Shown piece by piece: positions 1 through 64,000 of a DNA stretch of 64,000 bases (its first letter is position 1; every line of letters begins with the position of its first letter). The stretch is from a virus. The stretch is taken from the IMG/VR virus record IMGVR_UViG_3300013104_000005, positions 1 through 64,000 of that record; one strand, 5' to 3'. The notes under the pieces were generated by a model, which saw only the letters and a list, made by a program, of their open reading frames with translations, was not told the DNA's origin and ran no database searches. Both the position numbers and the translations under genes were made by a program.

Positions 1-2710
1 ACCTGTCGCGCAGCGCGGCTTCGCTGGCGCCGGTCTGCTTCACCGGGTACCAGGGCGCTAGGGTGATGATGGCCTGCACGTCGTCGCCGCGGGTGAGGTT
101 CAGCTTCTCGGCGAGCGCCGGGGCGCACTGGGCGAGTAGGTCGTCCCAGGAGCCGTACGGGCCCGCCGCCATCAGCTTCGCGGCCACCTTGGGTCCGATG
201 CCCTTCAGGTTCTCGTAGCCGCCGATCAGGATGTCTTCGCAGGAGGAAAAGTTGGCCTGGGAGACTACCGGGTTGAACAGTTGCACCTGCCCTCCGCGGA
301 CCGTGAACTCCTTGATGAGCCGCTTGACGGTGAGGTCGTCGTTGTCTAGCTGTAGGTAGGCCTCGTAGAACGCGGCTGGGTAGTGAGCCTTCAGCCACAG
401 CATCCAGTAACCCACCACGCCGTAGGTCACCGCGTGGCTCTTGTTGAAGGCGTAGCCGCCGTGCGTCTGGATTGACTGCCACCAGAACTGGGCCTCGTCG
501 GGGTGCACGCCTTGCTTGGCACATCCGCCCAGGAACTTAGCGCTCCACTCCGCTCGCCACGCTTCGCCGGTGTTAGGGTTGAGGCCGAGCTTGTCTGCCG
601 CGCCCTTCCTCAGCTTGTGCACCTCCGGCCAGCTGAAGCCTGCCAGCTCTCGGGCGAGTCGCATGACCTGCTCCTGGTAGAGCAAGATGCCGTACGTCTC
701 TTCGACGACATCCGCCGCGATAGGGTGCATCGACTTCAGGTAGGTGGCGAAGGCTTCAGGGTTATACTTGTGCTTGACATAGGTATCTACCCAGTCGCCG
801 GGCCCCGGTCGGCAGAGCGCAGACGCAGCCACCAGATCGTCAAACGTGTCAAGTCCTATCACGCGCCCGACCCTGAAGGCCGCTGCACCATCCAACTGAA
901 ACACGCCTGCCAACATGCCCGACTGGGCCACCCTCAGCGCCTCCCTGTCGTCTAGCGGCAGGGCGTAGAGGTCGTCCATCGAGATGTCGGCCTTGCGGCA
1001 AGCGGTCGCTACAATGTCCAGCCCGTTAACGGCGAGGAAGTCCATCTTCAGGAAGCCGAGGTCAGCCGCGCCCCGCTTGTCAACCGCGGCGACCGGCTTC
1101 TTGTCCTGCGAGAGCACCACGCCGATGGTCTTGTCCAGCGGCTGGGACGAGATCAGCACGCCCGCCGCGTGGATAGAGGACTGTCGCACCTGGCCGATGA
1201 GCTTATCCATGATGCGGAACTGGGGGAAACGGTTGAGCACGGCCAAGGCCTGGGGGTCGGTGATCTCGGCCAACTGCTTGTCTACATCGTCGTCGTGTGA
1301 GTCTAGTGCGGCCGAGAGCGGGCCGAAGGCAGCGCGCGGGATGCCGTAAGCGAAGGCGATGTCCTGCAGCGCCTGCTTGGCTTTCAGCTGCGAGAGCGCG
1401 GCGACCTGGGAGCAGTTGGCTCGGCCGTACCTCGTGAAGATATACTCGATGGCAGCGTCTCGCCACCCGCGCTCGAAGTCAATGTCGACGTCGGGCGGGT
1501 CTGGCCTGTTCTCGTCGTAGAACCGTTCAAACGACAAGCCATGCTTGATGGGGTCGATCTCGCTGGCGCCGATGAGCCACAGCATCAGCGACCCGCCGGC
1601 TGAGCCTCGCAGCATCACCAGCGAACCCTGCTCCTTGATCCACCTTACCACGTCGTTGATGGCCAGGATGTAGTCACAGAACCCCTTCTGCTCCATCACG
1701 CTGACCTCGTGATACGCCCGCTCGGTGTAGATGTTGAGCAGTGTCTCGTCGAAGTCACGCGTCTTCAGGCCCTCGTAAACGAGGTACTTGAGGTACCGCT
1801 CAGGCGTGAGGCCCGGCGGCGTCCCTGGGAAGACTACGGTCTGTGCCCGCGGGATCTCGACGTTACACGCGTCGGCGATAACCTGGGTAGAGTCTAACGC
1901 CCGGGCGAGCTGCGCCTGGTTCAGGTTGGGGATGACCTCGAGCGCTCGCTGCGCTAGCTCGCTCTGCGTGCAGTAGTACTGGTAGCTGGGCAGCTTGAGC
2001 TCGCGAGCCGGGTCATCCAAACGCTTCCCCAGCCCCACCGTGAGCAGTAGGTCCTCTGCAGCGTGGTCATCTGGCTTCGGAAAGTGAGCGTCTGCAGTAA
2101 AGACCACCGGTAGCTTCAGCTCACACGCTACCTGCCAGAGGATGGGCGACGTGAGGTGAGAGATGGGCAGGCCAGGCTCAGGCACGATCTCGACGATGTA
2201 GTTCTCGATGTGCTGTCGCACGTCCTGCATGAACGCGAAGGCGGCCTCGGGACCCTTGCCCTCTATCAACCGCGCCGGATAGCCACCGGGGCAACCCGAG
2301 AGGACAATGAGTCCCTGTTGCCAGCGGAAGAGGGTTGTCCAGTCGATCCGAGGCTTGTAGTAAAACCCCTCCTCCCAGGATAACCGCGACAGCTTCAGCA
2401 GGTGCTCGTACCCCTGTTGAGTCTGGGCGAGGATGGTCACATGTGGGAAGGCGCTGGCTCCGATGGTCTCCTGCGTGCGCGTGCGCGCGGTCATGTCGTC
2501 TACGATGTAGAACTCGCAGCCGAAGATGGGCTTGATGTGCGCCTCTCGGCACGCTTTCTGGAAGGGCACGTGAGCGAAGACATTGCCGTGGTCGGTAACC
2601 GCGCAGGCCGTGTGACCGATGCTGGTCAAGCGCTCGACGATCTGGGTGGGCGTACCGTAGCCGTCAAGAAACGAAAAGGTAGAATGTGCGTGTAGGTGTG
2701 TGAAACTCAC
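1..2710 (-). CDS. dnaE: DNA polymerase III alpha subunit (C-family replicative polymerase), 3' end beyond window
   Basis: This is the phage replicative polymerase. The product begins with a PHP-domain signature (HLHAHSTFSFLDG, residues 5-17). It then carries RGSAGGSL, the catalytic acidic motif PDPPDVDIDF, and FNKSHA, all typical of DnaE alpha subunits. About 903 codons are present, and the C-terminus, including any OB-fold or clamp-binding tail, lies outside the window. I chose the GTG at 2710 because GGAGG sits five bases upstream and the protein then starts at the PHP motif, as in DnaE. An in-frame ATG at 2737 lacks a ribosome site. The gene ends the leftward replication block. Family assignment is secure; dependence on a host clamp loader is not visible. 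Confidence 0.95.
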   Translation of the reverse strand, partial: MSFTHLHAHSTFSFLDGYGTPTQIVERLTSIGHTACAVTDHGNVFAHVPFQKACREAHIKPIFGCEFYIVDDMTARTRTQETIGASAFPHVTILAQTQQGYEHLLKLSRLSWEEGFYYKPRIDWTTLFRWQQGLIVLSGCPGGYPARLIEGKGPEAAFAFMQDVRQHIENYIVEIVPEPGLPISHLTSPILWQVACELKLPVVFTADAHFPKPDDHAAEDLLLTVGLGKRLDDPARELKLPSYQYYCTQSELAQRALEVIPNLNQAQLARALDSTQVIADACNVEIPRAQTVVFPGTPPGLTPERYLKYLVYEGLKTRDFDETLLNIYTERAYHEVSVMEQKGFCDYILAINDVVRWIKEQGSLVMLRGSAGGSLMLWLIGASEIDPIKHGLSFERFYDENRPDPPDVDIDFERGWRDAAIEYIFTRYGRANCSQVAALSQLKAKQALQDIAFAYGIPRAAFGPLSAALDSHDDDVDKQLAEITDPQALAVLNRFPQFRIMDKLIGQVRQSSIHAAGVLISSQPLDKTIGVVLSQDKKPVAAVDKRGAADLGFLKMDFLAVNGLDIVATACRKADISMDDLYALPLDDREALRVAQSGMLAGVFQLDGAAAFRVGRVIGLDTFDDLVAASALCRPGPGDWVDTYVKHKYNPEAFATYLKSMHPIAADVVEETYGILLYQEQVMRLARELAGFSWPEVHKLRKGAADKLGLNPNTGEAWRAEWSAKFLGGCAKQGVHPDEAQFWWQSIQTHGGYAFNKSHAVTYGVVGYWMLWLKAHYPAAFYEAYLQLDNDDLTVKRLIKEFTVRGGQVQLFNPVVSQANFSSCEDILIGGYENLKGIGPKVAAKLMAAGPYGSWDDLLAQCAPALAEKLNLTRGDDVQAIITLAPWYPVKQTGASEAALRDR

Positions 2711-2791
2711 TCGGGCCTCCAGGTGGACAGCCACCATCGACGGAAGAGGTGAAAGGCAACAACCTCCAACAGGAGTAGCGGGCAGATAGTC

Positions 2792-3475
2792 TTACTCATC
2801 GTCGTCTTCTGGCTCCTGTACCTTCTTCGGCAGAGACTTAGGCACCCAAGCGCCGACCTTGCCGCCGGCTCGCCGTCGACCCGTTACGGTCAGGTTCATC
2901 TCCTGGATGACCTGATAGAGGTGTGCTGCTCGCTTTTGCTCGCGAGCGATAGAGATGTTGGACCGCTGACGCCACGCGATGCAAGCTGGCGTGTCGTTCT
3001 GCACGAAGTCTCGCAGCGAGATCTCGTACCTGCCGCAGGTGCCGTTCTTAAGCGAGACCTCCTGCATGCCTTGCCGCTCGAGGTACTTGCAGAAGCCGCA
3101 GATGTGGGGTACCACCTTACCCTCGTACATCTGCTTGCGTCGCCGCTCCTCGGCCTTGTTGTTGCGATTGAGCGGTGGGGCGGTGGCTGGGTCAAAGTTG
3201 TCAGCGAGGCAGAACACGCCGCGGCCGCACCTGCGGAAGGGAGAGTTGTCGCCGTTCTTCTTGATGTGGTTGTAGATGTAGTTGTACGTAGCGTCCTGGA
3301 TGCGGCGGTCTAAGCTTGACACCACCTCCATCTGGTAAAGGTAGTCAAAGATGGTGAGAAAGTGGGTAGGCCCGTGCTCGGCCAGGTAACGCTGCACCAC
3401 CACCAGCACGTCTTCGGTGACCTCGGTCCGCTCTCGGGGCGGATAGACCCGCTTCTTAGGCTCGGGAGCGGCCAT
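2792..3475 (-). CDS. HARE-HTH-like domain protein with cysteine cluster
   Basis: A 227-residue protein. Residues about 20-95 (YLAEHGPTHFLTIFDYLY, then NSPFRRCGRGVFCLAD) resemble the HARE-HTH winged-helix domain of chromatin-associated and restriction-linked proteins. A cysteine group (CGFCKYLE, then TCGRYE and ACIAW) follows and may bind zinc or iron. The tail is basic and then acidic (EPEDDDE). It overlaps the upstream gene by 20 bases and sits between polymerase and primase-helicase, so a DNA-binding role in replication or late regulation is plausible. The fold is suggested by pattern only, and function is unknown. Confidence 0.6.
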   Translation of the reverse strand: MAAPEPKKRVYPPRERTEVTEDVLVVVQRYLAEHGPTHFLTIFDYLYQMEVVSSLDRRIQDATYNYIYNHIKKNGDNSPFRRCGRGVFCLADNFDPATAPPLNRNNKAEERRRKQMYEGKVVPHICGFCKYLERQGMQEVSLKNGTCGRYEISLRDFVQNDTPACIAWRQRSNISIAREQKRAAHLYQVIQEMNLTVTGRRRAGGKVGAWVPKSLPKKVQEPEDDDE

Positions 3476-3734
3476 CGTGCCCCTCGCTTCCTATGATGAG
3501 GCTCTCGAGTTCAGTGAAGACGCAGCCGATGTGTAGCTGTGAGAAGTCTAAGAACAGGGCTAGCCCGTTGATGATGGGCGCAGCCTCTACCTGTAGCGAA
3601 GGCGGTAGTTCGGTGTAGAGCGCTTGTAGTTGCTGTGACTCTTGCCGTAGCTTAGCGATGACGCCCGGTGACGGGCAACTGACGCCCCCGTCAACACAGG
3701 CTTGCACTAACTCTTGTACCTTATCCATGTTCAT
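3456..3734 (-). CDS. Small hypothetical protein
   Basis: A 92-residue helical protein with no recognised domain. The ATG start is preceded by TAGGAG eight bases upstream. Its end overlaps the start of the HARE-HTH gene, and it follows the primase-helicase gene by 24 bases, so all three are probably co-transcribed leftward. I do not recognise a function. Confidence 0.7.
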   Translation of the reverse strand: MNMDKVQELVQACVDGGVSCPSPGVIAKLRQESQQLQALYTELPPSLQVEAAPIINGLALFLDFSQLHIGCVFTELESLIIGSEGHDGRSRA

Positions 3735-3758
3735 GCTTCACTCTCCTAACTGTCCGCC

Positions 3759-6671
3759 TTAGCTGGACGCGACACCGCTGATGTACTTCTTCAAGAAGGC
3801 CACGAAGGCCGGGGTCAGCTCGTAAGACTCTCGACGCCCGTGCTCCCGCAGCCGCAGACATCGGTTGGCGTATAGCAACTGTATCACCGCCCGGTTCAAG
3901 GTACCTGCACCCGGCACCAGGGTACCGAAGGTCCTCTCAGTAAACTCATCTAGCCTCAGCAACTCTGAGGCCAACAACACACCGTGAGGCTTCACGGTCT
4001 CGTCGAAGACCACGCGCACCTCAGCCTCGTCGCGCAGGGTCCGCTCTGCTCGGATCTTCTCCGAGTAGAGGTCATACGCTAAGGTCGGCTTATTGTACCA
4101 CGAGGCGAACAGTTGACCGGCGGTCTCGACATGCTCTGGCTTAACCAACAGCAGTTGTCCGCTGGGGTCGCACGAGAACAGCTGCGCCGCTACCGAGACC
4201 GCGACCTTAGAGACCCGCATGCGTTGGTCAGCGGGCTCGACAAACGGGATGGTCGAGTCATACTTGGTATACATCTGGCGCGTGAGCTCTATAACCGCTG
4301 CCTCGGCCTCAGGCGAGAAGATGATCTGCTCGGGCTTTCGCGAGTAGGTCCAGGCCAGGAGCGCTCGGCTAGCGTCAGCCGAGTAGGTGGGCGGGCTGGG
4401 GTAGACTATCTGGTTAATGACCTCGTTGCTCACGTCACCCTGACTGACGGCCAAGGCAAAGTCAAACCGCGCGATGTCCTCTGGCTGCGGGATCAGTCGG
4501 CTGAGCGCTTCGATGCCGGTTATGCCCAATTCTGACAGAAGTTTCCCCATGCCGGGGTTACAGAGCCAGATAGATCTAACTCGAGCTCGAAAGCTAGCAC
4601 TAGCAGCTTTGGTGATGCGGACGACTCCTTCGCTACGCGTGCTTGATAGCGCGTCGATGAGACTTGCACGGTGACTTCGTCCCCCTTGGAACTCGTCCAA
4701 GCAGACGATCCCTCCATCCTGTTGAGGATAGAGGCCAGCAAGGACGTATCTCTCTCCAGTGTTCGGGGAGCTAACCACTGATCCGAGGATGCCTGCGACA
4801 GTCTGGAGTTTGCAATCCACCAGAAGTCCAAGACTGTAAAATCCAGCCATCCGTCGGAAAGTGGCGGACTTTCCGCAACGAGTGTCCCCCAGGACAACGG
4901 CTTCAATCCAACCGCGAAGTACATCAGATCCACCAAAGCGATAGGAGAGTACGGAATGCCACACGGTACGATAAGCAAGGTGTAGGTCCTCCCTGTCGCG
5001 GATCATCGTGACCGACGCCGCGAGGTCTCGGGCCACCGCACGGAGCTTAGCCATGCACGTCTCGTCCGATTGTGGCTGGAAGATCTCGAGCATCTCTTGC
5101 ACTGGCGGGGTGATCTCAAAGTTGTCAAACGTGGTGGCGCTGGGCGTGAAACGGTCGATGAGAAAGATGGCCGCCTGTGTCTTGGGCTCGGGGTAAACGA
5201 AGCCCTCGAGCACGTAGTCACGGTTCTCCTCCAGGTGGCTAGGCCCATTGAGCATGATGAGCGCCTCGCGGCGCTGGCGTTCGTTGTCTTGCGTGCCGTC
5301 GCCGATCTCTGCGGCAGACGCGTTGAGGATAACGGGCTCGATGTTCACAGCCCGCTCTGTCTCTGCCGTGACGTCTGGGCACATCGTAGGGATGCCGTGC
5401 CGAGCTTTGTAGACGTCGAGCTGCTCCTTCTGCGTGCTGCGGATGAGCTTCAGCGTGTCACCCGCTCGGGGGTCGTGGTTGAACCGCGCGTTCCCGTGAA
5501 ACTCGGTCCGCATCGGACAGCGAGGACAATAGGGGTGACCCCCAGCTGGGCAGGTCAGCACGATGGTGGTCGGCAGGATGAATCGCTTCTCCGACCGCGC
5601 GGTGAGCCGAGCTGCGAAGGCCAGGCGCCTGCGGAGGTTGTCCGATGAGAGTGCGGTAGAGAATGACTGCGTGTCTGCTGGCTGGTCGAAGACGTCGTGC
5701 GGGGTCTCTACCTGCGCAGCTGTCTGCAGTAGCTCGCTGAACATGCGCTGCTGCTGCTCCAGCGTCACGCCCTCGTTCCGTAGGTAGAGTAGGTAGTCGC
5801 TGATGTCAGCGTTCCTGGGGCGGTTGGGCCACTGCGGAAGCGTGACTATCCTAACTTCGGTGGCCGACGGCCGCAGGATGCGGATGGCTTCGCCGACTGC
5901 CTCCTGGCCCTTGGTGTCGATGTCGAAGAGGACGTAGATGATCTTGCCGCGGTGCCACAAACCTTCAGGTACCGGCATCGACGCGCCCATCATGCCGCTG
6001 ATGCCGGTGACGCCGATAGACCGCAGCGAGATAGCGTCGGCCTCACCCTCTACCAGCACCAACACCGGCTCTTCATAAGCAGACACCGGCCACAAGAAGT
6101 TACTGGTAAGGTGCGGCAACAGCCACAGTATCTTGGGTTGCCCACCCGGGCGATACATCCTGCAGTTAACGATGTGGCGGTGTCGATCGTAGACTGGGAT
6201 GACGAACCGGTCGGTCTCTGCATCGTAGCCGATGTTGAGGTGATAGAGTTGCGCCGGGTCCCATGGCTTGTACTGCTGTAGGTGGTACTGCAGCGACTGG
6301 TTCTGCCAGAGAGTGTCTCGACACGCAGCGACCCAGCCCAGGTCGATGGCCTGCACCAGGCCCAGCTCTTGCATCAGCTGGCGTTCAGCAGCGCCGTAAT
6401 CGGGGATAGCTAGACCGCGGTCGTCGAACTCGGTCGCGTCCATCAGCGCTCGGAACATGACATAGTCGCCGCCACGGTCCGAGTTGAAGCAGTGCCACAC
6501 GCCCTCGATGATGTTTACCGAGAAGGAGGGCCGCGTGTCAATTACATCCGGGAAGGGCGACCTCGCCGCCCGCTCTCCACGTGCACTAGGGCGAGAGAGA
6601 CCCTGTACGTGTTGTTCATAAAGCTGTTCCCACCCAATCCGCTCTAAAGCCTGCCTTAGTTCTCGGTTCAT
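3759..6671 (-). CDS. Primase (degenerate CHC2 + TOPRIM) fused to MCM-like AAA+ helicase
   Basis: A 970-residue replication protein. Residues about 36-75 match the DnaG CHC2 region (RPSFSVN, then HCFNSDRGGDY) but keep only one of the zinc cysteines. A TOPRIM domain follows at about 202-285 (VEGEADA; DID at 250-252). Residues 374-392 hold a second Cys/His cluster (CPAGGHPYCPRC), followed by a beta-rich stretch where MCM proteins have an OB fold. The ATPase has Walker A GDTRCGKS (595-602), Walker B IVCLDEF, an EGVVRITKAAS segment like the MCM helix-2 insert, Asn705 as sensor 1, and SRLIPQPEDIARFD like the MCM arginine-finger SRFD. The C-terminus looks like a winged helix. It probably primes and unwinds at the fork for the adjacent DnaE. 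The MCM rather than DnaB type ATPase is unusual. Confidence 0.85.
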   Translation of the reverse strand: MNRELRQALERIGWEQLYEQHVQGLSRPSARGERAARSPFPDVIDTRPSFSVNIIEGVWHCFNSDRGGDYVMFRALMDATEFDDRGLAIPDYGAAERQLMQELGLVQAIDLGWVAACRDTLWQNQSLQYHLQQYKPWDPAQLYHLNIGYDAETDRFVIPVYDRHRHIVNCRMYRPGGQPKILWLLPHLTSNFLWPVSAYEEPVLVLVEGEADAISLRSIGVTGISGMMGASMPVPEGLWHRGKIIYVLFDIDTKGQEAVGEAIRILRPSATEVRIVTLPQWPNRPRNADISDYLLYLRNEGVTLEQQQRMFSELLQTAAQVETPHDVFDQPADTQSFSTALSSDNLRRRLAFAARLTARSEKRFILPTTIVLTCPAGGHPYCPRCPMRTEFHGNARFNHDPRAGDTLKLIRSTQKEQLDVYKARHGIPTMCPDVTAETERAVNIEPVILNASAAEIGDGTQDNERQRREALIMLNGPSHLEENRDYVLEGFVYPEPKTQAAIFLIDRFTPSATTFDNFEITPPVQEMLEIFQPQSDETCMAKLRAVARDLAASVTMIRDREDLHLAYRTVWHSVLSYRFGGSDVLRGWIEAVVLGDTRCGKSATFRRMAGFYSLGLLVDCKLQTVAGILGSVVSSPNTGERYVLAGLYPQQDGGIVCLDEFQGGRSHRASLIDALSSTRSEGVVRITKAASASFRARVRSIWLCNPGMGKLLSELGITGIEALSRLIPQPEDIARFDFALAVSQGDVSNEVINQIVYPSPPTYSADASRALLAWTYSRKPEQIIFSPEAEAAVIELTRQMYTKYDSTIPFVEPADQRMRVSKVAVSVAAQLFSCDPSGQLLLVKPEHVETAGQLFASWYNKPTLAYDLYSEKIRAERTLRDEAEVRVVFDETVKPHGVLLASELLRLDEFTERTFGTLVPGAGTLNRAVIQLLYANRCLRLREHGRRESYELTPAFVAFLKKYISGVASS

Positions 6672-6743
6672 GTCTGCCTTCAGGCGAGGGGTGGAGGCAG
6701 CTCCCGCCTACCTCCACCGGATGGTTGTAACGCCTGGAGCAGT

Positions 6744-7631
6744 TTACGTCCAGTTAGGCTGGGGCGTGCCCTCGCTGGCAGCGGCCGAGAGACCTGGGGT
6801 CTCGTAACCCTCTGCGTAGCCGCCGTTCACTTTGTTCTGGATGGCGCCGTTGTAGAGGTCGTGCTTGATGCGGAACCGCACGACGTAGTCCTTGAAGTCC
6901 TGAGGACCCTGGCCGATGAACTTAGCGCCGTCGGGATCAAGGAGATCACACGCTTTGGCGAGGCTCTTGAACTTCCACATCGAAGCCTCGGTCAGCACCA
7001 CGCGGTCCCAGAGCTTGGTGCCGGCGAACTCGGTGGGAAAGGTCACCTTCAGCGTGAGCTTCAGCATTGGGTTGCCGTTCTGCGAGCGCTCGGGGTCGAC
7101 CGCCTGGATCTCGGCTTCGTAGTCGAGCTCCTCGGGCAAGACGCGGTACTGACCAGCCACCACGCCCGAGAGGTCGATCTGGCTAAGGTCAATGCCGAGT
7201 CCAACGCCACCTCCGGCCGCGGCTCCGCCCATCATCGCGCCCATCTGCTGGTCAAGCTCTGTAGGCGCCTCGCCAGGTGCCTGAGGAGTTTGTGCCTGAG
7301 CGGCCCCGGCGAAAGGATCAGCTGGGGGTGTAGGTTGAGCGATCGGCTGAGGCTGAGCCTGAGGAGCAGGCTGAGGCTGTGCTGTGACGCCCGGAAGGGG
7401 CGGCATCGCGGCCGGTTGTACCGGTGCAGGCCTCGGCGCTGGCGCAGGAGCGGCAGCAGCGAGCGGTGTCTGCACGACTGGCGCAGCGAGTGAGACCGGC
7501 GCTGGGATCGGCTGCGGTGCAGGGATCGGCGCTGGCGTGGGTACCGCAACTGGAGCAGCGGGCTGCGGTGGAACCGCAACTGGTGCCGCTGGCTGAGCTG
7601 GCGGTTGTGACGGGGGTCCTGCCTTGGGCAT
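6744..7631 (-). CDS. Putative ssDNA-binding protein, DUF669-like, with long Pro/Ala-rich N-terminus
   Basis: The first ~145 residues are an Ala/Pro/Gln low-complexity linker. Residues about 150-290 form a compact domain with YEAEIQAVDPERSQNGNPML, LKVTFPTEFAGTKLWDRV and EASMWKFKSLAKACDL, a pattern I associate with phage DUF669-type proteins encoded beside Sak4/AAA recombinases. The likely role is ssDNA binding or recombination mediation. I chose the ATG at 7631 (AAGGAGG five bases upstream) over an in-frame GTG at 7646. It lies 11 bases downstream of the Sak4-like gene. The disordered part is at the N-terminus, unlike bacterial SSB, whose tail is C-terminal. Function is inferred from family resemblance and neighbours. 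Confidence 0.55.
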   Translation of the reverse strand: MPKAGPPSQPPAQPAAPVAVPPQPAAPVAVPTPAPIPAPQPIPAPVSLAAPVVQTPLAAAAPAPAPRPAPVQPAAMPPLPGVTAQPQPAPQAQPQPIAQPTPPADPFAGAAQAQTPQAPGEAPTELDQQMGAMMGGAAAGGGVGLGIDLSQIDLSGVVAGQYRVLPEELDYEAEIQAVDPERSQNGNPMLKLTLKVTFPTEFAGTKLWDRVVLTEASMWKFKSLAKACDLLDPDGAKFIGQGPQDFKDYVVRFRIKHDLYNGAIQNKVNGGYAEGYETPGLSAAASEGTPQPNWT

Positions 7632-7642
7632 GACTTCCTCCT

Positions 7643-8404
7643 TCACCCAGTGGTCTGGGTGGGAACGAGCGCCGTAGTCATCGACTGGTTGATCTTGTCG
7701 AAGATGGCGTCTATGTTGGGTAACTCGTACCGCTCTAAGCAGCTGAACCGATCCTTAGCGTGTGACCACTGATCCCGCTGGGTCAAAAGCCATCGGTCGA
7801 TCTGCTGCACGTTTGTACCGTCCGCTTGTTTAACTAGCCGCTCGAACAGTACAAATCTGAAGACAGAGGAGAAAGCGCGGCCGTACTCCTCTTTGTAAGC
7901 TCCCTTGAAGGCGGGCATGTACATTGTCCTGCCGTAGTACGCGTCTTCCTTTTGCATCTCGTGACACAGGAAGATGACGTGCTGAGGGAGTTGCTTGAGG
8001 TTGCGGGTCACTGCGTCCATGAGGTTCAGGACGATGCCCCACTCCCGCTGAGAGGCGACCTGCACCTTAGCGAGGTCACAGACCTGCTGGAGCAAGGTTC
8101 GCTGAAACTCGGTAGCGGTATCCAGCACCACCAAATCGTACTTCGACTTGTTGCTTATCAGGTACTGGTAACCGCTGATGAACTCTGCCTGGCTCGGTGT
8201 GGGCCAGACAGTGACCAGGTCATCGCGTAACCCGTGACGGAGGATGTGGCGGCGAGCGCTGACCATGCCGATGTCAGCGTCGAAGATGAAGGTCCTCATC
8301 CGCTGGGACGTAGCCGCAAAGATCGTCTTACCGACCCCAGTGGGCCCGTAGACCAGGGCCATGACCTTGGGGTCGACGATCGCAGAGAGTGAGATAGCTG
8401 GCAT
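7643..8404 (-). CDS. Sak4-like RecA-family ATPase (AAA_24 type)
   Basis: A 253-residue P-loop ATPase with Walker A GPTGVGKT (20-27), a Walker B-like strand YDLVVLDTATEF, and a motif-3-like strand VIFLCHEMQKED. This layout matches phage Sak4 and AAA_24 proteins, minimal RecA folds that promote annealing or strand exchange with phage SSB. The ATG overlaps the previous stop (TGATG), showing translational coupling. The putative ssDNA-binding partner follows directly. The recombination role is inferred from family knowledge and context. Confidence 0.8.
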   Translation of the reverse strand: MPAISLSAIVDPKVMALVYGPTGVGKTIFAATSQRMRTFIFDADIGMVSARRHILRHGLRDDLVTVWPTPSQAEFISGYQYLISNKSKYDLVVLDTATEFQRTLLQQVCDLAKVQVASQREWGIVLNLMDAVTRNLKQLPQHVIFLCHEMQKEDAYYGRTMYMPAFKGAYKEEYGRAFSSVFRFVLFERLVKQADGTNVQQIDRWLLTQRDQWSHAKDRFSCLERYELPNIDAIFDKINQSMTTALVPTQTTG

Positions 8405-8634
8405 CAACTGGCCTCCACCGTGTTGAAGAAGGTAACGATGTGGGCCAGCATCTCTGCGCGGGATTCCGCGTTGTCATTACCGCGGTCTTGGTAAGCGAAT
8501 GTCTTACCTGTGCCCATCTCGGTTACTAGGTACCCGTTAACTGTCCGACTGATGCGCACCGTGTTGCGATTACGCTCACGCTGCAACCTCGAAGTTTGAG
8601 AAGGGGTATACCCCTGTGTGGTCGTGTCTGGCAT
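8404..8634 (-). CDS. Small hypothetical protein
   Basis: A 76-residue protein, the first gene after the strong leftward promoter at 8709-8737. An AAAGG element lies nine bases before the ATG. Its stop overlaps the Sak4-like start. The middle (VRISRTVNGYLVTEMGTGKT) resembles short beta-hairpin proteins, and the GTGKT string is not a real P-loop at this size. No function is recognised. Confidence 0.7.
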   Translation of the reverse strand: MPDTTTQGYTPSQTSRLQRERNRNTVRISRTVNGYLVTEMGTGKTFAYQDRGNDNAESRAEMLAHIVTFFNTVEAS

Positions 8635-8708
8635 TGAGCACGCCTTTCTGATAGAAGATGCCTGGAAACTACAGGAACCGCCGGGGATGATGCAGATGAG
8701 GTGATACT

Positions 8709-8737
8709 ATTGTATCACAATGTATTCATCCTGTCAA
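8709..8737 (-). promoter_or_regulatory. Strong sigma70-type promoter with palindromic half-sites
   Basis: Read leftward: TTGACA (8737-8732), a 17-base spacer, then TACAAT (8714-8709) preceded by TGA, an extended -10. It overlaps the stop codon of the SNF2 gene and starts about 70 bases before the next ATG. GTGATAC-TATT-GTATCAC (8701-8718) is a perfect inverted repeat over the -10 and start point and could be an operator. Confidence 0.85.
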
Positions 8738-10458
8738 GGCCCAGAAACGGTGTGAGGAGCTAACCTTTCAGCAAGCGATTCCTTTCTATCGAGCGCGGCA
8801 TAGACCTGTTCGTCGATGGTCCCAGCTGCTACCAGCTGGATATACCTCACCGCGCCCTCACGACCCTGCCGGTGAGATCTATCCTCCGACTGGGTATGTT
8901 CTATGTATGACCAGGTGGGCGAGTGATAGATGTGGTAGTCGGCCGCCTGGAGGTTTTGTCCAAACGCCATCTTCTGATACTGACACACCATCACCTGCAC
9001 CCCACCCAACTCGCGCGCGTTAAAGGAGGCTTTCGCCACCTCTAAGTCTGCGGTGGTAGTCCCACCGTGTGCCGCGAAAGCGGTACCACTACTCCCCAGG
9101 ACCTCGGTTAGCGCGGCCTGGATGCGGTCGATCTCGGGACGAAACCTACACCAGATGAGTACCCGAGTCTGAGGGTATTCGAGCAGGTTATCCTTGGCCC
9201 AGTTGATGAGCCAGTTTACCTTCGGGTCTGGGAGTGGCTCAAGCGTGTTGCACACTGCCTCCTCGCCCAGGCCGAAGGTCGAGTGCAGCATCGGCCGATG
9301 TCCCCCGGCTATCTGCTGCAAGCGTAACTTCACCACTCGCTCGTCGTTGAGCGACATCGGGTTGCCGAGGGCAAACTCACCGTTGACCGCAACGTCGTTG
9401 TACAAGGCTCTGGTGCTCTCGGGCAGTTGCAGCGAGATCCTTTGGTATTGCTTGGGCGGCAGTTGTAAGCAAGTCTCCTTAGTAGCGCGGTACCAGACAC
9501 GCTCCAGCTCTCGCATGAGCCCGATGGGGTCAAGGCACCCGACCGGCTTCTGCACCTCTCGAAAATGACCTGACCGGGTCGGCACCGACACGTTAATCAT
9601 GCGGGCGTAGCGCTGCATGAACTCCCAGTAGGGCATCGCTAGCTCGGGCCGCAGCAGCTTGAGCTGGCTCCAGAGGTCTCCGACGTCATTGCCGATGGGT
9701 GTGCCAGACATGAGGAGCACGTGCGCGGCGTTAGGCGTGAGGGCCAGCGCGGCCTTGGTAACCTGGGCAGAGCGAGCCTTCAAGCGGTGGCTTTCGTCGA
9801 AGATGAAGCAGTCTGGGCGGAAGGCGTTGACGGCTGAGGCCAGGCTGTAGAGCACGTCGTAGTTCAGGATGGCTGCGGTGTGAGTGGTCTTGCTCAGGTT
9901 CCTCAGCTGAGCGTCACGTGACTGGATAGACGCGCTGTCGAGCGGGATGGGCTGCAGCAAGCCGCTGGCCGGTTCAAAGACCTTATCGTGCTCTAAGACC
10001 CACTCAGGCACAACCGACTTGGGCGCCACGATCAGTACCCGCTGACAGCGCCAGAGGTGAGCGAGCACCCACCCTGCGGCGGTCTTGCCGGTGCCCATCT
10101 GGGAGGCGTTGAAGGCGGCTCGCTGCTTACTGACCAGGGCCATGAACTCCAGTTGGTGCGGCAGGAGCGCGCGGCGCAGCGGTAGTTCACGCGCGATCCG
10201 CGCCTCTACCTCACGCGTATCCACGGCCATCACCGCGCGGCGAGCCTGTCGGTACGCGTCGCTGACGTTCTCCGGGATCGACAGTGCCTCGAGCGACAGG
10301 ACATTCAGCCGGGTGAGGGGCATGGACACGAAGGGCGGGTGTCCCACCCACCGTTGGGCCCGCTCCATCCGCTCGAGCGCCTGTAGCTGCGGCTCACTGC
10401 CGCGCACGCACACCAGCCGAGTGTCTGGGTCATAGGTTAACTGGTAAGGCTGCAGCAT
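8734..10458 (-). CDS. SNF2-family DEAD/DEAH helicase
   Basis: A 574-residue superfamily 2 ATPase. Motifs seen: Q-motif-like LLPHQLEF (98-105), Walker A QMGTGKTA (120-127), motif Ia LIVAPKSVV, DESH box (221-224), motif III LMSGTPIGN, and C-terminal motifs VLIWCRF and QSEDRSHRQGR (motif VI). This is the SNF2 arrangement common in phages, probably remodelling protein-DNA complexes or aiding recombination or replication restart. GAGGT precedes the ATG. The next promoter begins inside its last codons, so it ends one transcription segment. Confidence 0.9.
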   Translation of the reverse strand: MLQPYQLTYDPDTRLVCVRGSEPQLQALERMERAQRWVGHPPFVSMPLTRLNVLSLEALSIPENVSDAYRQARRAVMAVDTREVEARIARELPLRRALLPHQLEFMALVSKQRAAFNASQMGTGKTAAGWVLAHLWRCQRVLIVAPKSVVPEWVLEHDKVFEPASGLLQPIPLDSASIQSRDAQLRNLSKTTHTAAILNYDVLYSLASAVNAFRPDCFIFDESHRLKARSAQVTKAALALTPNAAHVLLMSGTPIGNDVGDLWSQLKLLRPELAMPYWEFMQRYARMINVSVPTRSGHFREVQKPVGCLDPIGLMRELERVWYRATKETCLQLPPKQYQRISLQLPESTRALYNDVAVNGEFALGNPMSLNDERVVKLRLQQIAGGHRPMLHSTFGLGEEAVCNTLEPLPDPKVNWLINWAKDNLLEYPQTRVLIWCRFRPEIDRIQAALTEVLGSSGTAFAAHGGTTTADLEVAKASFNARELGGVQVMVCQYQKMAFGQNLQAADYHIYHSPTWSYIEHTQSEDRSHRQGREGAVRYIQLVAAGTIDEQVYAALDRKESLAERLAPHTVSGP

Positions 10459-10460
10459 TG

Positions 10461-10700
10461 TTACCTCAAGAATTCAGCGGGTGAAAGGTTAGCGATGTCT
10501 GCGTCGCTGTCGCCGCTGCCGTCAGCGGGTAGACCGTCAAGTCCTACCTCCTTTGCCTCGGCGTCAGCGTCGGGGTTGTAGTGGTTGACGTTGTACGCCT
10601 TAGCCGCGGCGCCGGTATAAGTGTCGAAGAGAAAGGGCTTGCCGGTAGCGTCCATGCACCACTGACCGCCGACCCACACGCCGTATGTCTTGTCTTCCAT
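10461..10700 (-). CDS. Small acidic hypothetical protein
   Basis: A 79-residue protein (MEDKTYGVWVGGQWCMD) with an aromatic N-terminal half and an acidic tail rich in Asp and Ala. The ATG overlaps the upstream stop (TGATG) behind GGAGGT. It sits one base before the SNF2 helicase ribosome site and is co-transcribed with it. Function unknown. Confidence 0.7.
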   Translation of the reverse strand: MEDKTYGVWVGGQWCMDATGKPFLFDTYTGAAAKAYNVNHYNPDADAEAKEVGLDGLPADGSGDSDADIANLSPAEFLR

Positions 10701-10903
10701 CAAGCACCTCCTCTACTTTGCTTCTTCCAAATCTCGGGTTCAACCATAGCCCTAACGCCACCTGGCCTCGTCCTGTTGTCGTAGTCAAGGTCGACTACAA
10801 CCGACCCGCAGTTTCTACACCACCTGACCACCGCTTCTCCATACGAGAGGCGACTGGCGTGTATCGCCACGAGGTAGTGTTCGCCGTTATTACACTTAAG
10901 CAT
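10700..10903 (-). CDS. Small Cys-containing hypothetical protein
   Basis: 67 residues with a CRNCG pair in the middle and one more Cys near the N-terminus, a possible zinc ribbon like those in many phage orphan proteins. I chose the ATG at 10903 (AGGA eight bases upstream); an in-frame GTG at 10927 has no ribosome site. It overlaps both neighbours, so translation is coupled. Confidence 0.6.
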   Translation of the reverse strand: MLKCNNGEHYLVAIHASRLSYGEAVVRWCRNCGSVVVDLDYDNRTRPGGVRAMVEPEIWKKQSRGGA

Positions 10904-11132
10904 CTTGACCGTCCTCACGCCACGCACTCACGAGCAGCTGAGCGGCTTCACACGGTTTGCCCTGCGCCTTCATGCCCGGCTTAACTTCGAGGAGAGCCCG
11001 AATACCGGGACGCACGTACCCGCACACCCAGCCCTCCCGAGAGTTGGTCAGAAACCTACACGTGTCTGCGCCCTGCAGCAGCCGACACCGAGACTTTACG
11101 ATCTCGTTATTGAGCTGAAGTACTTCCTCCAT
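10896..11132 (-). CDS. Small hypothetical protein
   Basis: 78 residues with four Cys (CRLLQGADTC, then VCGY and PCEA) that could bind a metal. The start at 11132 follows a near-perfect AAAGGAGGT five bases upstream; an in-frame ATG at 11153 would lie before that site. It overlaps the end of the GNAT gene by 26 bases. Confidence 0.65.
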   Translation of the reverse strand: MEEVLQLNNEIVKSRCRLLQGADTCRFLTNSREGWVCGYVRPGIRALLEVKPGMKAQGKPCEAAQLLVSAWREDGQDA

Positions 11133-11517
11133 CGCCCACCTCCTTTGGTTCACGGTCTATCGGTAGTACCCAATTGTGAGGAGACAGCTGCTTGAACCCA
11201 CACGCAACGCACCAGGGCTCAGACAGCTCGTTAACAAAGCCGGTGACCACCTCAGAGGTGGTAGTGTACGCCCCTACTAAAAACTCCAGCAGGCGAGTAG
11301 CGACCTTCATGCGGCGGAACTCTTCGTGCACGTAGATGTTAAGGATGGCCACCCTGTCCGCGACCTCGTGTCGGTACCACATGACGCCGATGGGCATGGG
11401 AAAGTCTGGGTGGATATACTCTACGGTACAGGTCCCGGGGATGCTGGTATCATTGTGCGTTATGCGCGGTCTATTATCGCGTAATCGTTGCCGAGCATAG
11501 TCAAACTCTGGGTCCAT
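11107..11517 (-). CDS. GNAT-family N-acetyltransferase
   Basis: 136 residues. The central stretch AILNIYVHEEFRRMKVATRL fits the GNAT acetyl-CoA-binding motif (a strand, then R-R-x-x-x-A at the pyrophosphate loop), followed by a helix. A strand-rich segment and CGFKQL at the C-terminus also fit the fold. The substrate is unknown; phage GNATs can modify host proteins or small molecules. AAGGT precedes the ATG. Confidence 0.7.
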   Translation of the reverse strand: MDPEFDYARQRLRDNRPRITHNDTSIPGTCTVEYIHPDFPMPIGVMWYRHEVADRVAILNIYVHEEFRRMKVATRLLEFLVGAYTTTSEVVTGFVNELSEPWCVACGFKQLSPHNWVLPIDREPKEVGDGGSTSAQ

Positions 11518-11527
11518 GATGTGTACC

Positions 11528-11944
11528 TTACAGGAAGATCTTTGAGCCTACCTCAAAGCTTTTTTGGTTGAACTTGTTCTTTACCGCCGTGCCGAGGTCG
11601 ATGCCTGCCCTGGCCGCGAGTAAGTCGGCGTAGAGCACCAGGTCGGCGAGCTCCTCGGCCAAGCTGCTCAGCAGCTCTTCTCGGTCATCCTCACCGGGCT
11701 TGATGACTCCGGGCGCCTGTCCCTGGGGGTCCTCTAAGCGGCGCAGCTTCTTCACGAAGTTAAGCGCCTCGCCGCACTCGCCGCCCATCGCGGTAGCCCA
11801 GTCAGTCAAGGTCCAGCGCTCGAGCTTGTGGAACGTCTGCTCGCAGCGGCCTACGTTGGCCTGACGTAACTTGCCGAAGTTGATAGAGTCCTCTTCGTCT
11901 GCTTCCCAGTACACCTGACCCCAGCTTGAGAGTTTATACGGCAT
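11528..11944 (-). CDS. MazG-like all-alpha NTP pyrophosphohydrolase
   Basis: 138 residues with the ExxE (GGECGEAL) and ExxD (EELADLVLY) metal-binding motifs of all-alpha NTP pyrophosphatases, ending in a helix and K-FNQKS as in MazG. The likely role is hydrolysis of a nucleotide, either nucleotide-pool control or (p)ppGpp modulation. The ATG at 11944 follows AGGAAG; an alternative at 11974 overlaps the upstream gene. Substrate is not predictable from sequence. Confidence 0.8.
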   Translation of the reverse strand: MPYKLSSWGQVYWEADEEDSINFGKLRQANVGRCEQTFHKLERWTLTDWATAMGGECGEALNFVKKLRRLEDPQGQAPGVIKPGEDDREELLSSLAEELADLVLYADLLAARAGIDLGTAVKNKFNQKSFEVGSKIFL

Positions 11945-11963
11945 GACCCACTTCCTCTCTATG

Positions 11964-12464
11964 TCAGTCCACATGTTGATAAGACACCAGCCACGCCACG
12001 TCCCGACGGACCGTAGCGAGTAGGAACGCTCGAGCGTTAGACCTGAGCGTTAACACGCCGAACTGACCCTGGTCTAGCTGCTTGACGGTGGCCGGTGCGG
12101 CGTTGAGCCACAGCCGGTAGGTCCAGGTAGGGTGGTTATACAGGAAGGTCACGAGCTTCATCCACTGCATGTATTCGAGCAGGTGGCACGACCAGGGAAA
12201 CACCAGCGACAGGTAGTGTCCTGGCTGCTGGGTGTCTTCGCACTGATAGTCTTGGTGAGCCCACTGGTCGTCGGTGCCGTTGATGACCTCGTGCACGTAG
12301 CGGTCGGCAGCGGGAGCGAAGGGAGGCAAGACACGAGGCCTCACAAAGTCCTCGGTCTCGCCTACCATGTACCAGCCTCGCTGTAGGCCCACCGCGATGT
12401 CATCCCACGCCACCCGCTGGGCCAACCTGCCCAGGCTGTGACTGTCGAGGTTGGCGAGGTTCAT
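11964..12464 (-). CDS. Hypothetical protein
   Basis: 166 residues, rich in aromatic residues (WAHQDYQCED, FPWSCHLLEYMQWMKLVTF). No domain is recognised. The start overlaps the stop of the ribbon-helix-helix gene (ATGA). The density of overlapping starts supports it as a real gene in this operon. Confidence 0.65.
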   Translation of the reverse strand: MNLANLDSHSLGRLAQRVAWDDIAVGLQRGWYMVGETEDFVRPRVLPPFAPAADRYVHEVINGTDDQWAHQDYQCEDTQQPGHYLSLVFPWSCHLLEYMQWMKLVTFLYNHPTWTYRLWLNAAPATVKQLDQGQFGVLTLRSNARAFLLATVRRDVAWLVSYQHVD

Positions 12465-12688
12465 CGTGCGGCGGGACGCTGTAGCTTGTCGCTGATGGCC
12501 TCGCGCACGAAGTCGGCGTACTTCAAGTTACGCCGCTTACACTCCGACTCTACCGCCACCTTCAAGGTCTCGGTAACCCTGACTGGGGGCAATAGTCCTC
12601 GCTTTCGCGGGTGGACGATGGGTGTAGAGCTGAGCCGGATGGGCGTGCCTATATCTACCTGACTGGTTCTTACGCTGATACCTGGCAT
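12461..12688 (-). CDS. Ribbon-helix-helix (Arc/CopG-like) DNA-binding protein
   Basis: 75 residues. The C-terminal half (RVTETLKVAVESECKRRN, then YADFVREAISDKL) matches a ribbon-helix-helix fold, with a short strand and two helices. The N-terminal extension is basic and proline-containing. It is a candidate transcriptional regulator, possibly for the palindromic promoters in this genome. I chose the ATG at 12688 with AAAGGT upstream rather than GTG 12697. Confidence 0.7.
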   Translation of the reverse strand: MPGISVRTSQVDIGTPIRLSSTPIVHPRKRGLLPPVRVTETLKVAVESECKRRNLKYADFVREAISDKLQRPAAR

Positions 12689-12700
12689 GTTTGCCACCTT

Positions 12701-13108
12701 TCATGGTTGAAGCTTTGGCCAGAACAGCGGCTCGTTAGTGACGCTGGCCCAGTCAAACTGTTGATAGTGCGGTTGACGCAGCTGCAGCAGGAGGTTGCGG
12801 TGCGAGACGTGCACCTTGGTATACAACCAAGGAGGAGCCGCTAAGTTCAGCGAGAAGATCCGCGGCGACAGCAGCTTACACACCTCGAGCAGTGGTCGCT
12901 CGTTACCCAACCGCTGGTAAGCGGCTGAAGCGCACTTGAAGAGCGACCACTCGTAACCTTGCCACATGTAGGTCAGGGGGTCGGCCGGAGCCTTCCCCTG
13001 ACACAAGGCCTTCAGCAACTTTACACTGTGCTCGGCGTGCTCTAAGAGGTCCTCTGGAGCGAGGCACGCCGCAGTACTGGTATAGTCGGCATAAGGTAGG
13101 TATATCAA
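12701..13108 (-). CDS. DenV-like pyrimidine-dimer glycosylase family (MSMEG_6728-like)
   Basis: 135 residues with the family's landmarks: N-terminal IYLPYADYTSTAACL, central PLTYMWQGYEWSLFK (compare P-x-x-MW-x-GYE), and C-terminal PPWLYTKVHVSHRNLLL. Members resemble T4 endonuclease V and are thought to act on UV-damaged or other abnormal bases. The start is TTG with GGAG six bases upstream. In a genome that may carry modified cytosine, a base-directed glycosylase is notable. Activity is inferred. Confidence 0.7.
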   Translation of the reverse strand: MIYLPYADYTSTAACLAPEDLLEHAEHSVKLLKALCQGKAPADPLTYMWQGYEWSLFKCASAAYQRLGNERPLLEVCKLLSPRIFSLNLAAPPWLYTKVHVSHRNLLLQLRQPHYQQFDWASVTNEPLFWPKLQP

Positions 13109-13122
13109 ACTCTACTCCATTG

Positions 13123-13500
13123 CTACCTGACTGGTCGGTTAGGGTCATGGTTAGCCAGGGCGAACAGCGTTCGCTGCTCCTCGGGCGTAGCGTTCCTTAA
13201 TTTGGCCAGCGTATCTGCGCAGACGTCGATCCGCTGGGAGATGGGTGTACTGAGTCCCTTATACTGGATGAACACCGTGCAGTTAACCGCGCGGTGGGGG
13301 TCCTGGGGGCAATGTCCGCCCCGCGGCACGAGCAGGTGCAACACATCCCGGTCAAGCCGCGAGATGATGGTAGCCAGTAGGTAGCGCGGTAGGCCGAGTC
13401 CCTTGGCCTGGCGCCGGATATACTCCAGCTGCTCTACCGTCACCACCTTCGGTGGCTGCACCGCACTAGGGTCAGTGAGCCAAGAGGCCATCCTCGCCAT
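13123..13500 (-). CDS. Hypothetical protein
   Basis: 125 residues. The N-terminal part is helical; the centre contains PRGGHCPQDPHRAVNCTVFI with two Cys and two His, which might bind metal. GGAGGTG lies seven bases before the ATG and overlaps the upstream stop. No family is recognised. Confidence 0.65.
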   Translation of the reverse strand: MARMASWLTDPSAVQPPKVVTVEQLEYIRRQAKGLGLPRYLLATIISRLDRDVLHLLVPRGGHCPQDPHRAVNCTVFIQYKGLSTPISQRIDVCADTLAKLRNATPEEQRTLFALANHDPNRPVR

Positions 13501-13501
13501 G

Positions 13502-13816
13502 CTACTTCACCTCCGCAGAGCACTTGCTGCAGTCAAGCAGGTGTTCAGCCGCCCGCTTCCGCATCTCGACGATGCGATCTGGTACGTCAAAGAAGATCAG
13601 CGCAAGCGTGCCCATCACCAGGCGGCCGTCAGCCGGGTTGAAGATCAGCAGTGGTTCACGGTGACCTTCCTTCATGAGGGAGGCCACCGTCTGGCCTACG
13701 CGGATAGCGAGACCATGCTTACCATCGGCTATAAGCCGATAGACAATGTAGGACCAGTCACGCTCGCTGTGTAGCAAGGCGAGGCGAGATTCGTAAGGTT
13801 GGCGGTCGTCAGGCAT
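13502..13816 (-). CDS. Hypothetical protein with C-terminal CxxC
   Basis: 104 residues ending AAEHLLDCSKCSAEVK, where His and CxxC could coordinate zinc as in anti-sigma-like helices. The ATG at 13816 overlaps the previous stop by eight bases; a longer in-frame reading upstream has no ribosome site and overlaps two genes. The hydrophobic middle (MGTLALIFFDV) is probably a buried strand and helix, not a membrane span. Confidence 0.6.
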   Translation of the reverse strand: MPDDRQPYESRLALLHSERDWSYIVYRLIADGKHGLAIRVGQTVASLMKEGHREPLLIFNPADGRLVMGTLALIFFDVPDRIVEMRKRAAEHLLDCSKCSAEVK

Positions 13817-14012
13817 TGTGCATCTCCATGTAGATCTGCTCAGTAAGATCTCCTGCCTGCACCTCGAGGTTAAGCTTGCTCTGGATGAGCTCAAGGCGTT
13901 CAGCGCGGCACCTGACGATCCGGGCCTTCTCGGCCAGGTCTTCTGCCTGCCTATGCAGCTCAGCACGTCGAGCGATGAGGGCTCTGGCCTTCTCGGTTAA
14001 CGTTGTTGGCAT
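13809..14012 (-). CDS. Small coiled-coil protein
   Basis: 67 residues, almost wholly heptad-like (LTEKARALIARRAELHRQAE and onward), predicted as one long helix or coiled coil. The ATG at 14012 has a weak AGAAAGA upstream; an alternative ATG lies at 14048. It is the first gene downstream (leftward) of the 10-bp tandem repeat. Function unknown. Confidence 0.55.
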   Translation of the reverse strand: MPTTLTEKARALIARRAELHRQAEDLAEKARIVRCRAERLELIQSKLNLEVQAGDLTEQIYMEMHNA

Positions 14013-14090
14013 GGTCTGTCTTTCTGTAGACTGGGGCCTATTCCCCATAGCGTGACTTGCGCCACGCTCGCACGAGTTGAACGCCGTCCA

Positions 14091-14180
14091 CTACTGCCTA
14101 CTACTGCCTACTACTGCCTACTACTGCCTACTACTGCCTACTACTGCCTACTACTGCCTACTACTGCCTACTACTGTTTA
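14091..14180. repeat. 10-bp tandem repeat, 8 exact copies plus one degenerate
   Basis: The unit CTACTGCCTA is repeated eight times without error from 14091 to 14170. A ninth copy (CTACTGTTTA) runs into the stop codon of the next gene. The period is close to one helical turn, so any bound protein would meet every copy on the same face. It fills the gap between two leftward genes. It could be an iteron-like binding array or a slippage-prone minisatellite. Confidence 0.95.
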
Positions 14181-14708
14181 CCGCCTGTACTCACCGTAGA
14201 GCTTCAGCCACTCGGCCAGACCGGCCATCAGGCCCATCGCGATGTCCTGGTCGATGACCCAGAGCTTCTCACCACCCGCTCCCAGCAGCCACCACTGCTC
14301 TACCGTGTCCGGCTCGTTCATCAGGTTGATTGAGAGGTCAGTGCCCGGCACCAACACCTCAGCGATACAGTGGTCATAGCGGTGGGGGTCGGCCACCTGC
14401 CCCGGCTTGGTAGTCGCTTGCATCAGCATAAATAAGGCCTGCTCTAGCGCTGGGTTAAGTTGCCGCTTGGCCTTGCGGTCGTGCTGCGCCTCGGTGCTAA
14501 AGGCCATCTGCATCGCGTTATTCGCTCGAGCGTTGATGGCAGCGGTGACATCGCTGTGGTCGTCGAGCTGCTCGAACTCATAGTCCATGGCGAAGATCAG
14601 GCAGGTGTCAGGCTTATAGTCCTCTTGCCTGACGTCCCTGGCTTTTTGCTCAGAATCTAGAACCCGTAACACCTCGCCGTTCCTGTCGACGATAAACCAT
14701 CGCTTCAT
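14178..14708 (-). CDS. Hypothetical protein
   Basis: 176 residues with an N-terminal strand-rich segment (RWFIVDRNGEVLRVLDSEQK) and a helical middle. AAGGAG lies five bases before the ATG. The stop codon lies in the last degenerate unit of the tandem repeat. An extended -10-like TGATAGAAT lies about 35 bases upstream without a clear -35. No family recognised. Confidence 0.7.
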   Translation of the reverse strand: MKRWFIVDRNGEVLRVLDSEQKARDVRQEDYKPDTCLIFAMDYEFEQLDDHSDVTAAINARANNAMQMAFSTEAQHDRKAKRQLNPALEQALFMLMQATTKPGQVADPHRYDHCIAEVLVPGTDLSINLMNEPDTVEQWWLLGAGGEKLWVIDQDIAMGLMAGLAEWLKLYGEYRR

Positions 14709-14860
14709 AGGGTCTCCTTGACTACCTCACCATGCTTATCAATTCTATCAGGTGTGAGGTGAGAGAACTGATCGCCTAAATCTCATTAGATCCCACGTAG
14801 GTCATCGCTGACCAGCACCTACGGCCGACGCCAGTGAGTCCGCGCCGTAGGCGAGAGCAC
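14709..14860 (-). other. Intergenic stem-loops
   Basis: This 150-base gap holds CCTACGGC/GCCGTAGG arms (14818-14825 and 14844-14851) around an 18-base loop. Beside it, GGTCA-GCGA-TGACC (read leftward) is a second hairpin, and ATCT-AATG-AGAT a third. No U-tract follows, so these look like a leader or processing structure rather than an intrinsic terminator. Confidence 0.45.
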
Positions 14861-15268
14861 CTACCTTCGCCGGGGCGAGACCTGCATGATAAGCTCGATG
14901 AGCTCGGTAACCGAAGCGGGCTTAGCCCCTACCAGGACCATCACTTCGTTGGTGAGCTTGGTGAGAGCGTTGTCCATCGCCACGATCGTAACGGCCTGGG
15001 CAGAGTTGTTATAGCTAGTGGGCGTGTCGATGAACTCCTTCAGCATGCCCTCTACTGTCTGCTGCAGGTGCATCAGGAAGTGGGTTGGCTTCCATTCGCG
15101 GATCATGGCCCGCAGCTGCTCGCGATGAGCTTCGCACTTGGCCGCCTCTTCCTCCTGCGTCTCCTCAGCCTCGTGCTGTTTTACCTCCTCTTCGTCGGTC
15201 GAGATGGACCGCTCCTCAACGCCGGGTTGAGGTCCTGCTTCGATGTTTCGCACTTCTCCTTCAGTCAT
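14861..15268 (-). CDS. Acidic hypothetical protein
   Basis: 135 residues. The first ~45 are Glu-rich and probably disordered (STDEEEVKQHEAEETQEEE). The rest is helical (MIREWKPTHFLMHLQQTVEG). GAAAGG lies seven bases before the ATG. The helical half loosely resembles the 20351-20767 product (HFAVHLMGALGAI), which may be chance. Function unknown. Confidence 0.65.
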   Translation of the reverse strand: MTEGEVRNIEAGPQPGVEERSISTDEEEVKQHEAEETQEEEAAKCEAHREQLRAMIREWKPTHFLMHLQQTVEGMLKEFIDTPTSYNNSAQAVTIVAMDNALTKLTNEVMVLVGAKPASVTELIELIMQVSPRRR

Positions 15269-15295
15269 GTGACTGCCTTTCGTGTGAGAGTGCCG

Positions 15296-15490
15296 CTAGT
15301 GAAACCAGAACTCGGCCAGGAACTGATAAGTGTACCTGTTCTCTGTGGCCACCGAGAAGGGTACCGTGTAAAGCTGGCCAGTGTAAGACTCGGCCTGCAG
15401 TGACGGCGGGTAGATCTCGCCGTCAACATCACATACCTGGCAGACCTCACCCTGGTACATGAAAAACTCGCCGGCCTGGATAGGCTTCAT
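15296..15490 (-). CDS. Small hypothetical protein
   Basis: 64 residues, beta-rich, with a CQVC pair. AGAGGT lies before an ATG that overlaps the stop of the DUF2786 gene (ATGA), so translation is coupled. No function recognised. Confidence 0.65.
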   Translation of the reverse strand: MKPIQAGEFFMYQGEVCQVCDVDGEIYPPSLQAESYTGQLYTVPFSVATENRYTYQFLAEFWFH

Positions 15491-16377
15491 TGTAACCTCT
15501 TTTGAGGGTTCATGTCAACCTTGTCCCCGGCCCTGAGGCCCTCGACGTAAGCGGAATGGTCGACCTTGACCTCCTTCGGCTCCACCTCCTTTACGTCAAA
15601 CTTCTGCTGCATGTACAGGTCGTTGTCTACCTGCTTGGAGTAGACCAGCGCGGTAGCCGCTCCAGCCTGTAGGGCGCCGCGAGCCTGATAGTCGGCTCGG
15701 GTTACCGCACGCTGCTTTTCCTGCCTCAGCCTGTCGGCTAAGCGCTGCGCGATGCCGAGCAAGAACGCGCCATACCACTTACGCGCGTTGATGTGTGGTC
15801 GGTGGTCGCCGATGCGATAGGACTTAGGCACCGACACCATCCGCCCGTTGATGGACACCTGCTTGAGCTGGTGCACGTTCAGGCCCTGGATGCTCGGGAT
15901 GCTGAAGCAAGTCGTGTAGCAGAGGTACTCTGCCTGCTCCGACAGCCACTCGTAGAGGGTGACCGCGGCAGTGGCGTCGGTGGCCGTGCCGATGAAGACC
16001 ATGCGGCGCGTCTTCTCCCAGTAGATCATGTTGCAGAAGCAAGCGTCGGCCACGCCCGCTCCTAGCATAACGCACCAGGCGAAGGGCGTGCTCTTCGGCG
16101 CCTTCGTGTCAAACCTGACGTGGGTGGTAATCTTCTTCGACTTCTTGCTGGGGTCGTGGGCCTCGAGGTCAACGAGCTCGAGCCCGTATTGCAGCAGGAT
16201 CTCGTTGACCTTCGACGCGGCTACCGCGGCCTCCTGTTCGGAGGCATGTCGCTGCTCAACCGAGGCCTGAGCGTGCGCCGAACCCTGGGCGGTGTTCAGC
16301 AGGGCGAAGATCCGCCGCATGACCCGCTCATCAGGTAAGTTCTTGCCCTCGGTAACGTGAAACTGTGCCTCACTCAT
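15487..16377 (-). CDS. DUF2786-family protein
   Basis: 296 residues. Residues 18-70 (IFALLNTAQGSAHAQAS, then EQEAAVAASKVNEILLQYGL) match DUF2786, a helical domain common in phage and plasmid proteins of unknown biochemical role. The middle carries WCVMLGAGVADACFCNMIYW and YLCYTTCF, like the accompanying DUF7168-type region. GGAGGG precedes the ATG, which overlaps the upstream gene by eight bases. Confidence 0.75.
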   Translation of the reverse strand: MSEAQFHVTEGKNLPDERVMRRIFALLNTAQGSAHAQASVEQRHASEQEAAVAASKVNEILLQYGLELVDLEAHDPSKKSKKITTHVRFDTKAPKSTPFAWCVMLGAGVADACFCNMIYWEKTRRMVFIGTATDATAAVTLYEWLSEQAEYLCYTTCFSIPSIQGLNVHQLKQVSINGRMVSVPKSYRIGDHRPHINARKWYGAFLLGIAQRLADRLRQEKQRAVTRADYQARGALQAGAATALVYSKQVDNDLYMQQKFDVKEVEPKEVKVDHSAYVEGLRAGDKVDMNPQKRLQ

Positions 16378-16900
16378 TACCGCCCTCCCTACCCAAGCAG
16401 AAGATGCTGTTGATGAAGGCTTGACCGTAGTAAGCGACCGGATCTACCTTTTCGAGTGTGTTCTCGCAGAGGAAGGGGTCGACAACGAAGATGCCCTCGT
16501 ACTCAAAACCGAGCATGTAGCTCGCTGCGCCTTCGGCCTCGAACTGTAGCTCCAGTTGCTTGTTGAGCTCAGCCAGTTGTTCGGCTTTCTCGCGCAACAC
16601 CGTCGGCAGGTCGTTAAAGCAGATCGCTGGCTTTTCTAGCAGTAACACGGTCAGTCTCCTGTTGATGAGCTGCTCGAGCGCTCGAGCGATGATGGTGCCC
16701 TCACCTCCCCCAGTCAACAGGGAGTGAACCAGTCGATAGCCGAGTTTGCCGTCGGCCTTGACGTAAAAGTTACCGCTGGGCTTGAAGGTACCATCACCTT
16801 GCCGCACAGCAAACGCGCCTGAGTTGTAGACGCGGAGGGTGAGGATGTAGCCCTGGGGCGTGGTCACCTGATAGGTGCCCGGCGCCATGTGTGCTATCAT
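16370..16900 (-). CDS. Hypothetical protein
   Basis: 176 residues from the ATG at 16900, with GGGAG nine bases upstream; a longer frame opens at 16921. The N-terminal part is beta-rich (TYQVTTPQGYILTLRVYNSG) and the middle is a helical or coiled-coil segment (LREKAEQLAELNKQLELQFE). It overlaps both neighbours. No family recognised. Confidence 0.65.
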   Translation of the reverse strand: MIAHMAPGTYQVTTPQGYILTLRVYNSGAFAVRQGDGTFKPSGNFYVKADGKLGYRLVHSLLTGGGEGTIIARALEQLINRRLTVLLLEKPAICFNDLPTVLREKAEQLAELNKQLELQFEAEGAASYMLGFEYEGIFVVDPFLCENTLEKVDPVAYYGQAFINSIFCLGREGGNE

Positions 16901-17268
16901 AGCTTCATCTCCCTCACACACTTGCCACCGAGGCCAGATGAGGCGGTCTTGCCGCCCCTAAGCGTGCGGTTGCAGGCGTAGCAGCGCCCGGTCTCTTGGG
17001 CGTAGAGTTGTCCGGCGGACTGGGGGTGCTTCAGCAGGTCGATGACCATCACGTAGTCACGCTTGATGGTCTTGGACTTGAAGGGGATGATGTGACCCAG
17101 CCTGATGTAACAGACCGGCACCGTTTCACCTGTGTCCTCTGCGTAGCGGTCGATGGTCCACTCGGGATCTGCGTTCTTCCCAGGATCGTGGGCTCTGACC
17201 AGGAACAAGTGCTTGACCTGCTGATCGTCCCTCACTAGGTAACGACCTGAGATCAGCTTTCTCGACAT
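16897..17268 (-). CDS. DUF6011-like zinc-binding protein
   Basis: 123 residues. The C-terminal segment GRCYACNRTLRGGKTASSGL followed by GGKCVREM is the treble-clef-like CxxC...C pattern seen in DUF6011 and related phage proteins. The N-terminal two thirds are beta-rich. CGAGGT lies before the ATG. Its 5' leader holds the first of the three three-way-junction elements (17286-17356), which may control it. Confidence 0.7.
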   Translation of the reverse strand: MSRKLISGRYLVRDDQQVKHLFLVRAHDPGKNADPEWTIDRYAEDTGETVPVCYIRLGHIIPFKSKTIKRDYVMVIDLLKHPQSAGQLYAQETGRCYACNRTLRGGKTASSGLGGKCVREMKL

Positions 17269-17285
17269 ACGGTAAACCTCGACTC

Positions 17286-17356
17286 GTAGTCTGCACTCTG
17301 CGCTCTCCGCCTATTCGGAGCGCCGGGCTTGTGACCGGCATCGCCGCATTAACTAC
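17286..17356 (-). ncRNA. Structured leader element, copy 1 (three-way junction)
   Basis: Read leftward, GTAGT/ACTAC closes the element and TGCG/CGCA forms an inner stem. Within lie hairpin GCCGG-TCACAAGC-CCGGC and hairpin CTCCG-AATAGG-CGGAG. Sequence and folding match copies 2 and 3 (ATGCCGGT, CAAGY and AGAGC shared). It sits 18 bases upstream of the DUF6011-like gene. The first hairpin looks like a TpsiC arm with one extra loop base, but no complete tRNA cloverleaf can be drawn. Confidence 0.6.
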
Positions 17357-17463
17357 CACAAACTGGATGGTGGCGGCATCCTCGTACGCTGGCCAGCCGC
17401 GTTTCGGTACGCTCGCACGGATGCTCGTTGTCAACGCCTCCACCGCGTTACCACCCATGTCCA

Positions 17464-17796
17464 CTAGTTGAAGACGATCTGAAACTCGGGCTTCTCGAGC
17501 GTCGAGTCAACCTCAGTGCCTTCGATAAACACTACCACCTGCACATTAAGCTTAATGCGCAGTTGGTCGATGTTACTGTCGCTGCCTTCGGGTACCTCTG
17601 GGATAGCGTTGAGCATTTCCTCAGCGATGAGGTCGAAGAACGACGCACCTCGCGGGTTGTAAATCCGCTTGGCCTCTTCTTCAGCTATCTGGAGAGATAG
17701 CTGGCCGGTGATGTCGTCTGGGATGAGCGGAAGTACCTGCTGGTCAAGGTTGTCTTCCTGAAACTCCCAGTTTAGGTCATTGTCTACGATGCGCAC
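17464..17796 (-). CDS. Hypothetical protein
   Basis: 110 residues, acidic, with a beta-rich C-terminal half (LRIKLNVQVVVFIEGTEVD). GTG start with AAGGAGG eight bases upstream. No family recognised. The 105 bases between its stop and structured element 1 show nothing else. Confidence 0.65.
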   Translation of the reverse strand: MRIVDNDLNWEFQEDNLDQQVLPLIPDDITGQLSLQIAEEEAKRIYNPRGASFFDLIAEEMLNAIPEVPEGSDSNIDQLRIKLNVQVVVFIEGTEVDSTLEKPEFQIVFN

Positions 17797-17809
17797 TGTC
17801 GGTTCCTCC

Positions 17810-18124
17810 TTAGGTACCTGACTCTTCAGTAGGGATACAGATGACCCACTGAGGGTAGGTAGGATTATTCACTCGAGTGATGGCCGCGGTGTGCAGCGGG
17901 TAATGGCGCACCACGTAGTTGACCGCTTCACTGAGGTTGCCAAAGTCTCGCTCGATGTGTGCTATCGTGTTCACGTCCGCAAGCTTGTGGTCTTTGCCCG
18001 TCGCTGCGTTGTTGAGGACACGGCTCTTGGCTCCTAGCACCTGTTGTACCAGGGTCGAGCGCACGTTGTCAAAGGTCGCGGTGATCTCGTGGCTCAGGAT
18101 GATGCCGCTCTGACTAAACCTCAT
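17810..18124 (-). CDS. Hypothetical protein
   Basis: 104 residues from ATG 18124, which overlaps the pentapeptide-repeat gene by 11 bases. No ribosome site is evident, so it probably depends on coupled translation; a longer frame starts at 18178 inside that gene. No domain recognised. Confidence 0.55.
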   Translation of the reverse strand: MRFSQSGIILSHEITATFDNVRSTLVQQVLGAKSRVLNNAATGKDHKLADVNTIAHIERDFGNLSEAVNYVVRHYPLHTAAITRVNNPTYPQWVICIPTEESGT

Positions 18125-18989
18125 GGCTTGACCGCATGGCACTGATGCCAGTGACGCCGACAAGTCCGAGCTCGTCAAGTGCTTGGTTAAGCAGCGGGCG
18201 AGATGCCTCGTCCTTGCAGTCTTGCTCGTCGTAGGAGTCTCGCATCGCCATGTACGCTACTGTCTGCGGGTGAGCCTTGCACCACTGCTGCATGGACTGC
18301 TGGGTAAGTGTAGGCTGCGAGAGCGACTTAAACCGCAGACTGTGGTAAAACGCCCACTGTACCAGGAGGTGTTGCTGTTCGGGGCCCGGCTCTAGCTGGT
18401 CGATGATCCGAGAGAAGGCCTCTACCGCTCGCTCGACGTACTCGTGACCCTTGACTGGGGGTAGCAGCTTGTAGAACGGCTGGTCGCGCCGGCACTCGAG
18501 GAACTCGTAAAGGATACCGTCGAGGTGCGCGCCTGTAAAGTCCGCTCCGTGCACGCAAGACCGGCTGATGTTGGCCCGCTCCAGGTGGGCGTAGGTGAAG
18601 TCAGTCTGCGTGAGGTCGGCGCCCGTAAACCGGGCTCCGCTTAACCAGGCGTAAGCGAAGTTAGCGTGGGTGAGGTCGGCCCTGTCGAAGTTGGCCAGGT
18701 TGGCATCTGCACCGTGAAAGATGGTGTTGTGGCAGGTGGCCCCTGACAGGTAGGCGCTGTTGAGGTGAGCCCCAGTAAACTGGGCGCCTGTGAGGTCAGC
18801 GCGCATGAGGTTGCCGTGTGCTAACTGACAGTTGGTCAGGTTCCGAAACGACAGGTCACGAGCGTGTAGGTCTACGCTGTGGAGGTCTATCACGAAGTCT
18901 GGCTCCGCGTCCCTCATGTCTTTCCAGCGATCTGCGTCGTGTAGCAGCACCTGTAGCAGGCTGCTACGGTCTAGCTGTGATAACTTCAC
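18114..18989 (-). CDS. Pentapeptide-repeat protein
   Basis: 291 residues. About residues 40-155 contain consecutive A(D/N)LxX units (LMRADLTGAQFTGAHLNSAY, ANLANFDRADLTHANFAYA, RFTGADLTQTDFTYAHLERA), which fold as a right-handed beta-helix. A helical C-terminal part follows, ending near LNQALDELGLVG. Some family members mimic DNA and inhibit gyrase, but nothing here proves that. GTG start at 18989 is chosen because GAGGAG lies five bases upstream; the longer open frame to 19193 is not repeat-like. Confidence 0.8.
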   Translation of the reverse strand: MKLSQLDRSSLLQVLLHDADRWKDMRDAEPDFVIDLHSVDLHARDLSFRNLTNCQLAHGNLMRADLTGAQFTGAHLNSAYLSGATCHNTIFHGADANLANFDRADLTHANFAYAWLSGARFTGADLTQTDFTYAHLERANISRSCVHGADFTGAHLDGILYEFLECRRDQPFYKLLPPVKGHEYVERAVEAFSRIIDQLEPGPEQQHLLVQWAFYHSLRFKSLSQPTLTQQSMQQWCKAHPQTVAYMAMRDSYDEQDCKDEASRPLLNQALDELGLVGVTGISAMRSSHEV

Positions 18990-19084
18990 GGTAACTCCTC
19001 GTGAGTCTCTAACTGCCACGTGATTGTGGCATACCGCCTGCCCGACTCGAACGGGCTGCCCACTGACTGGGGAGGCAGTGTCAC

Positions 19085-19582
19085 TTACCCGCCGGGGTGC
19101 TCGCAAGCGATGTTGATAGCGTGAGCGCCGGGTGTCGGGTCGTCCCAGCGGATCCTGGTGCCGCACTCGCGGCAAAGTTGGCACGACTGGCACACCCGCA
19201 TCGGAACCAGTCCACGAGGGCCCATCGACACAAGCGCCTCGCTTAGTAGGTTACCTGGTAGGGGAAGCGTACCGCACAACTCGCACCATTCGTACGCGAC
19301 CTTCCAGACTGGAGCGATGACAAAACCTGTGTGAATACGACGACCGGTGTCCTCAAACAGGCCAGATGCCAGCGCAGCGTAGGCGAGTGGAATGTTCTCC
19401 ATCCAGACCTTAGCAAAGAACTCACCCGGCCACAGCGTGTGGGCCTGGTCAGGGATGTTGACGGAGAGGGTAGCAAGTGGCTCGTGCTCGGTATTCTCTA
19501 ACTTCACCGCTAAGTTGCTGTCAGGGTACTTAGTGATGACGACCCTAACAACGCCGTCAGGCGTGTTAAACCTTGCTCTCAT
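19085..19582 (-). CDS. DUF4313-like protein with C-terminal zinc cluster
   Basis: 165 residues. Residues about 24-95 (LAVKLENTEHEPLATLSVNI, GEFFAKVWMENI, LFEDTGRRIHTGFVIAPVW) match the DUF4313 pattern known from mobile elements and phages. The C-terminus adds CELCG and CQSCQLCRECG, a likely zinc ribbon not usual in that family. Function is unknown. The start follows a structured 460-base gap that may form its leader. Confidence 0.65.
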   Translation of the reverse strand: MRARFNTPDGVVRVVITKYPDSNLAVKLENTEHEPLATLSVNIPDQAHTLWPGEFFAKVWMENIPLAYAALASGLFEDTGRRIHTGFVIAPVWKVAYEWCELCGTLPLPGNLLSEALVSMGPRGLVPMRVCQSCQLCRECGTRIRWDDPTPGAHAINIACEHPGG

Positions 19583-20043
19583 AGTTACCTCTAACGTATG
19601 GAGTGTGTAGAGTGTCTGCTCTCGTCAGTGGCCGCTTTACGACCAGACCGTGGCTACGCCACGGTTTCGGCATGGGTAGTAGGTAGCAAGAGGCCCAAGG
19701 TACTCTTGTTAGGTTGTAACCCAGGGCCTCTTACCTGAGAGATCGGATTGTCCGTAGTTTGCCATCCCTCGTGGCTTCGGGACTACCGCGTGACTCATAA
19801 AGCTTGTTGCTACTAAGCTCGTCGTTCTCAAGCCAGAGGCGGTAATCACCCGAAACTAAGCGTAGGATAACCTACGCCCTGGCGGGTACCTTGTGAGTTG
19901 GCGTTAGCGCCTGTTGTACGCCTGATAACCGCGCCTCACGCACCCGCCGCAGTGTCGTTGAGGGACAGTCCTGCCGCGCCGCCGCACGCGTCGCCAGCCG
20001 ACGACACGCCGACCACACTTAACGCACTTAAACCTGAGCGTGT
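19583..20043 (-). other. Structured non-coding gap with pseudoknot and an 18-residue ORF
   Basis: No normal gene fits these 460 bases. Dyads found: AAGAGGCCC/GGGCCTCTT (19688-19696, 19724-19732); AGCTT/AAGCT (19801-19819); a nested hairpin at 19841-19890 (GGTA/TACC, CCCG/CGGG, GCGTAGG/CCTACGC). At 19754-19786 GTAG/CTAC closes an H-type pseudoknot made of GCCA/TGGC and TCCC/GGGA. A micro-ORF (19765-19709, MANYGQSDLSGKRPWVTT) starts inside the pseudoknot with GAGGG upstream. The part nearest the DUF4313-like gene resembles a degenerate copy of the three-way-junction element. Confidence 0.5.
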
Positions 20044-20358
20044 TCAATGTCGGCTTACCTCCAGGATGAGCGACTTCAGGTCGTCGATGGTCGGTTCCTC
20101 GTCGGGGTTAACCACTGCGATGGATCGGTCACGGTAGTCAGTAGCGATGGGACGGTCTAACACCAGGTAGGTGCCTACAGCGAGGGCCTCCTCAGGTGCC
20201 AGGTCGTGGAAGTTGAAGACACCCAGGAAGGACTTGACCTTAGCGGGTGGTGCCTCGTGAGTAACGAGCAAGATGATGGGGTCTCGGACTGGCCAGTTAA
20301 AGCCGTCGGTGCCCTGGTAGCTAAACGACCCCGAGACCGTGAGCAAGTGTTTAAGCAC
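20044..20358 (-). CDS. Hypothetical protein
   Basis: 104 residues with a GTG start overlapping the upstream stop by eight bases. The sequence alternates strands and helices (PIILLVTHEAPPAKVKSFLG, AVGTYLVLDRPI). No family recognised. Confidence 0.65.
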   Translation of the reverse strand: MLKHLLTVSGSFSYQGTDGFNWPVRDPIILLVTHEAPPAKVKSFLGVFNFHDLAPEEALAVGTYLVLDRPIATDYRDRSIAVVNPDEEPTIDDLKSLILEVSRH

Positions 20359-20767
20359 GCTTCGCCATCTTGTCTAGCAACAGGTCGATGTCGTTGCAGA
20401 GCGTTACGCTGAAGTCGAAGAGGCGGGTGAGGACCACGACGTTAAGTCGGTCGTGTGGGGTAGTCACCGTGAACCCGTTCTGCATGATGGCACCTAAGGC
20501 GCCCATGAGGTGGACCGCGAAGTGACTCACGCCCACTCGCTTGATGTCATCGGCGAGGTCGGCCACAGCCTGGTCGCAGGCGAGGTCGTCTTCAGTGGTC
20601 TCGTTGAGGTCACCGATGTCCTGGGCAGTGTGGGCTCGGGTGAGGATGTCGTCAAGCATCTGCTTGAGGCTTGGGTTGTTGTCACGGGTCCGGAAAGCGT
20701 ATTCGAACAACTCGTTAACCGTGACCTGACTGGTCTCCTTCGGCACATCTTCCTTCCTTCGGCTCAT
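20351..20767 (-). CDS. Hypothetical helical protein
   Basis: 138 residues, mostly helical and acidic (DDILTRAHTAQDIGDLNETT). The ATG at 20767 overlaps the upstream stop (ATGA), with GAGAGG upstream. No family recognised. Confidence 0.65.
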   Translation of the reverse strand: MSRRKEDVPKETSQVTVNELFEYAFRTRDNNPSLKQMLDDILTRAHTAQDIGDLNETTEDDLACDQAVADLADDIKRVGVSHFAVHLMGALGAIMQNGFTVTTPHDRLNVVVLTRLFDFSVTLCNDIDLLLDKMAKRA

Positions 20768-21372
20768 CGGCGCACCCTCTCTATCACTCGACACTCGATG
20801 CCGCAACCGGCCAAAGACCCGACCGCTGTCAACAATACCTGCGTATCACTGTACTCGCGGACGGAGCTGAAGAACTGGCTCCTCGGCTTCACCTGCAGAA
20901 CCACCACGCGCCCGAACTTCAGGCTGAACGTGGGCGACGCGTGATTGACCAGTCGGTAACCGGCGGGGATGCTATCCGGTGCCGGCGCCTTCACCTTGGG
21001 CTGTGGACGAGGTCTAAGGTCATCTCGTCGCGGCAACTTCGATTCCTCCAGGTGCTTGTTGTCATTCTGGTGACCCGGACCCAGGGGGCAAGGTCGGCCC
21101 TGATGGAACTTCTCGTAACGCCGATACGCTCGCTGGTTGACATCTGCCTTTTGACCGCCATCCTGGCAATTCGGCAGAGGCTCCAGCTCGTTCAGCTCGT
21201 CAACCCGTCGGAGGCGGAAGATCTTCCCCCGCCAGATCCGGTGAGTCTTCGGTAACGGGTGCCCCTGGGCGATATACGCCTCGAAGTCGGGGTCGCCCTT
21301 GCTCGGCGCCGGGTCAGGCTTGAACATCACCTCCGTGTCGCCGTGCATGAGCTTCGGATTGAACCTGCTCAT
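20764..21372 (-). CDS. Hypothetical basic protein
   Basis: 202 residues, rich in Lys, Arg and Pro (LPRRDDLRPRPQPKVKAPAP), with a beta-rich C-terminus. GGAG lies seven bases before the ATG. Structured element copy 2 lies 20-91 bases upstream in its leader. No family recognised. Confidence 0.65.
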   Translation of the reverse strand: MSRFNPKLMHGDTEVMFKPDPAPSKGDPDFEAYIAQGHPLPKTHRIWRGKIFRLRRVDELNELEPLPNCQDGGQKADVNQRAYRRYEKFHQGRPCPLGPGHQNDNKHLEESKLPRRDDLRPRPQPKVKAPAPDSIPAGYRLVNHASPTFSLKFGRVVVLQVKPRSQFFSSVREYSDTQVLLTAVGSLAGCGIECRVIERVRR

Positions 21373-21391
21373 TGATACACTCCATGTAGGT

Positions 21392-21463
21392 AGTGATCTA
21401 CTCTGCTCTCCCCCTCGGTCGGGGGCGCCGGACTTGTAACCGGCATTGTAGCATTAGATCACT
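21392..21463 (-). ncRNA. Structured leader element, copy 2 (three-way junction)
   Basis: Read leftward, AGTGATCTA/TAGATCACT makes a nine-pair closing stem, TGCT/AGCA an inner stem, and the junction carries GCCGG-TTACAAGT-CCGGC and CCCCC-GACCGA-GGGGG. The closing stem differs in sequence from copy 1 yet still pairs, which is compensatory evidence for structure. An 11-pair hairpin (GGGCAGGGGGA/TCCCCCTGCCC, about 21464-21493) stands between it and the preceding gene's stop. Confidence 0.65.
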
Positions 21464-21500
21464 GGGCAGGGGGAGGTGAATTCCCCCTGCCCTGTTCTTG

Positions 21501-22256
21501 TTAGATTGTAACTGCGTCGGGGACCTCCGTTGCCTCGACGACCGGTTCTGCCAGCGGCTCCATCACCGGCGGCAACTCGTCGACCACCGGCGTCGTGGGC
21601 TCAGTCGGGTCAGGGGTGATAGGACTCACCGTGTCAGGGGCGTTGGCGGTGAATGCCTTCACCTGGTTGGCGGTATTCCGTGCCCAGATGAGGCAGAGCT
21701 CACGCGCACGCTCTTGCTTCTTGGTGATCTGGGGACGCCCTCCGGGGCTCGGCATACATACCTGCGTGGGCAGATGCATGGCTCGGAAATACCCGGGCTT
21801 GTCTGGGGTCGTGATAACCGCATAGTGACCGTTGACGCGCTCTACGATCATGTCCTCGGTAAAATCCGTCACCGGCGGTGGCGTCTGTGCTGTGTAATTC
21901 TGACCAGCCTTCGGCGTCTTCGGCGCCTTCGGCTCTCCAGTCGCCGTCGACGCGTGGGGCTTCCGCAACTTCAACTTCAACTGGCTGAGCTGCTGGGCGG
22001 CATCTGCCATCGTCATGCCTGTCGTGTCGATCCGGTCAATCTTGAGTGCGTCGCAGAGCTGCTCGATTGCCATCAACTGGGATGCCGCTGCCGGCGCGTG
22101 GTTGATGGGTGGCAGGGGCTCCTGCGGTGGGGCGGTCGCCTCCGTGGGAGCAGGCTCCGCAACCGGCTCCTGTACTTCCGGCTCAACCGGCTCGGCCGGC
22201 TGCGTCGGGGTGGTTGGGGCAGACCCGTGCCCGTTGTTGCGGTTCTTCTTAGCCAT
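21501..22256 (-). CDS. Long paralogue of the small cassette proteins, Pro-rich ends
   Basis: 251 residues. Both ends are Pro/Thr/Glu-rich and probably disordered. The core has SPGGRPQITKKQERARELCL, clearly related to SPKGLPIITRRPERAKELAE and TPAGKPIVTRKRDRAAELAA in the two small proteins at 24.5 and 23.8 kb. The three form a family of unknown function. GGAG lies seven bases before the ATG, and structured element copy 3 lies in its leader. Confidence 0.7.
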   Translation of the reverse strand: MAKKNRNNGHGSAPTTPTQPAEPVEPEVQEPVAEPAPTEATAPPQEPLPPINHAPAAASQLMAIEQLCDALKIDRIDTTGMTMADAAQQLSQLKLKLRKPHASTATGEPKAPKTPKAGQNYTAQTPPPVTDFTEDMIVERVNGHYAVITTPDKPGYFRAMHLPTQVCMPSPGGRPQITKKQERARELCLIWARNTANQVKAFTANAPDTVSPITPDPTEPTTPVVDELPPVMEPLAEPVVEATEVPDAVTI

Positions 22257-22283
22257 CGTGTATCTCCAACCTGTAAAGGTTTG

Positions 22284-22354
22284 GGCTCCTCTCCACGTGC
22301 CCGCAGCTATTCGCGGTTCCAGACTTGAGACTGGCATGGTAGTGTTAAAGCGCC
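22284..22354 (-). ncRNA. Structured leader element, copy 3 (three-way junction)
   Basis: Same plan as copies 1 and 2 with more divergence. Hairpin CCAG-TCTCAAGT-CTGG replaces GCCGG...CCGGC by paired changes, and CCGC-GAATAGCT-GCGG is the second hairpin. CAC/GTG forms the inner stem and the outer stem is imperfect. A TTCCCTC/GAGGGGAA hairpin just upstream (about 22370-22390) parallels the hairpin upstream of copy 2. Confidence 0.55.
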
Positions 22355-22645
22355 GCAGATATTGCTTCCCCTCATTAGAAGAGGGAATCTTCCGCGGCGA
22401 CGGTCATCACCGGTCAACGACGTACTCGGTAGAGCTGTGATGCCGAGCTCGACCCGTCAGATCGAAACAATCACTCGAGGTCAATGTCGTTGGGGCAACC
22501 CATCAGTTATCAGTCACCTGTCGCCGTCGATCGTTACTTCCTCACCACTGCCAGTCGGATATTAGTTGGTCATCTGCTGGTCGTTGGACTCCGGTTTAGG
22601 CGTCGACCCGTTGGACATGTCGTAGGGCTCGAGGCGTAAGGTAAG

Positions 22646-22756
22646 TCAGCGGGCTTTGATTTTCCCACTGAGCCTTGTCGCCTGTCGCGGCCCAAACAAC
22701 GGTTTGGTTTCAGGCTCTGTCGCGGTGCCAGGGTGGGCCATGAGGCTCTTGGGCAC
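22646..22756 (-). CDS. Possible 36-residue peptide
   Basis: A GTG-started frame (PKSLMAHPGTATEPETKPLF, ending SGKIKAR) with AAGGA very close upstream, in the long leader that follows the promoter at 22953-22982. It follows another short frame (22773-22904) by 16 bases. Composition is plausible but no homology is recognised. The short spacer and lack of family keep confidence low. Confidence 0.3.
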   Translation of the reverse strand: MPKSLMAHPGTATEPETKPLFGPRQATRLSGKIKAR

Positions 22757-22772
22757 CGTCCTTATTCCCTTG

Positions 22773-22904
22773 TTAACGGTTTTCGGTCATCTTCCGCACA
22801 AGCACGGCACTGAGGACCAGTCGGGTCGTTATATCCCCGGAGAGAACCACGGTCATCGCGGATCTGGCTCCCTCAAACTGAGATGATGACACAACAGCCC
22901 CCAT
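22773..22904 (-). CDS. Possible 43-residue peptide near promoter
   Basis: An ATG-started frame whose start codon lies in a tight hairpin CCCCC-TAT-GGGGG about 40 bases from the predicted transcription start. An internal ATG gives MTVVLSGDITTRLVLSAVLV, with GAGGGAG about 12 bases upstream. Either could be a leader peptide, or the hairpin alone could be regulatory. Confidence 0.25.
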   Translation of the reverse strand: MGAVVSSSQFEGARSAMTVVLSGDITTRLVLSAVLVRKMTENR

Positions 22905-22952
22905 AGGGGGAAACACTAGAACCCTGTTCTGTGTATCATTTATCATCATTCT

Positions 22953-22982
22953 ATTGTATCACACTTATCCCCAGTTTGTCAA
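22953..22982 (-). promoter_or_regulatory. Sigma70-type promoter with extended -10
   Basis: Read leftward: TTGACA (22982-22977), 18-base spacer, TACAAT (22958-22953) preceded by GTGA. It begins about 60 bases after the intrinsic terminator at 23041-23073, so it starts a fresh transcript carrying the 22.3-22.9 kb leader and the genes below it. Confidence 0.8.
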
Positions 22983-23040
22983 CTAGTTTTGAGATGAGTT
23001 ACCGGTATTTTGGGGCAGGGGGAGGGTCGGCGAAGCACAC

Positions 23041-23073
23041 AAAAAAGCGGCGCCGCGATGAGGCGGCACCGCT
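23041..23073 (-). terminator. Intrinsic terminator
   Basis: Read leftward, AGCGGTGCCGC pairs with GCGGCGCCGCT (11 pairs, one G-T) around a short loop and is followed directly by six T. It ends the three-gene unit that starts at promoter 24016-24044. Confidence 0.9.
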
Positions 23074-23092
23074 AGTGAGGGAGGGTAGGCAA

Positions 23093-23263
23093 CTAGCGCG
23101 ACCTGTTCGCTAGCCAGTAGCAGGTGGCCCCAGCGAGGAGGGAGATGACTAGGGCCACAGCGAAGTCAACCGGGTAGGGGCTAAGTGAGGCGAGGGCCAG
23201 GCAATAGCCTCCCCCAGCGAAGAGGGCCAGGAGGGAGGGTTGGGTCTGGTGGGTAGGCTGCAT
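23093..23263 (-). CDS. Small two-helix membrane protein
   Basis: 56 residues from the ATG at 23263, with AAAGGA seven bases upstream. Two hydrophobic segments (SLLALFAGGGYCLALASLS and FAVALVISLLAGATCYWLA) separated by a short Pro-containing turn suggest a hairpin in the membrane. It is the last gene of a short unit with its own promoter and terminator, as expected of early host-interaction genes. Function unknown. Confidence 0.65.
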   Translation of the reverse strand: MQPTHQTQPSLLALFAGGGYCLALASLSPYPVDFAVALVISLLAGATCYWLANRSR

Positions 23264-23317
23264 GGTAGGTCCTTTCAAGGTGCCCTGGCCCTCGCGGACC
23301 AGGGCGGGATGGGCCCC

Positions 23318-23554
23318 TTACGGGGCGATAAGTCCTTCGATGTAATCGGTCACGACGTCCTGGGTAACGGGGTCGATGTGATTGACCTCGTAGTAATCGG
23401 CCGCGCGGTCCTCGCCGGCCTGCCTCGCCTCGGTGACCGAGTCGAAGGGACCGAACTGTTGGGCGTGGCCCTCGGCGATGTCCTGGGCAAGGGTTCGCTC
23501 CTGGGCATCTGGGTTATCAGCGAAAGAGCGATAGATGACCAAACTGAACTTCAT
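23318..23554 (-). CDS. Small acidic protein
   Basis: 78 residues from the ATG at 23554 with AGGAGG upstream. The N-terminal strand (MKFSLVIYRSF) and the pattern FGPFDSVTEARQAGEDRAAD suggest a compact alpha/beta domain. It is the middle gene of the 23.1-24.0 kb unit. No function recognised. Confidence 0.7.
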   Translation of the reverse strand: MKFSLVIYRSFADNPDAQERTLAQDIAEGHAQQFGPFDSVTEARQAGEDRAADYYEVNHIDPVTQDVVTDYIEGLIAP

Positions 23555-23642
23555 GGTAATGCCTCCTGGATAGGTGCTGTGTACTAGGTTCCTGTAAATG
23601 ATGGATGCCCCGTATCCAGCGATACGGGGCACCTGTTACCTG

Positions 23643-23891
23643 TTAGGCAACTTGTTCGGCAACCGGTTCGGCAACGGAGGCATCAGAAACGATGCCGGCT
23701 CGTCGATCCTGATCCAGCACCTCTGCGCTGGATCCCTTCATCCAGGACGCTGCCAGTTCCGCGGCCCGATCCCGTTTACGCGTTACGATCGGTTTTCCCG
23801 CGGGTGTCAACATGAACCGGCCCGATCCCGTATCCTGTATCGCGTAGAAATTCGGCTTGGCAGCCGGAACAACAATCGCAGTAATCTTCAT
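23643..23891 (-). CDS. Small cassette protein, paralogue of 24310-24633
   Basis: 82 residues: KITAIVVPAAKPNFYAIQ, then LTPAGKPIVTRKRDRAAELA and SAEVLDQDRRAGI. The protein at 24310-24633 has the same three blocks, and the core recurs in 21501-22256. Start chosen at 23891 because AGGAG precedes it. It is the first gene after a very strong promoter, so the product is probably made early and abundantly. Biochemical role unknown. Confidence 0.75.
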   Translation of the reverse strand: MKITAIVVPAAKPNFYAIQDTGSGRFMLTPAGKPIVTRKRDRAAELAASWMKGSSAEVLDQDRRAGIVSDASVAEPVAEQVA

Positions 23892-24015
23892 GGGTATCTC
23901 CTGGCAATATGCCGGGGATGATGCCGGTGCCCCCGGCAGGGGATGATGACAAGAACACAAGACTGGTCAGAGATTCTGGACCAGACTGGATTTTATCGTT
24001 TATCATCATGTATAC

Positions 24016-24044
24016 ATTGTATCACATCGCCGGATAGTTGTCAA
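24016..24044 (-). promoter_or_regulatory. Very strong promoter with AT-rich UP element
   Basis: Read leftward: TTGACA (24044-24039), 17 bases, TACAAT (24021-24016) with extended TGA. The 41-base AT-rich block 24037-24077 overlaps and precedes the -35, where UP elements lie. GTATACAT and TGATGATAA follow the -10 as in the sister promoter at 24740-24768. Confidence 0.9.
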
Positions 24045-24077
24045 TATTATTTAATATTTATTATATCAATAAAGGAA
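24037..24077. repeat. 41-bp exact AT-rich repeat, copy A (copy B 24761-24801)
   Basis: The sequence beginning GTTGTCAATATTATTTAATA and ending CAATAAAGGAA occurs without change at 24037-24077 and 24761-24801, 724 bases apart. Each copy includes the -35 box and the upstream AT-rich region of a promoter, and lies upstream of one of two paralogous genes. This marks a duplicated cassette. Confidence 0.95.
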
Positions 24078-24264
24078 CCCGCGTGTTTTGAGGGGGTAGG
24101 AGGGGTACAGTTGCAACATTACCAACGACCCTACAGGGTGAGGGGCAGGGGATAAGCGATACCGTTTTAATAGTATTAATTAACCACTGATAGGGTTGCA
24201 ACATAACCGATAAGGGTAAGTGATGGGGGTAGGTAGAGCAAACCAGTACAGGCTCGCCAGTGAC

Positions 24265-24297
24265 AAAAAAAGACCCCCACCCCTTTCGGGGTAGGGG
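24265..24297 (-). terminator. Intrinsic terminator
   Basis: Read leftward, CCCCTACCCC pairs with GGGGTGGGG around a GAAA tetraloop, then GTC and seven T. It isolates the 24310-24633 gene from the next promoter at 24044. Confidence 0.9.
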
Positions 24298-24309
24298 CGA
24301 ACTCACCAG

Positions 24310-24633
24310 TTACTTCTTGCTCTTGCCCTTCTTGCCAGTCGCGGCAACCGGTTCGGGGGAAACCGCCTCGGCGATTGCCTCCTCCAATTCACCGGTTGAG
24401 AGAGACCGGTCAGAGATATCGGTCACCTTCACCAATCCCTGCCGGCGATCCTGATCCAGCACCTCCGCGCTCTTGCCGCGCATCCAACTCTCCGCCAGCT
24501 CCTTCGCCCGTTCCGGTCGCCGCGTGATGATGGGCAACCCCTTGGGCGAGAGCAGGAACCGGCCCGACTCGTCATCCTGGATGGCCCAGAAATTCGGTTT
24601 TGCCGCACGAACCACGATTGCCTTGATTGCCAC
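24310..24633 (-). CDS. Small cassette protein, paralogue of 23643-23891
   Basis: 107 residues from GTG 24633 (GGGAGG five bases upstream): AIKAIVVRAAKPNFWAIQD, then SPKGLPIITRRPERAKELAE and SAEVLDQDRRQGLVKV, and a Lys-rich tail. It forms a single-gene unit with its own UP-element promoter and terminator. The related proteins suggest duplication followed by tail divergence. Function unknown; early host takeover is a guess from promoter strength. Confidence 0.75.
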   Translation of the reverse strand: MAIKAIVVRAAKPNFWAIQDDESGRFLLSPKGLPIITRRPERAKELAESWMRGKSAEVLDQDRRQGLVKVTDISDRSLSTGELEEAIAEAVSPEPVAATGKKGKSKK

Positions 24634-24739
24634 GATAACCTCCCTGCGTAAAGACCGGTGCCGCCGGTGCGGATGAACATGATGCTGGTGCCTTAGGTAG
24701 GGACCAGTTTGTATTGTTATCATCATTTATTATGTATAC

Positions 24740-24768
24740 ATTGTATGCCATTCCATTCCGGTTGTCAA
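24740..24768 (-). promoter_or_regulatory. Very strong promoter with AT-rich UP element (sister copy)
   Basis: Read leftward: TTGACA (24768-24763), 17 bases, TACAAT (24745-24740). Upstream is the second copy of the 41-base AT block. It drives the single gene 24310-24633. Confidence 0.9.
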
Positions 24769-24801
24769 TATTATTTAATATTTATTATATCAATAAAGGA
24801 A

Positions 24802-26343
24802 AAAGACCTGGTAAGGGGCATAAGACCGGTCAGGATGGGAGGACTGGCAAGGGATGGGAGATCTATCATCTACCGTAGGTAGGGATGAGGAGGAGGGTGA
24901 GAGGGGCCAAGGCGTCCTTGCTGAGGGGAAATGGGGAGGGGCAAGGGGGTCTATATCTCAATGGTTATGTCTCAATGGGGGTACCTGGGGTAGGTAGGCG
25001 AGGTGGATTGGTCTCGTTGTCACATAGTGAGCGGGGACTGATCTTGTAGCAACATAAGGGTGGGTGAATGAGATGGTATGGTTGAGATATAACCATCGGC
25101 ACATAAGGGGCAGGGGCGCAGGTAGGATGGTTGAGACTCAACCATCGGTACATAAGGGGTAGGTCGCTCACCGGTTGGGTGGGTAGGTAAGGCGAAGGTG
25201 GGAGGCCCCCTACAGGAGTAGGCCAGACAGGCGAGGCAGCAGGTCGTAGGACTGGGCAGGTAGGTCAGCGAGACCGGAGGCGGAGTAGGCTACAGGGGGT
25301 AGGCAGGCGAGGTGAGGCAGACGGCTTGGTGAGGTGAGGTGAGCGGGTAGTGCGTAGTCAGGTAAGCGAGAGCGAGGCGAGGTGGGCAGCGAGAAGGTGC
25401 CTGGCGCCTGGTGTGGTGGGTAGGTGAGAGGGGCGCGGTGCAGGCGCGGTGGCGGTCGTAGCGAGGGTGGGTCCGGGTGGTCAAGCGGGACGGTGGCAGG
25501 TCAGGCGGGCAGTGAGCGAGCGAAAGCGGGGTGGTGTGGTAGGTAGGCGAGAGCGCGGCGCAGGCTCGCTATAGGGGTGCGGTGCGGCGCAGGCGGGGTA
25601 GGTGGCAGGTGAGGTCAGCGCCGGGTGACCTGGGCAGCGAGACAGGGCAAGGCGGGTAGTGTGGTGAGGCGCGGCGAGGGTCAGGCAGGTGAGGTAGCGA
25701 GGGTCAGGCGGGTGACGTGGTGAGAGGGTACGCGTGGGTCAGTAGGTGCGGTGAGGCGTGAGGCGGGCAGTAAGAGCGGGGTGGGTGGGTAGTGTGGTGG
25801 AGGTCGGTGAGGTGGTCGGGTCAGTGGCGAGGTAGGTCGTGAGCGAGGTCAGCGGGGTGGTGGTCAGTGGTCAGTAGGTAAGGTTAGGTGGGATGGTGGT
25901 CGTGAGAGCGGGGTTGGCGGTAGCTGGGCGGGTGGTCTGGGAGGTGACGTGGTGGTGAGGCGGGCGCGCGGTGCGGTGATGAGGTGCATAGGTGCGGTGA
26001 GGGGTGAGCGGAGGTAGGGTAAGCGGGGTAGGTGCGGTGGTGGCAGCGAGAGGAGGGTAGGCAGGTAGGGTGATGGGAGGTGGGTGAGTGAGAGGTGCGG
26101 CGCGGCAGGTGGGTGGTGAGCGGGTTGCAGGCGTGGCCGGGTAGTGAGGTGAGGTGAGCGGGTAAGTGAGGTGAGGTGGCGGTTGGGTTGGGTGAGAGGG
26201 TGCGAGTGATGGTGAGATAGCGTGGGGAGGGATGGTGGCAGTCGTGAGGTTGGAGCTTATGGTTGTGTAGCGAGTGGCAGAGGGCGTAGAACGTAGGTAA
26301 AAGGGTCGGAGACTGGTCCACCCGCACATTTCACTGTCTCCCG
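24802..26343. repeat. 1.5-kb G-rich degenerate repeat tract, non-coding
   Basis: The + strand is built from short variants of GGTAGGT, GAGGTGAGGTGAGCGGGTA and GGCAGGTGAGG, with very few C. GTGAGGTGAGGTGAGCGGGTA occurs exactly at 25329-25349 and 26144-26164. Frames on the - strand stay open only because stop codons are rare in this composition; their Pro/Thr/His-rich translations look artificial. Such a long non-coding G-rich tract is exceptional in this compact genome and could form R-loops or quadruplexes, or act in replication or packaging. Confidence 0.75.
25078..25163. promoter_or_regulatory. Pair of palindromes with shared flank
   Basis: GATGGTTGAG-A-CTCAACCATC (25126-25146) is a perfect dyad with ten-base arms. 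A related dyad ATGGTT...AACCAT lies at 25078-25096. Each is followed by the same flank (AACCATCGGYACATAAGGGG), 49 bases apart. They look like two binding sites for one regulator or initiator. Confidence 0.6.
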
Positions 26344-26466
26344 TCATTTTGCCGCGATGTTAGTCACCTGCTTGGCGAGGTGACCGACGAGACCCGCGCC
26401 GAGGTAGACCAACCAGGTAGTGTATGTCGGCGTTGCGTTGGGCGTTTGTGGGCCGCTAGACCCCAC
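26344..26466 (-). CDS. Possible 40-residue single-pass membrane peptide
   Basis: A GTG-started frame with a hydrophobic segment TYTTWLVYLGAGLVGHLA and a C-terminal KQVTNIAAK. Its codons look phage-like, unlike the low-complexity tract that follows. The stop overlaps an ATG (ATGA) that opens into the Pro-rich frame 25871-26347. No clear ribosome site, so confidence is low. Confidence 0.35.
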   Translation of the reverse strand: MGSSGPQTPNATPTYTTWLVYLGAGLVGHLAKQVTNIAAK

Positions 26467-26584
26467 TGGTTAAAGAACGAGCGGCCTTCGGTTTTGTGCC
26501 CCCTCCCCCTACACCTCCAGCACTTGGGATAGCCCTTGCTTAAAGCACCATTAACATCATCATCACATAACCTCAGCCCAGAAC

Positions 26585-26653
26585 GACCACCATGATCTAA
26601 TTAGAAAAAGCTGACAGTTCTCTCACCTATCAACGATAGATTCAATGGTGGTC
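26585..26653. other. Intergenic inverted repeat
   Basis: GACCACCAT (26585-26593) and ATGGTGGTC (26645-26653) form nine-base arms around a 51-base AT-richer centre, in the gap between 26466 and 26720. Otherwise this gap shows nothing I can name. Confidence 0.4.
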
Positions 26654-26720
26654 ATCCTGGCATCAACCTACCCCCTTCCTGTATGATTATCCCCTCATTA
26701 TGCCCCTATCCCCTCGCCTA

Positions 26721-27596
26721 TCACCCACGCCGCAGCTTCACCGCAGGCCTACGTGTGCCTATCACCACAGCACTACTCACCTCAGGCACACTCACCTTAA
26801 CGTTTACCTCGCTAATCTTATTCGGCAACTTGACTACCTGAGCGTTCACGCAGTCAAACGCGTGGTTGCCCTGCGAGTCTACAGAGCAAAACGCACACTG
26901 CTCTACCTCACCCTCGCCTTCACCGCTATCTTTCACCGCATACCCGTGAAAACCAGGGATCATACTCTTGCCCGCCGACACTCGCTGCAGGGCCTCTGCC
27001 GCTAACTTCTCCCGCTCGGCTCGTGTGCCGATTGACTTGCCCTGGTACTGCGTATGAATGCGCCCCTGCTGATCGTACACGCTGACCACGTTCTCGGGCT
27101 TCACCTCACCCCACACCTCACTCACCTCGATGCCCTTACCTACCTCACGCACCTCATCACTGCCTCGCACCTCATCACTTCCACTTCCCCGTGCCTCACG
27201 CACCTCACGGTGAGTCTCGATCGTGCGCTGACCGTCCATCCTCTCCTCACCCGCTAAGTTCGTAAGCTGAGGCAGCATATCTGCTCGCGCTAGCTCCCTA
27301 CGCTCGGGCCGCAGGATGAAGTCCTCTCGCCGCAGCCCGTTGACCCTGAGGTGGTTGTAGACCGTTTGCCAGGTCCACGGCTTGAAGTAGGGCGTTAACT
27401 GCCCGGCCTTGTTTAGCTCATCTGCGAGCTGCGCGTACGAGGGCCAATAGCCGTATACCTCATCCCAGGTCTCGAGCAGCCGGGTCATCACTTGCTTAGT
27501 CAACAGCATCCTGCGCTCGCGGAATGTCATATTCTTTGCGCGACTTATTAACTCGGTGGGCATGTTATTCGGTATCGGCTCTTCTACTAATCTCAT
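26721..27596 (-). CDS. Hypothetical HTH-like protein with low-complexity middle
   Basis: 291 residues. Residues 30-95 (LLETWDEVYGYWPSYAQLAD, then WTWQTVYNHLRVNGLRREDF) look like a helix-turn-helix unit. The middle (VREARGSGSDEVRGSDEVRE) is encoded by the same GAGGTGNG vocabulary as the non-coding tract at 25-26 kb, as if that repeat had invaded the gene. The C-terminal part has CAFCSV and FDC, possibly metal-binding. ATG at 27596 follows a GTG; GAAAGGT is upstream. Probably a regulator; not a known family. Confidence 0.6.
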   Translation of the reverse strand: MRLVEEPIPNNMPTELISRAKNMTFRERRMLLTKQVMTRLLETWDEVYGYWPSYAQLADELNKAGQLTPYFKPWTWQTVYNHLRVNGLRREDFILRPERRELARADMLPQLTNLAGEERMDGQRTIETHREVREARGSGSDEVRGSDEVREVGKGIEVSEVWGEVKPENVVSVYDQQGRIHTQYQGKSIGTRAEREKLAAEALQRVSAGKSMIPGFHGYAVKDSGEGEGEVEQCAFCSVDSQGNHAFDCVNAQVVKLPNKISEVNVKVSVPEVSSAVVIGTRRPAVKLRRG

Positions 27597-27611
27597 CACA
27601 TTCTACCTTTC

Positions 27612-28190
27612 TTATCGCCTCACTCGCAGCCTCAACAGCTCTTGCCGCTCGGCCTCTATCGCTAGCCCCTCGTCCAAGCTAACCTTACCTGCTACCACCG
27701 ACTTATCCAACTCTTCAGCGCTGATGCCACTACTCAAGATATCCTGCAGTACACTCTCACCACTCTCCCTACTCGTGTCGACGCCGGTATCCTTCAGGAT
27801 CTGGCCTCGCATCACGACGTCCCGCTCAAACGCTGTGTACCACCACTCCTTCATCTGTGAGGCTAACTTCCAGCGCTGCACGAAGTAGATCAGCTGCATC
27901 CGCGTCCAGTCATGCCGGCTACCGATGGACCGAGCGTTGAACATGCCCGCCAGTTCCTTGAACCCCGGCTGCGGCTTCTGCTCCTTACCCGCGGCCTCAA
28001 CTGCCTCCCTAATCACCCTGATGCCCGCGTCTCTTGACTTATCGCTACCGTCTATCGCGGCGTAACAGTGTCGACACGCTACGATCGGTAGGGTCCCTAT
28101 GATGTAATCACGCGCGTCATACGAGCCACAGTACATACACTTGTAGGTGATCTTTCGCTCCTTCTTGCCGCCGTCTCCGATGCTGGCCAT
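27612..28190 (-). CDS. Zinc-ribbon hypothetical protein
   Basis: 192 residues. Near the N-terminus YKCMYCGSYD and ACRHCYAAI form a two-CxxC zinc ribbon. The rest is helical (RMQLIYFVQRWKLASQMKEW). Start at 28190 with GGAGG five bases upstream. First gene leftward of the AT-rich divergent region, 15 bases ahead of the HTH-like gene, so the two form an operon, perhaps regulatory. Function unknown. Confidence 0.65.
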   Translation of the reverse strand: MASIGDGGKKERKITYKCMYCGSYDARDYIIGTLPIVACRHCYAAIDGSDKSRDAGIRVIREAVEAAGKEQKPQPGFKELAGMFNARSIGSRHDWTRMQLIYFVQRWKLASQMKEWWYTAFERDVVMRGQILKDTGVDTSRESGESVLQDILSSGISAEELDKSVVAGKVSLDEGLAIEAERQELLRLRVRR

Positions 28191-28251
28191 ACTTGCCTCC
28201 TCCCTTGCCTTACGCTCCCCTTGCCGCATACCACAGTATTCACCCCTATCT

Positions 28252-28260
28252 ATTATATCA
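28252..28260 (-). promoter_or_regulatory. Probable extended -10 promoter for 28190 operon
   Basis: Read leftward, TGATATAAT (28260-28252) is a consensus extended -10 about 60 bases before the start codon. No good -35 stands 17 bases upstream, which extended -10 promoters can tolerate. Confidence 0.5.
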
Positions 28261-28830
28261 CCTTAGTAAACCTTTTGTTCGTTCTACGACAAGCCCAAAA
28301 TACACTACTAGAATCACTTATATCTCAATAATATGAACTTAGTATAATATATCTCATTTACTATAATTACATCTGAAAAACCATATTAGGGGGATTTTCT
28401 CAAACCCTTATACTATTTCTTTTACTACTTCTTCCACTACTTTTATAACTATTATACTTATATCAATGTACTACGTGCAATACTATATAATAGAAATAGT
28501 ATTAGAAATAGTAATAGATATAGGGTTTCAGAAATCATCTAATATACGATTTTTCCGATGTAATTGAGGTAATTGAGAAAATCAAGTCTTGGTTTATATC
28601 ATCGAGATATAAGGGCGCTGCCGCCCTCTTCTGCACCCACTCGCGTGCCCCACTCACGCCTCTACCTCGCGGCGAGATGCTTTACACGCCCTGCCGCCCT
28701 ACCCTCACCCTCGCTCGCGCCCTCCTGTTCCTTACCACTCTCGCCACCCCTCAGGTCGCATCATCTAATCAATTTACGCCCTAAGGAACCTACCCCTCAA
28801 ACGTGATTAGAAACTAATTCGTGCGCCTCG
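28261..28830. other. Divergent non-coding region: AT-rich then C-rich, candidate origin
   Basis: 28261-28600 is strongly AT-rich in an otherwise GC-rich genome. It has ACTATT/ACTACTT units on its left half and AGAAATAGTA units (repeated near 28492-28520) on its right half, in effect inverted arrays, plus an AATACTAT...ATAGTATT dyad at about 28480-28504. 28600-28760 is C-rich on + with the complement of the GAGGTGAG vocabulary seen at 25-26 kb. It separates leftward and rightward genes. A DNA-unwinding element with repeat sites fits an origin, but no initiator gene is identified. Confidence 0.45.
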
Positions 28831-28859
28831 TTGACAGGGTCGTCGCGGCGTGATACAGT
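28831..28859 (+). promoter_or_regulatory. Rightward promoter of lysis/structural block
   Basis: TTGACA (28831-28836), 17 bases, TACAGT (28854-28859) with extended TGA. It lies 22 bases before the first rightward gene and shares the GTGATAC-type -10 flank with the leftward promoters. Confidence 0.85.
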
Positions 28860-28880
28860 ATACGGAGGCGTAACCGTAGC

Positions 28881-29369
28881 ATGCACATCAAGCTTCGGAC
28901 TGTTTTAGCATACTTTGTATCGTGGGACCCTGAGGCCACCGAACTGCAGAACGGCTGGCTATCCTTACTCTTGGGTATTCGTTGCCTAACCGCTCCACTG
29001 TGGCCGCTGTTCGCTATAAGTCCTCATTACTATCGAGGCATGTCGCAGATCGCTGGGGAGGGCGTGTGGGGATTGACCTTGGTAGGGTTAGGGGCACTAC
29101 AGCTGATAGCGGTGTGGGGCTGCATGAGGTCCCTCAGCGACGGCTGGGCACGCTACTTCCAGCTTCGGTCGTGGCTGTCGATCCTCTCGTCGGGCCTGTG
29201 GGCGTTGGTCTTGTGGGCGTTGGCCTCGACCGACGATCGTACCCTGGGGTGCATCTTCTTCTTCGTGATGTGGATGAGCTCGCTGAGTGTGGTGGTCAGG
29301 CTACACTCGGCTGGCCGCGCGGTGACCGTGGACGTGCACGACGCCCACGATATCCCAGGTGGAGGTTGA
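28881..29369 (+). CDS. Multi-pass membrane protein, possible lysis accessory
   Basis: 162 residues with about four hydrophobic segments (NGWLSLLLGIRCLTAPLWPL, GLTLVGLGALQLIAVWGCM, LSILSSGLWALVLWALA, GCIFFFVMWMSSLSVVV). It is the first gene of the rightward block and precedes other membrane proteins and the endolysin, so a holin or lysis-timing role is possible. GGAGG is 12 bases before the ATG, a long spacing. Confidence 0.6.
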   Translation: MHIKLRTVLAYFVSWDPEATELQNGWLSLLLGIRCLTAPLWPLFAISPHYYRGMSQIAGEGVWGLTLVGLGALQLIAVWGCMRSLSDGWARYFQLRSWLSILSSGLWALVLWALASTDDRTLGCIFFFVMWMSSLSVVVRLHSAGRAVTVDVHDAHDIPGGG

Positions 29370-29425
29370 CCTGTTACCTAAGCGATAGTCACTACCGTCA
29401 CGCTCGGTGCTGGGAGTGGAACTGG

Positions 29426-30007
29426 ATGACCCCAAAGCTAACAGATGCCGGCTTCGGCGCCTTTTTCGCTGCTGTGGTGATGTTCATCGGGCTAGTCATC
29501 AAGCAGTTTTTTGCCAATCCTTCCCAGCGAAACGACCGACGGAAGTCCGATGAATCCGCTGCCCAGACCTTCCGCGAAGACATCCTGAAAGAGCTACACC
29601 GCGTGAAGGAGGCGCAGCGACTGCAGGAGTCGGAGTGGCGCCGCACGCTCTACCTGCAGGAGCGAGAGACACTGCGGTGGCGGTACTACTCGTTTGACCT
29701 GTTAGACTGGTGCGCGCAGATGCGCATCACACACATGGACCTGCGGCATGAGTTTGACGTGATAAAGCGGGATATGGGGCAGGACCCCATCAAGTGGAGT
29801 GACCTGCCGCCGATCCCTAACTTGAAAGACAGTAATACCTACGAGTTGGAGCAGCAACAGCCCCAGACGGCGAGGGCCATCCCTACTCCTAACCTCTCCC
29901 AGCCTGAGTGTCCACCTGCCAAGCCTACCCAGACTGAGGTGAAGGTCACCGTTACCGACGCCGTGGACGCGTTGGTCAACACCCTAACGCAGCAGAAGGA
30001 GGAATAG
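29426..30007 (+). CDS. Membrane-anchored coiled-coil protein, possible lysis accessory
   Basis: 193 residues. An N-terminal membrane span (FGAFFAAVVMFIGLVIKQFF) is followed by a charged helical region (EDILKELHRVKEAQRLQESE) and a Pro/Gln/Thr-rich tail. This layout recalls inner-membrane spanins, though that would imply a Gram-negative host. The ATG at 29426 is the first likely start, with GGGAG upstream; the frame is open further left but non-coding in character. Confidence 0.55.
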   Translation: MTPKLTDAGFGAFFAAVVMFIGLVIKQFFANPSQRNDRRKSDESAAQTFREDILKELHRVKEAQRLQESEWRRTLYLQERETLRWRYYSFDLLDWCAQMRITHMDLRHEFDVIKRDMGQDPIKWSDLPPIPNLKDSNTYELEQQQPQTARAIPTPNLSQPECPPAKPTQTEVKVTVTDAVDALVNTLTQQKEE

Positions 30008-30008
30008 C

Positions 30009-30266
30009 ATGTTGCAGTTGAACAAGTGGAACCTGGCGTTTGAGCTGATCTCAGAGGCCATGATGGGCATCTCGCAAGTGCAAGCCGGGCAGACCTACCA
30101 GTCGCCTACCATCGACATCAACGTCGGCGGCGGCGAAGATGTTGAGGTTGTTGTCACGGTCAGGAAGAAGATCCTCCCCCAGGCTCGCCCAGTCCCTACC
30201 CCGGGCCCGGACGTAGTGACGCCTCCGGGCCTGACGCTTGTGAACACCCAGGACAGCCCCCTATGA
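30009..30266 (+). CDS. Small hypothetical protein
   Basis: 85 residues with a helical N-terminus, a beta pair (SPTIDINVGG, VEVVVTVRKK) and a Pro-rich end. AAGGAGG lies six bases before the ATG. It overlaps the next gene by four bases (ATGA) within the lysis cluster. No function recognised. Confidence 0.65.
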   Translation: MLQLNKWNLAFELISEAMMGISQVQAGQTYQSPTIDINVGGGEDVEVVVTVRKKILPQARPVPTPGPDVVTPPGLTLVNTQDSPL

Positions 30267-30613
30267 ACCTCTACCCTGCGGACTTCACTGCGGTGAAGGC
30301 CCCGGACAGTCCTCGCAGTGCCAAGGACTACGTTCACTGGGTCATCCTCACGGCTTGCCTCTGCGTGGCGGCCATCACCATCGCGTACCTCGTGAGCGTG
30401 ATGTGGTTTCGCACGCCGCAGGGCGAGCTTGGCTCGCTCTGCCGCGAGGGGTTAGCCTTCCTGTTTGGCCTGCTGGGTAAGACCAGCATCGACTTCTTCC
30501 ACACCGAAGAGACGCCGACGGTCAAGCTTGACCAACCAGCCACCGAGCCGGTGCCAGTGACCGAACAGCCAGCACCGCTTGCTGAACAGAAGGCAGCGAC
30601 AGACCTACCCTAA
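30263..30613 (+). CDS. Holin-like protein with two membrane spans
   Basis: 116 residues. Two hydrophobic segments (HWVILTACLCVAAITIAYLV and LAFLFGLLGKTSIDFF) with a short loop and a Pro/Glu-rich cytoplasmic-type tail fit a class II holin. It stands just upstream of the endolysin gene. Assignment rests on topology and position. Confidence 0.6.
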   Translation: MNLYPADFTAVKAPDSPRSAKDYVHWVILTACLCVAAITIAYLVSVMWFRTPQGELGSLCREGLAFLFGLLGKTSIDFFHTEETPTVKLDQPATEPVPVTEQPAPLAEQKAATDLP

Positions 30614-30635
30614 CTACAATGCTACAAATTGACAG

Positions 30636-30664
30636 TTGACAGGGCAACGATAATGGATTATCAT
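30636..30664 (+). promoter_or_regulatory. Probable endolysin promoter
   Basis: TTGACA (30636-30641), 17 bases, TATCAT (30659-30664). A second TTGACA overlaps at 30629-30634. It lies about 80 bases before the endolysin ATG. Confidence 0.65.
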
Positions 30665-30698
30665 TAGCTATAGTCAACATCACATGAGGAGGTAGGCG

Positions 30699-30761
30699 AT
30701 GCAGGGCCAGTCATGGACAGTTATCCCGGCGCAGCGAGGCAACCATGCATCCGCTCGTTAA
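30699..30761 (+). CDS. 20-residue leader ORF overlapping endolysin start
   Basis: ATG with an ideal GAGGAGG upstream encodes MQGQSWTVIPAQRGNHASAR and stops 14 bases inside the endolysin gene. The endolysin has its own weaker GAGG site within this ORF. Translation of the leader may couple to or limit endolysin synthesis, like dual-start lysis genes. Function inferred from arrangement. Confidence 0.45.
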   Translation: MQGQSWTVIPAQRGNHASAR

Positions 30762-31530
30762 GGAGACCCTGGTTTACGCTGAAAAAGCCTCAGGTATCCG
30801 AGAGGTCGGAGACAACGGGGGACCAGAGGTTACCCAGTACCTTAAGACTACTGGCTTAGGGCCGGGTAACCCCTGGTGTATGGCTTTCTGTTTTGCCAAG
30901 CATCAGCAGGCAGCTAAGTTCCTCTCGCTGCCGACGGTCATCCCCTGCACAGCGTCGTGCGAGGTGGCGAGGGTCTACGCTCGGGAGCGTGGTTGGCTAC
31001 GAGATTACCCCTCAGTGGGTGACCTGATGCTGAGGGTAGGCAAGATCGCGGGCGAGTTCAGGGCGCACCACGCTGGCCTGGTGCTCACCGTGACCCACGA
31101 CACGTTTCACACGGTAGAGGGTAACACTAACAACTGGGGCGGGCGCGAGGGCGTGGGCGTGTTTGAGTTAGGTCACGCCGTTTCCTCGGCCTATGTGTTC
31201 GCGCACTGGGAGCTGGGCTGCAGCGCTCCCGGCGTGCCGTGGAGGTTGGTTGACACGAAGGGCAGGGACATGCAGGTGCCCATCATCCAGCTCAGCGGCG
31301 CTATACTTGCAGGTATCCGCGCTTTGGGTACTGTGGTAGGCTGCAAGGTAGGTTGGGTGCCTGAGAAGCAGTGCGCCACCTACAACGGTGGGGAGGTACC
31401 AGTACAGATCAGTTGGAGTAACGGGTCGACCTTCGCTCCTATCACAGAGCTCGCTCACGCTCTGGGGCTAACGGCACAGGTTGACGAGCAGGATCACATC
31501 ATCAGGCTGAGCCGAGGAGCCAAGCCATGA
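30745..31530 (+). CDS. Endolysin: CHAP/NlpC-like hydrolase plus copper-amine-oxidase-N-like domain
   Basis: 261 residues. The catalytic part has PWCMAFCF (Cys45), RAHHAGLVL (His108 or His109) and VEGNTN (Glu125/Asn127), a Cys-His-polar triad as in CHAP amidases. Residues about 178-256 (IRALGTVVGC, NGSTFAPITELAHALGL, DHIIRL) match the copper-amine-oxidase N-like domain that decorates cell-surface proteins, mainly of Bacillota, and here probably binds the wall. No signal peptide, so export depends on a holin. Lysis position supports the role. Confidence 0.8.
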   Translation: MHPLVKETLVYAEKASGIREVGDNGGPEVTQYLKTTGLGPGNPWCMAFCFAKHQQAAKFLSLPTVIPCTASCEVARVYARERGWLRDYPSVGDLMLRVGKIAGEFRAHHAGLVLTVTHDTFHTVEGNTNNWGGREGVGVFELGHAVSSAYVFAHWELGCSAPGVPWRLVDTKGRDMQVPIIQLSGAILAGIRALGTVVGCKVGWVPEKQCATYNGGEVPVQISWSNGSTFAPITELAHALGLTAQVDEQDHIIRLSRGAKP

Positions 31531-32180
31531 AGTTAGGACCACTGACAGTCGATTACAGGCTGTCACTTTCACTCGCCGGGAGAGTTACCATCATGTCAGA
31601 TACACAGGGCACAGGCGCCGTCACGGGCGGCGCGAGCGGTGGCCAGCTGTCGGACCTCGACAGCAGCATTCAGGACCTGGTCTCGGTTGAGCAGCAGGTC
31701 GTCGACGGGGTGCACAGCGAGGTAAACGCGCTTGAAGCCGAGGTCGCTTCACTGCAGGCGCAGGCCGTAGCGCAGAACGTCAACTTCACCCCCAGGATCC
31801 AGGCACTTCAGACCATCACGCAGAACTTGCGCGGCCTGCTGCCACCGCCATCGCCTGTCGCTGGCGGTTCGACCGCGCCTCCTGAGGCCACGGGCGGCAA
31901 CCCTCCTTCGGTCACGCCGGTCACGGGAGACACAGGCACCGGTGGGCCAGCGCCGACCAGCTCGCCCGCGCCGCCTGAAGCGACGGGCGGAACATCTACC
32001 CCAGCACCCGCGGACGCCAACGGCTCGACCGACGCTACCTCGAGCGGCACGGTGGCCGCCGTCCCTACGGACAGCGGCTCTACCGCGGCAGCGGCACCCG
32101 CCGACACCTCACTGGTTGACCAGGCGCCGGTTAGCGGCACACCCTCTGGTCAGGATACTGGCTCTACTACCGGGAGCTAA
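31527..32180 (+). CDS. Coiled-coil plus Pro/Thr/Ser-rich protein
   Basis: 217 residues. Residues about 40-105 are a coiled coil (VSVEQQVVDGVHSEVNALEA); the remainder is a Gly/Pro/Thr/Ala repeat region (PPEATGGNPPSVTP, PPEATGGTSTPAPA) and probably disordered. The ATG overlaps the endolysin stop with GAGGAG upstream; a second start (SDTQGT) lies at 31593. It may be a virion-associated or surface protein; no family recognised. Confidence 0.6.
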   Translation: MKLGPLTVDYRLSLSLAGRVTIMSDTQGTGAVTGGASGGQLSDLDSSIQDLVSVEQQVVDGVHSEVNALEAEVASLQAQAVAQNVNFTPRIQALQTITQNLRGLLPPPSPVAGGSTAPPEATGGNPPSVTPVTGDTGTGGPAPTSSPAPPEATGGTSTPAPADANGSTDATSSGTVAAVPTDSGSTAAAAPADTSLVDQAPVSGTPSGQDTGSTTGS

Positions 32181-32185
32181 TCAGC

Positions 32186-32270
32186 CTCGAGTGATGATCG
32201 TCGCCGCCGATCGTCTCTCGAGCGAGGGGATGACTGCCTTCCCTCGGTTAAGCCGCGGCTAAAACTTCTG
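32186..32270. promoter_or_regulatory. Three consecutive dyads upstream of terminase, possible packaging or control site
   Basis: CTCGAG/CTCGAG with inner GATCG/CGATC (32186-32222), CGAGGG/CCCTCG (32223-32246) and the ten-base palindrome AGCCGCGGCT just after. They fill the 168-base gap before the small terminase gene, where cos or pac sites often lie. A TGTGATACAT box near 32322 recalls other -10 regions here but lacks a -35. Confidence 0.4.
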
Positions 32271-32348
32271 GGCGGTGTTCCTCTTCCTCCTTACATCGCC
32301 CAGGAGTTGCACCTCATCACCTGTGATACATGATTACTGGAGGGTAGT

Positions 32349-32993
32349 ATGCGGTTTCAGCGGGTATCTTTGCTGTGGGGGACGGTTGACCAGCCCTTTC
32401 AGTGGGATGTGCTGAAGGAGCAGGCTGCCGTGATGGTCGCGTCGGGCGAACACCTGGACGAGGAGATCGCTGCCACGCTTGACATCAACCTCAGCACTCT
32501 TCAGGGTTGGCGTGCCAACAAGATCTTCTGGGGCCGGGTGCAGGAGACCATCAGGGAGTTCAGGGTAGCGATCCGCGAACACGGCATTGCTATCATGGAA
32601 AACCGGCTCAATCGCATGAACAATGACTGGCTGCAGATCCAGGAGATCATTCACGCTCGAGCGCAGGATAACGCAGCGAGGCACCCCACCGTGCCGGGCG
32701 CGGATACCGGCTTACTGGTCCGAGAGACTCGAGCGGTTGGTTCTGGCGCTAACCAGGTGGTAGAAGATTACTGGCGCTTGGACACCGCGTCGCTAAAGGA
32801 GCTGCGAGAGATGGAGGTGCAGGCTGCGAAGGAGATGGGCCAGTGGACCGAGAAGCATGACCTCACCTCTGGGGGCCAGGTCATCAACACCGTGGGCTAT
32901 GTGGTCACGCCGCCTGCGGTCGAGCAGCCCACCGACGAGCAGCTGTCGTTTGAGGATAACACGTCACCCGAGCCGGAGTCAACCGATGAGTAG
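32349..32993 (+). CDS. Terminase small subunit
   Basis: 214 residues. Residues about 22-60 (LKEQAAVMVASGEHLDEEIA, LDINLSTLQGWRAN) form a helix-turn-helix as in DNA-recognising small terminases, followed by a long helical oligomerisation region and an acidic C-terminus. It directly precedes the large subunit. GGAGGG lies five bases before the ATG. It probably recognises the packaging site. Confidence 0.8.
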   Translation: MRFQRVSLLWGTVDQPFQWDVLKEQAAVMVASGEHLDEEIAATLDINLSTLQGWRANKIFWGRVQETIREFRVAIREHGIAIMENRLNRMNNDWLQIQEIIHARAQDNAARHPTVPGADTGLLVRETRAVGSGANQVVEDYWRLDTASLKELREMEVQAAKEMGQWTEKHDLTSGGQVINTVGYVVTPPAVEQPTDEQLSFEDNTSPEPESTDE

Positions 32994-33005
32994 GAGCGCG
33001 GTCGC

Positions 33006-34442
33006 ATGACTTTAGGCCTCGTCGAGCCACCACCTCCTTCGGTCATCGCTCGGCCTACCGACCTCGCTCGCCTCCGAGACGATGGCCAGATCGAGTTTAC
33101 CCCACACCCTGGCCAGTGGCGAGCGTGGGAATCCGACGCTCGGTTCGTGTGCGTCTTGGCCGGCACGCAGGGTGGCAAGACCTCCTTCGGGCCTCACTGG
33201 TTGTACCGGGAGATCCAGCGCTGCGGTCCAGGTGACTACATCGTGGTCGCGCCGACTTACCCGATGCTGAACCTCAAGCTGGTGCCTGAGTTTAAGCGCC
33301 TCTTTGAGCGGTGGCTACGCCTGGGCAAGATGAGCGCCGGCGCCACCATGCGGTTTGAGTTCTCCCCAGACGGCCAACGCAAGACATTCGGGCATTACAA
33401 CCCAGATGTGCCTACCACCGTGATCTTCGGACACGCGATGCAGCCGGAGTCGCTCGAGTCCGCTACTTGTAAGGCAGCGTGGCTAGATGAGGCGGGACAG
33501 AAGCGGTTTAAGCTCGGGTCCTGGGATGCTATCCTACGTCGGCTTTCCCTCGCTACTCGCCACGGCCAGGGACGCGTCCTCATCACCACCACGCCGTATG
33601 ACCTCGGGTGGCTGAAGCAGCAGGTGTGGGACAAGTGGAAGCAGCAGGACCCTACCGCTACCAAGAAGGTCTACGACGTCATCCGGTTTGACAGCACCGA
33701 GAATCCCTCGTTCCCGCCTGAGGAGTTTGAAGACGCACGTCGCCGCATGCCGAAGTGGAAGTTTGACATGTTCTACCGCGCTATCTTCACGCGCCCAGCG
33801 GGCATGATCTACGACTCGTACATCGACGAGCTGGCACCTAACGGGCACCTGGTGCCTCGGTTCACGATCCCAGACCACTGGCCTCGCTATGCCGGCATCG
33901 ACTTTGGCGGCGTGAACACCGCAGCGTGTCTCTACGCGCGTGAGACTATCATCGAGCAGGCTGAGAAGCCGAGCATGCGCGGTTGGGTCGTGCAGCGCCC
34001 CGCTGGCCGCCCCAGGTCACTCGACATGGGCAGGTACTTTCTCTACCGCACCTATAAGGCAGGCTCGCGAGCTATCGAGGTACATGCTAAGGCCATCAAG
34101 CACGGTGAGCCGATGGTGCCTACTGCCGTAGGCGGTTCTAAGTCTGAAGGTCAGTGGCGCATCCAGTTTGCTTCAGCAGGTCTGCCTGTGGCTTCGCCGG
34201 TCATTAACGAGGTAGAGGTAGGGATCGGCTTAGTCTACGGCATGCACGCTGAGAACCGCATCATGGTCTTCGATGACCTTCAGGAGTACCGCGAAGAAAA
34301 GACCACCTACTCGAGGGAAGTTGACGATCAGGGTGAACCTACCGAGAAGATAGAGGACAAGTCAACCTATCACCATATGGACGCCGAGCGGTACATCATG
34401 GGCTTCCTGGCCGGTTACGACTCTACACCGCAGGTAATCTGA
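33006..34442 (+). CDS. Terminase large subunit
   Basis: 478 residues. The ATPase has an N-terminal adenine-binding HPGQWRAWE, Walker A AGTQGGKTS, Walker B AAWLDEA and a coupling-type TTTPYDLGW. The nuclease domain begins YAGIDFGGVNTAACL, with the first catalytic Asp of the RNase H-like fold. It packages DNA into proheads with the preceding small subunit. Confidence 0.92.
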   Translation: MTLGLVEPPPPSVIARPTDLARLRDDGQIEFTPHPGQWRAWESDARFVCVLAGTQGGKTSFGPHWLYREIQRCGPGDYIVVAPTYPMLNLKLVPEFKRLFERWLRLGKMSAGATMRFEFSPDGQRKTFGHYNPDVPTTVIFGHAMQPESLESATCKAAWLDEAGQKRFKLGSWDAILRRLSLATRHGQGRVLITTTPYDLGWLKQQVWDKWKQQDPTATKKVYDVIRFDSTENPSFPPEEFEDARRRMPKWKFDMFYRAIFTRPAGMIYDSYIDELAPNGHLVPRFTIPDHWPRYAGIDFGGVNTAACLYARETIIEQAEKPSMRGWVVQRPAGRPRSLDMGRYFLYRTYKAGSRAIEVHAKAIKHGEPMVPTAVGGSKSEGQWRIQFASAGLPVASPVINEVEVGIGLVYGMHAENRIMVFDDLQEYREEKTTYSREVDDQGEPTEKIEDKSTYHHMDAERYIMGFLAGYDSTPQVI

Positions 34443-34454
34443 CGGGAGGTAGTG

Positions 34455-35924
34455 ATGCCTGAGCAGTCTCCACAGCTGGTACCTTTTGAATATAAGCCCG
34501 GCTTTCGCGAGCGGCTCAAGCTCTTCTTGAAGGGTGCGCCCTTCGCTACCGGCGGCACCTCATGGGGCGGGTTTACCAACTCGTTGTGGTCACTGTTGCC
34601 CGGTACTAACTTTGACTACATGCGGGAGGTGGGTAACCTTTGGCAGAACTCTATCGTGCAGACCTGCCTCTCGTGGCAGTGTCGCACCTTCTCGGAGGCT
34701 CCGCCGGTCGTGCGGCGACAGTACCGAGACGCTTCGGGCGACCTGAAGTGGCAGATCGTCGATGACCATCCCCTCACGCGGCTTTGGCTGCGGCCCAACG
34801 ACTGGTTTGACGAGACACAGCTGCAAGACGCTACGCTCCTCTCGGGCATGATGGGCGGCAACTGTTACATCGAGAAGCTGCGAGCCACAGACGGCACACT
34901 CAACGGCCTGAACTGGTTGCCTTACTGGCTGGTTGAGCCTCGCTGGGACACGGCGGGTAAGCAGTTCATCACGGCCTACGAGTACAAGCCCGGCAACGTG
35001 CCCATCTATATCGACCCTGTCAACATGATACACATCCGGTTTGGTCCGCCGGACCCAGACAACATTCGCAAGGCCTTAGGGCCCCTTGACTCGGTGTTCC
35101 GAGAGATCGCGCTTGACAATTCTAGCAGCACGATGGTAGCGTCGCTAGCGAGGAATGTAGGCGTGCCGGGCGTGGTCATCATGCCGAAGGTTGATGGCGT
35201 GAAGTGGTCTGAGGAGCGGGCGAAGGACATGAAGGCCGAATACATGGCTCGCTTCGGCGGCGACAAGATGGGCGAGCCCTACGTGCTCACCACCGCTGTA
35301 GACATGAAGAACATCGCGTGGTCACCTACCGAGATGAACCTCGAGGCCTTGCGCCGCTTGCCCGAGGCCAGGGTCTGCTCTAACCTCGGCATCGCGCCGG
35401 TGGTCCTTTACCTGCAGGTCGGGATGGATAAGAGCACCTATAACAACGTCAAAATGGCCTACGACGCTGCGTGGCACTCGAACATCATCCCTACCCAGCG
35501 GCGCATCGCCTCCGCCATTAACCGTCAGCTGCTGTGGGAGCTGGGTAACCCGAAGCGAGAGAAGTTTGGCTATGACCTGAGCCAGGTCTACTACCTGCAG
35601 CAGGACCAAACAGACCTCGCCAACCGCGTCGCGACCCTCTACAATTCTGGCATCATCATGCGGTCCCAAGCCCTCGAGATGCTCGATCTGCCGTTCACCG
35701 AAGCAGACCATATCTACAAGACCGACATCGTGGCGGCTGGTAGCGGTCAGGGTGAGCAGCCTAACCTGGGCAACAGTCGCAACCCGATGCCTTCGCTGGA
35801 TGACCCGAACGATAAGCACTGGGACCTGGTAGTCAGGGACATCGCCCGGCACTTTGAACTGCCCATCGAGGAGGTCACGGGTTACGCTCGCCAGGCGCGT
35901 GCCACAGCCGCGCTTGTCTCGTAG
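34455..35924 (+). CDS. Portal protein (HK97-like)
   Basis: 489 residues from ATG 34455 (GGGAGG upstream). Features of HK97/SPP1-type portals: NSIVQTCLSWQCRTF near the N-terminus, HPLTRLWLRPN, GNCYIEKLRA, and C-terminal region LGIAPVVLYL with YNNVKMAYDAAW. It forms the head vertex ring through which DNA passes. Position between terminase and protease agrees. Confidence 0.9.
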   Translation: MPEQSPQLVPFEYKPGFRERLKLFLKGAPFATGGTSWGGFTNSLWSLLPGTNFDYMREVGNLWQNSIVQTCLSWQCRTFSEAPPVVRRQYRDASGDLKWQIVDDHPLTRLWLRPNDWFDETQLQDATLLSGMMGGNCYIEKLRATDGTLNGLNWLPYWLVEPRWDTAGKQFITAYEYKPGNVPIYIDPVNMIHIRFGPPDPDNIRKALGPLDSVFREIALDNSSSTMVASLARNVGVPGVVIMPKVDGVKWSEERAKDMKAEYMARFGGDKMGEPYVLTTAVDMKNIAWSPTEMNLEALRRLPEARVCSNLGIAPVVLYLQVGMDKSTYNNVKMAYDAAWHSNIIPTQRRIASAINRQLLWELGNPKREKFGYDLSQVYYLQQDQTDLANRVATLYNSGIIMRSQALEMLDLPFTEADHIYKTDIVAAGSGQGEQPNLGNSRNPMPSLDDPNDKHWDLVVRDIARHFELPIEEVTGYARQARATAALVS

Positions 35925-35955
35925 CACGCCGCCCCAAAATACTTTTGCGTAGGGG

Positions 35956-35985
35956 TTGACAAGCGTATCACTCTTGTGATACGAT
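35956..35985 (+). promoter_or_regulatory. Promoter of head genes with palindrome
   Basis: TTGACA (35956-35961), 18 bases, TACGAT (35980-35985), extended by TGA. GTATCAC-TCTT-GTGATAC (35966-35983) is a perfect dyad across spacer and -10, made of the same half-site as at 8701-8718. It lies about 40 bases before the protease gene and may boost protease and capsid expression. Confidence 0.8.
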
Positions 35986-36023
35986 ATATCTTAGTTCACC
36001 GTAACACCTGGAGAGGAACTGCC

Positions 36024-36965
36024 ATGCTGTTTAAGAATGTCTTCGGTGACGCACCTGCCACCCTCAAGGGCGAAGACGACAACCCAGAGGAGTGGGGGTT
36101 TCAGGGCCACGGCGCAGCTTTTGGCAACTTGGACCGAGTCGGTGATGTTATCGCGCCCGGTGCGTTTGATAAGGCGATTCCCTGGTTTAAGGATAACGGG
36201 ATCATCGCTAACCAGCACCGTTGGTTTGAGCCCATCGGGGCACCCATCGAGGCTTATCAGGACGGCAAGGGACTCTTCCTGGACGCGTCTATCGCTCCTA
36301 CCGCATTGGGCAAGGACGTGCGGACGCTCATGCAGAAGAAGGTCCTGAAGACCCTCTCCATCGGTTATGACGTCGAGGAGGCAGAGCCGTGGTCGGTTGA
36401 CCTCCTTCGCAAGACCATCGGCGAGCAACAGTTTGCCAGCCTCACTGCACCGCAGCTGGAGAAGACCTTGCTGTGGGGCCGGCTAATCAAGACCATCTTT
36501 CCGCTCTACGAGGTATCTCCGGTGTCCATCGCCGCTAACGGCGAGGCGGGTATCACCGGTGTGAAGGGTATCTTCGACGAGTCGGTGGACAACCCCTTCG
36601 GCCTGCGTGCAGGCCTGAAGCTGCAGGACAATGAAGAGGCGGTGCGTGCTACCGTCATCGAATGCTCCAAACTGGCTAAGCGGTGGGTTGACCTCGCTAT
36701 GCAGTGTGAAAAGAAGGAGGGACGACCCCTCTCGGAGGCGCGTCGAGCTCGACTACGATCCATGGTGGACTGCATTCACGAAGCTCATGGTTCGCTGAAG
36801 GGCGTGGCTACAGACCTGGAAGGCCTGTTGGCTGAGACCGCGCCAGAAGATAACGAGGGCAAGTCACTCATCACCGACACTGAGGCCGATGCGTTACTTA
36901 ACCAGCACATCGCTATTCAGGCCAAGTTGTATGGCCTGAATTATTCAACTTCCAGGAGTAACTGA
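36024..36965 (+). CDS. Prohead protease (HK97/U35-like)
   Basis: 313 residues from ATG 36024 with GGAGAGGAA upstream. The fold signature is present: GHGAAFGNLDRVGDVIAPGA, catalytic-type His in ANQHRW, and Ser in KTLSIGYDV. A long C-terminal extension (about residues 190-313) is helical and may act in scaffolding. The stop overlaps the capsid start (TGATG). It cleaves the capsid delta domain during maturation. Confidence 0.88.
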   Translation: MLFKNVFGDAPATLKGEDDNPEEWGFQGHGAAFGNLDRVGDVIAPGAFDKAIPWFKDNGIIANQHRWFEPIGAPIEAYQDGKGLFLDASIAPTALGKDVRTLMQKKVLKTLSIGYDVEEAEPWSVDLLRKTIGEQQFASLTAPQLEKTLLWGRLIKTIFPLYEVSPVSIAANGEAGITGVKGIFDESVDNPFGLRAGLKLQDNEEAVRATVIECSKLAKRWVDLAMQCEKKEGRPLSEARRARLRSMVDCIHEAHGSLKGVATDLEGLLAETAPEDNEGKSLITDTEADALLNQHIAIQAKLYGLNYSTSRSN

Positions 36966-38287
36966 TGGCAGAAAAGGTAGAGCTTACCGCTGAACAGAAA
37001 GCCATGTCATGGCAGGGTGTTCAGGAGCTGGTCACGGTCAAGAACACGGAGCTGAAGGACTTCCTTGCCAAGTTCGACAAGGACGGCAGGCTCGAGGGCA
37101 TGACCGCTGAAGATCGCCGAGAAGCTGAGAAGCGGATGGGTGAGATCGACGCGCTCGGAGCTGACCGCGACGAGAAGCGAGCGGTTGACGAGAACTTCCG
37201 GCGGGTGCAGAAGGAGATGCGAGACAGAGGGTACACCAACAACGGTGACCCTTCGCCCTTTCCCGGTACCCCGCCACCCGCTGCGGGTCAGCAGATCCAG
37301 GCGTATAAGTCCATCGGGCAGCACTTCGTAGAGGCTGCCGAGTACCGCGAGAAGGGCGCGACCTGGCGCAAGGGCCAGACGCTCTCTATCGCGTTTGAGG
37401 ACGCCGATCCCCAGCAGGTGATGGACACGCGGTATTACAAGGCTACCCTCTCTGAGGGCGCCGGGTTCCCGCCGTTTGTGCCCCGAGGTCCTCGGATCGA
37501 GATGATCCCGCAGCGCCGACCGGTCGTCGCTGACCTCATTCCCCAGGACACCACCACGGTCACGGCCATCAAGTACATGCAGCAAACGGTCTTCACCAAC
37601 GCGGCCGATGTGGTTGCCGAGGGCGGCGTGAAGCCAGAGGCCGCGCTGCAGTGGGTTGAGGTGACGGTCACGATGGAGAAGATCGCCGTCCTCATCCCCA
37701 TCACCGACGAGCAGCTCGCCGACGTGCCGCAGGTTCGGTCGCTGGTCGACAACCAGATGACCCTGATGATTAAGCTGAAGGAAGAGGACGAACTGCTCAA
37801 CGGTTCGGGCGTCTCGCCGCACATCTTCGGCTTCTTCAACAAGCCCGGCATTCAGACCCAGGCCGCAGGCTCTGAGCCAGTGCCTGACACCATCTATCGG
37901 GCGATGACCGCCGTGCGGTGGACAGGCTACGCCGAGCCGTCGGGCGTTATCATGAACCCGACAGATTGGATGGGTATTCGCTTGCTTCGGACCGCTGACG
38001 GCCTCTACATCTGGGGTTCGCCCTCCGACGACGGGCCCGAGCGGGTGTGGGGCATGACCGTGGTTCCCACCAACGCGATGGCGCAGGGAACCATGCTCAC
38101 CGGTGACTTCCCGATGTATTCGCACATCAGCCGCCGGCAAGGGATCACGATCGACGTCAGCAACTCGCACGCTGACTACTTCGGAAAGAACTTGCAGGCG
38201 ATCCGAGCAGAGGAGCGGTTCTCCCTGGAGATCTACCGCGCCTCGGCTTTCTGCCAGATCACCGGAGTTCCGGCGCCTGCGCCGTAA
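36965..38287 (+). CDS. Major capsid protein (HK97 fold) with N-terminal delta domain
   Basis: 440 residues. Residues 1-100 are a charged helical scaffold (delta) region; then the HK97 fold with VTAIKYMQQTVFTNAADVVA, the E-loop and P-domain region EVTVTMEKIAVLIPITDEQL, A-domain GVIMNPTDWMGIRLLRTADG, and a C-terminal strand RFSLEIYRASAFCQITG. Translational coupling with the protease is clear. It builds the icosahedral head. Confidence 0.93.
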   Translation: MAEKVELTAEQKAMSWQGVQELVTVKNTELKDFLAKFDKDGRLEGMTAEDRREAEKRMGEIDALGADRDEKRAVDENFRRVQKEMRDRGYTNNGDPSPFPGTPPPAAGQQIQAYKSIGQHFVEAAEYREKGATWRKGQTLSIAFEDADPQQVMDTRYYKATLSEGAGFPPFVPRGPRIEMIPQRRPVVADLIPQDTTTVTAIKYMQQTVFTNAADVVAEGGVKPEAALQWVEVTVTMEKIAVLIPITDEQLADVPQVRSLVDNQMTLMIKLKEEDELLNGSGVSPHIFGFFNKPGIQTQAAGSEPVPDTIYRAMTAVRWTGYAEPSGVIMNPTDWMGIRLLRTADGLYIWGSPSDDGPERVWGMTVVPTNAMAQGTMLTGDFPMYSHISRRQGITIDVSNSHADYFGKNLQAIRAEERFSLEIYRASAFCQITGVPAPAP

Positions 38288-38296
38288 GGGGAAACA

Positions 38297-38821
38297 ATGG
38301 CACATCGGACACTATTGGTGGGAGGCCAGGTGGTGCCCGGGTCAGGGCAAGGTGACCCCTTGCTCTGGCACGGCGTACCTAACGCTGCAAGCGCTGGCAC
38401 CGCTGCTATTTTCACGCTGCACTCGACAGCTACAGGAGGCACCATCAATGTGGCAGTTGACGGCGTAACCGTCGCCACGTTGTTTGACGCCCACCTGGGA
38501 ACGGCCGCCGACCTACAGGCGGCTATCAACGCTGACCTGGGCGCAGGGTACGCTACGGTCGGCGGCGGTCCATTTGGGACCGCTGACCTCACCGTGACGT
38601 TCCCGAACACCGGAGTGCATACTGTTACGGTTGACCCTGCCAACGCGGTGGGCGGCACCGTGACCTCGACCAACTCTACAGCGGCCGTGGCCGCCGTCCC
38701 AGCGCCCTACACCAACCGGGCTGCTAAGGGCGCGCTGCTCGCTGACGTAGACAACGGCACGTTCTACGTCAACACCGGGACCCTCACAGCACCGGTGTGG
38801 ACGGGAGTGACCATCCCCTAA
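38297..38821 (+). CDS. Probable head decoration or fibre protein
   Basis: 174 residues of beta-rich, Gly/Ala/Thr-rich sequence (TLHSTATGGTINVAVDGVTV, DLTVTFPNTGVHTVTVDPAN), ending NGTFYVNTGTLTAPVW as in phage decoration and fibre-like proteins. Directly downstream of the capsid gene. Exact role not predictable. Confidence 0.6.
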   Translation: MAHRTLLVGGQVVPGSGQGDPLLWHGVPNAASAGTAAIFTLHSTATGGTINVAVDGVTVATLFDAHLGTAADLQAAINADLGAGYATVGGGPFGTADLTVTFPNTGVHTVTVDPANAVGGTVTSTNSTAAVAAVPAPYTNRAAKGALLADVDNGTFYVNTGTLTAPVWTGVTIP

Positions 38822-38830
38822 CGATGGTGC

Positions 38831-38875
38831 ACCCTCATAGGGGCGATCCCCTCGCGGCATCGCCCCTATGAGGGT
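38831..38875 (+). terminator. Perfect 17-bp hairpin without U-tract
   Basis: ACCCTCATAGGGGCGAT (38831-38847) is exactly complementary to 38859-38875 around an 11-base loop. No T-run follows, so it may be an RNA stabiliser, an RNase III-type processing site or a partial terminator that sets capsid mRNA apart from downstream genes. Confidence 0.8.
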
Positions 38876-38964
38876 CAATCAGGATGAATACTAGGCATGC
38901 TAGGTTCATTTAGGCGTGATCTATCGGAAGAAGGGGATGAATCCCCCAGGGAGGATTGGATTAG

Positions 38965-39525
38965 ATGATAGCAGACCGGCACATCTACGTCGACGCAACT
39001 AAGACGCGCGCGGTAGAGCAGGGTGACCCCGACGCGGTATACCTTCTCGCGGCACCGGGCCATGAGGTGGACGAGCGCGTTGTTGAGCAGTATGGTTTGA
39101 CCTCGAGCGCTGAGAAGCTCGAGGACGTCATCGCGCCGAAGGACCCGGCTCACCCGCGTAACAAGGTGAACCTTCCGGGCGCGGTGCGCTTCGGCGGCAG
39201 CGACTACAAGGGCTCTGATCCGACGGCCGGCGCCCTCGCAGACCAGGGTCGTGACCACCTGGAGTTCAACGCTGGCCGCCAGCCGGTGAAGAACTCGACC
39301 CAGGCTCGCGCCGACGCCGCGACACTCGACGCTACCGGACGCGATCCCGAGACCGTTCGCAACGACAAGGCGCTCACCGGACCCGGCGAGAACAAGGCCA
39401 TCACGGGTCCCGAGGAGAACAAGACCGTTACCAAGACACCGCCGGCGCCGACGACACCTACGCCTCCGGCGAGCACAGGTGCGGTGCCGGTGGTACCTTC
39501 CGCTGATAACAAGGCGGCAGCGTAA
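38965..39525 (+). CDS. Hypothetical virion-region protein
   Basis: 186 residues. The N-terminal part (DRHIYVDATKTRAVEQGDPD, YLLAAPGHEVDE) resembles short conserved head-region proteins; the C-terminal third is Pro/Thr/Lys-rich (NKALTGPGENKAITGPEENK, a short internal repeat). GGGAGG lies 11 bases upstream of the ATG. Function unknown. Confidence 0.6.
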   Translation: MIADRHIYVDATKTRAVEQGDPDAVYLLAAPGHEVDERVVEQYGLTSSAEKLEDVIAPKDPAHPRNKVNLPGAVRFGGSDYKGSDPTAGALADQGRDHLEFNAGRQPVKNSTQARADAATLDATGRDPETVRNDKALTGPGENKAITGPEENKTVTKTPPAPTTPTPPASTGAVPVVPSADNKAAA

Positions 39526-40298
39526 TGCCCAAGTCGGCGTGGCCTACGCTCGACGACCTGAAGCAGAGGTTAAGCTCTGCGTCGATCCCCTTTGGGACCA
39601 CCGCAGACGCTAACTCAGACGACGCTACACTTTCGTCTCACCTGGCTAAGGCCATCGCCGACTTTGGCAATGACACGGAGCAGCGGCCCTTCCTGAACAC
39701 GGGAGGGGCCAAGCTTACCCACCGTTTTTTTGACCCGCCGGGCGCCCCGTACGCCCACGCTCACAGCTGGGCGCTGCGCGGCGGTAACCTCATCTTATCA
39801 CTCGAGGCTGGACTGCTTGGGTCAGGACACTCTGCGGACGACGGTAGCTATGTCATCGTTGACCCTACGCTCTCCGTCACTGGCCTGGGCTGGACACCCG
39901 GTGTGCAGTATTGGCTGAGGCCTACCGACGCTTTTAACAAGAACAAACCTTATACCCACGTAGAGTTCTCTTATTCGCCGATGGGGTTGCCCGAGTGCAT
40001 CGACATCTACGGCGCGTGGGGTTACTGTGCTATCTTAATGGACGACGTCTGGGACGGTGTCTTATCTTACGCGGCCTACCTCTGCATCCCCGAGACTGCC
40101 GCCAGGAGGACTGGTGGTACCATCCAGCGCCAGTCTGGCGTCACGATGGAGCGGTTCGCTGCAGGGCGAGGAGCTGGCGGTAACACTGGCACCTTGCCAG
40201 GTGCAGGATCTGGAGCTTGGTCTTTTGAAGCAGAGTTGTGGCAACAGTCTTACTCTATCGCGGTAGATAACAACACGCGGCGACCGATAGGCGTCTGA
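39525..40298 (+). CDS. Head-tail adaptor-like protein
   Basis: 257 residues. The N-terminal helical stretch (TLDDLKQRLSSASIPFGTTA, LAKAIADFGNDT) suits the first head-tail connector, and a beta-rich insertion and a C-terminal helical part follow. Overlaps the preceding stop by one base (TAATG). Assignment is mainly by position after capsid genes. Confidence 0.6.
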   Translation: MPKSAWPTLDDLKQRLSSASIPFGTTADANSDDATLSSHLAKAIADFGNDTEQRPFLNTGGAKLTHRFFDPPGAPYAHAHSWALRGGNLILSLEAGLLGSGHSADDGSYVIVDPTLSVTGLGWTPGVQYWLRPTDAFNKNKPYTHVEFSYSPMGLPECIDIYGAWGYCAILMDDVWDGVLSYAAYLCIPETAARRTGGTIQRQSGVTMERFAAGRGAGGNTGTLPGAGSGAWSFEAELWQQSYSIAVDNNTRRPIGV

Positions 40299-40642
40299 TG
40301 ACCTACGTCTTGCAGCACCCTGAACCAGTAGAGATCTACAAGGAAGGCAGGGCAGAGACCGCCTCTGGCGGTGAGGCGCTGACGAAGGTGGTCATCGCCG
40401 ACACGCTAGCCGACATCACCGAGTTAAGTCTTACGAGTAACGTAGAACAGCGGTCAGAGACGCCCATCGGCGTGAGTACCACCGACCAACGCATCTTCAT
40501 CTTTACCGAACCATACCCAGCAGTAAAGGTAGGACATTGGATTACGCGGGTCAATACCGGAGATGTTTACCAGGTGCTTTACCTCTTCGAGTCGACGTTT
40601 AACTTTCAGCTTCAGGCTCGCCTGAAGCGGCAGGGCGACTGA
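40298..40642 (+). CDS. Head closure-like protein
   Basis: 114 residues, beta-rich (ELSLTSNVEQRSETPIGVST, DQRIFIFTEPYPAVKVGHWI, TGDVYQVLYL), with the size and pattern of SPP1 gp16-type head-closure proteins. Overlaps both neighbours (TGATG). Position supports the call. Confidence 0.6.
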   Translation: MTYVLQHPEPVEIYKEGRAETASGGEALTKVVIADTLADITELSLTSNVEQRSETPIGVSTTDQRIFIFTEPYPAVKVGHWITRVNTGDVYQVLYLFESTFNFQLQARLKRQGD

Positions 40643-41106
40643 TGCCATCAGTAGCATGGAACAGGTCAATTCTTACCGAGCTGCGGCGCTCTAACGTGCG
40701 CCTGCAGCGCGACCTCACGCGCGGCTGTCAGGTCATCGCAGAGCTGCTGCAGCGCTACGCTGAAGAACATCACGGCAATGTCTTTAACCCGGCTAAGACG
40801 GTCTACCCTGAGCCCGGCCAAAAGTTTGAGCGGCCCGAGGGCATCGGCTGGTTAGACGTCACCGGACGCACGCAAGCCGGCACGCACGCTTATGTCGACA
40901 CGCATGATAGGGACCATATCACGGTCATCCTCACCGCCGAGACAGACTACGCTAAGTTCATCGAGTTAGCGCAGGATGGCAAGTGGGCGTGGCTCTGGCC
41001 GGCCATTCACGAGAACCGCAAGGTGATCCGTAACTTGCTGGTGCAGTTTGGGCGGCAGTCTCTCAGCATCAGGGTCCCGATCTTAGGAGACGCTCATGGC
41101 CCCTAA
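40642..41106 (+). CDS. HK97 gp10-like tail completion protein
   Basis: 154 residues with a helical N-terminus (RRSNVRLQRDLTRGCQVIAE) and a two-strand segment (AYVDTHDRDHITVILTAETD YAK region), as in HK97-gp10 family proteins that join head and tail. Overlaps the next gene by 11 bases. Confidence 0.65.
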   Translation: MPSVAWNRSILTELRRSNVRLQRDLTRGCQVIAELLQRYAEEHHGNVFNPAKTVYPEPGQKFERPEGIGWLDVTGRTQAGTHAYVDTHDRDHITVILTAETDYAKFIELAQDGKWAWLWPAIHENRKVIRNLLVQFGRQSLSIRVPILGDAHGP

Positions 41107-41575
41107 GCTCGCTGAGACCATCATCGCCTACACCAAGCGTAACACCGTCCTGAGCGGCGCCAACGACGGCGTCACCCTGGGCCTGTTGGGCTGGGACACC
41201 GAGTTGAACAAGCCGGCTATCTACTATGGCAGCTATAACTCGGCAGAACCCAAGTTCCTCCCAGCCATCACCTTCTTGCCCTCGGGCGAGACGCCCAACG
41301 ACCTCATCTCGGATGAGTGGGAAGAGGTCGAAGCTTACGTAGACTTCAGTATCTGGTGCGCGAGTCGCGAGCCTAACGACGTGACTAACATCGAGCAACA
41401 GCTACAGGGGATGTTCCACCGCAAAGAGGTTGCGATGGTGTCAGCGCCAGCGCCGGCTTACAGTCGCGCCAGGTATGCTCGGAAGGTATCAGCCCCCGTA
41501 CAATCGAGGTGGGATCCTACTCTCCGACTGTTCTTTGGCCTGTTCCGGTATTGTTTTATCGTGGCAACAGGATAG
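41096..41575 (+). CDS. Tail terminator-like protein
   Basis: 159 residues, alpha/beta with a central strand set (FLPAITFLPSGE, VEAYVDFSIWCAS) and late FFGLFRYCFIVATG. Size, fold hints and the place just before the major tail protein suit a tail terminator. Not proven by a strong motif. Confidence 0.55.
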   Translation: MAPKLAETIIAYTKRNTVLSGANDGVTLGLLGWDTELNKPAIYYGSYNSAEPKFLPAITFLPSGETPNDLISDEWEEVEAYVDFSIWCASREPNDVTNIEQQLQGMFHRKEVAMVSAPAPAYSRARYARKVSAPVQSRWDPTLRLFFGLFRYCFIVATG

Positions 41576-41618
41576 TTGTGCGTGACGTTCTTGGGCCTCA
41601 GGCCTGGAGGATACTAGT

Positions 41619-42440
41619 TTGATTGATGCAAACCTGAACGTCCCGGCGTCAGACGTCGTGTTCTCGACGGCGAGACTGTGGGGCAAGCTTCCGGGTTCTG
41701 GCGTGTATGACGTGCCGTTTGGCACGATGCACAACTTCCAGATCCAGGCAGCTCACACGCTGAAGGAACTGATGGACCCCGACTTCCTGACCGCTGTGGC
41801 GGTAGGAACCGAGAAGAGTGAGTACTCGGTCTCCATGCAGTACGCCCGGATCCGCAGCCGCAACCTGCTGGCCGCCTTAGGCGGTGACCTATCGACCTCA
41901 GGCGCAGGCGCAACGCTGCGCACCAACCTGGACATCGGACCGAACTCGGTAGGACCTGTAGCATTTGCCGCGCAGATCCTAAGCAGTGCAGCGGCGCAGG
42001 CGCCCATCATCGGCACCATCTACGCCCTGCTCTGCAACCAATTCACGCTCGACTTCAAGATGCGTGACTACGTCATGCCCTCGCTCTCGGCCAAGGCTTA
42101 CCTGGACTCCGTGACCAACAAGGTCATGACCCTCAGCCTCGCCGGTGATGAGACCACTGATCCTGGTGCGGTGCCTGCTACACCAGTGATGACCCTCTCG
42201 GGTGACGCGACACTACACGCCATCGTGATCTCCTGGCCCGCTGTAGCCGGTGCTACCAGCTACAACATCTACCGAGGTACCGGTGCAGGTGGCCCCTTCG
42301 TCTACATCGGCAACACCACCGCGGTGAGCGCAGTTGACACCGCAGTGACTACCGGCACGACTTATTGGTACGTGATGAGTGCGGTGAGTGGCGCTGGCGA
42401 GTCTGTGACCACCGCAGCCGCTAGCTTCGTCGCACCCTAA
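41619..42440 (+). CDS. Major tail protein with C-terminal FnIII/Ig-like domain
   Basis: 273 residues. The first ~185 residues are the tube domain. Residues about 188-272 (PVMTLSGDATLHAIVISWPA, ATSYNIYRGT, TTYWYVMSAVSGAGES) are a fibronectin type III-like domain of the kind displayed on tail tubes. The start is TTG at 41619 with GGAGG eight bases upstream. It polymerises around the tape measure. Confidence 0.8.
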   Translation: MIDANLNVPASDVVFSTARLWGKLPGSGVYDVPFGTMHNFQIQAAHTLKELMDPDFLTAVAVGTEKSEYSVSMQYARIRSRNLLAALGGDLSTSGAGATLRTNLDIGPNSVGPVAFAAQILSSAAAQAPIIGTIYALLCNQFTLDFKMRDYVMPSLSAKAYLDSVTNKVMTLSLAGDETTDPGAVPATPVMTLSGDATLHAIVISWPAVAGATSYNIYRGTGAGGPFVYIGNTTAVSAVDTAVTTGTTYWYVMSAVSGAGESVTTAAASFVAP

Positions 42441-42530
42441 GTAGTTAGCACCTGAGCGGGCAGTCGACCTTGATTGTCCGCTCTTCGGCCTCGGAGGAAG
42501 GCCTACACTCACACTCACAGGAGGAATGTT

Positions 42531-43205
42531 TTGGCAGACACGCAGACAGCAACACCGGGCATCGAGATCGTCAGGCGGCAGGACTCACCTGAGCCGCTGT
42601 TTAAGGCAGCACCCGGGTACGACATCGACGACTTCATCGAGAAGCCCCAACCCGCTTTCCTGAACGCAGGCAACATGGGTATGTCTCTTGACGCGGCGTT
42701 GGGCATGATCCCAATAGACATCGACGGTGAGCCTTACTTTGTAAAGCCGCCCAAGATCAACGCGATGAAGGAGCTGACCTACTGGCAGGAGAAATACGAC
42801 GCCATCGCTGACGACGAGCGGCAGACGCCCGAGAACATGGACATGGCCCTCAAGATGGTCGCGCCCATCCTGCGCAAGCAGGTCGAAGCCTTTGGCCTCA
42901 CCAAGCGCATTTACGGCAAACTGGTAGACGCTGTGGCGCTCGTCAGGGACCATACGGACGACGAGGTAGCGGATGCGTTGGCTGAACTGCTGCAGCAGGT
43001 CGCGCCCGCGGTCGGCGTCTCTGGTCGTTACCGCAAGGTGACCATAGAGGAGATCGGCGAGCACGTCGGCTTTGAGGACATCCCTCGGATCTTCCGCACC
43101 GCCTTTCCCCAGACTACACCACTCGGCTTGGCGGAGGATGCTGGCATAGACCCAAAAGCATCGGCATCTCTCACCCCGGAGACTGGGGACCCATCTACTG
43201 CCTAG
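42531..43205 (+). CDS. Tail assembly chaperone, short form (G)
   Basis: 224 residues from TTG 42531, with AGGAGG upstream. The middle (NAMKELTYWQEKYDAIADDE, KMVAPILRKQVEAFGLTKRI) is typical of chaperones that stabilise the tape measure before tube assembly. Near the 3' end CCCAAAA (43151-43157) is read C CCA AAA, a slippery heptamer. A proportion of ribosomes probably shift to give the longer form. Confidence 0.8.
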   Translation: MADTQTATPGIEIVRRQDSPEPLFKAAPGYDIDDFIEKPQPAFLNAGNMGMSLDAALGMIPIDIDGEPYFVKPPKINAMKELTYWQEKYDAIADDERQTPENMDMALKMVAPILRKQVEAFGLTKRIYGKLVDAVALVRDHTDDEVADALAELLQQVAPAVGVSGRYRKVTIEEIGEHVGFEDIPRIFRTAFPQTTPLGLAEDAGIDPKASASLTPETGDPSTA

Positions 43206-43351
43206 TACTTGAACGGTTTCATACCCACTTCACGGACTTAACCTACTACGAGCTTAAGGCCATCCTGACCTATAACCGGAAGTTACCCGGTGCGTTGGTC
43301 ACGATGGTCGAGCCTCAAAAAGAACCCACGCGACCTATCTTCGAGGAGTAG
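43157..43351 (+). CDS. Tail assembly chaperone extension (T) reached by -1 frameshift
   Basis: Reading -1 after CCCAAAA gives SIGISHPGDWGPIYCLVLER and continues through LTYYELKAILTYNRKL to a stop at 43351, about 64 residues and free of stops. There is no ribosome site or start codon for independent expression. The frame ends three bases before the tape measure start, as in lambda-like G-GT arrangements. Frameshift rate and stimulatory structure are not assessed. Confidence 0.75.
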   Translation, partial: SIGISHPGDWGPIYCLVLERFHTHFTDLTYYELKAILTYNRKLPGALVTMVEPQKEPTRPIFEE

Positions 43352-43354
43352 CGA

Positions 43355-46300
43355 GTGAGCGAGTTTGGCGGGACCAACATCGGTTCTCTCTACGCCGACG
43401 TTGACCTTGACACGCGAGGCCTCGAAGCGGGTGCGGTGCGAGCTAACGCCATCTCTACCAAGATGGCAAGTGCACTCAACGACCTGTTCCTCCGGCAGGC
43501 TGAACGAGCTGCCGAGATCCAGCGGCGTAGTAACCAACAGCTAGAGCTCATCGAGCTGCAGCATCAGCGGCGCATCGTGGCCATCCAGGTGGCCGCTGAG
43601 AACGAGAAAGCTACGCCTCGGCGTCGCGCTGACGCGCTAGCCGACGTGAGTGTCGAGACGCAGCGCCTGGTGCAGGCGCTGCGAGCTCAGCACGCCGAAG
43701 AGAACCGCTTAGAGAACGAGGCAGCACAGCGACGTCTCATCACCGCTCGTACTACCAACGCGCAGCTCAACGCCGAGGATTCTAACAGGATCCAGAGCGC
43801 TCGGCGGATGCAGCGTGAAGCTGACCGTGCTGAGGCTGCAGACAAGCGCAAGACGGTCGCGGAGGCCGCAGCGGCTGAGGCGAGGCTCTCTCGCCTACGC
43901 ACCGAGATACAGGCGAAAGACGCCGCTGAAGCTCGCAAGTTTGACGCAGGCGTCTCTGCGTTGCACCGTCAGCTCATGGCTAAGGATGCGGCCGATGAGA
44001 AACACGCGGTTGACGAGCAGCTCGGCTACTGGAAGCGCTACTACGCAGAGCGAGAGCAGTTAGCGCGCGAGCAGTCAGCGGCGATGGCGGAGGACGCGCG
44101 CCGCACCGCAGCGTCAGAGCGCAGCGTTAGTAACCTCCTCGCTCAGGTCAGGGCTAAAGACGCAGCGGACCAGCGACAGTTGCTGCGTGACCACTCGTCT
44201 GCTATCGCCGAAGACGCCCGCCGCACGGCTGCGGCTAACGCTCGAGTTAGTGCCTTACAGAAGGAGCTGCGCGCTAAGGACGCTGCCCAGGAGCGGGCAG
44301 ACCTGGCCGACCAAATCAACTTCGCTCGGCGCCGCAACGCTGAGAACAATAGTCAGCAAAGCAAGGACCTGGCTGACCAGATCAGCTTCGCCAGTCGGCG
44401 CAGCGCTCAGCTGAAGCGGCAGGAGGCAGCTGACCTCGCCGAGCAGATCAGTTTTGCTCGACGCCGCAACTCTCAGCAGCAAGCGCAGGAGAAGGCAGAC
44501 CTCGCTGAGCAGATCAGTTTCGCTACGCGCCGTAACGCGCAGATCACCGCGCAGCAACGGCGAGAGCAGCACGCGATGGAGCGCCTGGGCGGCATGCCCG
44601 GGCAGCGGCAAGGCTTGCTTGACATCGCCGGCAATGCGAGCATGGTGGCGGGCGGCGTAGGCTTGGGCATCTTGGGCGTGGGCGTAGGGGTCGCCGACAC
44701 CTTCGAGGGCCAACTGAACAAGGTGCGGCAGAACGCAGGCCTCACCAGCGCTGAGGTCGACGAGCTTCGCCAGCACATCATGCAGCTGGGCCGCGAGGTA
44801 CCTCTGCCGCTTAGCAAGATCGCCGACGGTTTCAAGTCTATCCACGACCTGGGCTTCAGGGGCAAGGACGCCTATGACCTGCTAGATCGGTCCGCTAAGC
44901 TCGCTGTAGCGTCGCAGGGTGACTTCGGGACCGAGGCCGCTATCGTCGCTCGGGTCATGCAGCAGTTCCACATGCAAACCAGCGACGTTAACAAGGCGAT
45001 GGCGGTCATGCAGCAGGGCATCGCTGACGGTCACACGTCATGGGATGACTACGCAAAGTCTATGAGCACCGTGATGGGCGTAGCCGGCCAGTTCCGCGTC
45101 AACTTCATGGACATGAACGCCATCATCTCTACCCTCACCCAAACGACGGGTAGTGCAGGATTGGCGCGGACTCAAGCACTCAACTTGCTGATGCGCCTGC
45201 AGAACCCTACAGCTAAGACGCGCAAAGAGCTCGACGCGATGCCCGGACAGCTGGGCGTCGACATGCGGAAGGACTTCAGCCCAGAGGGGTTGGGCTCGCA
45301 GGGCGGGGTACTGAAGGCCTTAAGCGACCTGCACACGGCTCAGCTGCAAGGTCACCCGGTCACGCAGTTCATCGCTGGGATGCGCGGTGGCGTGGGCGCG
45401 AGTATCTTGGCGGGTGACAACTTCAAGGTGCTGCAAGCCGAGGCTACCAAGCTAGAACAGGTCTTCAAGACTGGCGTCAACCCTACCCTCGCTAACTACA
45501 CCATCGAGGCAGGGCGGGCCGCGTCGCAGGGCGTGCTGCTGCAGAACGCGTGGGTGCAGATCGGCGAGACCATCCGCACAGACCTCCTCCCAGTCATCGT
45601 GTCGGTAGCCGGCTACGTGCGCGATGCTGCCGCTGAGTTTTCCAAGATGCCTGAACCGGTGCGCACCACCATCATCACGCTCGCCGCGCTCACCGGCGTG
45701 ACCTTGCTGGTAGGAGGTGGCTTCCTTAAGCTCGCCTCTGGCATCATCGAGTTCCGCTCTACCATGAAGTTGCTAGCGGAGATCCCCCTGGTAGCTACAG
45801 GGCTGGAGAAGCTAGCGGCCGCCAGCACCCTAGTCGGTACAGCTTTTCGCAGCGGCGGCGCCATCGCTGGCGTGACTGAGCTAACCACCGTCCTCAAGGG
45901 CGGCATCGCTGCAGCTTGCGCTTCAGCGACCTCTGCGCTCAGCGGTGTGGTGACCTTTATGCTTGGCCCCGTCGGCGTCGCGATAGCCGCGGTTGTCCTC
46001 GCGGTGGGTCTGCTAGCGGTCGCTTGGCAGAAAGACTGGGGCCGCATCCAGGAGCGCACTGCCGACACCATCCAGGCCGTCAAGAGTAACCTGTCTACCA
46101 CGTGGGACAACATCAAGGGCGACCTGCGTACAGACATCGACTCGATGGGCAACAGCTGGGACGAGTTCTGGAGTGACCTACAGGGGACAGCAGATAAGAA
46201 AGGTAAGATCCTACGGACCACGGTCACAGGTAACTGGTTGAAGATGGCCTATGACCAGAAGGACGCGACCGACCGCATGGGCTACCAGATCCAAGCTTTC

Positions 46301-49300
46301 TGGGACAACCTCTGCGAGGTCAGCAAGGAGATGGGCACGGTCTTCGTTCAGATCTTTGACGTGATCGTTCACGGTATACTGGACACGTTTAGCTTCCTGG
46401 GCAGGATGGGTGCTAACCTCATCATCGGCATCAAGGCGTACGCTCAGGGTAACATGAACCCCCAGTACTTGAATACCGACGTAGGCACTGGCGGAGCCAC
46501 CGACATCTTCAAGGGGTCGGAAGACGCTATAGCAGCGTTGAGAGCTCCGTTCAAGAACAGGTTCCAGAGCGGCCTCAGCGAGTATCGGTCAGAGTATGAC
46601 CGCGCTCACACGCCACAGCCAGTAGATAATACGCCGTCCAACCGCAACATGAACCGCGACCATAACGCGCCTACGGTAGAACCTGCGAGCAGCGATAGTG
46701 GCGCAGGCAAGGGCGGCAAGGGCGTTGAGGTCGTCGACAACGTAGGTAGCGGTCTCTCTACGGTAGCGCGGCGCGGCATCACCGACACCGACGTCGTGCT
46801 TCGCATCGCTAAGGACCAGATCAAGATAGCGAAGGCCGCGATGGACCTACACACGGATGCTAACCTTCGCAAGTATAACGGGTTCTGTCAACAGCTGCAA
46901 GAAGCCACGCTCAACGTCGCCGACTCGACAGCTAAGAAGCTCATAGACAGGATCGCCTCGGCCCACGGGTCGGCTGCTGAGCGGATGCACGCACTGATGG
47001 CCCACCGCACAGAGTTGGCCGCTCACGGCATAGATGTAGGTACGGTCGGCGAATTGGGCATCCAGAAGGGCGACTTCATCTACAGCGACCGCATGGGTTA
47101 CAATAAGCGAAAGCATCGCTACGACGGCCACGTGATGACTGCAGTTAGCGGCAAGACGTCTGCTCTCGCCAGCAACGCGCAGCGTGATGCTACCACAGCG
47201 GAGAAGGAACAGGATAGGATCGACGGGCTCATCGACGACGCACGCGAGAAGTATTACGAGACCGTGCAGCAGGGGTGGCAGAACCAACTGCGTGACATCA
47301 CCAAGAAGCGAGACGAGCTACTCTCGGAGCATAACCCTCAACTCACCCGCCTAGCGCTAGAGTCCTATAACGCGCAGTACAAGAAGATCATGTCCGAGCA
47401 TCACAAGGACCTGCTCGCTAAGGCTCAGGAGCGAGAGTCTGACCTCAGCGAGGCACAGCTCGGCATGCACGAGGCGCAGGCACAGAACTACACAGGCTTT
47501 CAACAGGTCACCGCAGACCACCGCACCGCGCTGGGCCGCATCCGCGCTCAGGGCGGTCAGGCCTTCGCGGCGGCCGCGACCAAGTACGGGCCTCACTCCG
47601 ATGCGGCCCTCGCCCAGTTGGCCGCCACGCACGCCCAGATTACCGCTGAGAACAATAAGTACGCCGCGCAGCAGTTGCACGAGCAGGAGCGCCAGAACTC
47701 GCAGAGGTACGCTAACTACCAGGAAGACTCGGACACCTACCTACGCTTCTTGCGGCTAAACCAGCGACACTACATGGAGTGGCAAGCTGAGTACTGGCAG
47801 AACCTTCAACTCACGCGCGAGGTAGAGCTGCAGTCTATCCAGACACGGCTGACCTTGCAGCAAATTACGCCAGGCGCGGCGTTTACCGCACTCAGTAATA
47901 CCACCAATGGCCGGCAGGGCGCGGACCTCGAGAAGGGCCTAGACGACGTGAGTACAGGCGCGTCGGCCATCGTCGAGAACATGCGCCGAGGCATGACAGC
48001 CGGTACTACTACCGCCGCTGCGGTCCGTCAACAGCTTGAGCAGATCGTGGCCTTCTTCAGGGAAGCTGGGCCCCTTGGCGAGACTTACATGACCGAGTGG
48101 ACCCGGCAACTGCAAGACTTTGACGAGAGCCTCAGCAGTGCTAACGAGAAGTTGAAGGTCATCGGCGAGGACCAGCGCCTCACCGACCTGGGCAAGCGCT
48201 TGGCCGATGCCAAGCACAGCGCAGACCCGAACGACCAGCTCAAGGCCTACGCTGACCTGGAGTCTTACGCTCGAGATGCGATAGAGACCTCGCGCACCAG
48301 CTTTGAAGACCACCTTATCACCACCGCTCAGTATACCGCTGAGCTGCAGAAACTGATGGACATCTTCGCCAAGCTGGGTCCGGTCGGGCAGGATGAGGTC
48401 GCTAAGATCGTTAAGGTGATGGACGCGCTGGCTAAGTCTACCGCCGAAGGTAACAGGACAGCCAACAACCTGTTCGCTAGCTTTGGCGTCAACCTGGCTA
48501 AGGCCATCGGCGGTCCTGCCGCAGACCTCGCTGAAAAGCTACAGCAGATCAACGCTACCAAGGCCAACGCACTGGCGCAGCTTGACCAGACATATAACGC
48601 CCTGCCGAAGGAACAACGAGATGACCCGAAGGTGCAGGCAGCGGTCGCCACTGCTCGCCGCAACATCGGTCAGACCGCTAACGTAGACACGACCAACGCG
48701 CGAGACGCCTCGGCCAGGGCGCAGCGTAACATCGTAGATCAGAATGAGGAGTACTATCGGCAGCAGCAGCTCATCAGCCTGAAGAGTTACGAAGCGTACT
48801 ACGCCGCTCGCACTGCTGAGGCAGCCAAGGCGTTGGCTGCCGAGCGTAACCTCAACAGCCAGCACTACGATGACCTACTCAAGACGTACCGCGACTACGC
48901 TGACAAGTACCATAGGATCGTGGAAGAGGTCACGGCCAAGCAGGAGAAACAACTCTCCCCAGTCACGCGAGACGTGGAGAGTGGCGTGGACGCTGGCTTA
49001 GGTCGGCTGCGAGATGGCCTAGCTAAGCAGGGCGTCATAGGCAAGATGCTCGGCGACCTGCTGCACGACACCATCTACGACAGCTTCAAGACAGGCTTTG
49101 AGAAGTCCATCCACGACAGCCTCTTCAAGAAGAACCTGGGAGGCGTGTTGAGCAACCTGGGTGCACCCGGCGGCAAGAAGGCCGACGCTACAGACCAGGT
49201 AGCCAAGCAGATCAGCGACGCTGCTAAGGCCAGCTCGGCTGCAGCAACGAGGCACATGATAGCAGCGACCACGCATCAGGTCGCCGCGGTCACCCACAGC

Positions 49301-49726
49301 GCCGCTGCAGCTACGCATCAGGTAGCTGCGACGACAGGTGTAGCCGCTAGTACAGGCTTAGAAGGTGCAAGTATACAATTAGACGGCGCCGCTCTCTCTC
49401 TAAAGGCTGGTGGACTTGGTGGTGCTGCTGGCGGTGTCGCTGGCGCCACTGGAGGTGTTGGAGGTGCAGGAGGACTCTTAGGGCTTACTGGGCCTTGGGG
49501 TATCGTCGCTGGTGTTGGGTTAGGGTTGTTAGGTGGTTTACTCGGCGGAGGTGGTGGTACGTCGTCACCGCGTGCGCCTGTGGTTGACCGTCCCACCGGG
49601 AATACCACGATCCATCAAGACCTCAGAGGAGCTTTCCTCCCAGACCACCGCTCCATCGAGCACCTCGCAGAGATGGTAGGTAGCAAGGTCAGAGAACAGA
49701 AGGCCGTGCGGAACAGCACTAAGTAG
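43355..49726 (+). CDS. Tape measure protein with embedded Cys-His hydrolase-like segment
   Basis: 2123 residues. About residues 15-410 are coiled coil with near-exact repeats of ADLAEQISFARRRN spaced about 24 residues. About 415-660 resembles the TP901-type tape measure core (VDELRQHIMQLGREVPLPLS). Hydrophobic segments lie near 760-890. Residues about 1165-1270 carry NGFCQQLQ (Cys1178), GDFIYSDRMGY and YDGHVMTAV (His1259), like NlpC/CHAP peptidoglycan hydrolases. A Gly/Ala-rich end follows. GTG start with GAGGAG. At roughly 0.15 nm per residue the tail would be near 300 nm. Confidence 0.9.
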   Translation: MSEFGGTNIGSLYADVDLDTRGLEAGAVRANAISTKMASALNDLFLRQAERAAEIQRRSNQQLELIELQHQRRIVAIQVAAENEKATPRRRADALADVSVETQRLVQALRAQHAEENRLENEAAQRRLITARTTNAQLNAEDSNRIQSARRMQREADRAEAADKRKTVAEAAAAEARLSRLRTEIQAKDAAEARKFDAGVSALHRQLMAKDAADEKHAVDEQLGYWKRYYAEREQLAREQSAAMAEDARRTAASERSVSNLLAQVRAKDAADQRQLLRDHSSAIAEDARRTAAANARVSALQKELRAKDAAQERADLADQINFARRRNAENNSQQSKDLADQISFASRRSAQLKRQEAADLAEQISFARRRNSQQQAQEKADLAEQISFATRRNAQITAQQRREQHAMERLGGMPGQRQGLLDIAGNASMVAGGVGLGILGVGVGVADTFEGQLNKVRQNAGLTSAEVDELRQHIMQLGREVPLPLSKIADGFKSIHDLGFRGKDAYDLLDRSAKLAVASQGDFGTEAAIVARVMQQFHMQTSDVNKAMAVMQQGIADGHTSWDDYAKSMSTVMGVAGQFRVNFMDMNAIISTLTQTTGSAGLARTQALNLLMRLQNPTAKTRKELDAMPGQLGVDMRKDFSPEGLGSQGGVLKALSDLHTAQLQGHPVTQFIAGMRGGVGASILAGDNFKVLQAEATKLEQVFKTGVNPTLANYTIEAGRAASQGVLLQNAWVQIGETIRTDLLPVIVSVAGYVRDAAAEFSKMPEPVRTTIITLAALTGVTLLVGGGFLKLASGIIEFRSTMKLLAEIPLVATGLEKLAAASTLVGTAFRSGGAIAGVTELTTVLKGGIAAACASATSALSGVVTFMLGPVGVAIAAVVLAVGLLAVAWQKDWGRIQERTADTIQAVKSNLSTTWDNIKGDLRTDIDSMGNSWDEFWSDLQGTADKKGKILRTTVTGNWLKMAYDQKDATDRMGYQIQAFWDNLCEVSKEMGTVFVQIFDVIVHGILDTFSFLGRMGANLIIGIKAYAQGNMNPQYLNTDVGTGGATDIFKGSEDAIAALRAPFKNRFQSGLSEYRSEYDRAHTPQPVDNTPSNRNMNRDHNAPTVEPASSDSGAGKGGKGVEVVDNVGSGLSTVARRGITDTDVVLRIAKDQIKIAKAAMDLHTDANLRKYNGFCQQLQEATLNVADSTAKKLIDRIASAHGSAAERMHALMAHRTELAAHGIDVGTVGELGIQKGDFIYSDRMGYNKRKHRYDGHVMTAVSGKTSALASNAQRDATTAEKEQDRIDGLIDDAREKYYETVQQGWQNQLRDITKKRDELLSEHNPQLTRLALESYNAQYKKIMSEHHKDLLAKAQERESDLSEAQLGMHEAQAQNYTGFQQVTADHRTALGRIRAQGGQAFAAAATKYGPHSDAALAQLAATHAQITAENNKYAAQQLHEQERQNSQRYANYQEDSDTYLRFLRLNQRHYMEWQAEYWQNLQLTREVELQSIQTRLTLQQITPGAAFTALSNTTNGRQGADLEKGLDDVSTGASAIVENMRRGMTAGTTTAAAVRQQLEQIVAFFREAGPLGETYMTEWTRQLQDFDESLSSANEKLKVIGEDQRLTDLGKRLADAKHSADPNDQLKAYADLESYARDAIETSRTSFEDHLITTAQYTAELQKLMDIFAKLGPVGQDEVAKIVKVMDALAKSTAEGNRTANNLFASFGVNLAKAIGGPAADLAEKLQQINATKANALAQLDQTYNALPKEQRDDPKVQAAVATARRNIGQTANVDTTNARDASARAQRNIVDQNEEYYRQQQLISLKSYEAYYAARTAEAAKALAAERNLNSQHYDDLLKTYRDYADKYHRIVEEVTAKQEKQLSPVTRDVESGVDAGLGRLRDGLAKQGVIGKMLGDLLHDTIYDSFKTGFEKSIHDSLFKKNLGGVLSNLGAPGGKKADATDQVAKQISDAAKASSAAATRHMIAATTHQVAAVTHSAAAATHQVAATTGVAASTGLEGASIQLDGAALSLKAGGLGGAAGGVAGATGGVGGAGGLLGLTGPWGIVAGVGLGLLGGLLGGGGGTSSPRAPVVDRPTGNTTIHQDLRGAFLPDHRSIEHLAEMVGSKVREQKAVRNSTK

Positions 49727-49733
49727 GAGGCAC

Positions 49734-50540
49734 ATGCAATTCGGTACCTATACATTTCCCCTGGGCTGGGGCTGCACCGAAGATAACGACGAGCAAGAGG
49801 TACCCATGCAACAGACCGCGCGCCGTGACGGTGCGGCCTGGTTGCCTGGGCGCCGTAAGGCTCGCGTGTGGACGCTCGACGGCGGTTTCGTGCGCGGCTG
49901 GGCCGGTACAGCTAACACAGACAACGGCGTGAGGGACCAGATTGACGCCCTGAAAGCGGCTCTACTCAGCGGGCCCAGCAACTTTTACATCGACCCAGAC
50001 CGTTACTTCCGCCTGGTACAACTACAAGCCATCCCTACCAAGGAGGATAAAGCGCATCGCCGATACGCTTTCTTTACCTGTAAGGCGGTGGGCCCCGACC
50101 CCTTCGCCTACTCGACAACGGTTACCACCACCCCAGAGATCGTGGCAGCTGGGAATACCTACAATTACTTGGGCACCTTAGGTAACGCCTACGCGCAGCC
50201 TACCTGGTATATCGAAGCGACCGCCGCGCTTAACACGGCCTTCGACTGGACCTTCACCAACACAACCACCGGTGAGGTGGTGCACCTCTTCGGCACGTGG
50301 CCTGTGGCGGGAGCCGGTTACTTCATCGTCGATAGCTTAAACTTCACGGTGCAGTTTGCGCCCTCGCTCGGAGGCACCCTCGGACCGGCTGACGCTGATC
50401 CTGCCAACATAACTAGCGTCTTTAATTCCTTTGAGGGTCAGTTTCCCCGCCTCAACCCGGGTGTCAACAACTTTACCTTAGCCCACACCGGCATCGCTCC
50501 CGGAGGTGCCTGGGCCGTCTTTGCCGGCAGATATTTCTAA
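49734..50540 (+). CDS. Distal tail protein (Dit-like)
   Basis: 268 residues. N-terminal MQFGTYTFPLGWGC and RRDGAAWLPGRRKARVWTLD with a paired beta layout match Dit N-domains; the C-terminal half is a galectin-like beta-sandwich region. Position after the tape measure is diagnostic. It forms the hub at the tail tip. Confidence 0.8.
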   Translation: MQFGTYTFPLGWGCTEDNDEQEVPMQQTARRDGAAWLPGRRKARVWTLDGGFVRGWAGTANTDNGVRDQIDALKAALLSGPSNFYIDPDRYFRLVQLQAIPTKEDKAHRRYAFFTCKAVGPDPFAYSTTVTTTPEIVAAGNTYNYLGTLGNAYAQPTWYIEATAALNTAFDWTFTNTTTGEVVHLFGTWPVAGAGYFIVDSLNFTVQFAPSLGGTLGPADADPANITSVFNSFEGQFPRLNPGVNNFTLAHTGIAPGGAWAVFAGRYF

Positions 50541-50597
50541 TTAAGTTTCTCCCCTATGATCTCATCACCTACATCTCAATAGATTGGATAGTGCAGC

Positions 50598-51029
50598 ATG
50601 ACGGTAGTTCAGAGTATCCAGAAGTTCCTTGCGCAGCAGTTGGGTACCGTGATCTCGGTGCCTGATACCCAAGACGCTATCGTGCGACTGGTCAGCCACG
50701 AGGGCAACACTGCATTGCGAGCACGGTTTGCTGCGGTGGCGCCGGCTGCCAAAGCGCGACTCATCCATGACGGCTGGTTCTACCTTCCCAGCAACAGGGC
50801 GCCTGAGGGCGAGTTTCACACCGCCATCGCGTCGTGCGCTTACTTCCTGTTTGAGTATACCTTAGACTTTGAGGGCGATAACCTGGCCGCAGGCGCGCTG
50901 CAAGGCTACTGCCTACAGGGACTCTTGGCGCAGGTACCCGCCGTGATGACCCAAGTGAAGGGCGGCGAAGATGCGCTGCTCACCGCCGTAGGTAATACAC
51001 TCGCTGACATCCTCTGCCCTGCTGGGTAG
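50598..51029 (+). CDS. Hypothetical tail-tip region protein
   Basis: 143 residues, mostly helical and Ala-rich (AIASCAYFLFEYTLDFEGDN). Lies between Dit and the large fibre protein, where small baseplate or chaperone proteins occur. No family recognised. Confidence 0.55.
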   Translation: MTVVQSIQKFLAQQLGTVISVPDTQDAIVRLVSHEGNTALRARFAAVAPAAKARLIHDGWFYLPSNRAPEGEFHTAIASCAYFLFEYTLDFEGDNLAAGALQGYCLQGLLAQVPAVMTQVKGGEDALLTAVGNTLADILCPAG

Positions 51030-51038
51030 GAGTAACAC

Positions 51039-54000
51039 ATGGCCGACCTCGCAGGACGCGAGTTTGACGTAAGACTATACACCCCGCCTACCATACTGGC
51101 ACCTGTCGTCTCGGCCGCCACTGCCGGTATCGGCAACAGGTTCACTAACAACTGGATGGCAGACGGTAATATAGCGCCAGACGGCTCGTGGGCCACCGTG
51201 ACCTTTTCGCCACCCACGGGCCACGCCGTACAGGCCGCTACGCTCGTGCTGTCGCTGCAGTTTGCGGGCCCGGGCTCGTACGCAGGTTCACTGACCACAA
51301 ACATCAGGTATGATGGCACGCCCGTCGGCGCCACAGGCGCAGATGAACTGACCCCAGGGCTGGCGTGGAGCACCAGTCCTACCCTGGTCTCGATCCCGCT
51401 GTCGGTAGGTCACCTGGCGATCTTGAACGACTACGCCACCTCTAACCCCACGCCTACCACGCCGCTTTACATGGTGTTAGAGGCGCCTACCTCTACCCCG
51501 ACTACCGTTGTCGCGGCCTCACTGCACATCACCTTCGTGCAGGATAAGTGGGTGCGTGAAGCACTGCCGGACTTTGAGTTGACCAGCCTCGACTTTGAGG
51601 TGCTGGAGCGGGGCGGGTTTGGTAGCGGGCACGTGGGGCTCACCACGGCCTGGGAGAACCAACAGCTCAAGGGCACCGAGCGTGTCGACATCTGGGACGG
51701 CGCAGGCGCTAACCTCCTCTACCGCGGCGACGTGCGCCTGCCCGAGTCTCACCTCGAGGTAGAAGAGACCAAGGACCTAGCACTTTACGGCAGAGTCTCT
51801 GCTTCAGGTGACTGGAACGTAGGTCGTCGGTATGTTTACCCGCTCCTGACAGACTTGGCAGATGTAGCGGCAGACCTCTTTACTGACATCGTGTCCGTGT
51901 TTGACCCTACGGCTGTCTCAGACCTGCAAGCTACAGGCGCGTTTGTGCAGCCGGGTGAGGTGCTAGACTGGACGTCGACCAGCTTGGCCAGCGCGATGGA
52001 CAGCCTGATAGAGCGGGCGCCTGACCAGGCTATCTGGGGTTGGGATACCGCAGCTGACCCCAGCGGAGGTCTGGTACCGGTTAACCAGCTCTACGTGCGG
52101 CCCAGGGCCCAGGCTAACAAGTATAACTACAGCGTGGGCGACACCATTCAGGCCTTGGTTTACCCTGTAGATGCTACCCAGATAGTGAACACGCTGCACA
52201 TCACGGGCGGGCCCGCGCTGCAGCCTAACCTGTGTAACAACGGCGGGTTTGAAAACTTGGTAGCGCCCGACGAGCATCACGGCAACCTGCTCTTAGACGG
52301 AGACTTCGAGAAGAGCTGGTTTCGCTACACGCACTTCTTAGGTGTAGTGACTGGCGGCGCGCCAGTGAACCCTTACTGGACACTAGTCAGCGGCGCGACG
52401 CTCGTCGACACAGGCCACAACGGCACTGCGCTTACGTTCTTTGGACACCCTGTCGGCGGAGGTGAAGGTGGCGGCTCTACCCTCGCTAACGACGGCAACT
52501 GGTGGGTTTCACTTGACAGCAACGGTGAAGCCGTAGAGCAGACCGTTACAGTTGACCACACGAAGATCCTGCGGGCCGCAGCGTGGACACGCCGAGGCAA
52601 GGATAACAATCCAGCTACCGTCAACCTCTTCTTAGACGCGCTCGACGCTAGCGGCGCTGTCTTAGGTACCATCGGTCACCCGGCCAACCCCATCGACCCA
52701 GGCATGTTGCCCACCTCACTGGCTGACACGCTCTACCAACGCGTGGTGTGGGACGCTGACTTTACGGGTGGCACCTACGCTACCTGCACCAAGGTCCGGC
52801 TCAGGATCGTAGGCGCTTCAGGTACCGGGGCCGACGACGGAGTCTTAGTTGACACCTGTGGCGTGTGGTACCGCGACTTTCCCGTGCAGGCAGCGTGGAT
52901 CGTGTCACAGGGCGACGGCAACTCTCAACCCTCAGCTCCGGTAAGTCCTACTCCCTCAGTCTACTGGGCGCAGAAAGCTACCACACCCGGCGATGCTACC
53001 GCAGCGCTGAAAGGTGGGTACTGCGTGAAGTTGACCGGCGCTCCGGTCAGCGGCAGCTGGGTAGAGTTGCAGCAGGAGCTGTTTGCCAAGTTTACAGGCA
53101 AGCGGTTTCACACCTACACCGTGATGTTTCAGTTCAAGACGGGCGGCGGTAACCTGCAGGTAACGGCCGGAGCTTACGGTTACAACTCTGATGGGAGCTT
53201 GTGGGCCGTGCTTGAGGGCGACCCTTTCTTAGAGGGCAGCGACGGGAACTGGCACACGGCCTTCGCTACCATCTCTATCCAAGACGCTGACGCAGACATG
53301 CAGCCATTCATCCGGCTCTACACCGCAGGCACCCTATACATCGACAACGTGATGGTGGTCGAGGGTCCGCCGCCTGTCGAGTGCACCGAGCTGGGAGACT
53401 TCAACTTCTGGGAGGGTAGCAACTACGAGTGGTACGTTAACACAAACAATAGCAGCTTGACCTTACCGGCATTGGCAGCGGCGTCCATCGCTACATTCGG
53501 CGTACGAAGTACGCAGGTTGACCAACCCTTAGCGCTAGACCGCGCCTCGAGCGTAGCCTTCGCCGAGGGCTACTTTCAAGCTAACGCAGTAGCGCGCTGC
53601 CAGGGGCGCATCACCCTCGTGAACGACCCTTCACCGGTGGGCCTCGACGGTCTAGTCCGCATCCACAACTTTCCAGGCGCGGCGTCAGGTGCTCCCCCAG
53701 CAGACCAGCCGCTGGTGCCGGTGCGCGTGCGGTGGCAATACTCAGCCGCCGGCATGGTCTGCGACATCGACATTAACAACGACCGCCCCAGTCTAGCGGC
53801 TCTCTTCCTGCAAGAGAACAACAGCCAGAATAGTTCGGCGGCTCAACTCAGGCTAGGCCAGTTGGCACAGCAGAACAGTAACTCGGGCAGCGGACCAGCT
53901 AACAATCAGGGCGGCGCTTACTCTACGGGGTCGGCAATCAGCGGCAACACCGCGCTGCTCTCGGGCGACCCCCAGTCCATCCAAGCGCAGACATTCTTCA

Positions 54001-56210
54001 AGACGCCCACCGGCACCGACGAAGTAATCCTGGGGGTGCAGCGGGAGGCGTCGGGCCAGACCTCTGACCTGATGGAGTTCTACGATGAGACCGGATCAGT
54101 TCTCGCCAAGGTACTGCCGTCCGGTGGTTTTGCTGGCCCTACCTTACAGCCAACTGGCTTGCCTGGCGCAGTAGCTGCTGCGCGGTTCGTGGGAGCTACA
54201 GTAGGAGGCGCGCCCACTACAGGCACCTTTGCTGTAGGTGATGTGGTCGTTGACCAGACAGGAGCGCTCTGGGTCTGCACGGTAGCAGGCACTCCCGGCA
54301 CCTGGATCTCAGGCTTAACCAACCCTATGGCTGCTCAGGACGACCTCATCGTAGGCGGAGTAGGCGGTGTGCCTACTGCCTTAGGTCCAGGTGCGCCGGG
54401 CGACGTGCTGACGGTCGACCTGGTATCTGGGCACGTTGTGTGGGACGTGCCCTCGAGCGGGTTTACCAACCCCATGACTGCGCCCGGTGACCTCATCGTG
54501 GGTGGAGTGGCTGGTGCGCCGGGTAGACTCGCCGCAGGCACGGTAGGCCAACTCCTAAGCGTATCTAGCAGTGGGGCGCCGGCCTGGGGTGTGGCCTCAG
54601 TGACTCTGCCCACCGACGTCACTGGGTTTGCTACGCCCTCAGCGTGGTATGACGCGCAGCAGCAAACAGGTTTAGCCGATGGCGCGTCTGTCACACTCAT
54701 GACTGACAGGGGCAGCGGTGCGAGAAACCTCGCACCCGGCGGGTCGGCTTGCACATACCGAACTTCAGGCTTCAACTCTAAGCCCACCTACGAGTTCAAC
54801 GGCACCAACCAGTGGTATAGCGCTGCAGGTAATAGCCTGGGTGACGCTAGCGGCGTGGCCGGCCCCTTCACGATGTGGGCGGTCTATTACCCTTCAGCAG
54901 GGCTGCCCTCACAGTTTCAAAGTATCTTTGCCGCTGGCTCTACTGCTGAAGCGAACAGTACCTATGGTTCGCTCTTCATTGGCAACACTAACCTCTGGGC
55001 CTACGCTAACGCCGGCACCGACGTGGCCAGCAACGCTAAGATCATCTCTACTACCTTTGGCAAGCAAGCCCAGGTCTTCCGAGTGACCTACGACGGTAGC
55101 ACGCTCTTTCTGCACGTCAACGGCATGGCCGCAGGCTACGGGGTGCCTACCTGCAACATCGCCACTGGCGGCACCACGTTCTTAGGTAACAACGCCTACT
55201 CTCAGTTTCTCAAGGGCCGTCTAGGCGAGACGGGCATCATCAACCGCGCTTTACTGGGCGCAGAGGGTGAAGCGTTTGACCAGATGCTCATGCGGAAGTG
55301 GGGCATCGACACTTACGCACTGGCGGGCATCCCCAACCCTATGAGCGCCGCGGGTGACATCGTTGTAGGCGGCGCCGGCGGGTCACCCACCAAGCTTACC
55401 GCAGGCGCCAGTCGCTCGGTGCTTAACACCATCAGCGGTACTCCAGCGTGGCTAGTGCCTGGCAAGGGGCCAAAGGAGGTCTCTATCACCAGCGGCCTGG
55501 TCGGCCAGTGGCGAGCCTCGGACGGGGTCGGCACGCAGGCGGACGGCAGCAAGATCGTCAAGCCCCTGGTAGACCAGCTCGGCCACTCTAATATGAAGAT
55601 GTTCGGCTTCTCGGTAGCACCCATCTGGTATGAACGGCGCTTGAACGGGGTCGCCGGCGTGGCCATGGACGGCAACACCTTCCTATCCGCCGACTACAAC
55701 TCTATCTGGGACTTTGAGCGAACAGACCCATTTTCGTGGTACGTGGTCTTTCGGCCCATGTCACTGGGGAGCTTGAACTGGATCATTGCACACGAGGCCA
55801 ACAGCGGAAACTTCGCTGGATGGTATGGCTTCATCAACTCCACCGGGACGCTCTCGGCTCGCATGGACTCAACCAGTACCAGTGCGATCGGCTTTACTGG
55901 CACCACCGTCTGCACGGTAGGGACTCCCTATGTCTTTGCCTTCAAGAGCACGGGGACCAGCACCGCGGCTGGCTGTAGTATCTGGCTGAACGGGGTCAAG
56001 GAAACAGTCTCCAGCGTGGCACAGGACAACCTTACTACCAGCATCAAGAACGCGTCGCCCCTCTGCCTCGGCTGCAGGCGAGACGCAGCCAACTCAGGCG
56101 CCCTCATGTTCCCCACCGACATCATGGAGGCGGGCGTCTACGCCGGCGCCGTCAGCGACCCCGACATGCTGACACTCGCCAATGACCTGCGGACCAAGTA
56201 TAGTTTCTAA
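51039..56210 (+). CDS. Large tail tip/fibre protein with carbohydrate-binding and LamG-like modules
   Basis: 1723 residues. About 1-370 resembles a tail-hub (Tal-like) region. About 400-790 contains two carbohydrate-binding-like beta-sandwiches (NLLLDGDFEKSWFRYTHF; FIRLYTAGTLYIDNVMVVEG). About 1080-1160 and 1430-1470 hold three NPM-x-GD(L/I)(I/V)VGG repeats common in fibres. About 1180-1425 and 1485-1723 are two LamG/concanavalin-like domains (YEFNGTNQWYS, FKGRLGETGIINRALLG-type ends). It is the likely receptor-binding protein. Its stop directly abuts the convergent gene. Confidence 0.8.
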   Translation: MADLAGREFDVRLYTPPTILAPVVSAATAGIGNRFTNNWMADGNIAPDGSWATVTFSPPTGHAVQAATLVLSLQFAGPGSYAGSLTTNIRYDGTPVGATGADELTPGLAWSTSPTLVSIPLSVGHLAILNDYATSNPTPTTPLYMVLEAPTSTPTTVVAASLHITFVQDKWVREALPDFELTSLDFEVLERGGFGSGHVGLTTAWENQQLKGTERVDIWDGAGANLLYRGDVRLPESHLEVEETKDLALYGRVSASGDWNVGRRYVYPLLTDLADVAADLFTDIVSVFDPTAVSDLQATGAFVQPGEVLDWTSTSLASAMDSLIERAPDQAIWGWDTAADPSGGLVPVNQLYVRPRAQANKYNYSVGDTIQALVYPVDATQIVNTLHITGGPALQPNLCNNGGFENLVAPDEHHGNLLLDGDFEKSWFRYTHFLGVVTGGAPVNPYWTLVSGATLVDTGHNGTALTFFGHPVGGGEGGGSTLANDGNWWVSLDSNGEAVEQTVTVDHTKILRAAAWTRRGKDNNPATVNLFLDALDASGAVLGTIGHPANPIDPGMLPTSLADTLYQRVVWDADFTGGTYATCTKVRLRIVGASGTGADDGVLVDTCGVWYRDFPVQAAWIVSQGDGNSQPSAPVSPTPSVYWAQKATTPGDATAALKGGYCVKLTGAPVSGSWVELQQELFAKFTGKRFHTYTVMFQFKTGGGNLQVTAGAYGYNSDGSLWAVLEGDPFLEGSDGNWHTAFATISIQDADADMQPFIRLYTAGTLYIDNVMVVEGPPPVECTELGDFNFWEGSNYEWYVNTNNSSLTLPALAAASIATFGVRSTQVDQPLALDRASSVAFAEGYFQANAVARCQGRITLVNDPSPVGLDGLVRIHNFPGAASGAPPADQPLVPVRVRWQYSAAGMVCDIDINNDRPSLAALFLQENNSQNSSAAQLRLGQLAQQNSNSGSGPANNQGGAYSTGSAISGNTALLSGDPQSIQAQTFFKTPTGTDEVILGVQREASGQTSDLMEFYDETGSVLAKVLPSGGFAGPTLQPTGLPGAVAAARFVGATVGGAPTTGTFAVGDVVVDQTGALWVCTVAGTPGTWISGLTNPMAAQDDLIVGGVGGVPTALGPGAPGDVLTVDLVSGHVVWDVPSSGFTNPMTAPGDLIVGGVAGAPGRLAAGTVGQLLSVSSSGAPAWGVASVTLPTDVTGFATPSAWYDAQQQTGLADGASVTLMTDRGSGARNLAPGGSACTYRTSGFNSKPTYEFNGTNQWYSAAGNSLGDASGVAGPFTMWAVYYPSAGLPSQFQSIFAAGSTAEANSTYGSLFIGNTNLWAYANAGTDVASNAKIISTTFGKQAQVFRVTYDGSTLFLHVNGMAAGYGVPTCNIATGGTTFLGNNAYSQFLKGRLGETGIINRALLGAEGEAFDQMLMRKWGIDTYALAGIPNPMSAAGDIVVGGAGGSPTKLTAGASRSVLNTISGTPAWLVPGKGPKEVSITSGLVGQWRASDGVGTQADGSKIVKPLVDQLGHSNMKMFGFSVAPIWYERRLNGVAGVAMDGNTFLSADYNSIWDFERTDPFSWYVVFRPMSLGSLNWIIAHEANSGNFAGWYGFINSTGTLSARMDSTSTSAIGFTGTTVCTVGTPYVFAFKSTGTSTAAGCSIWLNGVKETVSSVAQDNLTTSIKNASPLCLGCRRDAANSGALMFPTDIMEAGVYAGAVSDPDMLTLANDLRTKYSF

Positions 56211-56633
56211 CTACAGGCAAGTAGGCCAGCCGATGTAAGCTTTCAGTTCGGTGTTGTACTGCAGCTCAAACGAGTCCATGTCACATAGCCGCATCCCCAG
56301 GGGCATGAGGTTAGTGCTGTTAGGCACCCGATAAGCCCTGACCACAGCGTTAGCTTGCCAGTAAAATACGGCCAGCGCGATGGCCCCAGTGTTAGCGAAG
56401 ACTCGCAGCCACTGCTGTTGGTGTGGCTCAAAGAGGTCCCAGGGCATGTAGCCCTCGGTGGTAAGGCTAGACCTGATGACCTTAGCCTCCAAAGCCACCC
56501 CCAGTCCCCTCGCCGAACACCCGCCGATGTCGAAGGGCTTGCGCCCTCCGGCATCGTCGCGGATGCGGTAAAGCGGCCAGCCGCAGCGCAGCGCACCCGC
56601 TACTAGGGGCGGGTAGAGGCTGGCCTCCTTCAC
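56211..56633 (-). CDS. PD-(D/E)XK nuclease, Holliday-junction-resolvase-like
   Basis: 140 residues. KPFDIGGCSARGL supplies the catalytic Asp and GVALEAKVIR the E-x-K; WDLFEPHQQQWLRVFANTGA matches the helix after the active site in RecU-type resolvases. It probably resolves branched DNA before packaging. GTG start overlaps the upstream stop (GTGA). Its TAG immediately abuts the fibre gene stop. Confidence 0.8.
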   Translation of the reverse strand: MKEASLYPPLVAGALRCGWPLYRIRDDAGGRKPFDIGGCSARGLGVALEAKVIRSSLTTEGYMPWDLFEPHQQQWLRVFANTGAIALAVFYWQANAVVRAYRVPNSTNLMPLGMRLCDMDSFELQYNTELKAYIGWPTCL

Positions 56634-56941
56634 GTCAGGCTCACGTTAGTGCTGAGCTCGACGTGCATGATGTTCCTCGACGAGACCACCAGCGTCTTTT
56701 GAGGTCCCAGCGTGATGATGAGGAAGTCACCCTCGGCGGTTATCACGTCGTGGAAGTAGAGCGGGTCACAGACGCCGTCAAAGTCACTGCGCCGCTCGTT
56801 GGTGTAACGAACGTGGACCATGAACCTCATAGACTCAGCAGTATGCGCGCGGTTGACGGTCTTGACCTGGGCCTCGCTGAGCGGTGGTTCGGGCACCTGA
56901 GCGCTGGGCGTAGGTGCAGCTACAGTCGGGAGTGAAGGCAT
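56630..56941 (-). CDS. Hypothetical protein
   Basis: 103 residues from ATG 56941, which overlaps the stop of the ThyA-like gene (TAATG). The N-terminus is Pro-rich; the rest is beta-rich (MRFMVHVRYTNERRSDFDGV, DFLIITLGPQKTLVVSSRNI). No family recognised. Coupled to the modification gene upstream. Confidence 0.6.
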   Translation of the reverse strand: MPSLPTVAAPTPSAQVPEPPLSEAQVKTVNRAHTAESMRFMVHVRYTNERRSDFDGVCDPLYFHDVITAEGDFLIITLGPQKTLVVSSRNIMHVELSTNVSLT

Positions 56942-57876
56942 TATCGTAGTCTCTCTTTCCAGTTCCACCTGATGAGGTTACACCACTTTCGCCAGAACGT
57001 GTGCTCTGCCTCGAGTGGCGAGTAAAAGTTACGCCAGTGGTTCACGTTCATGCCGGCGATGCCGCTCACGATGATGTGGCTGAGCAGGTCATCGAGGATC
57101 TGTCCGGCGCCGACCTTCACCTGTTCCCAGGTCCAGAGGTTGGGCAACTCTGGCGGGATGCGTAGTTGAGGGATCTCGACATCTACCCAACGCTCTTGGC
57201 CGATGTGCGCCAGCTGCACCGGGTTATTGTCATAGCTGTGAAGTGACCCCGCGATGTGGGTATAAGTGCCTACCTGCATGTTCAGTAAGCTCGCCATCGT
57301 GCACTGGATGGCGCAGAAGGCCGCGACATCGTAGGGCAGGCCCAGCTTGATGTCGTTCGACCGCATGTTCACCACTAGGCTTAAGCCTTGCGACCCCTTG
57401 AGAAACTGCATGCTGAGGGTGCAGGGTACATCGAGTGAAGGCGCCGGCAGGCCAGGTGACCAGATAGTAGCCACCGCTTGCCGTGAGTCTGGGTCACGCT
57501 TGAGCAGTGCGTGGATGTCTCCCAGCGAATGCGCTAGCCGCGGACCATAGGCCCCGTCAAATGTGCCGGTGACCGGGTTAACGAACTTCTTCATCTCGCT
57601 GTTGACCGCGATGAGTAGCTCTGCGTGCTTGCGGTCACCGCCGTGGCCAGCCATATACTGCAGTGTCTCTACTGCCCAGAAGCGATAGTTAAGCCTGCGT
57701 GACGCGCCGGAGTATAGCCCTAGTTCGGCTGACGACAGGTGAAAGATGCCGGGCCGCACCTCCTTACACGGCAGGTTGCGAGGCTTGAACGGTTCGCCCC
57801 ACCTATCAACAAACTCGACAAGCCGCGGGTAGAGTTCTGCCATCGACTCGCAACTTACCGTAGATAAACCCCACAT
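56941..57876 (-). CDS. ThyA-fold enzyme, predicted dCMP (hydroxy)methylase
   Basis: 311 residues with the thymidylate-synthase core: catalytic Cys152 in VPCTLSMQF, RSND (172-175), GLPYDVAAF, and His213/Tyr215 in AGSLHSYDNN. Known thymidylate synthases have Asn at the GLPFN position, which pairs with dUMP; here it is Asp183, as in T4 dCMP hydroxymethylase, where Asp selects dCMP. With a separate ThyX nearby, I infer that this enzyme makes 5-hydroxymethyl-dCMP (or 5-methyl-dCMP). Start at 57876 with GGGAGG eight bases upstream. The ThyA fold is sure; specificity is an inference. Confidence 0.75.
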   Translation of the reverse strand: MWGLSTVSCESMAELYPRLVEFVDRWGEPFKPRNLPCKEVRPGIFHLSSAELGLYSGASRRLNYRFWAVETLQYMAGHGGDRKHAELLIAVNSEMKKFVNPVTGTFDGAYGPRLAHSLGDIHALLKRDPDSRQAVATIWSPGLPAPSLDVPCTLSMQFLKGSQGLSLVVNMRSNDIKLGLPYDVAAFCAIQCTMASLLNMQVGTYTHIAGSLHSYDNNPVQLAHIGQERWVDVEIPQLRIPPELPNLWTWEQVKVGAGQILDDLLSHIIVSGIAGMNVNHWRNFYSPLEAEHTFWRKWCNLIRWNWKERLR

Positions 57877-57880
57877 TGTT

Positions 57881-58339
57881 TTAACCTCCCAGGTCGCCGG
57901 CGAAGAAGTCGATGTGCGTGAGCTGCACCACCTCGATAAGGTGTGGGTTGTCATCCAGGAACGCGTCTCGATCAGGGTCGACGTACTCTCGACAGTAGTA
58001 GAGGCGCATGACCCCCAGCGTGATGGCTGCTTTCAAGCAGGTTAAGCACGACTGGTCGGTGCAGTACAGGGTGTCAGCTTCGCCTGTGCGGGAGAGCAGG
58101 GCATTGAGCTCTGCGTGTATTGTGCGGATGCAGTGAGGTTTGGGACGGTCATGTGCTAGCAAGCAACCTGCGTCTTCGCAGTGGGGTGTGCCTGGCAGCG
58201 AGCCATTGTAGCCAGTAGCCACGATCTTGTTGCGGTAGGTGAGTACCGCGCCTACCTTGCGCCGCGGGCAGGTCGACCGAGCGGAGGCTAACCACGCGAT
58301 CTTCATAAAGTACTGTGAGGTACAGATCCTGCTCATCAT
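57881..58339 (-). CDS. dCMP deaminase
   Basis: 152 residues with the zinc-site motifs HAE (75-77) and CLTC (98-101), plus a second Cys/His group CEDAGC...H seen in T4-like dCMP deaminases. It converts dCMP to dUMP, feeding the ThyX reaction and setting the C/T precursor ratio. GGAGGG lies immediately before two tandem ATG codons, and the second (58336) has the better spacing. It precedes the ThyA-like gene by four bases. Confidence 0.92.
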   Translation of the reverse strand: MMSRICTSQYFMKIAWLASARSTCPRRKVGAVLTYRNKIVATGYNGSLPGTPHCEDAGCLLAHDRPKPHCIRTIHAELNALLSRTGEADTLYCTDQSCLTCLKAAITLGVMRLYYCREYVDPDRDAFLDDNPHLIEVVQLTHIDFFAGDLGG

Positions 58340-58349
58340 CCCTCCTTAG

Positions 58350-58385
58350 GGAAAAGCATCAGGCGCGCCCGCCACGGCGCGCCTG
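58350..58385 (-). terminator. Hairpin, weak intrinsic terminator or attenuator
   Basis: Read leftward, CAGGCGCGCC pairs perfectly with GGCGCGCCTG around six bases, followed by ATGCTTTTCC. The T-run is short and displaced, so read-through into the dCMP deaminase gene is likely. Confidence 0.55.
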
Positions 58386-58424
58386 ACTACCTCCAGATGA
58401 TCTAATCGAATGAAAGCGGGAGAA

Positions 58425-58889
58425 TTATGCCGCTGTTTCTGCCGCCTTCTTGTTAGATTTGGTGGGAGCAGCAGGTGCCGCCGGTGTAGGAGCGGTCCTG
58501 GGGAAAATGGCCAACTCCATCCGAGAGACCTCGGGCGTGGCGCCCTCGGCGGCCGGCTCGGTGATGATGAAGCCGTAGATGTCGGTCCCATTCACCTCAT
58601 CCTCAGAGCCCTGCTGACGACTCAGCCGGCTCTTGAGGCCCTGCAGCTTGGCGCCGCGAGCTCGGGCCTTTTTCGCCTCTTCACGGATGGTCTGCAGCAG
58701 CGGGCGATAGGACCCCGAGGGGTCGCCGAAGCTGCTTTGCCCGTTCTTGGTCACCTTGATGCGGTAGTCGCTGGGCGACAGCACCGACTTGCGGACCGTG
58801 CGCGTGGGCTTAACCACCGCTCCCTCAGCGGGCTGTGCTGGCTCAGCCGGTTGTATGGCATCTAGGGCTACTGTCTGTGTATCAGTCAC
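58425..58889 (-). CDS. Hypothetical protein with disordered ends
   Basis: 154 residues. N- and C-termini are Ala/Pro/Thr-rich; the core (SDYRIKVTKNGQSSFGDPSG and LLQTIREEAKKARARGAKLQ) is basic, and the domain ends EVSRMELAIFPR. GTG start with AGGAGG upstream. First gene after a perfect consensus promoter, so likely abundant, perhaps nucleic-acid-binding. No family recognised. Confidence 0.6.
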   Translation of the reverse strand: MTDTQTVALDAIQPAEPAQPAEGAVVKPTRTVRKSVLSPSDYRIKVTKNGQSSFGDPSGSYRPLLQTIREEAKKARARGAKLQGLKSRLSRQQGSEDEVNGTDIYGFIITEPAAEGATPEVSRMELAIFPRTAPTPAAPAAPTKSNKKAAETAA

Positions 58890-58950
58890 GATGTTCCTCC
58901 TACTCCAGCTGGGCTACACCATTGTAACCTCAGCATCATGCTACATTACC

Positions 58951-58979
58951 ATTATAATGGGAAGAGCATGAATTGTCAA
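58951..58979 (-). promoter_or_regulatory. Perfect consensus sigma70 promoter
   Basis: Read leftward: TTGACA (58979-58974), 17-base spacer, TATAAT (58956-58951). It drives the 58889 to 56211 genes, about 60 bases upstream of the first GTG. Confidence 0.93.
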
Positions 58980-58984
58980 CCGAG

Positions 58985-59317
58985 CTAGACTTTTTGTTCT
59001 AATCTCTTGATAGAGAGCTCTCGCAGCCGCTGCACCTCAGCGTCTGACAAGACGCAGTTAGAGCCCTCGTTTTTCTTCCACTGCGAAGCGTGGTCAATGA
59101 GTTGCTGAGCTATGCCCACCCAGAAGCTCTTGACCAGCTCGCCCTGCAGGTCAAAGAAGGTCAGCGCGTCTGCTTCGCCGTGTTGCCTGGCTAATTTCTC
59201 TGCGAGGTTGTGCACGTGCGGCGTGCCCTCGTAGAGGGCGCACGCTAGCTCCTCCACGTCCAACTTGTCAGTGCGCGGCTTCGCTGCCAACCTTACCGCT
59301 ATAGAGTTGTCTAACAC
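58985..59317 (-). CDS. Hypothetical protein
   Basis: 110 residues, helical (LAEKLARQHGEADALTFFDL, SDAEVQRLRELSIKRLEQKV). GTG at 59317 is chosen because AAGGAGGT precedes it by four bases; an in-frame GTG at 59332 would lie before that site. Last gene before the promoter region. No family recognised. Confidence 0.6.
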   Translation of the reverse strand: MLDNSIAVRLAAKPRTDKLDVEELACALYEGTPHVHNLAEKLARQHGEADALTFFDLQGELVKSFWVGIAQQLIDHASQWKKNEGSNCVLSDAEVQRLRELSIKRLEQKV

Positions 59318-59336
59318 TATTACCTCCTTCACACCC

Positions 59337-60443
59337 TCAGTCTTTGAGGCCCATGACCTCGCGCATCCTGGTGGCTGCCCACCAAGCGTTGTTTACCGGG
59401 ATCCCCTGCGCTATCAAGTGGGGAAATAACCGGTGAAACTTCCAGCTGTCCGGGTACCCCATGAGCCTGGCCATCTCGCGCATGGTTAAGAAGCGATGGT
59501 CGATGGGGTGGATGTACTTGTAAGAGCCGATGATGGTAGCGCCAGCCTCGTGCCAAGGGATGATGTAGGGGCGGTGGCACTGCATGCCGCCAAACTCTCG
59601 AGGACAGTCTTCCCAGATGAGCTGTTCTACCTGCAGCAGCTCTCGCTGCGCCACCCTGTCGCCGTTGTCGGCTCGCTCCTGGATCTTGCGGCGGTCCTTC
59701 GGCGTCAGAAACCTGCTGCTCAGTCGACCGATGTTCTGCTTCACAAGCGCGTTGAGTTCAACCGTCTTGATAGGCTCGTACCAGTGCTGCGTGACTACTT
59801 CGCCGGTCGTGGACCACACGGGATCTGGTGAGGGATCGACACCTACCAAGTTTGCCAGGTATGGTCCCACTGGGCAGAGGCTCCTATCCCTACTGGAGGG
59901 TAGGTCGTCGAGTGGGATCAGCTCGGGGTGCTTGGGCACATCGAGGGACGCGCACAAAAAAGCGCGGCGGCGGATCTGCGGCGTGTGGATCTGGTAAGAG
60001 TACATTATCCACGTCCACCAGTAATAGTCATGCTGGTCCAGCACATCGGTCAGGTCTGTGAGCAGGCAACCTACTCGCTCGGTGGCCAGCTGGAATGCGT
60101 TCTCCATCAGGATCATCCGTGGACGCGCTTTCACCACCATTCGTATCCACTGCCGCATACAGTTGTTAGTAGGCGACGAGAGGCGAGAGGCGGTCATAGC
60201 CGACAACCCGCCGCAGGGCGGGTTGCCATAGATGAGGTCGACCCCGCTCGCGACGCGAGCGAGGTGGTCTGAGGTATGGTCAAGTTCAAACACCTGGTGT
60301 CTCAGCTCGGGTCTGTTAAGGTCCCAAGTTGCAGCGTTCTTTGAGTATCCCGGCGTCTCCCAGACGGCCTTCAGGTCGAAGCCAGCGGCCTCGACCCCGA
60401 GCGACATCGATCCGGCACCGATTAGGTAAGCAATGGCGTCCAC
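59337..60443 (-). CDS. C5-cytosine DNA methyltransferase homologue
   Basis: 368 residues. Motif I is IGAGSMSLGVEAAGFDLKAV, motif IV GNPPCGGLSA with the nucleophile Cys77, motif VI ENA (normally ENV), motif VIII QIRRR (156-160), and motifs IX-X LTMREMARLMGYPDSW with a late NAWW. All catalytic positions seem present, so activity is likely: transfer of a methyl group to cytosine C5, or a variant reaction. In a cluster that may already change C at the nucleotide level, its role is puzzling. GTG start with AAAGGA. Confidence 0.85.
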   Translation of the reverse strand: MDAIAYLIGAGSMSLGVEAAGFDLKAVWETPGYSKNAATWDLNRPELRHQVFELDHTSDHLARVASGVDLIYGNPPCGGLSAMTASRLSSPTNNCMRQWIRMVVKARPRMILMENAFQLATERVGCLLTDLTDVLDQHDYYWWTWIMYSYQIHTPQIRRRAFLCASLDVPKHPELIPLDDLPSSRDRSLCPVGPYLANLVGVDPSPDPVWSTTGEVVTQHWYEPIKTVELNALVKQNIGRLSSRFLTPKDRRKIQERADNGDRVAQRELLQVEQLIWEDCPREFGGMQCHRPYIIPWHEAGATIIGSYKYIHPIDHRFLTMREMARLMGYPDSWKFHRLFPHLIAQGIPVNNAWWAATRMREVMGLKD

Positions 60444-60475
60444 AGTTGTCCTTTAGCTTGAGAGTTGCGCTGACG

Positions 60476-61444
60476 CTATATCAGCGGAGGTGCTTGTTTG
60501 TCACAGTAAGGCTCGAGCGCCTGTTTTAGCTGCCCGGCCCAATCGTGGAACTCGCCGTGCTTAAACCGGCGAGCGTACTGGGGATGCGTCAGGTGGTACA
60601 CCTGCCAGGGGCCCGCTACGTCGCGCATCGCGCTGCGCGCCTGGGTGCCCAGGCAGATGACCCGCGACGGGTTGAGGTTAGCGATGGTCACCTCCAGGTC
60701 GTACGCTGACGCGAAGACGTTCACGTTGGTGATGTAGCCCAACCACCACCGGAGGTAGATCGCGTCGATGGCCTTCCACAACCACTCCGACGAGGGACCT
60801 CGGTCGAAGGGCCCGCCGGGTAAGTCGTCCTTCGTGTCGGTGATGCTCGCAGCCTCCCCCAGGATCACGAACTGGGGTGAGGTATTACCCCAGCCGATCC
60901 GCGCCGGCGGCAGGTAGGAGATGGCCTTTGCGATCGTTACCTGTCGCTCGACAATCTGTCGCAGCGTCTGTGTAGGCTTGCCGTCAGTGAGGTTGATGAG
61001 CTGCGGCAGCTTGTACCTCTCACACCACAGGTGCGAGCTGTACATTCGCCCCGGCCTCAGGAGGGAGTCGTAGAGGTCGACGAGGGCCGGCACCTGGGCA
61101 AAGTCAGGCTCGTCAGGTGTCCAGCGCTCCCTCATACGCTCTACCGAGTCGTGTAGGTAGATGACCTGCGTGCCGTAGGTCAAGAGCATGAGCTCAATCA
61201 TGCGCCACTCGTGCGGCGTGAGGTGTACCTCGTCTCGGTAAGCGTAGCCATAGGCGATCTGACTCCAGTGCGCGCGGTCCAGGATGGTCTGGGGCCGGGC
61301 ATTCTCGAGCATCCAGCCAAAATAGCTGAACGGCTTCACCGGAGGCTTTATCTGGTGCCGGTACACCCAGCCGGGCATCAGGGCTCGCAGCGCACTGCAC
61401 ACCACGCCCTTGCCACACTTGTCGATGCCCTCAACTAAGATCAT
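60476..61444 (-). CDS. dNMP kinase fused to uracil-DNA-glycosylase-like domain
   Basis: 322 residues. The N-terminal half is a thymidylate-kinase-type P-loop enzyme (EGIDKCGKGVV, 5-15; LDRAHWSQIAYG, 55-66). Residues about 185-310 match the UDG superfamily: FVILGEAAS, GPFDRGPSSEWLWKAI, YITNVNVF, LNPSRVICLGTQARSAM and LTHPQY. The kinase may raise the modified dCMP to the diphosphate, as T4 gp1 does; the second domain could excise uracil or recognise bases. Start 61444 has AAGGAGG. Both domain calls are good; the joint role is inferred. Confidence 0.75.
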   Translation of the reverse strand: MILVEGIDKCGKGVVCSALRALMPGWVYRHQIKPPVKPFSYFGWMLENARPQTILDRAHWSQIAYGYAYRDEVHLTPHEWRMIELMLLTYGTQVIYLHDSVERMRERWTPDEPDFAQVPALVDLYDSLLRPGRMYSSHLWCERYKLPQLINLTDGKPTQTLRQIVERQVTIAKAISYLPPARIGWGNTSPQFVILGEAASITDTKDDLPGGPFDRGPSSEWLWKAIDAIYLRWWLGYITNVNVFASAYDLEVTIANLNPSRVICLGTQARSAMRDVAGPWQVYHLTHPQYARRFKHGEFHDWAGQLKQALEPYCDKQAPPLI

Positions 61445-61458
61445 GTCCTGCCTCCTTG

Positions 61459-62676
61459 TTACGCGCGGTCGGACCACTGCGGAAGCTTCGCCGCTAGCAG
61501 TAGGTCCTTGTAGGGGTTGAAGTGCCAGGGTCCTCGGATGGGCCCCTCCATCAGTCGCTTTCCTGCCTCATAGAGCGACATGGAGTACCGCTCGTGCGAT
61601 GTGTAGTAGCTAAGCGCCGCACGCTGATACTCAAAATACTCTCGCCAGAGATCCGGGTGCCGCACCAGGATGTCTAGTTTCTCGCGCACCTGGTCGCCGT
61701 TCACGACCATAAACCACTCTCCCAGCAAGGCCGTGGCTATCTGCAACTTGGCGTCGCAGAAGGCGATAGCCCCGCCCCTCACGATCTCTGAGAGGCGGCC
61801 GGTGATAAGCTGGATCTTGTAGGCGTCAAACCGAGCGATGTTCAGTCCGGCGCCGTGTTGATAGTAGAGTTGCTCGAGGTTAAAGTCCTTGTTAGGCACG
61901 AAGGGCCCGTGGACCACTCCCCCAGCAGCACCAAACGTGCCGATGAAGTCGTCCTTGATGCGGCCGTAGTGATGCATCCGCTCGTTAGTAAAGAACTGGA
62001 GCATGGTGTCACGTCGTCGGTAGTCGTTGCCGACGTACGCGCACTCCAGGTAATCGTGGTCAAGCGACTGGGGTAGCTGGCGGTACGACAGCTGGGGGAT
62101 GATGGTCACCACCTGCTGAGCGTAGCGACGGCCAAAGTGATAGGTCGCCACCACGATCCGCTCTTGCCAGTTTGGCAACCACTTCTTGATCTTCGAGATG
62201 GTGGTGCCAGCGGTAAGGTCTTGGTCGATGACGATGAGCCCCAGGTTGGGGTTCTTCTCCCAGCAAGAGCGCGCTACCTCGTTGACGCCGTAGGCCCCAC
62301 CCATCTGGCCGGTAGCTTCGACGATCAGGATGTCAAGCTCTGGGTAGTCGTACTTGAAGAGCTCCTTCGGAGGTCGGTTCTCGCTGAGCCAGATGTGGCG
62401 GTTAGTGGTGGGTGCGGTGTTGACATACCGCATCATCTTTTGGAAGTTGTCGCCGTAGTGCACCACAGACGCGTGCACCTCGAGCTCATCTGGCTCGGCG
62501 GTAGCTGGGTTGGGAATGTGACAGTCCGGCACCAGGCACTTGAGGGGCATCCAGTGGACCGGCTCGCCGGTCCACTTGCGCAGGTCAAGCATCGCCGGAT
62601 AGTACTGGTCACACGAGCCGATGGGCGCGATGAGGTCGCGCCGTAACGAAGTATAGCCGGTCCACCCTATCCTCAC
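61459..62676 (-). CDS. GT-B glycosyltransferase, T4 beta-glucosyltransferase-like (putative DNA-modifying)
   Basis: 405 residues. The C-terminal half follows the T4 beta-glucosyltransferase order: AYVGNDYRRRDTMLQFF (compare IYGGSFRSGQRESKMVEF), HYGRIK, GPFVPNKDF, GLNIARFDAY, TGRLSE (Arg294, Glu297, like the UDP-binding R-x-x-E), GGAIAF, then VREKLDILVRHPDLWREYFE. The N-terminal domain has a Rossmann-like start (MRIGWTGYTS). I infer transfer of a sugar to hydroxymethylcytosine in DNA. Resemblance is by eye; a different sugar or acceptor is possible. GTG start, one base after the dUTPase gene. Confidence 0.6.
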   Translation of the reverse strand: MRIGWTGYTSLRRDLIAPIGSCDQYYPAMLDLRKWTGEPVHWMPLKCLVPDCHIPNPATAEPDELEVHASVVHYGDNFQKMMRYVNTAPTTNRHIWLSENRPPKELFKYDYPELDILIVEATGQMGGAYGVNEVARSCWEKNPNLGLIVIDQDLTAGTTISKIKKWLPNWQERIVVATYHFGRRYAQQVVTIIPQLSYRQLPQSLDHDYLECAYVGNDYRRRDTMLQFFTNERMHHYGRIKDDFIGTFGAAGGVVHGPFVPNKDFNLEQLYYQHGAGLNIARFDAYKIQLITGRLSEIVRGGAIAFCDAKLQIATALLGEWFMVVNGDQVREKLDILVRHPDLWREYFEYQRAALSYYTSHERYSMSLYEAGKRLMEGPIRGPWHFNPYKDLLLAAKLPQWSDRA

Positions 62677-62677
62677 C

Positions 62678-63274
62678 TTAATAGTCTCCTGACTCAGAGC
62701 GGCCGTGGTTTATCGAGTTCTTGGCCACGTATTCGTTGTAGATAGTGTCGGCGTCCATGTTCAACAGCATGAAGATGTTCACCAAGAAGTGCAAGATGTC
62801 GATGGCTTCGTCGCGGATCTCGTCGATGTGCTCACGACTGCCCACTACGAAGGTAGGGTTACCCTTGTCCACCTTGTTGCCCAGCGACCTGCTCCAATGC
62901 TTCCAGGCGAACCAGTCTTCCAACTCTACCACCTCGTGCATGATGGGCCGCGTATGCTTGAGCACCTCGTTCTGCAGGTCTGTTAATTCACCCGGGGTAA
63001 GGGGTACCTCTTCATCACTGCTGCAGTCGATGGTGTCCCAGTCAGTGACGTTGGTCGGTTGACCGAGCTTTACTTGCAGGTCATGTTGTTGCTCGATGAT
63101 GCTCTCGAGCATGTCTGGCCTGTACTCGGTAGGCTGTGAGAGGTAGAACACGGCGTCCTTCAACACGTCTGCTGGTACCTCGCCTGGCTCCATCAGGTAG
63201 CACTTGAGGTTATCGGTTACTTGCTCGCGCGTGAAAGTCGGCGTCATCGAACGTGGCTCTGTACTCATCTGCAT
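62678..63274 (-). CDS. All-alpha dUTPase/dCTPase-type NTP pyrophosphatase
   Basis: 198 residues with ExxE (HEVVELEDW, Glu114/Glu117), WKHWS, and ExxD with HF (DEAIDILHF, Glu156/Asp159), then YVAKNSINHGRSESGDY, the layout of dimeric dUTPases and T4 gp56 dCTPase-dUTPase. It would remove dUTP and perhaps dCTP, keeping unmodified cytosine out of DNA. Starts at ATG 63274 or 63268 (better spacing to AAAGG). It overlaps the thyX 3' end by about 60 bases, which is unusually long here. Confidence 0.75.
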   Translation of the reverse strand: MQMSTEPRSMTPTFTREQVTDNLKCYLMEPGEVPADVLKDAVFYLSQPTEYRPDMLESIIEQQHDLQVKLGQPTNVTDWDTIDCSSDEEVPLTPGELTDLQNEVLKHTRPIMHEVVELEDWFAWKHWSRSLGNKVDKGNPTFVVGSREHIDEIRDEAIDILHFLVNIFMLLNMDADTIYNEYVAKNSINHGRSESGDY

Positions 63275-64000
63275 AGTCCTTTCTGTGCTGTGACCAGCCG
63301 CTGAAGTTACCTTGGGGCGCGGTTAGGACAGCTGGTTGAGGTCCTTCGTAGTGAACTGGGGCGGTGATGTAGGCTCGAGACGGGTGCTCGAGCGGTGACA
63401 TGTGACGCGGGTCCTTGCCGCATGAGTACTCGCTCATCACGCCGTTGGGAGGATAGACTAACTTGCCGTAAACGCCCAGCCATTCTTCGATGGTCCTCGC
63501 GTCGTTTTGGCGGAGGTAAGAGATGGCAGCGCACCGCGCTGAGCTGACCTTTACCAGGTCTGCGCACAGCAGGTCTGAACAGCGCTCGGGGTCGGTGATG
63601 TAGGGCAAGTGCCAGAGGCGCTTGCACCAGTGCACGTCATTGTAGCTAAACGGCCTTCGTTGGTAAGGCCAACACCGGATAATTGGCCGTGAGCTACGCT
63701 GGGCAGAGTACATGTCACCCGCTAACTTTTGGATCTCGGGCGTAGCCGCACCATGCCATCGCTGGTTGAAGAAGTTAGCGTAGTTAGTAGAGGAGCATAC
63801 CACCGTGATGAACTGCCACGGTCCCAGTAAGCGGTTCACGGTCTCCTTAGCGACGTCGTACTCGTTAGCCAGGATCTCGGCTGCGGTACACGCGTTATCA
63901 CGCTGCACCAACCACTGGTGCAACGCGGCTCGCTGGTCCTCTGGGCTTAGGTCTTCGCCTGGCACCATGCCCCTGGCGTTGTGTCGCCACCGCAGGGGGA
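63210..64000 (-). CDS. thyX: Flavin-dependent thymidylate synthase (ThyX family), 5' end beyond window
   Basis: The frame is open to the window edge; an internal ATG at 63968 is probably not the start because the upstream sequence (RWRHNARGM) already matches the family. Recognisable parts: VNRLLGPWQFITVV, NYANFFNQRW, ATPEIQKLA, VSSARCAAISYLR, SPLEHPSRAY and GNFSGWSQHRK. It makes dTMP from dUMP using folate and flavin. This leaves the ThyA-fold enzyme free for another substrate. First visible gene of the leftward modification block. Confidence 0.88.
   Translation of the reverse strand, partial: PLRWRHNARGMVPGEDLSPEDQRAALHQWLVQRDNACTAAEILANEYDVAKETVNRLLGPWQFITVVCSSTNYANFFNQRWHGAATPEIQKLAGDMYSAQRSSRPIIRCWPYQRRPFSYNDVHWCKRLWHLPYITDPERCSDLLCADLVKVSSARCAAISYLRQNDARTIEEWLGVYGKLVYPPNGVMSEYSCGKDPRHMSPLEHPSRAYITAPVHYEGPQPAVLTAPQGNFSGWSQHRKDYADEYRATFDDADFHARASNR

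Follow-up and report, generated by a model that had tools for sequence, protein, structure and literature searches.

The gene at 56941-57876 on the minus strand of the window (the whole stretch of DNA that was analyzed, the first 64,000 bases of a virus record 68,463 bases long) very probably encodes a deoxycytidylate 5-hydroxymethylase, a ThyA homologue of 311 amino acids whose predicted product is 5-hydroxymethyl-dCMP. Judging by the active-site residues, the relatives, and the neighboring genes, 5-hydroxymethyl-dCMP would let the virus build DNA with disguised cytosine, a trick familiar from phage T4 and widespread in phages. The enzyme belongs to a known kind, and Asp at ThyA position 177 has already been published as a marker of cytosine modification. 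The freshest part of the analysis, and the one most worth following, is a fusion of a kinase with a UdgX-like domain, which is encoded in the same operon.

The record probably represents the whole phage genome, since it ends in a 123-base direct terminal repeat (window 1-123; record 68341-68463), with the gene for DNA polymerase III alpha spanning the two ends. No DNA-level relatives of the window were found in INPHARED, and a scan of genome contigs returned 30 weak relatives across many phyla, and no host for the phage. Elsewhere in the window, a 970-amino-acid protein (3759-6671, minus strand) that matches a CHC2 zinc finger, a Toprim domain, and an MCM P-loop domain is a fusion of a primase and an MCM-type helicase in a tailed phage; a pentapeptide-repeat protein (PF00805, 1.9e-24) lies at 18114-19193 on the minus strand; and a short tandem repeat at 14052-14333 on the plus strand would read TTAYYCLLLP repeatedly, in an open reading frame opposite to the genes.

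The ThyA homologue and its substrate

The gene reads from an ATG at 57876 to a stop at 56941, and its start lies 4 bases after the stop of a dCMP deaminase gene; an alternative in-frame ATG upstream, at 57954, overlaps the deaminase gene and is a less likely start. The earlier note had named the product a ThyA homologue, and the match to Pfam Thymidylat_synt (64.2 bits; cut-off 24.3) agrees. Both the alignment and an AlphaFold model built from 20 window and IMG/VR sequences (pLDDT 80.5, pTM 0.85) show the thymidylate synthase superfamily fold with the catalytic Cys, Glu, Tyr, Arg, and His. The key residues are E70, Y110, R132, D149, C152, T153, R172-S-N-D175, D183, and H213, and the numbers that the note had given for Cys152, R172-S173-N174-D175, the motif GLPYD (179-183), and His213 are all right. 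It had also placed an Asp at the position that discriminates dUMP from dCMP. Alignment with E. coli ThyA and T4 gp42 bears this out: in the MAFFT alignment Asp183 shares its column with ThyA Asn177 and gp42 Asp179, D149, T153, C152, E70, and H213 likewise align with T4 gp42, and phmmer aligns Asp183 with the Asp in GAVSDVFSF of MilA (MilA Asp186).

Relatives of the enzyme were sought in IMG/VR, where a single-sequence pattern scan found nothing, a 9-sequence alignment (A1) was too divergent, and a 4-sequence alignment (A2) worked, yielding at least 544 relatives, of which 80 were inspected. Asp183 is invariant in nine aligned phage proteins (that of the window included) and in all 80 inspected relatives, so it does not reflect chance or an assembly change, and an Asp at the 149 position is found in 79 of the 80. 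Because Asp183 is itself part of one of the two search patterns, invariance is claimed from the 34 loci (23 distinct sequences) that were retrieved solely by the pattern that leaves it out, and all 34 carry both Asp residues. With hundreds of phage relatives sharing the Asp, the enzyme is far from rare. That the protein is catalytically dead or regulatory is hardly credible: activity is a prediction and the adjoining kinase has an odd Walker A motif, but every catalytic residue is kept and is invariant in the relatives.

The rule by which Asp or Asn sets the preference for dCMP or dUMP has been published for T4 gp42 and MilA: Asp186 is common to MilA, BcmA, and T4 CH, uracil enzymes carry Asn, and dCMP activity is lost in T4 D179N (PMC6400193, PMC5175136). 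In addition, Asn-to-Asp mutants of thymidylate synthase make 5-methyl-dCMP, and Asp177 is enriched in metagenomic phage contigs with modified cytosine (PMC8670742). Position 147 is also among the top two ranked positions in that metagenome study; it is His in ThyA, and Thr both in the window enzyme (Thr153) and in T4 gp42. Under the published rule, the preference for dCMP over dUMP that the earlier note had suggested is supported, as Asp183 predicts. With regard to the sugar, a change of A176S/K133R in MilA shifts its preference from CMP to dCMP, and these two positions correspond to Ser173 and Arg132 in the window enzyme. From the Asp183 rule and this correspondence with the MilA mutants, the substrate is predicted to be dCMP, a deoxynucleotide.

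Two other substrates were weighed. MilA, the CMP hydroxymethylase of Streptomyces (mildiomycin), is the best solved match to the window enzyme by sequence profile (1e-44 against the PDB; best thymidylate synthase 9e-28) and by fold, taking the top seven PDB matches of the AlphaFold model before any thymidylate synthase, and it too has the Asp (Asp186) and an Asp three residues before the Cys. This closeness would fit a ribonucleotide hydroxymethylase that acts on CMP for a nucleoside or RNA product; we consider this most improbable, since the Ala176 and Lys133 that set the CMP preference of MilA are Ser and Arg here, and the gene is placed among the deoxynucleotide genes of a phage. A working thymidylate synthase that uses dUMP and tolerates the Asp is also very unlikely. 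Such an enzyme would be at home in the superfamily, and the dCMP deaminase of the operon makes dUMP, but the protein fails all NCBIfam equivalog cut-offs for thymidylate synthase (best 59.5 of 327, and 51.8 of 108.35), not only Asn177 but also Leu143 and His147 have been replaced, and the same operon encodes a ThyX-like protein.

Hydroxymethylation and its rivals

On the side of the product, hydroxymethylation has as its signature an Asp (or Glu) at the third position ahead of the catalytic Cys, and T4 D145N is dead (T4 structure paper, PMC6400193). The window enzyme has this signature as D149-V-P-C152. Read together, ThyA positions 143/147/177 form a code, a rule based on few biochemically tested enzymes, in which the window enzyme is D/T/D (D149/T153/D183), the same as T4 gp42 and nearly all of the window relatives; the exceptions are Mycobacterium phage Zenon (D/T/N) and one of the inspected IMG/VR loci, L022 (N/T/D). 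Thymidylate synthases, here E. coli ThyA and that of phage XaC1, are L/H/N, the dUMP hydroxymethylase group (SPO1 gp29, M6, Ab18, and a Kuttervirus) is D/N/N, and DLP4, AXL1, and PaMx74, phages of the Xp12 group, are N/P/D. A dUMP hydroxymethylase of the SPO1 gp29 type was considered and rejected: SPO1 gp29 and phage M6 share the Asp at 143 but differ in having Asn at 177 and 147, and this type requires Asn at 177, where the window enzyme has Asp183. The D/T/D code of the window enzyme recurs in the pyrimidine hydroxymethylase or thymidylate synthase genes of ctIqW946, ct3Et533, ctUtU524, DSL-LC01, GodonK, PW916, and Enterococcus phage 9183, and of the IMG/VR loci L016, L017, and L018, with a kinase and a dCMP deaminase adjoining in most and gene sets that vary; identity to the window enzyme is 26-34% for the phages in alignment A1 and 42-50% for L016-L018.

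With the three diagnostic columns left out of the alignment, the tree groups the window enzyme with L016, L017, and L018 (support 99), and the enzymes with N/P/D (support 100) and those with D/N/N (98) stand apart from it; the exact place of T4 gp42 is unsure because of its very long branch. The window enzyme resembles T4 gp42 in the Asp at 177, the Asp at 143, the Thr at 147, and the catalytic Cys, Tyr, and Glu, and differs from it in a long C-terminal extension, in identity (about 32%, over about 95 amino acids only), and in having Gly for Ser94. The equivalent of T4 Ser94, a Ser or Thr two residues before the active-site Tyr, is Gly108 in the window enzyme. It is the one published signature residue that the enzyme lacks, and on its account we place the enzyme among the hydroxymethylases but in a different clade from T4 gp42. 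Since the position is Gly in 79 of the 80 relatives and Ala in SPO1 gp29, which is annotated as a dUMP hydroxymethylase, and since T4 S94A retains about 25% activity, we do not treat Ser94 as obligatory or defining.

The rival that comes nearest is an Xp12-type dCMP methylase, which would make 5-methyl-dCMP for full replacement by 5-methylcytosine, with dihydrofolate as by-product. The Xp12 group is represented here by DLP4, AXL1, and PaMx74 as proxies for Xp12's own sequence; AXL1 is close kin of Xp12, in which all cytosines are 5-methylcytosine, and its DNA shows similar resistance to digestion. Like the window enzyme, these Xp12/Bosavirus/Pamexvirus thymidylate synthase homologues have Asp at 177 and adjoining genes for an NTP pyrophosphatase and a dCMP deaminase. 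The 5-methyl-dCMP made by the Asn-to-Asp mutants would speak for a methylase as well, as would the C5-methyltransferase homologue in the operon, a possible use of 5-methylcytosine. On the other hand, the proxies have Asn and Pro at 143 and 147, where the window enzyme has Asp and Thr, they form a clade of their own, and they have a DHFR gene adjoining the thymidylate synthase-like gene. The methylase reaction yields dihydrofolate and needs DHFR, while a hydroxymethylase returns tetrahydrofolate, as judged from T4 dCH and thymidylate synthase; the ThyX reaction also returns tetrahydrofolate. A PF00186 search detected no DHFR in the window phage, nor in the contigs of 29 relatives, many of them possibly fragments, with DLP4 positive as a control. 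A methylase is thus unlikely. The earlier note had left the choice between a methyl and a hydroxymethyl product open; Asp149 and Thr153, the clade, the match in fold, and a DHFR that goes undetected all favor hydroxymethyl.

If the enzyme is a hydroxymethylase, Cys152 would attack C6 of a dCMP held by Asp183, Arg132/Arg172, and Ser173, and methylene-tetrahydrofolate, activated with the help of Glu70, would add its one-carbon unit at C5. Asp149 is proposed to steer water onto the exocyclic methylene, so that the products would be 5-hydroxymethyl-dCMP and tetrahydrofolate rather than a methylated nucleotide and dihydrofolate.

The operon as a putative hydroxymethylcytosine pathway

The ThyA homologue lies in a tight operon of co-directional genes, all on the minus strand, with overlaps or small gaps between them. 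In order, these are the genes for a ThyX-like protein, a pyrophosphatase, a glycosyltransferase-like protein, a kinase-UDG fusion, and a C5-methyltransferase homologue, two small open reading frames, the deaminase, the ThyA homologue, and two more small open reading frames. We read the operon as a T4-like hydroxymethylcytosine (hmC) pathway, and beyond the identity of the genes we infer every step. An all-alpha NTP pyrophosphatase of the dUTPase_2/MazG-like kind (62678-63274; PF08761, 30.8 bits against a cut-off of 22.9; phrog_18650, 8e-14) is a candidate for the dCTPase/dUTPase function that gp56 has in T4, and would destroy dCTP and so supply dCMP. A second, weak MazG-like pyrophosphatase candidate lies at 11528-11974, also on the minus strand. 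After hydroxymethylation, the TMK-like kinase domain of the fusion (60476-61477), a candidate 5-hydroxymethyl-dCMP kinase, would phosphorylate hm-dCMP, and the PolIII-type polymerase of the phage would draw on hm-dCTP completed by the NDP kinase of the host.

A glycosyltransferase-like protein of 405 amino acids (61459-62676), of the GT-B C-terminal type, is a candidate hmC decorator that may add a sugar to hmC. It has no detectable relatives in phages (INPHARED), IMG/VR pattern scans, or 12 related records, and its role is suggested by its position and by a sub-threshold PF13524 match (23.1 bits; cut-off 25). For thymidine, the dCMP deaminase (57881-58339; PF00383, 2e-16; phrog_174, 3.4e-36), which converts dCMP to dUMP, and the ThyX-like protein would together supply dTMP. 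The ThyX-like protein (327 amino acids; 63210-64000 in the window, continuing to 64193 of the record) scores 23.6 against PF02511 (cut-off 24.8), 24.7 of 87.9 against TIGR02170, and 1.8e-54 against PHROG_85, 'thymidylate synthase'. The earlier note had argued from a separate ThyX in the same block. A ThyX-like protein is indeed encoded in the operon, but ThyX is weak evidence in general because a Thy1 match is found in only one of the 29 relatives' contigs, and on the same count it was rejected as a general co-marker of D/T/D enzymes.

A C5-cytosine DNA methyltransferase homologue (59337-60443; PF00145, 3.8e-24), with intact NPPC and QIRRR motifs, shares the operon with the predicted hmC-making enzyme. 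Locus L017 repeats much of the operon (pyrophosphatase, kinase, deaminase, ThyA homologue, and C5-methyltransferase); its methyltransferase (L017:8861-9991) adjoins the ThyA homologue and is 45% identical to that of the window, although a pattern scan of IMG/VR for the C5-methyltransferase came back empty. Of the small open reading frames at the end of the operon, one (56630-56968) overlaps the end of the ThyA homologue gene and matches no family, and the other (56211-56633), also without a known family, has counterparts in L016 and L018, where they likewise follow the ThyA homologue.

In T4, the analogous partner genes are gp56 dCTPase, gp1 dNMP kinase, and the glucosyltransferases; those of the window stand in one operon. 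The window phage differs from T4 in the fusion of its kinase to a UdgX-like domain, in encoding a ThyX-like protein where T4 has a phage ThyA (td), and in its C5-methyltransferase homologue. The residues, the homology, the clade, the operon order, and the lack of a detectable DHFR support the hydroxymethylase reading, under which flux would run from dCMP toward hm-dCTP and hmC would be expected in the virion.

A kinase fused to a UdgX-like domain

An AlphaFold model of the fusion protein (pLDDT 82) was searched with Foldseek: one half matches UdgX and family-4-like uracil-DNA glycosylases, and the other half YorR and thymidylate or deoxynucleoside kinases. Full-length homologues are encoded by DSL-LC01 and ctUtU524, and homologues also lie upstream of the ThyA homologue at L005:6009-7004 and in many of the loci L020-L095. 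Across 71 of the 80 inspected loci (24 of 30 clusters at 80% identity), a TMK-like kinase gene ends no more than 100 bases upstream of the ThyA homologue start. The upstream kinase is at least 300 amino acids long in 40 loci (17 of the 30 clusters), 38 of which (15 clusters) have a UDG-like motif, HPQ(Y/H/W)xxRF; the fusion thus recurs in about 17 of the 30 clusters. Aligned fusion members retain an acidic residue within their first glycine motif, and most retain the His of HPQ, which L021 and L023 lack. The Walker A motif of the window kinase (residues 17-24) reads GIDKCGKG, in which Gly replaces the Ser or Thr of the GK[ST] found in aligned relatives. This makes the activity of the window kinase uncertain, and it may be impaired or altered.

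Full-text literature searches, largely of papers outside subscription journals, returned no description of a kinase-UdgX-like fusion. We tentatively suggest, as an idea more likely to fail than to hold, that cytosine-modifying phages carry an undescribed two-domain enzyme of this kind, encoded right next to the dCMP hydroxymethylase. Its glycosylase domain would edit the pyrimidine or sense it, perhaps by rejecting dUMP or unmodified dCMP or by removing unmodified bases, so that only hydroxymethylated dCMP would enter the DNA.

The operon would bring all steps of a T4-like hmC pathway together in one tight block, in an unrelated tailed phage whose polymerase is of the PolIII type. The three-residue reading of positions 143/147/177 tells apart thymidylate synthase, dUMP hydroxymethylase, dCMP hydroxymethylase, and dCMP methylase, and is useful because so many genes of these kinds in phages have 'thymidylate synthase' as their sole annotation. 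The recurrence of the kinase-UdgX-like fusion beside such genes leads to a testable prediction on how phages may enforce base replacement.
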